Positions 1 through 41,202 of a DNA stretch of 41,202 nt are shown one piece after another. Source of the stretch: Candidatus Rokuibacteriota bacterium (GTDB taxonomy: Bacteria > Methylomirabilota > Methylomirabilia > Rokubacteriales > CSP1-6); contig QHSP01000065.1 of assembly GCA_003220495.1 (NCBI GenBank), positions 1 through 41,202 on the forward strand, written 5' to 3'. The notes beneath the pieces were generated by a model that was given only the letters and a program-made list of their open reading frames with translations, ran no database searches and was not told where the DNA came from. The translations under genes and the position numbers were made by a program. How positions within the stretch are numbered: position 1 is the first letter of the stretch; each line of letters begins with the position of its first letter.

Positions 1-2006
1 AACTGGTATTGCGCGTTGCTGATGCGTCCGCCGAGGCGCACATCCTGGACAGCCTGGAGGTAGAGCGTGGCCCCCGGCACCTGCGCGAGCTTCGGCCGGA
101 GTCGCGTGATGACTTCGTCCGCGGAGATCTTTCGCTCCTCGCGCGGTTTCAGCGAGATGAAGCCACGGCCGGTGTTCGCGGTCGTGCCGCGCCCGCCGCC
201 GCCGCCCGTGAACAGAGTGACGGTGTCCACGGCGGGGTCGGCTTCCAAGATCTCCGCGTAGCGCATCATCTTCTCGTGGATGGCCGCGAACGACACGTCC
301 TGCTGGGCGACGATGTTGGCGGCGAGCCGCCCGTTGTCCTGCTGGGGGAAGAAGCCCTTCGGCACGATATTGAAGAGATGGACGTTCACGGCAAACGTCG
401 CGAGGAAGATGATCATCGTGATCGCGGGGTGCCGCAGCGCGACGGTCAAGCTTCGGTCGTAGGCGCGCGTGATGGCGTCGAAGATCCGCTCGCCCAGGAC
501 CGAAAGCCGCGGGCGGTGGACGGGGTCGTGCGGCCGGAGCAAAAGCGCGCACATCATCGGCGTGGTCGTGAGGGAGATTGCCAGTGAGACCAGCACCGCG
601 ACCGAGAGCACCACCGCGAACTCACGGAAGAGGCGCCCGACGATACCGCCCATGAGCAGAATGGGAATGAACACCGCGACCAGCGAGATGCTCATCGACA
701 GGACGGTGAAGCCGATCTCCTTGGCCCCGGTCAAGGTCGCCTCGAGCACGCCCGCGCCGCGCTCGATGTGGCGCATGACGTTCTCGACGACGACGATGGC
801 ATCGTCGACGACGAAGCCGGTGGCGACGGTCAGCGCCATCAAGGAGAGGTTGTCGATGCTGTAGCCCACCAGGTACATGATCGCGAAGGTGCCGATCAGC
901 GAGACCGGCACCACGATGCCGGGGATGAGGGTCGCGCGGACGTTGCGCAGGAACAGGAAGACGACGAGCACGACCAGGCCGATCGAGATCAGGAGCGCTT
1001 CTTCGACGTTCTTGACTGACGCGCGGATCGTCACGGTCTGATCGAGCACGGGTCTGAGCGAGATCTCCGCCGGCACCAGCGCGCGCAGATACGGCAGCTC
1101 CGCCCGGATCCGGTCGACGGTCTCGATGATGTTCACCCCCGGCTGACGGAAGATGACGAGGACGACCGCGGTCTCGCCGTTGGACACCGCGCCGGCCCGG
1201 AGGTCCTCGACGGCGCCACGCACCTGGGCCACATCGGTGAGATGGACGGGCGCGCCGTTCCGCCACGCGACGATCAACGGCTCGTAGCGTTTGGGGTCGC
1301 GCAGCTGGTCGCTGGCATTGATTTCCCAGGTGAACCGCCCGTCGTCGAGCTGGCCTTTTGGGCGATTCACGTTCGCGGCGGCGAGGGCCTGCCGGACCTC
1401 GTCGAGGCCGATTCCGTAGCGGGCGAGCGCCATCGGATTCAGCTCGACCCGGACCGCCGGGAGGGAGCTGCCGCCGACGAAGATCTGCCCGACGCCGTCC
1501 AGCCGCGCGATCTTCTGCTGCAGAACCGTGGAGGCGAGATCGTACATCCGCCCTTTGTCGACGGCCTTCGAGGTGAGCGCCAGGATCATGATCGGCGCGT
1601 CGGCCGGGTTCGCCTTCCGGTACGTGGGCAGACTCGGCAGGTTCGGCGGCAGCTGGCCGGCCGCCGCCGCGATCGCCGACTGGACGTCGCGCGCGGCGCC
1701 GTTGATGTCGCGCGCCAGGTCGAACTGCAGCGCGATCGTCGTGGCGCCGAGGAAGCTGACGGACGTCATCTCCGCCACGCCGGCGATGCGCCCGAACTGA
1801 CGCTCGAGCGGGGTGGCGACGGCGGACGCCATCGTCTCCGGGCTCGCGCCGGGCAGCCCCGCCACCACGTTGATGGTCGGGAAGTCGACCTGGGGCAGCG
1901 GCGCGACCGGAAGCAGCCGGAACGAGATCACGCCCGCGATGACGAGCGCGATCGTCATCAGCGTCGTCCCGACCGGCCGGCGAACGAACGGACTGGAGAG
2001 GCTCAC
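1..2006 (-). CDS. mdtC: RND multidrug efflux permease, MdtC-like (3' end beyond window)
   Basis: Inner-membrane RND transporter subunit that exports drugs or other amphiphiles using the proton gradient. The frame stays open for 668 codons from a GTG start to the window edge, so roughly the C-terminal third is missing. The N-terminus has the usual first membrane helix after SPFVRRPVG, then the porter domain, and then helices with the proton-relay pair in GFVVDDAIV (Asp-Asp near residue 401). The GTG overlaps the stop of the upstream permease by 4 bp (GTGA), so the two are translationally coupled. The order adaptor, permease, permease matches mdtABC, where the two permeases form a heterotrimer; assignment as the MdtC partner rests on order and similarity. 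Confidence in RND permease is very high, in the exact subunit moderate. Confidence 0.95.
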
Positions 2007-5000
2007 GGCGCGGTCACCGCTTGGCCGGCGTGACCCCGCTCAGGCACGGCGCGCCGCGAGAGCCGCTCGGCGAGGCGGTCGAACGCCAGATAGATGACCG
2101 GCGTCGTGTACAGCGTGAGCACCTGGCTCACGATGAGCCCGCCGACGATGGCGACGCCGAGGGGCTCGCGGAGCTCGGAGCCCACGCCGTGACCGAACGC
2201 CAGCGGCACGCCGCCGAGCAGCGCCGCCATCGTCGTCATGATGATCGGCCGGAAGCGCAGGAGCGAGGCCTGCTCGATGGCCTCGCGCGCCGGGCGCCCC
2301 TGCGAGCGCTGCGTGTCGAGCGCGAAGTCGATCATCATGATCGCGTTCTTCATGACGATACCGATCAGGAGGATGATCCCGATCAGCGCGATGACGGACA
2401 GGTCGAGGCGCACCAGGAGCAGCGCCAGCAGCGCGCCGAGCCCGGCCGACGGCAAGGTCGACAGGATCGTGATCGGGTGGATCCAGCTCTCGTAGAGGAC
2501 GCCGAGGACGATGTAGACGGTGACGATCGCCGCCAGGATCAAGAACGGCTGGTTGGTCAGCGACGCCTGGAAGGCGCGCGCCGCGCCCTGGAACCCGGTC
2601 TGGATGCTCGGCGGCAGGCCGACCTCGCGCGCGACCTGGTCGATCGACTTCACGGCGGCGCCCAGCGAGACGCCTGGGGCCAGGTTGAAGGAGACCGTCA
2701 CCGCCGGGAACTGACCCTGGTGGCTGATGGCAAGGGCGGTCGCACGCTGCTCGATGGTGGCCAGGGTCGAGAGCGGTACCTGGCCGCCGGCAGCCGAGCG
2801 CAAATAGACGCGGTCCAGGACCGACGGATCCATGCGGAACTCCGGCAACACCTCGAGCACGACGCGATACTGGTTGAGCTGCGTGAAGACGGTCGAGATC
2901 TGGCGCTGCCCGAACGCGTTGTAGAGGGCGTCGACGATCATCTGGGGCGTGATGCCCAGGCGCGAGGCGGTGGCGCGGTCGATCTGCACGCGCGCCTGCA
3001 ACCCCTGATCGAGCTGGTCCGTCGCCACGTCGTGCAGCTCGGGCAGCTCGCGCAGGCGCGCCACGAACTTGGGGGCCCAGGCCCGCAGCTCCTCCTCGTC
3101 GGGGTCCTCCAGGCTGTACTGGAACTGCGTGCGGCTCACGCGATTCTCGACGGTCAGGTCCTGGACCGGCTGGAGATAGAGCGTGATCCCGTCCACCTTC
3201 GCGAGCGCCAGCCGCAGCCGGCTGATCACGTCGCCGACGCTCTCGCCCCGCTCGGCGAGCGGCGTCAACGTGATCTGGATGCGGCCGCTGTTCAACGTCG
3301 TGTTGGTGCCGTCGATGCCGATGAACGACGAGATGCTGGCGACGGCGTGATCTTGCAAGATTTCGCGGCCGAGCGCCTGCTGCCGATCCGTCATCGCGTC
3401 AAACGAGATGTTCTGCGGCGCCTCGGAGATGCCCAGGATGACGCCCGTGTCCTGGATCGGGAACAAGCCCTTCGGCACCTGGACATAGAGCCAGAGCGTC
3501 AGGACCAGGGTGCCGATCGCGACGAGCAAGGTGCCGGTCTGATGCCCGAGCACCCAGCGCAGGGTACGGCCGTAGAAGGCGACCAGGTTGTCGAACTGGC
3601 GCTCGGCGGCGCGCGCGAAGGCGCCGGGCCGGCGCTCGGCCACCGGCTTGAGCAGCTTCGCGCAGAGCATCGGCGTCAGGGTCAGCGACACGACCGCCGA
3701 CACGAGGATGGCCGCGGCGAGCGTGAGCGCGAACTCGCGGAACAGGCGGCCGACGATGTCGCCCATGAAGAGGAGCGGAATCAGCACGGCGATGAGCGAG
3801 ACCGTCAACGACAGGATCGTGAAGCCGATCTGGCCCGAGCCGACGAAGGCGGCCTGCAGCGGCGACTCGCCTTTCTCGATGTAGCGGGTGATGTTCTCGA
3901 TCATCACGACCGCGTCGTCCACGACGAAGCCGGTGGAGATGGTCAGCGCCATCAGCGAGAGGTTGTTGAGGCTGAAGCCGAGCCCGTACATGACCGCGAA
4001 CGTCCCGACGATCGACACCGGCACCGTGATGCCCGGGATGAACGTCGCGGCGGCGCTCCGCAAGAAGACGAAGATGACCAGCACGACGAGGATGACGGCC
4101 AGCATCAGCTCGAACTGGACGTCGTGCACCGAGGCGCGGATGGTCGTGGTGCGGTCGGTCAGCACGGTGACCTGCACCGCCGAGGGGAGCGAGCTCTGGA
4201 GCTGCGGCAGGAGCTGCTTGACCCGGTCGACGACCTCGATGAGGTTGGCGCCGGGCTGCCGCTGGATGTTCACGATGATCGCCGGCTGATCGCCCATCCA
4301 TGCGGCCTGCCGGATGTTCTCGGCGCCGTCGATCACGTCGGCCACGTCCGAGAGCAGGAGCGGCGCGTTGTTGCGATAGGCGATCACGAGCGCCTTGTAC
4401 TGATGGCTCTGGAGGATCTGGTCGTTGGCCGCGATCGTGAACGACTGGAGTGGCCCGTCCAGGCTCCCCTTGGCCTGGTTGACGTTGGCCGCCGCGACGG
4501 CGGCGCGCACTTCCTCCATGGTGAGGCCGTTGGCGGCGAGCCGGGCGGGGTTTACCTGGATTCGCACCGCCGGCTTTTGGCCGCCCGAGAGCGTGACGAG
4601 CCCCACACCCGGAAGCTGAGCGATCTTCTGCACCAGGCGCGTGTCGGCGAGATCCTCGACGGCCGTGAGCGGCAGCGACCGCGATGCGACCCCGAGCGTC
4701 AGCACCGGCGCGTCGGCCGGGTTGACCTTGCTGTACACGGGCGGGTTCGGCAAGTCGCGGGGCAGGAACGTGGTGGCCGCGTTGATGGCCGCCTGCACCT
4801 GCTGCTCGGCGATGTCGATCGACAGCGCAAGATCGAACTGCAGGGTCACGATCGACGATCCGCTCGAGCTGATCGAGGTCATCTGCTTGAGGCCCGGTAG
4901 CTGGCCGAACTGCCGCTCGAGGGGCGCCGTCACACCGGACGCCATGACGTCAGGGCTCGCCCCCGGATAGAAGGTGACGGTCTGGATCGTCGGGTAGTCG

Positions 5001-5119
5001 ACTTGAGGCAGCGCGGCGACGGGTAGCTGCCGGTACGCGACGAAGCCGGCCAGCACGATCGCCGCCGTCAGGAGCGACGTCGCCACGGGCCGGACGATGA
5101 ACTGACGGGAGAGGTTCAC
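2003..5119 (-). CDS. mdtB: RND multidrug efflux permease, MdtB-like
   Basis: Full-length 1038-residue RND permease, the normal family size. It starts with an N-terminal cytoplasmic amphipathic segment ([12 protein letters not shown]) and helix one, and has two large periplasmic porter/docking halves and twelve predicted helices. The proton-relay motif [13 protein letters not shown] is near residue 402. It shares 4-bp overlaps (ATGA with the adaptor, GTGA with the second permease) on both sides, showing a tightly coupled three-gene operon. By family knowledge it would assemble with the adaptor and an outer-membrane TolC-type channel; no such channel gene is in the window, though one could lie past the left edge. 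Substrate cannot be read from the sequence. Confidence 0.96.
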
Positions 5120-6396
5120 GCTCCCGGCCGGGGAGTGCGCGGCGGCGCGTTCGGCGCGCCCGCGGGGCCAGGCGCGCTCGGCGCGCCGGCGGGCGCCGCC
5201 TTGCGTACGGTCGGCTCGACGCGCGCACCGTCCTGAACCTTCTCCGTGCCGTCCACGACGAGGGCCTCGCTGTCCGTGAGGCCCGAGCTAACCGAGATGA
5301 TCGCGCCTTCGCTCGGGCCCAGCTGCACGCGGCGCATCTGCACGACCTTGTCGGGCTTGACCACGTAGACGTACGCCCCCTGCGGACCGCGCTGGATCGC
5401 CTCCGCGGGCGCCAGGACCGCGTCGTGCAGCACGTCGATCAACACCCGGGCGTTCACGAACTGGTTCGGGTAGAGCGCGCCATCCATGTTGCCGTACGCG
5501 GCCTTCAGCCGCACGGTCCCGGTTGCCGGATCGATCTGGTTGTCGATTGCCACCAGCGTGCCCGTCGCGATCTTCGTTCGTCCCTCACGATCGAACGCGT
5601 CGACGGGGACCTTGGCGCCCGAGCGGTAGCGCCGCAGGATCGGTTGCAGGCTGTCCTCGGGCACGCTGAACACGAGCGCGATCGGCTCGAGCTGCGTGAT
5701 GACGACGAGGCCGCCCGTGTCGGATGCCTTGACGACATTGCCCGGATCGACCAGCCGCAGTCCGACCCGGCCGGTGATCGGCGCCGTGATCCGGCAGTAG
5801 GTGAGCTGCAGCTTGATCGCGTCGATCAGTCCCGTGTTCACCTTGATCGACGCTTCGGCCTGGTTGACGACCATCTGCTGGGTGTCCAGCTGCTGTCGGG
5901 CGATCATTTCCTGCTGCGCCAGCCGCTGATAGCGCTCGAGATCGAGGCGCGCGTTCGCGAGGTTGGCCTGGTCCCGCGCGAGCTGCCCCTCGGCCTGCAC
6001 GAGCTGGGCCTGGAAGGGGCGGGGGTCGATCTCGGCCAAGAGCTCGCCGGCGTGGACGACCTGGCCCTCCGTGAAGTGCGTCGTCATCAGCTGGCCGTCG
6101 ACGCGGCTCTTCACCGTGACGGTGTTGAGCGGGGTGACGGAGCCGAGCGCCGTGAGGTAGACGCTCAGGTCGCCGGTGCGGGCCGGCGCGACGACCACCG
6201 GGACAGCTCGCGCCGGCTGTCCGACACCAGCACCGGGCGCCTTCGCCGGCAGCTGCGTCATGGCCTGACGACCGTAGGCGATCCAGGCGCCTACCACGAG
6301 GAGGCACGCGAGACCCACGAGGATGACGAAAATGCGACCGCGGCCGCGAGCCGGACGTACGCGACCTTCCGGAATTGCTTCGCTTTCTCCCTGCAC
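5116..6396 (-). CDS. mdtA: RND efflux periplasmic adaptor, MdtA-like
   Basis: Membrane-fusion protein that links the RND pump to an outer-membrane channel. A single N-terminal anchor helix ([20 protein letters not shown]) is followed by a Pro/Ala-rich linker, a barrel-sandwich (lipoyl-like) half with [10 protein letters not shown], a long alpha-helical hairpin ([19 protein letters not shown]), the second half with [13 protein letters not shown], a beta-barrel region and a Pro-rich tail. The match to E. coli MdtA is visible in several blocks, including [10 protein letters not shown] and PNQFVNARV. The frame is open to an ATG at 6447, but that codon has no ribosome site; a GTG at 6396 has GAGGGGG five bases upstream and places the anchor near the N-terminus, so it was chosen (426 residues). 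First gene of the efflux operon, divergent from the gene at 6502. Confidence 0.93.
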
Positions 6397-6482
6397 CCGG
6401 GCCCCCTCATCATGCCTGCCGGCCGTTCCCGCGTCGCGAGCCAGCATACCGCGGAACCCACGGACATGCGCAGCACTCGAGG

Positions 6483-6493
6483 TAGGGTATGCT
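6483..6493 (+). promoter_or_regulatory. Probable -10 region (TAGGGTATGCT) just before a start codon
   Basis: Two overlapping -10-like hexamers, TAGGGT (6483-6488) and TATGCT (6488-6493), end only 8 nt before the ATG at 6502, and no Shine-Dalgarno sequence is present. This fits a leaderless or nearly leaderless transcript. No good -35 box is seen. Confidence 0.35.
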
Positions 6494-6501
6494 TCGTAGC
6501 C

Positions 6502-7686
6502 ATGCGTCTATCCCGACTACCTTTGGCGCTCACCATGCTGGTCTCGATGGCGGTACCGGCCGCGGCCGATCATCCTAGATCAGCCGACGAGGTCCTCGCC
6601 GAGGTTCGCCGAGCGACCGAGCAGTACCGCGATATCGCCCGCGCCCGCGCCGACGGATTCGTGCAGGTCAGCGGCATGGAGGCGCGTCACGGCTATCACT
6701 TCATGAACATCAAGGCCCCCGTGCTCACGGCCGCGGGCATGGCCGCCAGCACGCTCGATCTCGCCCGGCCGCCGATGCTGCTGTATGTCGAGCGCGACGG
6801 CGTCTGGCGGCTGGCCGGCGTGGAATACGCGCTGGCGGCGCCGCCACGGCCGAATCCGCTGCCCGGCGCCGAGTGGCATCAGCACGAAGCCTCCTGTCAC
6901 TACCGCGACTATCGGGAGGCGCCCGCGCCGCGGGCGGCCGACTGCCCCACGAAGCACCCGGAGAGCAACGAGCCCTTCGTGCTGTGGCATCCGGCGTTCG
7001 CCGTCGCCCACGTGTGGGCCTGGATCCCGAGCCCCGATGGCCCGTTCTCCGAGGAGAACCGTGCGCTGGCGCCGTACGGCGGGATGCCGCGCGCTCCGGG
7101 CCATCCGCACCCGCGCAGCGAGACCGAGCTGGCGTACTCGCAGGTCACGCATCGCGTAGCCGGCGGGGTGCTGCTCCTCGTGGCGGTGCTCACCGCCTGG
7201 GAGGCGTGGCGTCCGCGGCGCTTCCCCTGGTCGGCGCTTTCGTCGACGGTCTTCGTTCTCTTCGGCCTCTACCTGATTCCAACGTCGGACCCGGAGTCGT
7301 GGCCGTGGGGGCCGGGGACCTTCATGGAGATCTTCACCGACCCGCTCGTCTTACAGCACAAGCTCCTGGCTTTGGTCCCGCTCACGTACGGCGTGATCGG
7401 CGCGCTGCGCAGCGCCGGCGTCCTGGCGCGCTCCTACTGGTACGCGGTGGTCCCGACCCTCGCGATCCTCGCCGGCGCTTCACTGTTCGTGCACTTCCAC
7501 GACGGCCGCTTTCACGTCGACGCGATCTACTTGCAGCACGCCGCGATGGGGCTGACGTCGATCGCCGCCGGCGCCCTGATCTTCGCAGGCCGGCGCACGG
7601 TTGGCGGCGAGATGCTGATCCGCTGGGGCTGGCCCGGGTTCATCGGCGCGATGGGGCTCATCCTGCTCTTTTACGTGGAGCACTGA
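6502..7686 (+). CDS. Exported-domain membrane protein, CopD-like C-terminus, function unknown
   Basis: Residues 1-22 form a signal peptide (ending VPAAADH). Residues about 23-210 are a soluble, probably periplasmic domain rich in His, Trp and Pro, with an [12 protein letters not shown] stretch and two cysteines (C in SCHYR and DCPTKHP) that could bind metal. The C-terminal part (about 215-394) has around six hydrophobic helices, with a His-containing helix [13 protein letters not shown] and [12 protein letters not shown], resembling CopD/cytochrome-b561-like membrane domains. The gene sits 39 bp ahead of a sulfite oxidase and its cytochrome on the same strand, so a role in metal handling or electron transfer near that pair is possible but inferred. 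No ribosome site; the start was chosen because it begins the signal peptide. I do not recognise a named family. Confidence 0.8.
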
Positions 7687-7725
7687 GCCGACCCGAGCGT
7701 GGCGGGCGAGCAGGAGGTATCGGCG

Positions 7726-8943
7726 ATGAGCGATCTCTCACGTCGTGACGCCGCGAAGCGCATCGTTCGCTTCGGCGCGCTCCTGGCCGCCGGCGGTCTC
7801 GCCGGGCCACGGGCGTCCGCGCTCGCACAGGACGATCCAGTTCTCGCGGGGCGGCCCCTGGTTCGTTACCCCGAGAAGACCGATCTGATCTTGTTGACGT
7901 CGCGGCCGCCGCAGCTCGAGACACCGATGAAGTACTTCGACCGCGCGATCACCCCGAACGAGGCGTTCTTTGTCCGCTACCATGTGTTCCCGATACCGCT
8001 CGAAGTCGACCTGGCCACCTGGCGTCTGCGGATCACCGGACGCGTGGACCGCCCGCTCGAGCTCTCGCTCGACGATCTGAAGACCAGATTTCCCCGCGCG
8101 GCGGTGACCGCGGTCAACCAGTGCTCGGGCAACAGCCGCGGACGCTTCACGCCGCGCGTGCTGGGCGGGCAGTGGGGCGACGGCGCGATGGGCAACGCCG
8201 AGTGGGTGGGCGCGCGCCTCAAGGACATTCTCACCGCGGCCGGGGTTCGCCAGGGCGCGGTCCAGGCGACGTTCGACGGCCTCGACAAGCCGGCCTTCCC
8301 GTCCGTGCCCGACTTCGTCAAGAGCCTCGACATCGCGCGGATCATGGAGGACCAGGACATCCTGGTCGCGTACCAGATGAACGGCGCCCCGCTCCCGATG
8401 CTGAACGGCTACCCGGCGCGTCTCGTCGTCCCCGGCTGGTACGCGACGTACTGGGTCAAGAACCTGTCCGAGATCGCGGTGATCGATCACGTGTTCGAGA
8501 AGTTCTGGATGAAGCCGGGCTACCGCATTCCGGACAACCCCTGCGGCTGCGTATCGCCGGGCACGGCACCGGCGCGCACCGTGCCCATCAATCGCATGAC
8601 GGCGCGCTCGTTCATCGCCTCGCCGGTTCCGGGCACCCGTCTGCCCGTCGGCCGGCCCGTCACGCTCAAGGGCATCGCCTTCGACGGCGGCTACGGCATC
8701 CAGGAGGTGCAGGTTTCGTCGGATGGCGGCGCCACGTGGCGGCGCGCGGACCTCGGCGGCGATCTCGGCCGCTACTCGTTCCGCGAGTGGGCCTCCACCT
8801 GGACGCCGGCCCAGACGGGGCCGGCGCGCATCATGGTGCGCGCGCTCAACCGGATCGGCGAGTCGCAGGGCCGCGAGCCGCTCTGGAATCCCGCGGGCTA
8901 CCTTCGCAACGTGATCGAGCACATCGACCTGCAGGTCGGGTAG
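7726..8943 (+). CDS. sorA: Sulfite oxidase family molybdenum enzyme, SorA-like, Tat-exported
   Basis: Periplasmic molybdopterin enzyme expected to oxidise sulfite to sulfate and pass electrons to a c-type cytochrome. The N-terminus is a twin-arginine signal (LSRRDAAKRIVRFGALLAAG, cut near ASALA). The catalytic domain follows, with Cys133 in VNQCSGNSRG as the molybdenum ligand, and the C-terminal dimerisation (Mo-co) domain has VTLKGIAFDGGYGIQEVQVS. At 405 residues it matches SorA length. The ATG at 7726 has GGAGG nine bases upstream; an in-frame GTG at 7699 is less likely. The cytochrome gene follows after 9 bp, the classic sorAB order. Related oxidoreductases of the same fold act on other substrates, so sulfite is inferred from the gene pair. 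Confidence 0.9.
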   Translation: MSDLSRRDAAKRIVRFGALLAAGGLAGPRASALAQDDPVLAGRPLVRYPEKTDLILLTSRPPQLETPMKYFDRAITPNEAFFVRYHVFPIPLEVDLATWRLRITGRVDRPLELSLDDLKTRFPRAAVTAVNQCSGNSRGRFTPRVLGGQWGDGAMGNAEWVGARLKDILTAAGVRQGAVQATFDGLDKPAFPSVPDFVKSLDIARIMEDQDILVAYQMNGAPLPMLNGYPARLVVPGWYATYWVKNLSEIAVIDHVFEKFWMKPGYRIPDNPCGCVSPGTAPARTVPINRMTARSFIASPVPGTRLPVGRPVTLKGIAFDGGYGIQEVQVSSDGGATWRRADLGGDLGRYSFREWASTWTPAQTGPARIMVRALNRIGESQGREPLWNPAGYLRNVIEHIDLQVG

Positions 8944-8952
8944 GAGGCCGCC

Positions 8953-9264
8953 GTGCGACGCCTTCTGGGGCCGGCCGGCCTCCTCCTCGCGCTCGCCACG
9001 TCCGTGGCTGCCGCGGCGGACAAGACGATCCCGATGCCGCCCGACCACGCCTACGCGACGCTCAAGCCCGGGCCGGGCGTCGAGGTCACGCGACAGCAGT
9101 GCGTGTCCTGCCACTCGACCGACTACATCGTGATGCAGCCGCGCGGTGACGCGAAGCAGTGGGACGGCGTCGTGACCAAGATGATCAAGGTCTTCGGCGC
9201 GCCCGTGAACGACCAGGACGCGAAGACCATCGTGGAGTACCTGGCGACGCAGTACGGCAACTAG
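8953..9264 (+). CDS. sorB: Monohaem c-type cytochrome subunit, SorB-like
   Basis: Small exported cytochrome of 103 residues: a signal peptide (RRLLGPAGLLLALATSVAAA), then one haem-binding CVSCH motif (Cys50, Cys53, His54) and several methionines that could be the sixth ligand. It starts at GTG with AGGAGG (8942-8947) overlapping the stop of the sulfite oxidase gene, so both are translated together. By analogy with SorAB it takes electrons from the molybdenum subunit and feeds them to the respiratory chain. It ends convergent to the lipase gene. Confidence 0.9.
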   Translation: MRRLLGPAGLLLALATSVAAAADKTIPMPPDHAYATLKPGPGVEVTRQQCVSCHSTDYIVMQPRGDAKQWDGVVTKMIKVFGAPVNDQDAKTIVEYLATQYGN

Positions 9265-9302
9265 ACGCGATCGAGCTCCGACGGCGTCACGTCGTCCCAC
9301 GG

Positions 9303-9352
9303 CGAGGCGGTCGCCTCGTAGCGTTGACGACGCCGGCCGCCGATGCGCGGCC
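9303..9352. terminator. Two GC hairpins between convergent genes (possible bidirectional terminator)
   Basis: The 100-bp gap between two converging genes holds a CGAGGCG/CGCCTCG inverted repeat (9303-9318) and a GGCCGC/GCGGCC repeat with a 6-nt loop (9335-9352). Neither is followed by a T-run, so a standard intrinsic terminator is not shown; position is the main argument. Confidence 0.3.
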
Positions 9353-9364
9353 GTCGGCGCCGGC

Positions 9365-10384
9365 TCAGCCGCTCGAGCGCGCGCGATAGGTCTCGAACAG
9401 GGCGTCGAGGATGGTGCGCTCTCGCGCAAAGATCTCGAACGTGCGCGTCGCCATCTGGTGTGCGCCCCGGACCAGCCGCGCGCGCTCGATGGCCGTGGAG
9501 CCGACCGGCGAATCGCCATCGCAGGGAGCGATCAGCGCGACGTTCACACCGTCGACGGCCTCGTCGCCGGTGGCCAGGCGTCGGCTGCGGTTGACTGCCT
9601 CGTGCATGGAAGCGAAGGCGCGCATCAACGCGGGATAGCGGCGGCCCATCCTGATATAGAAGAGGCTCCGCTCCCAGAGGGCCGGCCGCGCCATCGGCGA
9701 ATCGCAACGGCTGCTCGCCAGCACCAGGATGTGGGTGCAGCCGTTTTCGATCGCTCGCGCGATCGGGAGAGAGTCGGACACGCCGCCATCGACGTACTCC
9801 CGCCCGTCCAGCGTGATCCGTCGGTTGTACAGGACGGGAAGCGCGCTCGAGGCCTTGAGCAGCAGCGGAACCGGCTCCGGCCGTGCCCGCACGTCGAGCA
9901 GCTCGTTCAGGCCGGATCGCGCGTCGGTGACCGACAACAGGAACCGGACGCGCGAGGCTCGAATCGCCACGTCGTCGAGCGGCTTGTGCAGCGAGATGAC
10001 GCGGTCGTACGCGTAGTCGACGTCGACGATCTTGAGCAGCCGCCACGGGTTGATGAAGCGGCGGTTGGCGATGTCGTCGAAGTAGATGGTCATGCCGAGC
10101 TTGCCCTGCCCGGAGAGAAAGTACGCGGCGTTCACGGCCCCGGCGGAGGTCGCATAGATCTCGTCGAACACCTCGCGAAAGCCGAGGAGATCGAGCGCGA
10201 GGAGGCTTCCGGCGGAGACGACGCCCCGCATCCCGCCTCCCTCGATGATCAGCGCAAGCTTGCGTGATCGGTCCGGCTGAGGGCCGGCTGCCGACGAAGC
10301 GCGTTCCAGGATGAGATCGATGACTCTTCTCGGGTGTGTCCCGAAGAGCCCGGCATCCGGCAGCGTGCCGGCCGAACGGCTCAT
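9365..10384 (-). CDS. Patatin-like phospholipase
   Basis: Serine acyl hydrolase of the patatin/RssA type. The oxyanion motif is EGGGMRG (residues 49-54), the nucleophile is Ser80 in YATSAGAV, and the catalytic Asp is D199 in EYVDGGVSD. The nucleophile elbow reads ATSAG where the common form is GxSxG, so the first Gly is Ala. There is no signal peptide, so it is probably cytoplasmic or membrane-associated. The frame is open further upstream to 10591, but that extension overlaps a better small gene and has no family similarity, so the ATG at 10384 was chosen (339 residues); it lacks an obvious ribosome site. It is last in a short minus-strand cluster with two tiny genes. Confidence 0.87.
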   Translation of the reverse strand: MSRSAGTLPDAGLFGTHPRRVIDLILERASSAAGPQPDRSRKLALIIEGGGMRGVVSAGSLLALDLLGFREVFDEIYATSAGAVNAAYFLSGQGKLGMTIYFDDIANRRFINPWRLLKIVDVDYAYDRVISLHKPLDDVAIRASRVRFLLSVTDARSGLNELLDVRARPEPVPLLLKASSALPVLYNRRITLDGREYVDGGVSDSLPIARAIENGCTHILVLASSRCDSPMARPALWERSLFYIRMGRRYPALMRAFASMHEAVNRSRRLATGDEAVDGVNVALIAPCDGDSPVGSTAIERARLVRGAHQMATRTFEIFARERTILDALFETYRARSSG

Positions 10385-10398
10385 CGCGGAGGCGGATT

Positions 10399-10566
10399 TC
10401 AGCGGCTGTCGAGCGGCACGCGCTCGAGCTTGAAGCCGCGCTCGGCCAGGAGCGGCGTGGGGATACGGACGGACGGGGGGCACGTGGGCTCGGCCGGCGA
10501 TCCGGGAACGTAGAACACGAGTAGAAGGACGACCACGAGAACGCTCACACGGGCCGGTCGGGGCAA
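10399..10566 (-). CDS. Small secreted or anchored protein, unknown
   Basis: A 55-residue frame starting at TTG, with GGAGG six bases upstream. It has a basic N-terminus (PRPAR), a strongly hydrophobic segment (VSVLVVVLLLVFYVPG) and a short polar tail with one Cys. It ends 14 bp before the patatin start, so co-transcription is likely. The good ribosome site and the clear hydrophobic-to-polar layout argue that it is real; I recognise no family. It could equally be a leader region without a product. Confidence 0.5.
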   Translation of the reverse strand: MPRPARVSVLVVVLLLVFYVPGSPAEPTCPPSVRIPTPLLAERGFKLERVPLDSR

Positions 10567-10600
10567 GACGCACCTCCGAGGCCACGAGCATATACCGCCG

Positions 10601-10741
10601 TTACCGCAGCGCGTTCCTCGAAAATAGCCAGGCGAGAATGGCCGCCCACGGCGACAGGAGGCTGATCAGGAGCGCGGCTTCCCAGGCGACCCGTGCGCAT
10701 CGCTTCCGCATGCGCGCGCCGTGAATCCTCTGCGTGTCCAT
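10601..10741 (-). CDS. Tiny single-helix membrane protein, unknown
   Basis: A 46-residue frame from ATG, preceded by AGGAAG about ten bases upstream. A basic N-terminal half (RIHGARMRKRCAR) is followed by one hydrophobic helix (AALLISLLSPWAAILAWLF) and a short basic end, as in many small membrane proteins with the N-terminus inside. It lies 34 bp ahead of the next small gene and points toward the lipase. Support is compositional only. Confidence 0.4.
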   Translation of the reverse strand: MDTQRIHGARMRKRCARVAWEAALLISLLSPWAAILAWLFSRNALR

Positions 10742-10816
10742 CTCCGGAATCTTCCTGACCTCTGGAGGAGCATGCGGTGTGCCAGAGCATCGAGGGTGCG
10801 GCGCGACCGCTATTTA

Positions 10817-10831
10817 CGCCGGTTTCCGGCG
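10817..10831. repeat. Perfect inverted repeat CGCCGG-TTT-CCGGCG in divergent intergenic region
   Basis: Six-base arms with a three-base loop inside the 194-bp gap between divergent genes. No T-run follows on either side, so a terminator is unlikely; an operator or mRNA leader hairpin is possible. Apart from this and the -10-like box at 10921 the gap holds only an AT-rich GATTTTTTGCC patch. Confidence 0.35.
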
Positions 10832-10920
10832 GATTTCATCGCGCGAGCGCGACGATTTTTTGCCAGGGCGATGCTCAGATCGGTTGCGGAATCTGTGTCG
10901 GTCCGGCGATCTGGCTGCCG

Positions 10921-10926
10921 TATCGT
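10921..10926 (+). promoter_or_regulatory. -10-like TATCGT nine bases before a start codon
   Basis: TATCGT lies 9 nt before the ATG at 10936, and there is no Shine-Dalgarno sequence. This suggests a nearly leaderless transcript for the GAF-PAS gene. No clear -35 box is seen. Confidence 0.3.
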
Positions 10927-10935
10927 AAAGATTGA

Positions 10936-12111
10936 ATGGGTGGCGCCGAGCTCCTCATCACGATCGCCCACATCCTCACGACCGAGGCCGACCTCACCGA
11001 GGCGCTGCGCCTCGTCGTGCGCGAAGTCGTGCGTTTCGTCGGCGCCGAGACCGGCGCGGCGTACCGAGTCGATCGGGAGCGGCGAGTGCTCGTGCCGGTC
11101 GCTGCGTATCGCGTGCCCAAGCACGCGCTGCCGATGCTGACGTCGGCGGTCTTGCCGATCGACGAGCCGGGATTCCGCCAGAGCCTGTTTGCCGAGAGCA
11201 GCGTCGCGTCGAGCGACGACGTCCAGAACGACCCGCGCTTCGCCTTCGAGCTGTTCCACCGGTTCCCCCACCGCTCGGGCGTGGTCGTGCCGTTCCACAT
11301 CGACGGCGACGTGGCCGGCGCGCTCTATCTGGTCTGGTGGGAGCGAGCCGAGCGCTTCGACTTGACCCGGGTGTCGATGCTCGAGGCGGTCGGCCAGCAG
11401 CTTGCCCTGCTGCTGCGCTCAGCCTGGCTCCACGCCGAGGCCGAGCGCCAGCGCGCCGAGGCGCTCGCCGCCGAGGAGCGCTACCACAGCCTCGTCGAGC
11501 ACGTGCCGGTCGGCATCTTCCGGACCACGCCGAGCGGCGAGATCCTCGACGCCAACCCGGCGATGGTCGAGATGCTGAAGTTCAAGGACCGCGAGGCCCT
11601 GCTGTCCATCAATGCCACATCGCTGTACGTGAATCCCGACGATCGCGAGCGCGGGTACCGCCTGCGCGATGCCGCCGGGGTGACTCGCGACTTTCAGGTC
11701 GAGCTTCGCACCAACGACGGCAGCACCGTCTGGGTCCGGATGAACGCGCGCGCCCTCCGCGACGGCGCCCACGACTACTGGGAGGGAACGATCGAGGACA
11801 TCACCGACCAGCGCCGCGCCGACGACGCCGAGCGCCGCGCCGAGACCTTGCGGGCCGTCGCCCAGCTCGCCAACGCGGCCGCGCACGAGATCAACAACCC
11901 GCTCGCCGTGATCGTCGGGCGCCTCGAGCTCCTCCGCCGCGATCTCACCGCCGACCAGCAGGCGAAGCTCAACCCCATCGTCGAGTCGTCGAGGCAGATC
12001 GCCCGGATCATCACGCACATGGGCCGACTCACGCGGCTGGAAACCCTCGACGACTTGCCGGCATCCCCGATGCTCGATCTGCGACGCTCGTCCGAGCCGA
12101 CGAACACGTAA
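10936..12111 (+). CDS. GAF-PAS-HisKA sensor protein lacking the kinase ATPase domain
   Basis: Soluble 391-residue signalling protein. Residues about 1-165 form a GAF domain, a linking helix (HAEAERQRAEALAAEERY) leads to a PAS domain (about 180-290, ending EGTIEDITDQRRADD), and residues about 300-365 form a HisKA dimerisation helix pair with the H-box AAHEINNPLAVI (His317). The chain then stops at TAA; the ATP-binding HATPase domain that normally follows is absent, and the opposite-strand channel gene begins 10 bp later, so there is no room for it. It may be a phosphate acceptor, a partner of another kinase, or a decayed kinase. Not a transmembrane sensor: no hydrophobic segments. Confidence 0.87.
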   Translation: MGGAELLITIAHILTTEADLTEALRLVVREVVRFVGAETGAAYRVDRERRVLVPVAAYRVPKHALPMLTSAVLPIDEPGFRQSLFAESSVASSDDVQNDPRFAFELFHRFPHRSGVVVPFHIDGDVAGALYLVWWERAERFDLTRVSMLEAVGQQLALLLRSAWLHAEAERQRAEALAAEERYHSLVEHVPVGIFRTTPSGEILDANPAMVEMLKFKDREALLSINATSLYVNPDDRERGYRLRDAAGVTRDFQVELRTNDGSTVWVRMNARALRDGAHDYWEGTIEDITDQRRADDAERRAETLRAVAQLANAAAHEINNPLAVIVGRLELLRRDLTADQQAKLNPIVESSRQIARIITHMGRLTRLETLDDLPASPMLDLRRSSEPTNT

Positions 12112-12121
12112 GACCTCGAGG

Positions 12122-13669
12122 TCAGCGCGCGGGAGCCCCCGGCGGATCCTTGAAGAAGGTCCCGGTGAACACGACGGAGTTGGGGAAGACGACCACCCGC
12201 CCCGTCGGACTCAGCGGCTCCCCCGCGAGCTCGTTGAGCTTGACGCGCACGAAGCCGATCTCGGCCACCTCGCCGTGCACGTACCCGAAGGGTCCCTGCA
12301 GACTGACCCGATCTCCCACGCGGATCCCGTTGGGCGCCACCATCGTGAAGTAGCCGGCAACCGCCAGGATCACGTTCTGGAGCGCGAAGGCGATGCCCGC
12401 CGCCGCGAAGCCGAGCGCGGTCACGAGAGCGGCCATCTCGCTGGTGAAGTGGAAGATCAGCACGAGGGCGACGGCCACCGTGATCACGACGCTCCGGGCG
12501 GTCAGCAGCAAGCGTCGGCGCCCCCCGTCAGTGACGTACCGGGCTACCGCGATGCGCCACAGCAGACCGCCCACGAAGATGACGGCGAGGGCGACGACGA
12601 CCCCCAGAAGGTCGAGAGCCAACCCCTGGAGCGCCTGCCACGATTCGCGATCGATCACCTCGTTCCAGCCCTTGAGATCGCTCGCGTACCGTCGGGCGAG
12701 CGCCGCCTCGTCACGCAGCGGCAGCACGACCGCCACCAGGAGCTTCCGTCGCTCGAGTAGGTCGCGGAACTCACGCTGGCTGTCGCTGAGTGACGTCCCG
12801 GAATCGGTGGGGTCTTTCGCCAGCGCGCCGAGCCGCGTGAGGATCGGCCGGAGCCCGGCCCTGGCGGCGTTGGCTTCTTCGTCCACGCGACGCACCAGCT
12901 CGTTGGTCGCCGTCTCGATGTCGTCGAGGCGGCTCCGGCTGCGCTGCAATGCGAGCAGGCGCTGCACCATCGCCCACGCGCCCGATCCGGGTCCCACCGC
13001 CGACGCGACGGGCTGGCCTGCCGCCGGCGAGCGCAGCTCGGGCACGGCCTCCTGGAGCGCCTCGATCTGGTGCTCGAGGTTGTCGTCGGCGCCCGAGCGC
13101 GACGAGTCGAGCGCGCGGAGCTGACCGAAGAACTCGAGGCGCGCCCGGTCGAGCTCGAGCTTGTTCTGCACGGCCGCGGCTTGGCGCTCGAGGGCCGATC
13201 GCTTCTCGGGCTCGGCCCGGATGCGGGCCCTCAGCCGCTCGACGTCCTTCTCTCCCTGCCGGACGGCCGCCTCGAGCGTCTTCTGTTGCTCCGCGCGACG
13301 CCCGGTCGCGCCCGAGGCGACTACCTTGTCGCGGCCGAGCAGCGCCGCCTCGGCGCGCGCCACGTCGAACGCACGGCCGACCAGACGGAGCGCGGTCTGC
13401 TCGTCGGCGTGACCGAACACGCCGCTGCCGTCCACGGAGCGCATGACGATTCGCGCCTGGCGATACCACGTCATTGCGCGATTCAGGGAGGCCAGCACCT
13501 GGTCCGGCGAGCGCGCCCCGGGCGCATTCGGCTTCGCCTCCGGGGCAGACTTTGCGTCCGGCTTCGCTTCGTCGGCCCTCGCGCGCGGCGGACCGCTCAC
13601 GCCGAGCATGGTCCCGAGGACGAACAGCGCGAGCAGCAGGCGGCCCGGTGGCCTCCGCATCGATCCCAT
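12122..13669 (-). CDS. MscS-family mechanosensitive ion channel with periplasmic coiled coil
   Basis: A 515-residue protein with a signal peptide (RLLLALFVLGTMLGVSG), an Ala/Lys/Pro linker, a long Glu/Arg-rich helical region (about 60-320) likely to form coiled coil in the periplasm, then about four membrane helices from about 345 to 440. The pore helix and MscS beta domain follow (GFAAAGIAFALQNVILAVAG, then NGIRVGDRVSLQG and GRVVVFPNS). It ends soon after the beta domain, so the usual C-terminal alpha/beta cage seems short or missing. Role by family: opens under membrane tension to release solutes; some relatives instead gate on ligands. An ATG nine bases downstream (13660) is an alternative start. 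Confidence 0.88.
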   Translation of the reverse strand: MGSMRRPPGRLLLALFVLGTMLGVSGPPRARADEAKPDAKSAPEAKPNAPGARSPDQVLASLNRAMTWYRQARIVMRSVDGSGVFGHADEQTALRLVGRAFDVARAEAALLGRDKVVASGATGRRAEQQKTLEAAVRQGEKDVERLRARIRAEPEKRSALERQAAAVQNKLELDRARLEFFGQLRALDSSRSGADDNLEHQIEALQEAVPELRSPAAGQPVASAVGPGSGAWAMVQRLLALQRSRSRLDDIETATNELVRRVDEEANAARAGLRPILTRLGALAKDPTDSGTSLSDSQREFRDLLERRKLLVAVVLPLRDEAALARRYASDLKGWNEVIDRESWQALQGLALDLLGVVVALAVIFVGGLLWRIAVARYVTDGGRRRLLLTARSVVITVAVALVLIFHFTSEMAALVTALGFAAAGIAFALQNVILAVAGYFTMVAPNGIRVGDRVSLQGPFGYVHGEVAEIGFVRVKLNELAGEPLSPTGRVVVFPNSVVFTGTFFKDPPGAPAR

Positions 13670-13744
13670 GAGCTGAAGCTTACGACCTCGATCCGGTCCG
13701 GGCCACTGAACGCGCGGCGCCCGTTCGCGAATCGGCGGAGCGGC

Positions 13745-14653
13745 TCAGCCTCGCCCCAGGCGCGGATCGAGGGCGTCGCGCAGCCCGTCGCCGAGGAGGT
13801 TGAAGCCGAGCACCGAGAGCATGATGGCCGCGCCGGGGAAGCAGAAGACCCACCAGGCGCCACTCGTGAAGTACTTGTACGAGTCGGCGAGCATCGCGCC
13901 CCACTCGGGTGTCGGTGGCTGCGCGCCGAGCCCGAGGAAACCGAGCGCGGCGGCCTCGAGGATCGCGAAGGCGATCGAGAGCGTCGTCTGCACGATCAGG
14001 GGAGGCAGGCTGTTGGGCACGATGTGGCTCGCGAGGACGCGCCAGCCGCTGCAGCCGAGACCCTGCGCGGCCAGCACGAACTCTTGCTCGCGCAGCTCGA
14101 GCACCGAGCTGCGGCTCAGTCGCGCGTACGCGGGGATCGACACGAGACTGATCGCGAACAGGGAGTTGCGGAGACCGGGGCCGATCATCGCCACGATCGC
14201 GATGGCGAGCAGGGTCGCCGGAAAGGCCAGCACGATGTCCATGCAGAACATCACCACCAGATCGACCCGACCCCTGAGATAGCCGGCGAGGAATCCGAGC
14301 GCCGCGCCGATCACGGTCGCGAGCGCGACGGCGCTCATCGCGAGCCCGAGCGACACGCGCGTCGCGTGGAGCACGCGGACGAGAATGTCGCGCCCGAGGC
14401 TATCGGTGCCGAACGGGTGCGCGGCGGTCGGCGGCTTGAGCCGCAGGGTGAGGTTCGCGTCCGTTCGGGCGTCGTAGAGGTGGACGACGGGGGTCACGAG
14501 CGCCACCAGGACGAAGGCGACGACCATGATCAGGCCCGCCCGCGCCGCCGGGCTCGCCACGAGCCGGCGCCACGCCGCCGAGGCCGGGCTGCGGCCTCGC
14601 CCCGCCACCGCGACGGCCCGGCGATCTACCGCGACCTCGAGCGTCGTCATCAC
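13745..14653 (-). CDS. dppC: Peptide/nickel ABC transporter permease, DppC-like
   Basis: Inner-membrane permease of 302 residues with an N-terminal cytoplasmic arm, a first helix (AGLIMVVAFVLVALVTPVVHLY), a periplasmic loop containing AAHPFGTDSLGRDILVRV typical of DppC/OppC, and four or five further helices. The cytoplasmic EAA loop that docks the ATPase is seen around ELREQEFVLAAQGLGCSG. Its ATG overlaps the stop of the DppB-like gene by 4 bp. No ATPase gene follows: after a 75-bp gap comes the unrelated channel gene. Confidence 0.93.
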   Translation of the reverse strand: MMTTLEVAVDRRAVAVAGRGRSPASAAWRRLVASPAARAGLIMVVAFVLVALVTPVVHLYDARTDANLTLRLKPPTAAHPFGTDSLGRDILVRVLHATRVSLGLAMSAVALATVIGAALGFLAGYLRGRVDLVVMFCMDIVLAFPATLLAIAIVAMIGPGLRNSLFAISLVSIPAYARLSRSSVLELREQEFVLAAQGLGCSGWRVLASHIVPNSLPPLIVQTTLSIAFAILEAAALGFLGLGAQPPTPEWGAMLADSYKYFTSGAWWVFCFPGAAIMLSVLGFNLLGDGLRDALDPRLGRG

Positions 14654-15654
14654 TCGTACTTGATGCGCGGGTCGACCGCGGCGTAGAGAACGTCGGTCAA
14701 GAGGTTCACGCCCACCACGATGACGGCGATGAAGAGGCTCACGCCCTGCACGATCGCGTAGTCACGGGATTCGATCGACTCGTAGACCCAGAGGCCGATG
14801 CCCGGCCAGGAGAAGATCGTCTCGGTGAGGATCGCGCCGGCGAGCAGACGGCCGACCTGGAGCCCGATGACCGTCAGTACGGGGAGCAGCGCGTTTCGGA
14901 GCGCGTGCCGCAAGACCACCACGCGGCGCGACAGGCCCTTCGCCTCGGCCGTGCGGATGTACTCGCGCGAGAGCACCTCGAGCATGCTGGCGCGCGTCAT
15001 CCGCGCGATGACAGCCAGCGGGATCGTCGCGAGCGCGAGCGCGGGGAGTATCAGGTGCCGGAGCGCGTCGGCGAGGGTGGCCCAGTCCCGCTGCAGCGCG
15101 GCGTCGAGAATGACGAAGTTCGTCCACGGGACGAACGCGGTCCCGCTGGCGAGACGAAAGCCGGTCGGCAAGATGCGCAGCTGCACGCCGAAGAACCACG
15201 CCAGCACGAGCCCGAGCCAGAAGATCGGCATCGACACGCCGGTGAGCGCGCCCAGGCGCGCGAGGCTGTCGAGCACCGAGTTGCGCCACACGGCCGACGC
15301 GACGCCGATCGGGATGCCGAACGCGATCGCCACCACGATGGCCGCGATCGCCAGCTCGACCGTCGCCGGGAAGCGCCGCAGCAAATCGCCCGCGACCGGA
15401 TCGCCGCGGACGATCGACACGCCCAGATCGCCCTGGAGCGCGTGGCCGACGTAGAGGACGTACTGCTGCCAGATCGGCCGATCGAGCCCGAGGCGGGCGC
15501 GGACCTCGGCGACCTTCTCGGGGGTCGCCCGCTCGCCGAGCATCGTCAGCGCCGGGTCGCCCGGAATCAGATGGATGAAGCTGAAGACGAGGACGGAGAC
15601 GCCCAGGAGCACGGGGACGATGGTGAGGCTTCGCCGGATGGCGTACCGCCTCAC
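14650..15654 (-). CDS. dppB: Peptide/nickel ABC transporter permease, DppB-like
   Basis: Inner-membrane permease of 334 residues opening with RYAIRRSLTIVPVLLGVSVLVF and containing the family's IPGDPA motif, six helices, and the EAA loop EYIRTAEAKGLSRRVVVLRH that binds the ATPase. It lies 34 bp after the binding-protein gene and overlaps the DppC gene by 4 bp, the standard order of dipeptide/oligopeptide importers. Substrate could be peptides, nickel or glycosides; the permease alone does not tell. Confidence 0.94.
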   Translation of the reverse strand: MRRYAIRRSLTIVPVLLGVSVLVFSFIHLIPGDPALTMLGERATPEKVAEVRARLGLDRPIWQQYVLYVGHALQGDLGVSIVRGDPVAGDLLRRFPATVELAIAAIVVAIAFGIPIGVASAVWRNSVLDSLARLGALTGVSMPIFWLGLVLAWFFGVQLRILPTGFRLASGTAFVPWTNFVILDAALQRDWATLADALRHLILPALALATIPLAVIARMTRASMLEVLSREYIRTAEAKGLSRRVVVLRHALRNALLPVLTVIGLQVGRLLAGAILTETIFSWPGIGLWVYESIESRDYAIVQGVSLFIAVIVVGVNLLTDVLYAAVDPRIKYE

Positions 15655-15688
15655 CGCGCCGTCCTCCCGTTTACCGGCGCGCCCCGCG

Positions 15689-17293
15689 TTACTGCATCTC
15701 GACGGTGTTGAAGTACTCGGACCCCGTCGGGTGCGGCACGTAGCCCTTCACGCGCTTCGCGAGCGCCAGCGGCGGCTGGTTGTTGGCGATGAAGAGCCGC
15801 CCGACGTCGTCGCGCAGAAGCTGCTCGGCCTGCCGGTAGAGCTTCGCCCGCTCCGACTGCTGCGTGAGCTTCTGGGCGCGCAGGAGCACGTCGGCCAGCG
15901 GCTTGTTGCCATAGAAGCCCTCGCGCGCGGCGCCGGGCTGGCAGAAGAAGTAGCACAGGAAGTTGTCGGGATCGCCGTTGTCTCCCGTCCAGCCGAGCAT
16001 GTAGAGCGGCATCTGCCCGTTCTTGCGGCGGTCGAGGTACACCGCCCACTCGGTCGTCTGCAGCTGGGTCTTGATGCCGACCTTCGCGAGATCCGCCGCC
16101 ATCGCTTCGGCGATCTCCTTCGGATTCGGGAAGTACGGCCGCGAGCGCGACATGTACCAGAAGACCAGCGGCTCCTTCTTGCCGTCCTCCCAGGTGACGT
16201 CGGACAGACCTTGCGAGTGGCCGGCCTCGCGGAGCAGCGCCTGAGCCTGGCTCGGGCTGTACTCGTAGTCTTTCAGCTCGCGGTTGTAGCCCCAGAGCGC
16301 CGGCGGCTGGAACTGGCTGGCCACGAGTCCGGTGCCCCCGTAGAGGGCGTCGACGATCCCGCGCTTGTTGATCGCGTGCGCGAAGGCCTGACGCACGCGC
16401 TTGTCCTGGAATTCCTTCACCTTGTAGTTGAAGGCGATGTAGCCCGTCGTGTTGGTCGGGCGCAGGAGCAGCTGGAGACCCGCATCGTTCTTGACGACGC
16501 CGACGTCGTCGGGATTGAGACCTTCCATGCCGTGGATCTCGCCGGCCTTGAGCGCGCCGAGCCGCTGCGAGTTGTCCTTGATGTTGCGCACGACGAGGCG
16601 CTTGATCTTGGGCTTGGGACCCCAGTAGTCAGGGTTCGCCTCGAGGACGACCTCCTGGTTCGGCTTCCACTCGACGAACTTGTACGCCCCGGTTCCGATC
16701 GGGTGCTTGCCGAACTCCGTCCCCCAGCGCTCCACGGCCTTGGGGCTCGCGATGTCGAAGACGAACATCGCCAGATTCGCGAGGAAGGGCGCCTGCGGCT
16801 CCTTGAGCGTGATGCGCACGGTGTGCGGGCCGACAGCCTCCACGGCGCTGACGATCGACTTGTCGTCGAAGCCCCCGAACTGCGCCTCCCAGTATTCGAA
16901 GGTCTGACCGGCCTTCACCTGGTTGTCGTGCTGGGGATGGCTCGCCTTCCACCACCGCTCGAAGTTCCAGACGACCGCGGCGGCGTCGAGCGGCGTGCCG
17001 TCGTGGAACTTCACCGACCGGCGGACCTGGAACGTCCACACCTTGCCGTCGCGCGAGACCTCCCACTTCTCGGCCAGCGCGGGCTCGACCTCGGTGGTGG
17101 CACCGCGGTACTTGACGAGACCGTCGAATATCTGCCGGGTGAGGCGCGAGGAGATGCCGTCGGTGATGACGGCCGGGTCGAGCTGGACGGGCTCGCCCTG
17201 CGCCCCGAAGACGAATGTCTGACCTGATGCCGGTGCCGCCGCCGCGCTCAGGAGAGCCGCGATGGCCAGGGACGTGAGCGTGAGAAAGCGCAT
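15689..17293 (-). CDS. dppA: Periplasmic peptide-binding protein of ABC importer, DppA/OppA family
   Basis: Exported SBP of 534 residues: signal peptide RFLTLTSLAIAALLSAAAAPASG, then the family 5 fold with TFVFGAQGEPVQLDPAVITDG at the mature start, WTFQVRRSVKFHDGTPLDA and FAHAINKRGIVDALYGG. It captures the substrate and delivers it to the permease pair encoded next. Open frame extends far upstream, but ATG 17293 with AGGAGG eight bases before it begins the signal peptide, so it was chosen. The Shine-Dalgarno sequence lies in a palindrome (see separate entry). Closest in style to dipeptide/nickel/glutathione-type binding proteins; ligand not deducible. Confidence 0.94.
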   Translation of the reverse strand: MRFLTLTSLAIAALLSAAAAPASGQTFVFGAQGEPVQLDPAVITDGISSRLTRQIFDGLVKYRGATTEVEPALAEKWEVSRDGKVWTFQVRRSVKFHDGTPLDAAAVVWNFERWWKASHPQHDNQVKAGQTFEYWEAQFGGFDDKSIVSAVEAVGPHTVRITLKEPQAPFLANLAMFVFDIASPKAVERWGTEFGKHPIGTGAYKFVEWKPNQEVVLEANPDYWGPKPKIKRLVVRNIKDNSQRLGALKAGEIHGMEGLNPDDVGVVKNDAGLQLLLRPTNTTGYIAFNYKVKEFQDKRVRQAFAHAINKRGIVDALYGGTGLVASQFQPPALWGYNRELKDYEYSPSQAQALLREAGHSQGLSDVTWEDGKKEPLVFWYMSRSRPYFPNPKEIAEAMAADLAKVGIKTQLQTTEWAVYLDRRKNGQMPLYMLGWTGDNGDPDNFLCYFFCQPGAAREGFYGNKPLADVLLRAQKLTQQSERAKLYRQAEQLLRDDVGRLFIANNQPPLALAKRVKGYVPHPTGSEYFNTVEMQ

Positions 17294-17307
17294 AGGAGGA
17301 ACCTCCT
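17294..17307 (-). promoter_or_regulatory. Shine-Dalgarno palindrome AGGAGG-TT-CCTCCT abutting the dppA start
   Basis: On the mRNA, AGGAGG (17307-17302) is followed by TT and then CCTCCT (17299-17294), directly before the ATG. At least five base pairs with a four-base loop could form and hide the ribosome site. The self-complementarity is seen directly; a regulatory effect is inference. Confidence 0.4.
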
Positions 17308-17449
17308 TGAAAAAGACCCGGCACTCGAGCGCCGTTCGGGCCGGCCCATTATCGCAGGTTGGCGCCGTGCTCGCTGCCGGCTGTCCCCCGGGCTGGGGCC
17401 CCGGTCGGCCGGGGCGCGCCTGCAGTGGCTCGAACCACGAAAAGCGTTG

Positions 17450-17455
17450 TATGGT
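17450..17455 (+). promoter_or_regulatory. -10-like TATGGT six bases before a start codon
   Basis: TATGGT ends exactly 6 nt before the ATG at 17462, with no Shine-Dalgarno sequence. With transcription normally starting about seven bases after the -10 box, the mRNA would begin at or near the A of ATG. Confidence 0.4.
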
Positions 17456-17461
17456 CCCAGC

Positions 17462-18592
17462 ATGAGCGATTCCTCCGACGTGCGCCGCTATCTCGAGAAC
17501 TGGCAGGACGAAGTCGACAGCGCCTGGGAATATCGCGCGATGGCGCGAAGCGAGCCCGATCCCCGGCTGGCGAAGGTGTACGCCAACCTGGCGGCGATGG
17601 AGGAGGGCCACATCGGCTTCTGGGAGGATCGCCTGCAGCGTGCGGGGGCGCCCGTGCCGCCGCGGCGCGCCTCGTGGCGCAGCCGCTTGCTCGGGGCCAT
17701 CGCGCGGCGTCTTGGCCCCGATCTGGTGCTCCCGACGATCGCGGCGAAGGAGCAAGTCGAGCAGAACGGCTACGTGAAGCAGCCCGAGACCGCCGGCACC
17801 CCGATGCCCGGCCACGAGCGGTGGCACGCGAAGGTGTTGCACCAGCTCGTGTCGACCCAGCCGCGCGGTCTGCAGGGGAGCTTTCTCGGTCGGCTCGAGG
17901 GCCGGCATCGATCGGTCGGCGGCAATGCGCTGCGCGCGGCCGTCCTCGGCGCGAACGACGGGCTCTGCTCGAATCTCAGCCTGGTCATGGGCGTGGCCGG
18001 CGCATCGATCGACAGCCACGGCATCCTCGTGACCGGTCTGGCTGGGCTCCTGGCGGGGGCCGGCTCGATGGCGCTCGGCGAGTGGGTGTCGGTGACGAGC
18101 TCACGCGAGCTCGCGCAGCGCGAGATCCGCATCGAGGCGAGCGAGCTCCGGGAGGATCCCGAAGGCGAAGGTGAGGAGCTGAAGCTCATCTACGAGGCCA
18201 AGGGCCTGAGCCCGAGCGAGGCCGAGACCATGGCCCGGCGCCTCCTGGCCGATCGAACGACCGCCATCGACGCGCTCGCCCGCGAGGAGCTCGGCATCGA
18301 CCCCAAGGATCTCGGCGGCTCTGCGTGGGAAGCGGCCGTGGCCTCGTTCGCCCTGTTCGCGCTCGGCGCCGTGGTGCCGATCCTGCCGTTTCTGTTCTTT
18401 CGCGGGACGCTCGCGGTGGCGTCGAGCGCGGTCGTGAGCGCGCTGGCGCTCTTCGGGCTCGGAGCCGCGATCACGGTGTTCACGGGAACGCCGGTATGGC
18501 GCTCCGGTGGCCGCCAGCTCCTGCTGGGCCTCGCGGCGGCCGGACTGACCTTCGGTATCGGCAAGCTGATCGGCATCGCGATACCCGGGTGA
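17462..18592 (+). CDS. mbfA: Ferritin-like/VIT1 fusion, MbfA-type iron (manganese) exporter
   Basis: A 376-residue protein with two parts. The N-terminal ferritin-like four-helix domain (about 5-140) shows the metal ligands Glu23, Glu47/Glu48, His50 (MEEGHIGFW) and Glu119/His122 (HERWHAKVL). The C-terminal VIT1/CCC1 membrane domain (from about 150) has LGANDGLCSNLSLVMGVAG, an acidic cytoplasmic metal-binding loop and about five helices ending TFGIGKLIGIAIPG. In studied MbfA proteins the ferritin domain senses or collects iron and the VIT1 domain exports it from the cell. The next gene overlaps by 4 bp (GTGA). Symbol given by architecture only. Confidence 0.85.
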   Translation: MSDSSDVRRYLENWQDEVDSAWEYRAMARSEPDPRLAKVYANLAAMEEGHIGFWEDRLQRAGAPVPPRRASWRSRLLGAIARRLGPDLVLPTIAAKEQVEQNGYVKQPETAGTPMPGHERWHAKVLHQLVSTQPRGLQGSFLGRLEGRHRSVGGNALRAAVLGANDGLCSNLSLVMGVAGASIDSHGILVTGLAGLLAGAGSMALGEWVSVTSSRELAQREIRIEASELREDPEGEGEELKLIYEAKGLSPSEAETMARRLLADRTTAIDALAREELGIDPKDLGGSAWEAAVASFALFALGAVVPILPFLFFRGTLAVASSAVVSALALFGLGAAITVFTGTPVWRSGGRQLLLGLAAAGLTFGIGKLIGIAIPG

Positions 18593-19305
18593 CGAGCCCG
18601 CCCGTGTCGTCGCGCCGCGCGCCCGCGTCGTCCACCGCGCGCCCGTTCAAGGCCGTGATCTTCGACGCCTACGGCACCCTGCTCCGGAACGACGATCTCG
18701 TGCTGATCCCCCGTCGAATCGTGGCCGATCACGGCCTGTCCGCGCGCATCGAGGAAGTCTGGCGCGCGTGGTCCGAGCTCTATTTCGAGGCGACACAGCT
18801 CGCGCCGTTCCGGACGCTGCGCGAGATCGAGGCGCAGATCTTGCCGCGCGTGTTGCGGCAGTTCGACGTCGGCGCGGACGCGGCCCCGTACGTGGAGCTC
18901 TTCTTCCAGGTGACGACGACGATCGAGCTGTACCCGGAGACCCGCGAGGTGTTGAACGCCCTCGGACGCGTGCGTTCCGCGATCGTTTCGAACGCCGACC
19001 ACGAGCACGTGGCGGCGTGGAACTTCAGCCTGCCGGTCGAGTTCATCCTGATCTCCGAGAGCGTGCGCGCCTACAAGCCGCACCGGCTCGTCTTCGAGCG
19101 AGCGCTCGAGCGGCTGGGACTCGCGCCCCACGAAGTCCTGCACGTCGGCGACAGCGACGTCGACGACGTCAAGGGCGCGAAGGAGGCCGGCCTGCGCGTC
19201 GCGTGGGTCAACCGCGACGGGCGCGCGCGCCGCCCCGACGTGCCCCCGCCCGACTTCGAGATTCGCGATCTCAGCCAGCTGCTGCTCCTGCTGCGGCACG
19301 ACTAG
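18589..19305 (+). CDS. HAD-family hydrolase (haloacid dehalogenase-like, subclass IA)
   Basis: Cytoplasmic hydrolase of 238 residues. Motif I is VIFDAYGTLL with nucleophile Asp26 and a Tyr at +2, the pattern of haloacid dehalogenases and some phosphatases; motif II is IVSNADHEHV, motif III lysine lies in AYKPHRLVF, and motif IV is HVGDSDVDDVKGAKEAG. The GTG start overlaps the upstream stop by 4 bp (GTGA), so it is coupled to the iron exporter gene. The FDAYGT form is shared with L-2-haloacid dehalogenases but phosphatases also have it, so substrate is open. Confidence 0.85.
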   Translation: MTSPPVSSRRAPASSTARPFKAVIFDAYGTLLRNDDLVLIPRRIVADHGLSARIEEVWRAWSELYFEATQLAPFRTLREIEAQILPRVLRQFDVGADAAPYVELFFQVTTTIELYPETREVLNALGRVRSAIVSNADHEHVAAWNFSLPVEFILISESVRAYKPHRLVFERALERLGLAPHEVLHVGDSDVDDVKGAKEAGLRVAWVNRDGRARRPDVPPPDFEIRDLSQLLLLLRHD

Positions 19306-19327
19306 CCTCGACTCCGGCCGCCTTCGG

Positions 19328-19356
19328 TTGACAACCGGAGAACCGCCACCGACACT
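19328..19356 (+). promoter_or_regulatory. Candidate sigma-70 promoter TTGACA-17-GACACT
   Basis: A perfect -35 TTGACA (19328-19333) and a weak -10 GACACT (19351-19356) with 17-bp spacing lie 41 bp ahead of the crotonase start. The -35 also sits in a small CGGTT/AACCG repeat. Confidence 0.3.
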
Positions 19357-19397
19357 GACGGCGGCTCGAGTCGATCTCTCGGCGGCAGGAGGCAAGC

Positions 19398-20186
19398 ATG
19401 CCCGTCTCGTTCGAGCGGCGCGGACCCATCGGCATCGTCACCCTGAGTCGTCCCGAGGCGCGCAACGCGTGGGGCGCCGATTTCAACGAGGGTCTCGCGC
19501 GCCATTTCGCCGCCATGGAGGACGACGACGAGATCCGCTGCGCGGTCCTGACGGGTGACGACGCGGGCGGCGCGTTCTCCGCGGGCGCGAACCTCAAGGA
19601 TCTCCGAACCCACACGATGGAGTCGGCGGCTGACTTCATCAAAAGCATCGCCAAGCGGCGCGCTCGCGCCTTCGAGGTCCTCGGAAACTTCCCCAAGCCG
19701 ATCGTCGGCGCCGTCAACGGCTACGCCGTGGGCATCGGCTGCATCGTCACCTTCTGCTGCGACCTGCTGGTGGCCTCCGAGCGGGCCGAGTGGCGGCTGC
19801 CGCAGGTGACGCTCGGCATCCTGCCCGCGTACGGCGGCAGCACGCGGCTCGCGCGCTGGGTCGGGAGAGGCCACGCGATGCGCCTGGCCATGGGCTTTCC
19901 GCTGACGGCCCAGGAAGCCCACCGCATCGGGCTGGCGCAGTGGCTGGTGCCTCACGGCAAGCTGATGGACCAGGCCCTGGAGGTGGCCGGCCACATCGCA
20001 TCCTTGCCGCCGCTCGCCGCGCGCCTCACGAAAGAATCCCTGCTGACGGGTCTCGACATCCCAAATCTGTCGGATGCCTCCCTCGTGGATCTCTACCGGT
20101 TCGCGACACTCGAGCTGACCGAGGACAAGGCCGAGGGGCACCGAGCCTGGCGCGAGAAGCGCAAACCGGCATTTCGCGGACGGTAG
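19398..20186 (+). CDS. Enoyl-CoA hydratase/isomerase (crotonase) family protein
   Basis: Crotonase-fold protein of 262 residues that should bind acyl-CoA. The first oxyanion-hole segment is [11 protein letters not shown] (residues 60-70) and the second lies in [11 protein letters not shown] (107-117). The two glutamates that add water in classical hydratases are both replaced: Ile116 where GGGCELA has Glu, and Gln136 in RLPQVTLGI where FxxPE has Glu. So classical hydratase action is unlikely, and isomerase, hydrolase or ring-opening chemistry is possible. Start ATG has GGAGG six bases upstream. Part of a run of plus-strand catabolic-looking genes; pathway not identified. Confidence 0.88.
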
Positions 20187-20251
20187 CGCGACGCCTGACG
20201 GGCGCCGACGGCAAACGCCGGGTCTCTTTCCAGCCGCGCAAGGAGAGCGTC

Positions 20252-21073
20252 ATGAGCCCGATCACGACCAAGGACGGCACGGCGATCTATTACAAGGACT
20301 GGGGCAATGGACAGCCCGTGGTCTTCAGCCACGGCTGGCCGCTGAGCGCCGACGCCTGGGAAGACCAGATGGTGTTTCTCGGTGCCCGCGGCTACCGTTG
20401 CATCGCCCATGACCGCCGCGGCCACGGGCGATCGAGCCAGCCCTGGAGCGGCAACGAGATGAACACCTACGCGGACGACCTCGCCGAGCTCGTCGCGGCG
20501 CTCGATCTGAAGAACGCGATCCACGTCGGCCACTCGACCGGCGGCGGCGAAGTCGCCCGCTACATCGGCCGCCATGGAACCCAGCGTGTGGCGAAGGCCG
20601 TGCTGATCGGCGCGGTGCCGCCGATCATGCTGAAGACACCCGCCAATCCCGGCGGGTTGCCGATGGAAGCGTTCGATCAGATCCGCGCCGGCGTCCTCGC
20701 CGATCGCTCCCAGTTCTTCAAGGATCTCAGCGCGCCGTTCTACGGAGCCGACCGGCCCAACGCCAAGGTCTCGCAGGGGCTGCGGGACTCGTTCTGGCTC
20801 CAGGGAATGCTGGCCGGGTTCAAGGGCGTCATCGACTGCATCAAGGCCTTCTCCGAGACGGACTTCACCGAGGACCTCAAGAAGTTCGACGTGCCGACCT
20901 TGATCCTCCACGGTGACGACGACCAGATCGTGCCGATCGGCGCCTCGGCCCTGCTCTCGTCCAAGATGATCCGCACGGCCACGTTGAAGGTCTATCCGGG
21001 CGCGCCCCACGGCATGTGCTCGACCCACAAGGACCAGGTCAACGCGGATCTGCTCGCCTTCTTCAAGGCCTGA
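20252..21073 (+). CDS. Alpha/beta hydrolase, non-haem chloroperoxidase/perhydrolase type
   Basis: A 273-residue alpha/beta hydrolase with nucleophile Ser95 in [15 protein letters not shown], acid residue in HGDDDQIVP (Asp222-224), and His253 in [10 protein letters not shown]. These blocks, and the N-terminal [27 protein letters not shown], are typical of cofactor-free bacterial chloroperoxidases, which act as esterases and form peracids in vitro; natural role usually unknown. ATG 20252 is preceded by AAGGAG. No signal peptide. It lies 5 bp before the next gene, suggesting an operon with it. Confidence 0.92.
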
Positions 21074-21078
21074 GCGCC

Positions 21079-21900
21079 ATGACGTTGCGCGAGCGAATCG
21101 GCGTCGATCTGGGGGGCCGCAAGCGCCTGGAGGACGGCCTCGCCTGGGCGGCCGCGAACGGCGTGCACTACGTCGACATGTGCCTCGAGGGCGCGCCGGA
21201 CCATCCCAATGCGCCCGCAACGTGGACCGCCGAGCGCACGGCGGCTCTTCGCGTCACGTGTGAGCGACACGGTATTCACCTGGGCCTGCACTCGGCCTCG
21301 GCCGTCAACGTCGCGGAGACGTCTCCGCTCCTGGCCGACGCCGCCGAGCAATACCTCAGGACGTACATCGACCTCGCGCGGCGTCTTGGCGCGGAGTGGA
21401 TCGTCGTCCACGCGGGCTACCACTTCACCGGCGACTACGCGGCTCGCCGCGCCGCCAGCCTCGAGCGCCTCCAGCGCGCGGCCGCGCTCGCCGAGCGGGC
21501 CGGCGCGCGCCTGCTCCTGGAGAACCTCAACCGAGAGCCCGAGCACGCCGAGATCCGCTATCTCGCCCACAACCTCGAGGAGTGCCGCGAGTACTTCGGC
21601 CGCATCCAGTCGCCGAGCCTCGGCTGGGCATTCACGGTGAATCACGCGCATCTCGTCCCCGAAGGCATCGACGGCTTCCTCGACGCGCTGGATCTCGGGC
21701 GGTGCGGCGAGGTGCGGGTGGCCGACAGCCACGGACGCTACGAGGAGCACCTGCGCCCCGGCGAGGGCTCGATCGACTTCAGGCGCATGTTCTCGCGCAT
21801 CGAGGGCGGGGGATACCGCGGCCACTACATGATGGCGTTCGGCGCGCTGGACGACATGCTGAAGGGACGCGAAACACTCGTGCGCGCCGCCGGCGTCTGA
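21079..21900 (+). CDS. Sugar phosphate isomerase/epimerase-like TIM-barrel protein
   Basis: A 273-residue xylose-isomerase-like TIM barrel (AP-endonuclease 2 superfamily). Barrel strands carry likely metal ligands: LGLHSASAVN, WIVVHAGYHF, LLLENLNREPEH (Glu), WAFTVNHAHLVPEG (His) and VADSHGRYEEH (Asp-x-His). Such proteins isomerise or epimerise sugars, inosose or hydroxypyruvate-like keto acids. It starts 5 bp after the chloroperoxidase stop and ends 13 bp before the cytochrome peroxidase. No specific substrate can be named. Confidence 0.85.
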   Translation: MTLRERIGVDLGGRKRLEDGLAWAAANGVHYVDMCLEGAPDHPNAPATWTAERTAALRVTCERHGIHLGLHSASAVNVAETSPLLADAAEQYLRTYIDLARRLGAEWIVVHAGYHFTGDYAARRAASLERLQRAAALAERAGARLLLENLNREPEHAEIRYLAHNLEECREYFGRIQSPSLGWAFTVNHAHLVPEGIDGFLDALDLGRCGEVRVADSHGRYEEHLRPGEGSIDFRRMFSRIEGGGYRGHYMMAFGALDDMLKGRETLVRAAGV

Positions 21901-21913
21901 CCGCGAGGCCCCG

Positions 21914-22906
21914 ATGAGCATACGCATCGTGCTTGTCGTCGCTCTGCTGCTGCAGCCGGGCTGGTCGCCGGCCGCGGATTTCAAGCCCAAGCTCCCGGCC
22001 GGGCTTCAAGAGGACGCGGCGCAGATCCCGGACGACAACCCGATCACGCCGGAGAAAGTTGCGCTCGGCAAGAAATTCTTCTGGGACACGCGCTGGTCGG
22101 CGTCGGGAACGGTGGCCTGCGTCAGCTGCCACCGGCCCGAGCACGGTTGGAGCGATTCGCGTCGATTCTCGACCGACTTCGCGGGCCGGCCGACGCCGCG
22201 GCACGCGCCGACGATCGTCAACCGGCTTTTCAGCGACCAGCAGCACTGGTCGGGACTGCGGCCCTCGCTGGAGGAGCAAGCCGGGAAGGACGTGAACAAG
22301 ACGGACGAGAAGGTGATGCAGCAGCTGGGAACGATCCCGGCCTATCGCGCTGAATTCCGCGCGGTCTTCGGCCGCGACTTCGATCCCGAGGGCGTGGCCC
22401 AGGCGATCGCCGCCTACGTGCGCACGATCCTCTCGGCCGACTCCCCCTACGATCGCTTCCAGGCGGGCGACCGGAGCGCGATGTCCCTGTCGGCCCAGCG
22501 AGGTCTGCGCCTGTTCGAAGGCAAGGCGATGTGCTCGCGGTGCCACGCGGGCTTCAATTTCACCGGTGAGGGCTACCGCAACATCGGCGTGGGTATGTCG
22601 GGGAAGAATCCCGATCTGGGCCGGTATACCGTCACCGGAGATGATCCCGACCGGGGCGCGTTCAAGACGCCGACGCTCCGGGACGTGGCCCGGCGCGGGC
22701 CGTACATGCACGACGGCAGCGAGACGACGCTCGACGACGTGGTCGCGTACTACGATCGGGGCGGCGTGAAGAACCCGTGGCTCTCGTCGGACATGAAGCC
22801 GCTCGGGCTCACCGCGCAGGAGCGTGCCGATGTGGTCGAGTTCATGAAGGCGTTGACGGGCCGGATCGACCCCGAGGTGAGCCGCCCGCCCGACCTGCCG
22901 AAATAG
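21914..22906 (+). CDS. Dihaem cytochrome c peroxidase (CcpA/MauG family)
   Basis: Periplasmic peroxidase of 330 residues with a signal peptide (RIVLVVALLLQPGWSPAA) and two c-haem sites: CVSCH (Cys69, Cys72, His73; high-potential or peroxidatic half) and CSRCH (Cys207, Cys210, His211). Typical blocks are ITPEKVALGKKFFWDTR near the N-terminus, FKTPTLRDVARRGPYMHDGS and the final EFMKALTG. Family role: reduces hydrogen peroxide with electrons from small cytochromes, or, in MauG-type proteins, modifies other proteins. GTG-started fusion gene follows after 24 bp. Confidence 0.95.
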   Translation: MSIRIVLVVALLLQPGWSPAADFKPKLPAGLQEDAAQIPDDNPITPEKVALGKKFFWDTRWSASGTVACVSCHRPEHGWSDSRRFSTDFAGRPTPRHAPTIVNRLFSDQQHWSGLRPSLEEQAGKDVNKTDEKVMQQLGTIPAYRAEFRAVFGRDFDPEGVAQAIAAYVRTILSADSPYDRFQAGDRSAMSLSAQRGLRLFEGKAMCSRCHAGFNFTGEGYRNIGVGMSGKNPDLGRYTVTGDDPDRGAFKTPTLRDVARRGPYMHDGSETTLDDVVAYYDRGGVKNPWLSSDMKPLGLTAQERADVVEFMKALTGRIDPEVSRPPDLPK

Positions 22907-22930
22907 GCTCGCGATCTCGACGTCGCAATC

Positions 22931-23911
22931 GTGAGCCCCATCGACAGTCTGGAGCTGCTCGCGCAGTACGGGTTCGTGATTCTTCCGATCCTCGTCGTGG
23001 CCGAGCAAGTCGGGGTTCCGCTGCCAGCGGTGCCGGCCCTCCTCGGTGTCGGCGCGCTCGCCGCGGGCGGGCGCGGCAGCATCCCGCTCGTGCTGGGCGC
23101 GATCGCCGTCGTCGCCCTCGCCGTCGATCTGGGATGGTACGAGGTGGGCCGGCGGCGCGGCGCCAGCGTCCTGGCGCGGCTCTGTCGCCTCTCCCTCGAG
23201 CCCGATTCGTGCATCCGGCGAACCCAGGACGTCTTCGCCCGCTACGGCGTGCAGGGCATGCTCGTGGCCAAGTTCCTGCCGGGGCTGACGACGGTCATGC
23301 CGCCCCTGGCCGGCATCTTCGCCGTGGGGCGCCTGCGGTTCGTCGTCTACGAGGTGCTCGGCGTCCTGTTCTGGGCGGGGCTCTGGATGGGGCTGGGCTA
23401 CGTGTTCAGCGACGCGATCGCGACGATCGCGGCTCGGCTCGCCCGGATGGAGCGGGTGCTGGGCGTCGTCGCCGTGGCCGCGATCGCGGGCTACATCGCG
23501 GTCAAGTACGTCCGCCGCCGGCTCTTCATCCGCGCGCTCCGGATCGCCCGCATCTCGCCGCAGACGCTGAAGAGTCGCATCGATGCCGGGGAGGACGTCA
23601 CGATCGTCGATCTCCGGACGCGGCTCGAGGTCGAGGCGACGCCCTTCGCCATCCCGGGGAGCCGCTGGATGTCGATCGACGACCTCGACCAGCACCAGTG
23701 GGAGCTCCTGCGTTCGCGGGAGCTCGTCCTCTATTGCTCCTGACCCAACGAAGCCACGAGCGCCCGGGTGGCGCTTGAGCTGAGACGCCGGGGGATCACG
23801 CGAGTTCACCCGCTGCAGGGCGGCCTCGCCGGCTGGATGACGCTGAACTTCCCCGTCGTGGAGCTCACGCTACCGCCCGCACGGGCAAGCGAGGGCGCGA
23901 CCGCGACGTAG
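22931..23911 (+). CDS. DedA (VTT)-rhodanese fusion selenoprotein; in-frame UGA read as Sec271
   Basis: Residues 1-200 form a DedA/VTT membrane domain: five or six helices and FLPGLTTVMPPLAG. From about residue 210 a rhodanese domain follows (VTIVDLRTRLEVEATPFAIPG). At the active-site loop the gene reads LVLYCS-UGA-PNEATSARVA: UGA at 23741-23743, codon 271. Reading continues in frame for 55 codons with clear rhodanese sequence (RRRGITRVHPLQGGLAGW) to TAG at 23911. Related DedA-rhodanese proteins, as I recall them, have Cys here (CxCPNE), so a CxU motif is inferred, with Cys269 the usual sulfur-carrying residue. A SECIS-like hairpin follows (separate entry). Ending at 23743 would remove half of the rhodanese domain. 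Alternatives are a nonsense mutation or sequencing error. Start is GTG without a clear ribosome site. Confidence 0.8.
23757..23777 (+). promoter_or_regulatory. Candidate bacterial SECIS element of DedA-rhodanese gene
   Basis: Eight-pair stem CGAGCGCC (23757-23764) with GGCGCTTG (23770-23777), one G-U pair, closes a five-base loop CGGGT (23765-23769). The loop begins 21 nt after the UGA and has G at its second position. Bacterial SECIS elements are known to sit inside the coding region just after the UGA, with a G in the first two loop bases and roughly 16-37 nt spacing; this one fits. Confidence 0.65.
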
Positions 23912-23933
23912 CTCGCCCGATCGGCCGGCGAAT

Positions 23934-24605
23934 CTAGATGGCGCCCGCGGCGATGTTGACGGTGAGCGCCAGGAGCGCGGCGTTGAACAGGAAGGACACG
24001 ACGCCGTGGGCGGTGGCGGTGCGACGGATCAGCTTGCTGGTGATCGCCACGTCGGACACCTGTGACGTCATGCCGATGACGAACGAGAAGTAGATGAAGT
24101 CGAGGTAGTCCGGGTGCGGGTCGTCGCCCGGAAATGCCATGCCCCGTCCAGCGGTCTCGTCGTAGAACTCGTGGGCGTAGTGCAGCGCGAACATCGTGTG
24201 GATGAACGCCCACGACAGGAGAATGGTCACGGTGGCCAGGACGAGATGGCTCGGCGGACGCACCGCGCCGACGGCGGCAGTGCCGAGCTCGGCGAAAATG
24301 GCGGCGAGGCTCGCCAGCGCCGCCGCCACCGTACACGCCAGGATCGCGAGCTGTCCCTCGTCCTGCTCAGCGGCATTGCGGCGGATGCGCCTGACGTCGG
24401 AGGTCGCGACCAGGTGGAACGCGAGGCCGAGGTAGAGCGCGACCGCGATGTCCCAGCCGGTGAGCAGCCTCGTCGCGAACCGCCAGTCCGTCACGAACGC
24501 CGTCGCGGCGATCACGACCAGACCGACCGCGACCGAGGTGAAGAGCCGCGGCCGAACGCTCACGACCCGGAACAGCAGCGGCGGACGGCGATGCCCGGGA
24601 CTCAC
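23934..24605 (-). CDS. DUF1345 family membrane protein
   Basis: A 223-residue integral membrane protein with about five helices (LFTSVAVGLVVIAATAFVTDW, ILACTVAAALASLAAIFAEL, TVTILLSWAFIHTMFALHYAHEFY and others). The HTMFALHYAHEFY and DYLDFIYFSFVIGMTSQVSDV blocks are hallmark DUF1345 sequence. Function of the family is unknown. The GTG start has no ribosome site but a TATGTT box lies six bases upstream. It converges on the DedA-rhodanese gene with a 22-bp gap and diverges from the monooxygenase gene. Confidence 0.88.
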   Translation of the reverse strand: MSPGHRRPPLLFRVVSVRPRLFTSVAVGLVVIAATAFVTDWRFATRLLTGWDIAVALYLGLAFHLVATSDVRRIRRNAAEQDEGQLAILACTVAAALASLAAIFAELGTAAVGAVRPPSHLVLATVTILLSWAFIHTMFALHYAHEFYDETAGRGMAFPGDDPHPDYLDFIYFSFVIGMTSQVSDVAITSKLIRRTATAHGVVSFLFNAALLALTVNIAAGAI

Positions 24606-24611
24606 GCCGCG

Positions 24612-24617
24612 AACATA
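24612..24617 (-). promoter_or_regulatory. -10-like TATGTT six bases before the DUF1345 start
   Basis: Read on the minus strand, TATGTT is followed by exactly six bases and then the GTG start, with no Shine-Dalgarno sequence. Same arrangement as at 17450 and 24672. Confidence 0.4.
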
Positions 24618-24654
24618 TCATCATCGACTCCGCCCGCCCGCACGATGCTGGCCT

Positions 24655-24677
24655 AGACCTTGAAGGTCTGGTAGGGT
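24655..24677 (+). promoter_or_regulatory. Operator-like inverted repeat with adjoining -10 box
   Basis: AGACCT-TGA-AGGTCT (24655-24669) is a perfect six-base inverted repeat. It sits just upstream of TAGGGT (24672-24677), which ends six bases before the GTG at 24684, and it lies in the 78-bp gap between divergent genes. A dimeric repressor site is plausible but unproven. Confidence 0.35.
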
Positions 24678-24683
24678 CCGATC

Positions 24684-25787
24684 GTGGAGCGGAGACCCGA
24701 GCCGCGGTTCGATTGGTTCATCCCCATCGACGGCGACGGCGCGCACATCGGGACGTGGCGCGCGGAGCGGCCGCCGACGTTCGACTACCTGCGCCAGGTC
24801 GTGGAGACCGCCGAAGCCGAAGGCTACTACTCGCTCCTGATCCCGACGCGATTCGCCAACGGACTCTTCGGGGAGACGGCGCCGCTGGCGGAGACGTGGA
24901 CGACGGTGACGGCGCTGGCCGCGGTGACACGCCGCATCCGCTTCCTGGTCGCGATCCGGCCGGGATTCATCTCGACGGGCCTCTTCGCCCAGATGGCGGC
25001 GGCGCTCGATCAGATCAGCGGCGGGCGACTCGACATCAACGTGGTGCCCGGCGGGATCCAGGGGGATTTCGAGCGCCTCGGCGTCACGATCGACCACGAC
25101 AAGCGCTACGAGCAGGGGGAAGAGTTCATCGCCGCCCTGCGAGCGCTGTGGGCGACGCCGGAGCCCGTGGTGTTCGAGGGGAGCACGGTGCGGTTGAAGG
25201 GCGCGGTGGTGTCGCCCGGGCCGGTGGCGGGCGGACCGCGCTTCTACGTCGGTGGCGCCTCGCCGCGGGCGCTCGAGTTCGCGGCGGCCGGCGCCGAGGT
25301 GTACCTGGCGTGGATCCAGCCGCTCGACGAGATCGCGAAGCTGCTGGATCGCGTACGAACGGCGTACCGCGCCAAGGGCCGCCGGCCGGTGTTCGGTCTG
25401 CGCACGCACCTGGTCGTGCGCGCGACGGAGCGCGAGGCGTGGGCGGCCGCCGAGGAGCTGATGTCGCAGGTGGACGAGCGCGTGGTCGCGCAGCGGCGGA
25501 CCGCGTTCGCGGGGACGCCGATGGTCGGCCAGCAAGCGCAGCTCCGGACCGAGCTCCGCGAGCGCTCGCCCCGGCTCTGGAACGGGATCTCGAAAGTGCG
25601 CGTGAACCTCGGGACGGCGATCGTGGGCGATCCCGAGCAGGTGACGTCCGAGCTCGCCGGGTACTGGCGCCTCGGCATCGACGAGTTCATCCTGTCCGGC
25701 TTCCCCCACGTGGAGGAGTGCCGGCGCGTGGCGTCGAACGTGCTGCCGGGCCTGCGCGCGGCGATCGAACGAGAGCGATTGGCATGA
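24684..25787 (+). CDS. ssuD: Luciferase-like monooxygenase, SsuD (alkanesulfonate) type
   Basis: A 367-residue TIM-barrel flavin monooxygenase. Conserved blocks of the SsuD branch are FDWFIPIDGDGAHIG, RIRFLVAIRPGFISTGLFAQMAA, SGGRLDINVVPGGIQGDF, HDKRYEQGEEFIAALRALW and LSGFPHVEECRRV. SsuD uses reduced FMN and oxygen to cleave alkanesulfonates to aldehyde and sulfite; related proteins act on other sulfur compounds. No flavin reductase or ssuABC transporter is nearby, so the symbol is a family label. The start is GTG without ribosome site and with a -10-like box six bases upstream; the DinB gene overlaps its end by 4 bp. Confidence 0.87.
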   Translation: MERRPEPRFDWFIPIDGDGAHIGTWRAERPPTFDYLRQVVETAEAEGYYSLLIPTRFANGLFGETAPLAETWTTVTALAAVTRRIRFLVAIRPGFISTGLFAQMAAALDQISGGRLDINVVPGGIQGDFERLGVTIDHDKRYEQGEEFIAALRALWATPEPVVFEGSTVRLKGAVVSPGPVAGGPRFYVGGASPRALEFAAAGAEVYLAWIQPLDEIAKLLDRVRTAYRAKGRRPVFGLRTHLVVRATEREAWAAAEELMSQVDERVVAQRRTAFAGTPMVGQQAQLRTELRERSPRLWNGISKVRVNLGTAIVGDPEQVTSELAGYWRLGIDEFILSGFPHVEECRRVASNVLPGLRAAIERERLA

Positions 25788-26311
25788 TCACCGACGTCGA
25801 GTCCTATCTGCGCTTCTTCGACAGCGTGCGCCGGCGGACCGAGCGCGACGTGGCCGCGCTCCCGGCGGCGGCGGCAGCGTGGCAGCCGCCCGCGGCGGGC
25901 GGCGAGGCCGGCTGGGGCATCGGCGAGCTCGTCGGCCACATCGGCGCCACGCGTCTCTACTTCGCCAGCGCCTATCGCGGCGAAGGCTGGATCCTGACGG
26001 CGCCCGACATCGATCGCACGGACCAGCGGACGTGGCTTCCGTGGCTCCGGTCGTCGGCGGACCGCTTCGTCTCACTGCTTCGCGAGACGCCGGCCGAGTG
26101 GCTCGCGCGCCGGATCGAGATGGTCGACACCCCCGGCACGCTGCCCGGCTGGCGACTCCTCATGATGATGGTCGAGCACGAGGTGCACCATCGCTCGCAG
26201 ATCGACACCTACGCCGGCCTCCTGGGCTGGCCGGTGCCCCACATCTTCGAGCGGTCCTTCGAGAGCATCACCGCCCTTCAGCCCGAGCAACGCGCGCGTC
26301 ACCAGCGCTGA
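25784..26311 (+). CDS. DinB/YfiT-like four-helix metalloprotein
   Basis: A 175-residue DinB-superfamily protein. The likely metal triad is His52 (ELVGHIGATRLYF), His132 and His136 (VEHEVHHRSQI), spaced as in the family. Members are thiol transferases using bacillithiol, mycothiol or other thiols, or proteins of unknown role. The ATG overlaps the monooxygenase stop (ATGA), so the two are translated together, suggesting a shared task in handling a sulfur or electrophilic compound (inference). Confidence 0.87.
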   Translation: MITDVESYLRFFDSVRRRTERDVAALPAAAAAWQPPAAGGEAGWGIGELVGHIGATRLYFASAYRGEGWILTAPDIDRTDQRTWLPWLRSSADRFVSLLRETPAEWLARRIEMVDTPGTLPGWRLLMMMVEHEVHHRSQIDTYAGLLGWPVPHIFERSFESITALQPEQRARHQR

Positions 26312-26473
26312 TCCCAGCGAGCGCGCCGCTCGCCTGGAGCGGTCAGGCGTACCCGGCCGCGTGTTGGCGTGGACGCGGCGCGCGACCTTGGCTAGACTGG
26401 ACGACGCGATGAGAGGATGCGGCCCCGCGATCGCTGCCGTGACGTCGGCGACGAGACTGGAGGAACGCCCGCG

Positions 26474-27406
26474 ATGACGACCACGGCGCCCGCGGTCAAC
26501 CCACCGTTCGCGGCCGACTACGACGCTCCGATCCCGTACATACAACGGACGCGCGACTACTATCAGGTGCTCGGCTTCAACCCCTATCGGTGGGCTCACT
26601 TCGCCGACGTGCCGTTCACGCCGCTCGGGACGCCGCTCGGCGAGGCTCGGGTGGCGCTGATCACGACGGCGGCGCCGTTCCAGCCGGGCGTGGGTGATCA
26701 GGGCCCCGGCGCGGCGTACAACGCCGCGGCCAAGTTCTATCAGGTGTACTCGCTGTCGACCGAGACCATCCCCGATCTCAGGATCTCGCACGTCGGCTAC
26801 GACCGCCTGCACACGACCGCCGCAGACATCAACACGTATCTGCCGCTGGCGCAGCTGAAGACCGCGGCCGCCGCGGGTCGGATCGGGTCGCTCGGGCCGC
26901 GGCTTCACGGCCTGCCGACGAACCGGAGCCACCGGGTGACGATGGAGACCGATGTCCCGGAGCTGCTGCGCCGCTGCCACGAGGACGGAGTCGGCGCCGC
27001 CGTCCTCGTCCCGAGCTGACCCGTGTGTCACCAGACCGTGAGTCTGGCGGCCCGGCACCTGGAGGCGAACGGGATCTCGACCGTGATCGTGGGCTGCGCC
27101 AAGGACATCGTGGAGTTCTGCGGCGTGCCGCGCTTCCTGTTCAGCGATTTCCCGCTCGGCAACTCGGCCGGGCGTCCGTTCGACGTCGAGTCGCAGAGGC
27201 AGACGCTCGAGCTGGCGCTCCAGGTTCTCGAGCGCGCGCCCGGCGGACGCACCACGGTGCAATCCCCGCTTCGCTGGAGCGAGGACGCGTCGTGGAAGCG
27301 CGACTACCTCGATCTGACCAAGCTCTCACCCGACAAGATCGCCGAGCGGAAGAAGGAGTTCGACGAGGTGAAATCCATCGCGCGCGCCAAGCGCGAGGCA
27401 TCATGA
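26474..27406 (+). CDS. GrdB-like (glycine/sarcosine/betaine/proline reductase B family) selenoprotein; UGA read as Sec182
   Basis: Residues 1-181 match the GrdB/PrdB-like family start (DYDAPIPYIQRTRDYYQVLGF, GPGAAYNAAAKFY, HRVTMETDVPELLRRCHEDG). The strand DGVGAAVLVPS runs into UGA (27017-27019, codon 182) and then PVCHQTVSLAARHLEANG, giving a Sec-x-x-Cys motif (Sec182, Cys185) as in known GrdB and PrdB selenoproteins. The frame continues 128 codons past the UGA (CGVPRFLFSDFPLGNSAG, RTTVQSPLRW) to TGA at 27406. A SECIS-like hairpin follows. Total 310 residues, single chain, no partner GrdA/GrdC nearby. Family role is reductive C-N bond cleavage in anaerobes; the role in aerobic lineages is unknown. 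GGAGG lies ten bases before ATG. Its stop overlaps the CoA-transferase start (ATGA). Confidence 0.9.
27027..27051 (+). promoter_or_regulatory. Candidate bacterial SECIS element of GrdB-like gene
   Basis: CCAGAC (27031-27036) pairs perfectly with GTCTGG (27042-27047) around a five-base loop CGTGA (27037-27041). After one A/C mismatch, three more pairs extend it to 27027/27051. The loop begins 17 nt after the UGA and has G at position two. This fits bacterial SECIS rules and resembles the hairpin at 23757. Confidence 0.72.
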
Positions 27407-28596
27407 GCAAGCCGTTCGCCCGTGTCCGCATCCTCGATTTCACCCGCTACCTCGCGGGGCCGTACGGCACCTACCAGCTGGCGCTCCTGGGCGCCGACGT
27501 CGTGAAGATCGAGTCGCACGAGGGCGACGACACGCGCAACCAGCTCGCCGACCGCACGTGGGCGGAGCGGAAGATGGCGCCGTCCTTCCTCGCGGTGAAC
27601 GGCAACAAGCGCAGCATCACCCTCGACCTCCGCAAGCCCGAAGCCGTGACGATCGTCAAGAAGCTCACGGCGACCGCCGACGTCGTCTGGGAGAACTTCC
27701 GCGGAGGCGTGATGGATCGGCTGGGGCTCGGATACGAGGCGCTCTCCGCCGTGAACCCGCGCCTCATCTACTGCGCGGTCTCCGGCTTCGGCCAGACCGG
27801 CCCCGAGCGGACGACGGCCGCCTTCGACGGCAAGCTCCAGGCGATGTCCGGAATCATGTCGATCACCGGCGAGCCCGCGCACGGCCCGACCCGCGCGGGG
27901 TTCGCCATCTGCGACACGATCGGCGGCATGACGGCGGCGCTGGCGGTGGCGAGCGCGCTCTACCAGCGCACCCACACCGGCCGCGGTCAGCTCGTGGACG
28001 TCGCCATGCTGGATGCGGCGCTGGCCTTCATCCCCGGGACCGTCTCCGAATACACCGTCGCGGGCATCGAGCCGCGGCAGATCGGCAACGGCTCTGTGAG
28101 CCGCAAGCCGACGGCGAGCCGGTTCCGTGCGCGCGGCGGCTACGTCGTGCTGGCGGTGCTCACCGAGAAGCAGTTCGCGAGCCTCATGACGACGCTCGGT
28201 CGCGCCGATGCGCTCGCCGATCCACGCTTCAAGGATTGGCCCGCGCGCACGGCGAACGAGCCGGCGCTGCGCGAGATCATCGAAGCGGCGCTCGCGGCCG
28301 ACGATCCCAAGAGCTGGGAGGCCCGCCTGACGGCCGCCGACGTGCCGTGCGGGTCCATCTGGAAGATCGACGAGATCGTCAAGCACCCGCAGCTCGAGCA
28401 CCGCGACGTGCTCCAGACGATCGACTCGCGCTACGGCCCGATGCGGCTGGTGGGCGCCGGGTTCCGGCTCGAGCACGGCAGCCCCGGGCTCGATCGAGAG
28501 CCGCCGACGCTCGGCGAGCACACCGACGAGATCCTGAAAGAAGCCGGTTACGCGGCCGAGGAGATCGCGCGGCTGCGGCGCGACGCGGTCATCTGA
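27403..28596 (+). CDS. CaiB/BaiF family CoA-transferase (class III)
   Basis: A 397-residue class III CoA-transferase, which moves CoA between acyl acids. Family blocks: RVRILDFTRYLAGPYGTYQLALLGADVVKIE at the N-terminus (read as two parts), GNKRSITLDLRKPEA, WENFRGGVMDRLGLGYE, AVSGFGQTGPE, and QLVDVAMLDAALA, whose Asp204 matches the catalytic aspartate. It overlaps the GrdB-like gene by 4 bp, so both are made together and may act on the same carboxylic acid (inference). The acid is not known. Confidence 0.94.
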   Translation: MSKPFARVRILDFTRYLAGPYGTYQLALLGADVVKIESHEGDDTRNQLADRTWAERKMAPSFLAVNGNKRSITLDLRKPEAVTIVKKLTATADVVWENFRGGVMDRLGLGYEALSAVNPRLIYCAVSGFGQTGPERTTAAFDGKLQAMSGIMSITGEPAHGPTRAGFAICDTIGGMTAALAVASALYQRTHTGRGQLVDVAMLDAALAFIPGTVSEYTVAGIEPRQIGNGSVSRKPTASRFRARGGYVVLAVLTEKQFASLMTTLGRADALADPRFKDWPARTANEPALREIIEAALAADDPKSWEARLTAADVPCGSIWKIDEIVKHPQLEHRDVLQTIDSRYGPMRLVGAGFRLEHGSPGLDREPPTLGEHTDEILKEAGYAAEEIARLRRDAVI

Positions 28597-28598
28597 TC

Positions 28599-28778
28599 GT
28601 GGCCCAAAAACCTGGTCTCGGCCTCATGATGGCAGGCGCGCTCATCGCCTTCGCAGGCTTCTGCATCGTGCTGGTCAGGGTCTTCGAAGTGCCCGACTAT
28701 GGCGTCTTGCTCGTGGTCGGCCTCGGGTTGTTCGCGCTCGGGGTTGTCCGCCGGCTCACCGGCGGGGGCCGAGAGTAG
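28599..28778 (+). CDS. Small two-helix membrane protein, unknown
   Basis: A 59-residue frame with GTG start, two bases after the CoA-transferase stop. It has two hydrophobic helices (GLMMAGALIAFAGFCIVLVRVF and YGVLLVVGLGLFALGVV) joined by a short EVPD turn, and a basic tail. Tight spacing suggests it is the last gene of the same operon. No family recognised. Confidence 0.6.
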   Translation: MAQKPGLGLMMAGALIAFAGFCIVLVRVFEVPDYGVLLVVGLGLFALGVVRRLTGGGRE

Positions 28779-28798
28779 AGGCGGCGTTCCGGCGTGAG

Positions 28799-29725
28799 TC
28801 AGCGTATCGCGAGGCCCGGCATCGTGAAGCGTTGCGCGTCCAGCTCGGTGATGAGCGCCGTCGACTGAGCGGACGTCAGCGCGACCAGTGGCGGGCGGAC
28901 CGACGCCCAGCCCGCGTCGTGGCCGTGATGGGCGATCGCGGCCTTGAGCGCCGGGATCATTGGGAACTTCTGGAACACGCCGCGGATCACGTCGAGCCGC
29001 GCCTGCTGGGCATCGGCGCCCTCGGCCCGCCAGGTGTCGTAGAGCCGCGCGATCGGTCCCGGGTGGACGTTGGCCGTGGCGCTGATGCAGCCGGCGCCCC
29101 CGTGGCGCATGTTCTGGAGCAGAAAGGTCTCGGAGCCGGCGAACACGTCGAAGCCGGCCTTCGCGAACGCGTCGAGGAACGCCTTCGTGTTGCTCCAGTC
29201 GCCCCCGCTGTCCTTCATGCCGGCGACCTGCGCCGGATAGGCGGCGAGCAGGCGCTCGACGAGCCCGAGCGTGATCGGCACCTGGGCGACGGGCGGGATG
29301 TGATAGACATACACGCGCAGCCGCGCATCCCCCACGCGCTCGATGACTTCCGCGAAGCTCCGGAACAGGCCGTCGTCGCTCACGCCCTTGTAGTAGAAGG
29401 GCGGCAGCATCAGCACGCCGCCGCAACCGACCTTCATCGCGTGGGCGGTCAGCCGCACCGAATCGGTCAGCGCGCAGCAGCCCGTGCCCGGCATCATCCG
29501 CGCGGGATCAAGCCCGGCCGCCACCAGCCGATCGAGCAGCTCGATCTTCTCTTCGACCGACAGCGAGTTCGCCTCCGAGTTCGTGCCGAAGATGGCCAGG
29601 CCGACGTTCTGGGACAGAAGCCAGCGGCACTGGCGGACGAAGCGCTCGGGGTCGGGCGCGAGGTCCGCGCCGAACGGGGTCACGACCGGGGAGAGCACGC
29701 CGGTGATACGCGGCACGTCGGTCAC
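28799..29725 (-). CDS. Dihydrodipicolinate synthase/N-acetylneuraminate lyase (DapA) family aldolase
   Basis: Class I aldolase TIM barrel of 308 residues. The Schiff-base lysine is Lys171 (QVAGMKDSGGDWSN), the conserved tyrosine lies in VYVYHIPPV, and GTNSEANSLSVEEK replaces the GTTGE phosphate/carboxylate-binding loop of true DapA. Such changes are common in members acting on other keto acids, so lysine synthesis is not claimed. GTG start at 29725 has AGGAGG seven bases upstream; upstream open frame was ignored. Transcribed alone, divergent from the DUF4129 operon. Confidence 0.9.
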   Translation of the reverse strand: MTDVPRITGVLSPVVTPFGADLAPDPERFVRQCRWLLSQNVGLAIFGTNSEANSLSVEEKIELLDRLVAAGLDPARMMPGTGCCALTDSVRLTAHAMKVGCGGVLMLPPFYYKGVSDDGLFRSFAEVIERVGDARLRVYVYHIPPVAQVPITLGLVERLLAAYPAQVAGMKDSGGDWSNTKAFLDAFAKAGFDVFAGSETFLLQNMRHGGAGCISATANVHPGPIARLYDTWRAEGADAQQARLDVIRGVFQKFPMIPALKAAIAHHGHDAGWASVRPPLVALTSAQSTALITELDAQRFTMPGLAIR

Positions 29726-29862
29726 GTTGTCGCCTCCTGTCGCGTGGTGCGCGCGGCAGGCCGTCGCGGGGCTGGGGCGCCGCCGGCCGAGGCGCGCATC
29801 TGAACGAGGATACTCGATTTGCGAAGGGCCCTGACAACAGAGTACCCTCCGGCCCACCGCCG

Positions 29863-30765
29863 ATGAGACTTCAGGGATTTCCGGGCGCTGCCCTCGTCGC
29901 CGGCGCTGGCCTCTTCCTCGCGATGACCGCCCTGCTGGCCGCGTCGCGCGCGCCTGAGGACACGCCGTCCTTCCGGCTCCACGTCGCGGTACCAGACCCG
30001 CTCTTGCTCGCGAGCGGCGCCGCGTTCACCTTGGCGGTCGCCATCGTGATCGGCATCGCCCTCTCGCGCGACCGGCGTCGCGAGGAGGTCGAGCGCGAGG
30101 AGGAGCCGTCGAAGCTTCCGTGGTGGCTCCGGGCGATCTTGCGAGCGCTGCCGCTCCTGCCGCTTCTCGCAATCCTGGTCGCCTTCTCGTTCGGGTGGCA
30201 ATACGTCGAGAGCTCGCTGCTCGCCTGGAGCCGCTTCGTGATGTTCGCCGGGTCGGACCCCGGAGCGCCTCAGCCCGAGCTTCCCGTGCTCTCCCTGCCG
30301 TGGCTCGGATGGCTCGTCGGCCTGCTGCTGCTCCTGGCCGGTCTCGCGACGCTCGCGGTGGCCCTGCTGCTGCTGTTCGCCGAGCGCATCGCCCGGTGGT
30401 GGGAGCGCCGCGATGGCGACGACGCGGCCGAGCCGCTGAGCGAGGCGGTCCAGGAAGGCCTCGACGATCTGGCGAGCGAACCGGACGCCCGCCTGGCGAT
30501 CATCAAGTGCTACCGGCGCTTCGAGCGCGTCGCGGCGCGCGCCCGGGTGGTGCGGGCGCCCTGGCAGACGCCGGACGAGTTCATGCGCGAGGCTCTCCGA
30601 CGCCTGGTGCTGCCGCGTCGCGCGGTGGATCGGCTGACCCGTTTGTTCGAGCTGGCGCGGTTCAGCGCCCATCCGCTCGGGTCGGCGGAGCGCGACACGG
30701 CCCGCGCCTGTCTGGAAGACATCCGATCCGAGCTCGAGCGCGCGGAGGCGACCCTTGGCGCCTGA
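29863..30765 (+). CDS. DUF4129 domain membrane protein
   Basis: A 300-residue protein with a signal-anchor, two further helical regions (LLASGAAFTLAVAIVIGIAL, AILRALPLLPLLAILVAFSFG, WLGWLVGLLLLLAGLATLAVALLLL) and a cytoplasmic C-terminal DUF4129 domain (about 215-295: IIKCYRRFERVAARARVVR, TPDEFMREALR). DUF4129 proteins occur beside transglutaminase-like and MoxR genes. First gene of a five-gene operon in which every downstream junction overlaps. There is no ribosome site at the ATG. Confidence 0.82.
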   Translation: MRLQGFPGAALVAGAGLFLAMTALLAASRAPEDTPSFRLHVAVPDPLLLASGAAFTLAVAIVIGIALSRDRRREEVEREEEPSKLPWWLRAILRALPLLPLLAILVAFSFGWQYVESSLLAWSRFVMFAGSDPGAPQPELPVLSLPWLGWLVGLLLLLAGLATLAVALLLLFAERIARWWERRDGDDAAEPLSEAVQEGLDDLASEPDARLAIIKCYRRFERVAARARVVRAPWQTPDEFMREALRRLVLPRRAVDRLTRLFELARFSAHPLGSAERDTARACLEDIRSELERAEATLGA

Positions 30766-31221
30766 GCCGGGCCGCGGCGCCGGCTTCGTCGCCGCGCTCG
30801 TGATCCTGGTCGCCCTCGGCGCCGCGGTCTCGCTGACGGAGTTTTTCGTCGCGCCGGGATACCGGCAGACGGCGATCCGGCTCATCTCCGCCGTGATCTT
30901 GCTCGTCGCCCTCTCGCGCGTCCGAGCGATCGTGCTGGCCTCCGTCGAGCGCCGAGCGGCGTGGGGCGCCGGCGCGATCGGGGAGGGCTCGCCGGACCGA
31001 CACGCCACGGACTCGCGCCTGGCGCGCTTTCGCGACGAGATCAGATTCAGCGTGCGGAGCCAGTCCTACTTCGAGCACCTCTTGTGGCCGAGGCTCGTCG
31101 CGCTCGCGCGCGCCCGCGGCGGCTCGGCCGAGACGCTCGAGAAGCCTCCGGGACGGAGGTTCGGCCTCGGTCCGTCCATCGACGCGCTGGCTCGCGTCAT
31201 CGCGTCGCTCGAGACGCGCCG

Positions 31222-31225
<4 letters not shown>
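30755..31225 (+). CDS. Small membrane protein of the MoxR/DUF58 operon, unknown
   Basis: A 156-residue protein starting at TTG (GGAGG six bases upstream) inside the end of the previous gene. Two N-terminal helices ([21 protein letters not shown] and [21 protein letters not shown]) are followed by a basic cytoplasmic part. Similar small proteins are often found between DUF4129 and MoxR genes, but I know no role. Confidence 0.75.
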
Positions 31226-32177
<952 letters not shown>

Positions 32178-32181
<4 letters not shown>

Positions 32182-33452
32182 CCATGCGGCTCACGCCGCT
32201 GGCCCTGTCGGTCGTCACGGTCTGCGCGTGGGGGCTCGTGCTGGGCGTGCTGTCCGGTCGAGCCGAGCTGGCCGTCGTCGTGCTGCCGTTGCTGCTCGGG
32301 CTGCTCCGGATCGGACGGACCGTCGCCGCGCGCGAGTGGTCGCTCGCCCGCGCGCTTTCGGCGCCGCGGGTCTTCGAGGGCGAGCGCGTCACCGTCACCG
32401 TGACCGTGAGCGCGGACGGGCCGGTGCCGCTCCTCGAGCTGTTCGAGCCGCTCCCGCCGACCTTGCGACTGGTGTCCGGTCACAATCGGGGCCTCTTCAC
32501 CCTGGGCCCAGGCCGGAGCGTCGAGTGGCGCTACGAGGTCGAATGCGTGCGCCGGGGCCGGGTGAATCTCGGCACGGTGCACGCTCGTTTCTGGGACCGC
32601 GCCGGGCTCGAGGCCGGCGAGACGTCGGTCCGGCTGCCGGGGCAGCTGCGGATCTATCCGCGACCGCTGCCCCTCCGGCGCCTGCCGGGCCCGCGGCGGA
32701 TGCAGGCCTTCGTGGGCAACTACGTGGCGCCGAGCCTCGGTGAAGGGCTCGAGCCCGGCGACATCCGAGCGTTCGTCCCCGGCGACCGGGTCCGCCACGT
32801 CAATTGGCGCGCCTCGCTCCGCTTTCGCCAGCTCTTCGTCACCCAGTATCACCAGGAGCGCAACGCCGACGTGGTCCTGATGCTCGACACCTTGGCCGAG
32901 GCCGGCGCGGCCCCGGCGACGACCCTGGACGCGTCGATCCGAGCGGCCGCCGCGCTGGTCACGGGCTACCTGGCCCGGAAAGATCGGGTGGGTCTCATCG
33001 AGTATTGCGGGCCGTTCCGCTGGGTGCGTCCGAGCTCCGGGCGCGCGCACCACGAGCGTCTCTTCGAGGCGCTGCTGCGCGCCGACGTGATGTTCAGCTA
33101 CGTCACCCAGGACGTCGCGCTCGTGCCGCGGCGCGTGCTGCCGCCGCAGGCCCTCGTCATCGCGATCAGCCCGCTGATCGACCCGCGTTTCGAGAGGGCT
33201 CTGGTTGACCTCGCGGCGCGCGGCTTCGACCTCGTGGTGCTGAGCCCGTCGCCGATCCCGGTCGTGCGGCGCGCGATGCGGCCATCGGCTCGCGCCGACC
33301 TTGCCTGCCGGCTGTGGGCGCTCGAGCGCCGTGCTCGTGCCGACGCTCTGCACCGCCTCGGCATCACGATCGTCGACTGGGACCCCGCGGAGTCGCTCGA
33401 GGCGGCCCTCGGCGGATTGACCCCCTCCCGCCGACGCGGTGTGGTGCGCTGA
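32178..33452 (+). CDS. DUF58 domain protein
   Basis: A 424-residue protein with two N-terminal helices ([36 protein letters not shown]), a beta-rich middle, and the DUF58 core with the signature [14 protein letters not shown] followed by a von Willebrand A-like fold ([11 protein letters not shown]). Family knowledge: partners of MoxR ATPases, presumed substrates or targets of the chaperone. Next gene starts within its stop (TGATG). Confidence 0.92.
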
Positions 33453-33964
33453 TGGCGCGTCGCCTGGCGGCGGTCCTCACCGTGGTCCTCGTCGGCTCTC
33501 CGCTGCTCATCGCGTCCTCGACCGCCGTCCTGGCTCTCGGCGCGGCCGCGATGCTGCTGTGCTTCCTCGGCATCCTGGCGGCGACGCCCGTGCTCGTCGG
33601 CGGCATGGTGCTGGCCCTCGGCGAGTACACGCTTGCGCTCTGGCTTGCCGGCGGCCCGCCTCGTCTTGCGGGCGCCGTGCTGTTCGGCGTCGTCCTGGTC
33701 CTGCTCCTCGAGACGGCCGACTTCGGACGGCTCGCCCATCGCGCGACGCTCGGGCCCGGACTTCTCGCGGCCCAGATCCGCTCGTGGGCCGTGTTCGCCG
33801 CCTTCGCCGGGGTGGGCGCGCTGGTCGCGAGCACCGGGGCGAACGTCACGAGCGCCGCGGTGCGCTTGCCGTGGGCCCCCGCCGTCGCCGCGGCCGGCGC
33901 CGCCGTCGCGCTCGTCGGGGTCGCGCTCGCGCTCTCCTATCGCCGTCTGCCCCCGCGCGCCTGA
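33452..33964 (+). CDS. Hydrophobic membrane protein, last gene of MoxR/DUF58 operon
   Basis: A 170-residue, almost wholly hydrophobic protein with about five or six predicted helices and few polar loops. The ATG overlaps the DUF58 stop by one base. No domain recognised; it could hold the position that a transglutaminase (DUF3488) protein has in many related operons, but it contains no Cys-His-Asp catalytic region. Confidence 0.75.
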   Translation: MARRLAAVLTVVLVGSPLLIASSTAVLALGAAAMLLCFLGILAATPVLVGGMVLALGEYTLALWLAGGPPRLAGAVLFGVVLVLLLETADFGRLAHRATLGPGLLAAQIRSWAVFAAFAGVGALVASTGANVTSAAVRLPWAPAVAAAGAAVALVGVALALSYRRLPPRA

Positions 33965-34100
33965 TCCGCGCGCCTGCCCGGGTCGGGGTTTTCACGCGGG
34001 CGATGCAGGGATTTGCCGGATAGGCGATGCCGCGACGAGCCCCTAGAAATTGCCGTGGCCCGACCTTCGTCCAGGACGAGCCGTCTCGTGGGAGGAAGCG

Positions 34101-35063
34101 TTGAGCAACACCATGCGTCTGGGGCGAAGCTCTCAGATGTGCGCGATCGGTCGGATCATCGCGGAAGTCGCGGATACCGACGCGACGGTTCTGATCCGCG
34201 GCGAGTGCGGCGTCGGGAAGGACCACGTGGCCCGGACCATCCACGGGATTTCCGCGCGCCGCGAGCGGCCCTTCGTCAAGGTCAACTGCGCCGCGATCCC
34301 CGTGGAGCTGCTCGAGTCCGAGCTGTTCGGCCACGAGCGCGGCGCCTTCACCGGCGCGTACCGACGCAAGCTCGGGCAGTTCGAGCAGGCCGATCATGGC
34401 ACGATCTATCTCGACGAGATCGCCGAGCTCCCCCTCGCGCTGCAGGCCAAGCTCCTGCACGTCCTCCAGGATCTTCGATTCACGCGGGTGGGGAGCTGCG
34501 GGTTCGTCGACGTCGACGCCCGCGTGATCGCCGCGACGAATCAGAATCTCGAGGACGCGATGACGCGTGGCGAGTTCCGGCCTGACCTCTACTACCGGCT
34601 CAACGTGGTCGAGATCCGGGTGCCGCCGCTCCGCGAGCGGCGGGAGGAGATCCCGACGCTGGCATCCGAGTTCCTCGCGAAATTCAACGCGGAATACCGG
34701 CGTACCAAGCAGATCTCTCCGGCGGCGATGGCCGGCCTCACGGAATACGCGTGGCCGGGCAACGTGCGCGAGCTCGAGAACGCGATCCGCCGCTTCGTGC
34801 TGCTCGACCGCGAGCACGCGCTCGAAGGCCTGGTCGACCTCTCTCGCGGCACTCCCGGACCGGTGGCGCGGCCCTCCGACCCCGAGAGCCTGAGAGAGGT
34901 GGCGCGCCGTGGCGCGCGGGAAGCCGAGCTCAAGGCCCTGCAGGACGTGCTCGAGGGCGTGGGCTGGAATCGCGCCGAGGCGGCCCGGATTCTCAAGGTG
35001 AGCTACAAGACGATGCTCAACAAGGTCGCCCAGTACAGCCTGACGCCCTCGCGTTGCGTGTGA
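34101..35063 (+). CDS. Sigma-54 dependent transcription activator (NtrC family, no sensor domain)
   Basis: A 320-residue activator of sigma-54 RNA polymerase. The AAA+ core begins at once: Walker A GECGVGKD (residues 34-41), GAFTGA loop (81-86) that contacts sigma-54, Walker [13 protein letters not shown], and the arginine-bearing [21 protein letters not shown]. It ends in a Fis-type helix-turn-helix ([18 protein letters not shown]). The N-terminal receiver, GAF or PAS domain is missing, as in PspF or HrpR-type proteins, so activity may be set by another protein. TTG 34101 has GGAGG five bases upstream; ATG 34113 is the alternative. Target genes unknown; no clear -24/-12 promoter was found nearby. 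Confidence 0.92.
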
Positions 35064-35079
35064 GCGGTCGCCGCCGACG

Positions 35080-35856
35080 CTAGTTGCTTCCCGAGGACAG
35101 GACCCGGCCGGTTCGCCGCAGCCATCGGAGAATCGGCCGGCGTACCATGCGATAGGGCTGGTTGATCAGGCGGTGCGCTCGGATCAGGAAGCTGCGCTGA
35201 CGGACACTGGCCAGCTCGGCCGGCGTCATCGACTCGCGGGCAAACCGTCGCTTGTGCTTGAGCACGTGGTACAGGTCCTCGCGTTGCAGCCTCGCCAGCC
35301 ACCACCGACCGAGCGCGTGATCGGCGCGCGACCCGCACCGCCACGCGATCTGGAAGTCGATCAGATACGGGTGGCCGTCGTCCCCGACCAGGATGTTCTC
35401 CGGCTTGTTGGCGTCGATGTACGCGACGCCGCGGCGGTGCACCTCTCGCATCGCGGCGTCGAGCCGAGCCCAGAATCCGTCCGGGACGGCGCGCTCGTGC
35501 GACAGTGGATGCCCGACCACGAACGCTCGCAGGTAGGCGGTGTCGCCGACGCGGTCGAGGAGCGCGGGCACGCACGCGAGACCCGACAGGTGCCGGTAGA
35601 AGGCGACCTCGCGCGCGCATTGCCAGCGCCCGAGCCACCGGAGCGGCGCACCGCCGAATCGCGTGGATCGATACACCTTGAGCACGGCCCGGCCGCCGGC
35701 GTCGTCCTCGTAGAATCCGGTGGCCGCCCAGAAGTCGTGCTTGGCCGTCTCGAGCAGGCGCAGGGTCCGGCCCGACACCGCCAGACGGGCCGGCAGATCC
35801 TCTCGCCCCAGCGCCCGCATCGAGTAGGCGAGACGTCCCGGTACGGATGCGCGCAT
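35080..35856 (-). CDS. Small protein-kinase-like protein (RIO/lipopolysaccharide-kinase style)
   Basis: A 258-residue kinase fold. The N-lobe has an AVLKVYRST lysine, the catalytic loop is GVAYIDANKPENILV (Asp in place of the HRD aspartate, followed by Asn), and the metal motif is DFQ in YLIDFQIAW instead of DFG. This pattern occurs in bacterial heptose/Kdo kinases and RIO/BUD32-like kinases. A basic C-terminal tail (MVRRPILRWLRRTGR) could bind membrane. Last gene of the signalling operon; ATG overlaps the upstream stop by one base. Substrate unknown. Confidence 0.8.
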   Translation of the reverse strand: MRASVPGRLAYSMRALGREDLPARLAVSGRTLRLLETAKHDFWAATGFYEDDAGGRAVLKVYRSTRFGGAPLRWLGRWQCAREVAFYRHLSGLACVPALLDRVGDTAYLRAFVVGHPLSHERAVPDGFWARLDAAMREVHRRGVAYIDANKPENILVGDDGHPYLIDFQIAWRCGSRADHALGRWWLARLQREDLYHVLKHKRRFARESMTPAELASVRQRSFLIRAHRLINQPYRMVRRPILRWLRRTGRVLSSGSN

Positions 35857-36980
35857 CAAGTTCCGGGCTGCTTCAGGTGGGCGATCTCGTACACGACCAC
35901 CGGCCGGTGGAAGCCCTTGAGCTGGAGCGGGCCGACCTCCTTGGCCGCCACGAGGTCGTGCACGGCGGCGTAGATGCGCTGGCTGATGAGGATCTGGCCC
36001 GGCGACGCCTCGGCGCAGAGCCGGAAGGCGAGGTTGGTGACGCTGCCGATGGCCGCGTAGTCGCGCCGGCCCTCGAAGCCAATCGCACCGATCGTCGCGT
36101 AGCCCTTCGCGATCCCCATGCCGAGGTCGAGATCATAGCCCCGTCGCCGCCACTCGGCGCCGAGCACCCGGATCCGCGCCCGCATCGCCTCGGCCATGCG
36201 CACCGCGCGCTCCTCGGGATTCGTGACCGGCACCGGATCGTTGAAGAAGATCATCATGCCGTCGCCGGTGAATCGCTCGAGCGTGCCCTCGTGCTCCAGG
36301 ATGACGCGGCCCGCCTCCGCGTGATAGGCGCCGAGGACCTCCGAGACCTCCTCGGGCTCGGACATCTCGGCGAAGGCGGTGAAGCCGCGCAGGTCGAGGA
36401 ACACCACGCTGATCTCCCGCCGGTGCGGTTTGAGCGGATCGGCGGCGCCGCCGCCGACGATCGCCTCCGCGAGCTGCGGCGAGAAGAACCGCTTGAGCCG
36501 GCTCACCCGCTCGAGCTCGCCGACCTGCTCGGCCACCCGCCGCTCGAGCGTCGCGTTCCAGCGCGCGATCTCCTCCGCCTGCGCGGCGACCGTGTCGTGC
36601 AGCGCCTTGATCCGGAGCATCGAGCGGACCCGCGCCGAGAGGGCGGCGTGGTCCACCGGCTTGGTGAGGTACTCGTCGGCGCCGGCCTCGAGCCCGGCGA
36701 CGATGTCCTTCGCGTCCGTCATGGCCGTGACCAGGATGATCGGCGTGAAGGCGGGGCCGTGCTCCTTCTTGAGCCGGCGGCAGACCTCGATTCCGTCGAC
36801 CTTCGGCATCATGATGTCGAGCAGGATCAGGTCGGGCGCCGACTCGCGGGCGGCCGCGAGCGCCTCGTCGCCGTCCGCCGCGGTCACGACGTCGTACCCG
36901 TCCGCGCCGAGGCGCATTCGCAGGATGCGCAGGTTGGCCGTGTTGTCGTCGGCGATCAGGACGCGCGGCGGAGTCCTCAC
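35856..36980 (-). CDS. Response regulator with class III adenylate/guanylate cyclase domain
   Basis: A 374-residue protein. Residues 1-125 are a receiver domain with phosphoacceptor Asp55 (LILLDIMMP) and Lys107 (YLTKPVD). A helical linker (about 130-180) leads to a class III cyclase domain with metal aspartates in VVFLDLRGFT and FTGDGMMIFF and the Asn/Arg pair in VTNLAFRLC. The base-recognising positions differ from textbook cyclases (LERFTGD, YAAIGSVTN), so whether it makes cAMP, cGMP or nothing is open. GTG start, six bases after the superoxide-reductase-like gene. Phosphorylation probably comes from the histidine kinase of the same operon (inference). Confidence 0.92.
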   Translation of the reverse strand: MRTPPRVLIADDNTANLRILRMRLGADGYDVVTAADGDEALAAARESAPDLILLDIMMPKVDGIEVCRRLKKEHGPAFTPIILVTAMTDAKDIVAGLEAGADEYLTKPVDHAALSARVRSMLRIKALHDTVAAQAEEIARWNATLERRVAEQVGELERVSRLKRFFSPQLAEAIVGGGAADPLKPHRREISVVFLDLRGFTAFAEMSEPEEVSEVLGAYHAEAGRVILEHEGTLERFTGDGMMIFFNDPVPVTNPEERAVRMAEAMRARIRVLGAEWRRRGYDLDLGMGIAKGYATIGAIGFEGRRDYAAIGSVTNLAFRLCAEASPGQILISQRIYAAVHDLVAAKEVGPLQLKGFHRPVVVYEIAHLKQPGT

Positions 36981-36986
36981 CTGACC

Positions 36987-37421
36987 CTAGCGCGTGACGG
37001 CGATCTTCTTCGAGCTCTCCCAGGCGGCCGAATGGGTGGGCTCGGCGACCGCCCGCAGATTGCCGCCTTCGTCGAGCGCGATCGTGAACACGGCCTTCGG
37101 ATACGAAAAGACCGGGTGCAGGTACACGCGGGCGATCTCGGCGCTGTCCTTGTAGAGCGCGATGTAGCGAACGAAGTGCTCGCCGAGCGAGGGATGGGCG
37201 GACCCGGCGCCCACCGTCACCGTGACCTCGAACCACTGTCCGCGCTTGACCGTGTCGGGCGCCTCGAGCTTGGGCGTGTGCTTCTCGTCGTACGACCGGC
37301 GGACCTCGCGATACTCCGGCGTGAACTGCTCGGCCTGTCCCTGCGCGCCGACTCGCGTGGTACCCCCGGCCAGCACGAGAGCCGCCATCGCGACGACCGC
37401 CGACGTCTTTGGATATCTCAT
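36987..37421 (-). CDS. Exported desulfoferrodoxin/superoxide-reductase-like protein with Cys ligand replaced
   Basis: A 144-residue protein with signal peptide (TSAVVAMAALVLAGGTTRVGA), so likely periplasmic. The mature part follows the neelaredoxin/superoxide reductase pattern: EKHTP (His48), AHPSLGEHF (His76, His82), and a C-terminal EPTH (His130). Spacing equals that of the four His iron ligands of superoxide reductase. The Cys ligand of the CNxH motif is Glu127 here. Alternative: a SoxZ-like Ig-fold sulfur carrier partner, which is less well matched. ATG has GAGGAGAGG just upstream. It sits between a response regulator and the cyclase, suggesting an oxidative or redox sensing circuit (inference). 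Confidence 0.72.
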   Translation of the reverse strand: MRYPKTSAVVAMAALVLAGGTTRVGAQGQAEQFTPEYREVRRSYDEKHTPKLEAPDTVKRGQWFEVTVTVGAGSAHPSLGEHFVRYIALYKDSAEIARVYLHPVFSYPKAVFTIALDEGGNLRAVAEPTHSAAWESSKKIAVTR

Positions 37422-37432
37422 GAATCCTCTCC

Positions 37433-37807
37433 TCAGTTCTCGGGGAGAAACCGGTGGATCAGCGCCATCAGATCACGAGGGCTGTACGGCTTGGCCAGAT
37501 AGGCCGAGGCGCCCGCGTCTATCGCCCGGCGGTCGTCGCCGCTCAGGGCGAACGAGGTCACCACCACGAGCGGGATCTTCGCCGTGCGGGGATCGGCCCG
37601 CAAGAGGCGCGTGGCGTCGAGCCCCGACAGCTTGGGGAGCTGGACGTCCATCAGGATCAGGTCGGGCAGCTCGCGCTGCGCGACCGCCAGCCCCTCTTCG
37701 CCGTCCGCGGCCTCCAGCAGACGGTAGGACGTCCGGCTCAAGAGCTGCCTCACGATCTTCCGATTGTACTCGTTGTCCTCGATGTGGAGCACCGTCCGGT
37801 CCCTCAT
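37433..37807 (-). CDS. Single-domain response regulator (CheY/DivK-like)
   Basis: A 124-residue receiver domain without output domain: acidic pocket [10 protein letters not shown] (Glu10, Asp11), phosphoacceptor Asp54 ([10 protein letters not shown]), Thr/Ser in [10 protein letters not shown], Lys106 (YLAKPYS). Its ATG overlaps the histidine kinase stop by 4 bp, so the kinase is its probable phosphodonor. The [10 protein letters not shown] start is common in DivK-type regulators that work through protein contacts. Confidence 0.95.
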
Positions 37808-39420
37808 GCGGGCCCTCCGTCCGCGTGCAGCGGCACCGTGAAGAAGAATCGCGATCCCCGGCCTAGCTCGCTCTCGACGCCGATGCGCCCGCCGTGCATC
37901 TCGACCAGGCGCTTCGTGATGCTGAGCCCGAGCCCGGTGCCGCCGTACTCTCTGGTGATCGTGGTGTCGACCTGACGGAACTCGGCGAAGATGTTCTCGA
38001 CCTCTTCCTTGGGAATACCGATCCCGGTATCACTGACCCGGTACGTGAGCCACCCCTCGTCCAGGCGCACGTCGATCTCGACCCGGCCGTGGCGCGTGAA
38101 CTTGAGCGCGTTGCCGGCCAGATTCATCAGGCATTGCGTGATCCGCCGGCCGTCACCGCGGGCCGGCGGGATGTCCGGCGCCACCCACACGCTGAACGCC
38201 AGGCCCTTCTCGATGGCCAGCGACCTCAGGGACGCGTGGACGACGTCCACGATCTCCTGCACCGAGTACTCGTCGACGCCGAGCTCCAGCCGCCCGGCCT
38301 CGATCTTGGACAGGTCGAGCACGTCGTTGATGAGGCGGAGCAGATGGCGGCCGTTGGTCTGGATGTCCACCAGCGGCTCGCGGAGGTTCGGCGGCACCTC
38401 GCCGTAGAGCTCGTCGAGCATGATCTCCGTGAAGCCCAGGATCGCGTTCAGCGGCGTGCGCAGCTCGTGGCTCATGTTCGCGAGGAACTCCGACTTGGCG
38501 CGGCTGGCGAGCTCGAGGCGATCGTTCAGCCCGCGGAGCGTGGCGGCCGCCACCCGCTGCTCGTCGTCGAGCCGGCGGAGCTCGCCGCTCATCCAGTTCA
38601 TCCGCTCGGCGAGCGCGCCGAACTCGTCGCGGTTGGGCACGGCGACCGAGCCCCCGAACCGACCCTCGGCCACCTGGCTCAGGAAGCCGTGGAACTCGCG
38701 CACCGGCAGGATGAAGGACCAGGAGATCACGAACCCGGCGATCAGCGCGACCGCGACGGCGGCGACGGCGAAGCCGGCCATCTGTCGCAGCGAGCGCGCC
38801 TGCGCGGCCGCGATGCTGCGCCGTAAGCTTGCCATCCGCGTGTCCTCCGCGGCGACGAGCGAGCCGACCAGGGTCTCGATCTTCTGGTAGATCGGCTCCT
38901 GCCGCGTCCGCAGCGCCGTCATCGCATCCGCCATCCGGCGGTCGCGGACGGCGTTGGCGATGTCGGCGACGGTCGCCATCGCGTCGTCCTGCGCCACGCG
39001 AATGGCCTGGATCAGCGCGCGTTCCTCGGGCGGCGCGGCTGTCTCGAGCCGCGCGAGCGTGTCGTTGAAGCGATTGTTCTCGCGCAGGATCAGGCCCACC
39101 GAGTCCTCGGACTGGGCGAGCAGCGCCATGGACGTGAAGTGCATCTGCATGGCGAGCGCGTGCTCGATCTGCCGCGACCATCCGACGCGCACCTGGGCCT
39201 GGTCCAGGAGGTCCGTCTGGCGCGCCGTCTCCCTCACGGCTCGCAGGCTCACCGCGGTGATCGCGATGAAGAGCAGGGTGATCAGAAGAAAGCCGGCGAG
39301 CAGCTTGACGTGCACCGACGCGCGGATGCGGGCGACGGCCCGAACCGGCGCCCCGAGCGGCGAGGAGATGAGCGCCATCACGGACGACGCCGCTCGGTCG
39401 GTGGCCGACGCTTCTCGCAT
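37804..39420 (-). CDS. Transmembrane sensor histidine kinase (HAMP-HisKA-HATPase)
   Basis: A 538-residue membrane kinase: helix 1 ([21 protein letters not shown], about 38-58), a periplasmic helical bundle (about 60-210, four-helix/CHASE3-like), helix 2 (about 214-238), HAMP (about 239-290), HisKA with [19 protein letters not shown] (phosphorylated His318), and HATPase with [13 protein letters not shown] (N box), DTGIGIP (G1) and [19 protein letters not shown] (G2). It overlaps its response regulator by 4 bp and lies 13 bp after the cupredoxin-like gene. The start has a weak GGGAG close to ATG; Met15 (39378) is an alternative. Confidence 0.95.
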
Positions 39421-39433
39421 GACTCCCGCGCGG

Positions 39434-40147
39434 CTAGCGGGCGGGCATCTCCACGGTCACGGCGGTCGGGTCCTGGTCGCCGACCACGACGTCCTTCGAG
39501 ATCGTGCCGAGCCGTTCCTGCCAGACTTTCAGGGTGTAGCGTCCGGCCGGGAGCCCCCGCAGCTCGAACTCTCCGGCGCCGTTGGTGAGCGCATAGAAAG
39601 GATGCTCGGCGACCACGACCCAGCCGCGCATCCAGGAATGCAGATCGCACGTCACGCGGATGATCTCCGGGTGCGAGAACGAGATCGAGATCGTGCGCCC
39701 TTTCGGCTGCGTGCGGTTGAAGGGCGGATTGGCGGTCGGCGTGGCGTGCAGGTTGTGCAGCAGACGGTCGCTGTTCAGGAAATCGGCCTTTCCGCCGGCC
39801 GGCACGACCACGACCCGGGGCGCGAACATGCACTCCTTCTGGTCCATCGAGGTCGTGGACGGGAGCGCCTCGCCGCCGGCGGCCGCGGGCGGCTTGTCGA
39901 GCCACACGACGGCGCTCCGGATCCCCCCCTGCGGCGACAGCACGAGGTCCTCGGGATTTTTTTCCTTGCCGCACACGTACTGATCGATCGTCACGGCGAG
40001 CTTCTTGAGCTCCGGGGTCGTCCCTTTCAGGACGACCGTACCCTTGATCGTCCCCGCCGCGGCGTCGCGCGGCGCCGCTAGTCCGGCGACGAGCGTGATG
40101 GCGCTCAGGCCCAGCAGCATCGCTCGCGACAACGACAGGGCTCTCAT
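39434..40147 (-). CDS. Exported cupredoxin-like protein with carboxypeptidase-regulatory-like end
   Basis: A 237-residue periplasmic protein with signal peptide ([20 protein letters not shown]). The middle holds type-1 copper-like ligands: His131/His134 ([10 protein letters not shown]), Cys167, His170 and Met173 ([11 protein letters not shown]). The end (about 183-235) is a small beta-sandwich ([22 protein letters not shown]) like carboxypeptidase regulatory or transthyretin-like domains. Similar proteins accompany c-type cytochromes or act as surface/redox proteins; the role here may be to feed a redox signal to the kinase next in the operon (inference). First gene of the operon, weak ribosome site. 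Confidence 0.85.
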
Positions 40148-40209
40148 CCCAGGACCCACAGTGTACGACAGGTCGGCGGATCCTAGACCTCTTCGGCCTC
40201 GATTTTGCC

Positions 40210-40239
40210 TTGACCGGGCTCGCCCTGACGCGGTATCCG
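40210..40239 (+). promoter_or_regulatory. Candidate sigma-70 promoter TTGACC-18-TATCCG
   Basis: Five of six -35 bases (40210-40215) and a weaker -10 TATCCG (40234-40239) precede the ATG at 40268 by 28 bases, leaving room for the ribosome site GAGGAGG. It lies in the 120-bp gap between divergent genes. Confidence 0.4.
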
Positions 40240-40267
40240 TCGAAGGCAACCGAGGAGGAACACGCTC

Positions 40268-41202
40268 ATGGTGAGCCGGCGAGTCGTCAGATCCTACCAG
40301 GCGCGCTACAGCATGGGAGCCAACAAGGCGTCGATGTACGACCTCACGGACGCGATCGACGTCCACGCCCACGCGCGCGGCCAGGACGAAGAAGAGCCGA
40401 TGCACGCCGCGCAGGAGGCGACGCGCGCCGGCATGAAGGCGGTCCTCTTCAAGAGCATCTCGCCCGGCCGTCCGTGGGACGTGGCGCGCCGGCTCCAGGA
40501 CGACGTCGACCGCTGGGCCGAGCGGGAGAATCTCAGGCCGGTGAAGTGCCTGGCTGCCTGGATCGTCGGCATCCCGTTGAAGCCCATCGACTTCGCCGAG
40601 ATCAAGGCCGCGGTCGAGGGCGGAATTCTCGGAATGTGGATGCCGCCCGTGACCTCGGCGTGGAGCATCTATCGCCTCGGCGGCCGCGGCGTCTGGTTCG
40701 ACAAGGGGCGCCGCTACGACGACCCGGTTCCGCCGACCGCCTGGGACGAGGCGCTCAAGACCGGCATCTATGTGCTCGACGCTCACGGCCGGCTGCTCCC
40801 GGCGATCCGGGACACCGTACGGCTCTGCGCTGATCACGGGGTGGCCCTGTCGTTCGGCCACCTTTCGCCGCAGGAGATGGACGCGCTCGCCGAAGAGATC
40901 GGCGCCATCGGCTACCGCCGGGCGTTCATCGATCATCCCTTCAGCGAGGTGTTCGAGTTCGACGTGCCGAAGATGAAGCGCTGGGCCGACGCCGGCGTAC
41001 GCTTCGCCCTCACCTGGGACGAGCTCTCGCCGCTGCTCGGCGTGGATCCCCAGGACATGGTCGCGGCGATTCGCGCGATCGGGCCCGAGCACTTCATGCT
41101 GTCGAGCGACGCGGGCATCCCGCTGCTGCCGCAGACCGTCGAAGCCTATCGCCTGCTGGCGGCGATGCTCCGCGCCTACGGCATGACCGAGGTCGAGATG
41201 CG
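40268..41202 (+). CDS. DUF6282-type amidohydrolase-like protein (3' end beyond window)
   Basis: The first 311 codons of a TIM-barrel metal-dependent hydrolase-like protein. The N-terminal metal motif is AIDVHAHARG (Asp31, His33, His35); other barrel positions include VLFKSISPG, LSFGHLSPQEMDALAEEIG, AFIDHPF and a late SSDAGIPLLPQ aspartate. This pattern resembles the DUF6282 branch, whose substrates are unknown to me. ATG has GAGGAGG nine bases upstream. It is open at the window edge, and probably only the last part is missing. Confidence 0.87.
   Translation, partial: MVSRRVVRSYQARYSMGANKASMYDLTDAIDVHAHARGQDEEEPMHAAQEATRAGMKAVLFKSISPGRPWDVARRLQDDVDRWAERENLRPVKCLAAWIVGIPLKPIDFAEIKAAVEGGILGMWMPPVTSAWSIYRLGGRGVWFDKGRRYDDPVPPTAWDEALKTGIYVLDAHGRLLPAIRDTVRLCADHGVALSFGHLSPQEMDALAEEIGAIGYRRAFIDHPFSEVFEFDVPKMKRWADAGVRFALTWDELSPLLGVDPQDMVAAIRAIGPEHFMLSSDAGIPLLPQTVEAYRLLAAMLRAYGMTEVEM

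Follow-up and report, generated by a model that had tools for sequence, protein, structure and literature searches.

The DNA considered here (the window, a stretch of 41,202 nucleotides from a Candidatus Rokuibacteriota bacterium) contains an open reading frame in which a membrane domain of the DedA family is followed by a rhodanese domain, and a single in-frame TGA lies in the rhodanese active-site loop. The question raised by this locus is whether that UGA ends the protein, is a damaged cysteine codon, or is read as selenocysteine (Sec, U). All of the computational tests agree on a predicted selenoprotein gene, a reading to which we give a probability of about 0.93. Standard gene calling stops at the UGA and would enter the gene as a DedA protein whose tail is broken; a predicted selenoprotein shared by soil and groundwater bacteria from several phyla has therefore probably been missed or truncated in databases.

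Domain organization of the open reading frame

Translation of the frame (Table 1) gives LVLYCS upstream and PNEATSARVAL downstream of the sole internal TGA, codon 271, with 55 further codons before the TAG; the preliminary description had reported this in-frame UGA and the rhodanese sequence continuing beyond it, and translation and Pfam confirm both. The rhodanese domain scores 37.9 bits against PF00581, above the gathering cut-off of 22.2, and its Foldseek matches are rhodaneses. The VTT/DedA half of the window member falls below the PF09335 cut-off of 33.9; it is also matched by the NCBIfam DedA model NF008102 (E=1e-10) and is helical in the structure model. Pfam matches both domains at E<0.001 in all 55 of the near-full-length homologues collected in alignment A2. 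The source genome, to which the window belongs as contig C153, is 5.98 Mb in size and 98% complete, and holds a second DedA-rhodanese copy on contig C71; the closest DedA-rhodanese in a public scan comes from a Candidatus Rokuibacteriota MAG, with 85% identity over the alignment. Across the whole window Rfam gave no matches at gathering thresholds, and ARAGORN found no tRNA.

Table 1. Features of the window discussed in the text, with positions counted from its first nucleotide.
Feature	Position	Strand	Residues	Remarks
Di-haem cytochrome c peroxidase/MauG-like gene	21914..22906	+		Pfam PF03150, 141 bits
DedA-rhodanese ORF, predicted selenoprotein	22931..23911	+		GTG start, TAG stop, 326 codons, single internal TGA; from translation
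VTT/DedA membrane domain	23027..23401	+	33-157	Pfam PF09335, 28.8 bits
Rhodanese domain	23555..23839	+	209-303	Spans the TGA; Pfam PF00581
Cys269 codon TGC, CxU partner cysteine	23735..23737	+	269	Invariant in alignments A1 and A2
In-frame UGA, predicted selenocysteine codon	23741..23743	+	271	UGA or Cys at this column in relatives
SECIS-like hairpin AGCGCC-CGGGT-GGCGCT	23759..23775	+		Pairs, loop and codon bias conserved in UGA forms
GrdB/PrdB-like gene, second predicted selenoprotein	26417..27406	+		TGA 27017-27019, motif UPVC; PF07355 23 bits, TIGR04483 86.6 bits

The protein might be no more than a plain CxU rhodanese of the family NF041203 carrying an extra domain. That model is the top NCBIfam match of the rhodanese half and is found in 55 of 55 homologues, and the CxUP motif is common to both, but the window protein reaches only 75.9 bits, short of the 115-bit cut-off, and over the rhodanese half only, whereas 186.2 bits are reached by a short, apparently exported rhodanese from a related genome. 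We consider this classification possible, though rather unlikely.

The UGA column in related genes

A search of 59 related genomes produced dozens of DedA-rhodanese matches, and the 34 full-length genes read, which include the second copy from the source genome, have TGA at the column in 33 cases and TCA (Ser) in one. The public scan of GTDB genomes, whose loci partly overlap these genes, yielded 80 DedA-rhodanese loci: the column is UGA in 47 (16 labelled Rokuibacteriota, 5 other Methylomirabilota, 22 Acidobacteriota, 3 labelled Deltaproteobacteria and 1 Nitrospirota) and Cys in 33 (30 with TGC or TGT identified by script, 3 more read by eye). Related DedA-rhodanese proteins had been expected to carry Cys here, and relatives have UGA or Cys at the column, with L038 as the lone exception. 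L038 (G003:C534:3283-4251) is a close relative with Ser replacing Sec, found in a MAG with 9% contamination; the same genome also encodes the UGA-form L071, as well as a DedA homologue, L070, in which the frame leaves the family sequence inside the rhodanese part.

The UGA could conceivably act mainly as a stop, in which case cells would chiefly use a DedA domain ending in a short tail, and reading through with Sec would be a minor or regulatory event, dependent for example on selenium. The truncated product would hold the entire DedA domain, and in bacteria Sec insertion is generally in competition with termination. However, every homologue, the Cys forms among them, retains conserved protein sequence in the rhodanese half beyond the UGA, which argues for selection on the full-length protein and makes the mainly-stop reading very unlikely. 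A TGC to TGA point mutation or a sequencing error, leaving a pseudogene cut off in the rhodanese loop, is highly improbable. A single base does separate the TGA from the Cys codons of related genes, but dozens of independently assembled genomes from several phyla have the same TGA, and the codons after it are conserved as protein, without a second stop, in the UGA-bearing homologues; comparison of the window with L034, a relative from the same genus, shows 15 synonymous and 6 nonsynonymous codon differences over the 45 post-UGA codons. With dozens of genomes carrying UGA at this same column, a chance origin is excluded.

The Sec/Cys state requires at least seven changes on a quick tree built with the UGA column removed, in which deep forks are often open. 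One sister pair with full support on that tree, L106 (Cys) and L150 (Sec), differs in state. Such naturally occurring Sec/Cys pairs, some of them near sisters, offer a direct way to test what Sec contributes.

A conserved hairpin downstream of the UGA

The SECIS-like hairpin that had been noted downstream is present; in the window gene it starts 15 nt, and its loop 22 nt, downstream of the UGA, and it is conserved in the UGA forms as AGCGCC-CG(G/U)GU-GGCGCU. Its six pairs are intact in 46-48 of 48 UGA-form sequences, with one compensatory change of C-G to U-A in the stem, and 47 of the 48 have a loop of the form CG(U/G)G(U/C). The loop and several of the pairs have decayed in the Cys forms, and the 5-bp core is found in 45 of 47 UGA forms versus 10 of 30 Cys forms.

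Since the SARVAL stretch of the protein is conserved in its own right, the comparison was extended to codon choice. The hairpin Arg of the UGA forms is encoded by CGU or CGG (AGG once) and by CGC in 0 of 47, whereas CGC accounts for 48% of Arg codons in the same genes; for Ser only AGC and AGU occur, with no UCN, and Val, where present, is always GUG. Mean folding z-scores against synonymous randomization are -0.75 for the UGA forms, -0.19 for the Cys forms and about -0.1 for control windows, a contrast that is modest overall and not significant within the Acidobacteriota alone. Within that phylum, some genes may have acquired the Cys state recently. The CG(U/G)G loop also follows the UGA of the GrdB-like gene of the window and that of a rhodanese on contig C49, in other protein contexts.

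Selenocysteine machinery and the genetic code

The preliminary description had proposed looking for the sel genes in the same genome, and selA, selB, selC and selD are all found there. Profile searches detect tRNA-Sec (selC) at 69.8 bits against a gathering score of 47, selB at 356.6 bits, and selD; the selA frame, which adjoins selB, was recognized from its sequence. SelD is itself a selenoprotein in many bacteria, and that of the source genome (L031, G000:C1:77537-78481), which has one in-frame TGA, is probably a further example.

Among the genomes of the wider family, selB scores above the curated cut-off in 20 of 24 with UGA forms versus 7 of 24 with Cys forms (Fisher p=0.0004). The other four UGA-form genomes comprise two with fragmented selB (G078 and G094), one with only a partial match (G065) and one 2.9 Mb MAG in which no selB was found (G101); MAG incompleteness may explain them.

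Decoding of the UGA as a different residue, Trp for example, by an altered code or a suppressor tRNA has a negligible probability: no support for it was found, and the genome has the full Sec pathway. TGA is the ordinary stop in 6 of 10 window genes checked, which shows that there is no genome-wide change of the code, and relatives have Cys, not Trp, as the alternative at this column.

The active-site loop

The rhodanese loop carries the CxU/CxC motif as CSUPNE in alignment A2, and in place of the canonical six-residue loop C-x-x-G-x-R it reads C-S-U-P-N-E-A-T-S, which is two residues longer and without Arg. The UGA had been placed two residues after the canonical rhodanese cysteine, and this holds only in part. 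Anchored on the upstream beta strand, as in a MAFFT alignment with canonical rhodaneses of the source genome, Cys269 occupies the canonical position and two residues are inserted. HMMER, by comparison, aligns the UGA residue to the canonical catalytic Cys of structure 6mxv with no gap, and counting back from the GG at the domain end also puts Sec271 at the canonical Cys spacing, because the loop is two residues longer. Cys269 and Sec271 both fall within the active-site loop under either alignment. In the AlphaFold model (mean pLDDT 84) a strand ends at residue 268 and a helix starts at 272, placing residues 269-271 between them and Cys and Sec together at the helix N-terminus, an arrangement that appears to resemble a redox pair.

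The DedA half, topology and gene neighborhood

Two acidic and two basic residues (E39/D51 and R130/R136, in E. coli YghB numbering) are reported to be essential in the undecaprenyl-phosphate flippases of this family (PMC10127716). The aligned DedA-rhodanese members keep E39 in all but one case, while D51 is replaced by V, I, L or A, R130 by K, and R136 by T, S or N. Flipping of undecaprenyl phosphate by the DedA half was considered and dropped, as residues reported to be essential are missing relative to YghB, and the DedA carrier is probably not an undecaprenyl-phosphate flippase. A basic stretch, KYVRRR, directly follows the last DedA helix, and with the positive-inside rule it suggests that the rhodanese domain is cytoplasmic.

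The peroxidase/MauG-like gene ends 24 nt upstream of the DedA-rhodanese frame and is possibly co-transcribed with it. Homologues lie upstream of DedA-rhodanese genes at one related Rokubacterial locus and at 12 Nitrospirota loci, the latter of the Cys form; loci with such upstream genes include L083, L118, L125 and L130. Neighbor clustering across phyla gave no conserved operon apart from this peroxidase link, and the recurring neighbor is a weak hint of a redox context.

Other predicted selenoprotein genes of the source genome

A second UGA-containing gene nearby had also been claimed, and it is real: it is GrdB/PrdB-like, with scores below the equivalog cut-offs, and a hairpin CCAGAC-CGUGA-GUCUGG lies downstream of its UGA. 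Outside the window, the C49 rhodanese (L028:2560-2985; G000:C49:43559-43984) has the motif FY-UGA-TCPH, is probably exported and falls below the cut-off of every NCBIfam model. Matches of its type in relatives have TGA in 27 of 30 cases, the position having been read directly in 12. Here Sec stands first in the CxC pair, giving UxC where the window protein has CxU, and this mirrored order suggests that the two CxC positions may act together. A third type, on contig C105 (L027, near 29860-30249, minus strand), combines a trypsin-like protease, S1C/DegP-like by eye, with a membrane helix and a CxUPDE rhodanese, and is conserved in relatives (L077, L078, L079, L081 and L082).

A proposed role for the DedA-rhodanese selenoprotein

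In the mechanism that we propose, SelB and tRNA-Sec, guided by the hairpin, would insert selenocysteine at the UGA, giving a protein with a DedA domain in the membrane and, after it, a rhodanese domain on what is probably the cytoplasmic side, with a predicted active site of Cys269-Ser-Sec271-Pro. The Cys and Sec would form a reversible selenenylsulfide, carry sulfane sulfur as other rhodaneses do, or both, and the site would reduce or shuttle sulfur on behalf of whichever substrate the DedA carrier handles. The membrane redox role suggested in the preliminary description is thus a plausible one. The redox-pair chemistry of Cys269 and Sec271, read from the motif and the residues, has in our estimate about an even chance of being correct, while coupling of the rhodanese site to DedA transport is a doubtful step. 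Taken at its broadest, and only tentatively, the family may be a widely distributed group of membrane selenoproteins whose Cys-x-Sec redox site, housed in an altered rhodanese loop, drives or gates a carrier of the DedA type; the cargo would be a compound of sulfur or selenium, or a lipid that is not undecaprenyl phosphate. The protein would then belong to a set of rhodanese variants within the same organisms with Sec at either CxC position, CxU here and UxC in the C49 protein. The predicted selenoprotein ties selenium use to a membrane transporter family whose link with rhodanese has been called unclear (PMC10127716).

Comparison with known systems

The preliminary description had suggested a likely new selenoprotein form. 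The selenoprotein itself is supported, but its two components have precedents, as CxU rhodaneses and DedA-rhodanese fusions are each known, and only the combination of Sec with a DedA-rhodanese looks unreported in the literature searched. A literature search gave no report of a Sec-containing DedA-rhodanese, an earlier mention in a groundwater Methylomirabilota study being possible, and no link between DedA or VTT proteins and selenoproteins; the main text of the deep-Sep paper mentions neither rhodanese nor DedA.

CxU rhodanese selenoproteins have been catalogued as rhodanese form 3, NF041203 (PMC13188914), and as COG0607 form 2 (PMC9312934). The NF041203 family, "rhodanese_LYCAU", shares with the DedA-rhodanese family the rhodanese domain, the Cys-x-Sec-Pro motif and the exchange between Sec and Cys, but it is a short protein (a 126-position model), whereas the window protein has an N-terminal DedA domain and its rhodanese is probably cytoplasmic. 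One NF041203 member, L080, seems to be exported. Fusions such as Pseudomonas aeruginosa PA1209, from the COG0586 DedA subfamily (PMC10127716, PMC12893004), have the same domain order, DedA and then rhodanese; the two papers mention no selenocysteine in them, and the window family differs in lacking D51 and R136 and in having Lys for R130. TsoB (NF045694) is likewise a selenoprotein in which a rhodanese is joined to a membrane-type partner, but it has a UxxxxU motif with two Sec (PMC13188914) and the partner is DsbD-like; NF045694 matches 17 of the 55 DedA-rhodanese homologues, weakly.

Further rhodanese selenoproteins predicted in the same genomes are the C49 and C105 types, which share the modified rhodanese loop and the CG(U/G)G hairpin loop but have different partner domains, with Sec at the first CxC position in the C49 type. 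A Methylomirabilota MAG has been reported with 63 predicted selenoprotein genes (PMC13188914), and the selenoprotein richness found here agrees with that count.
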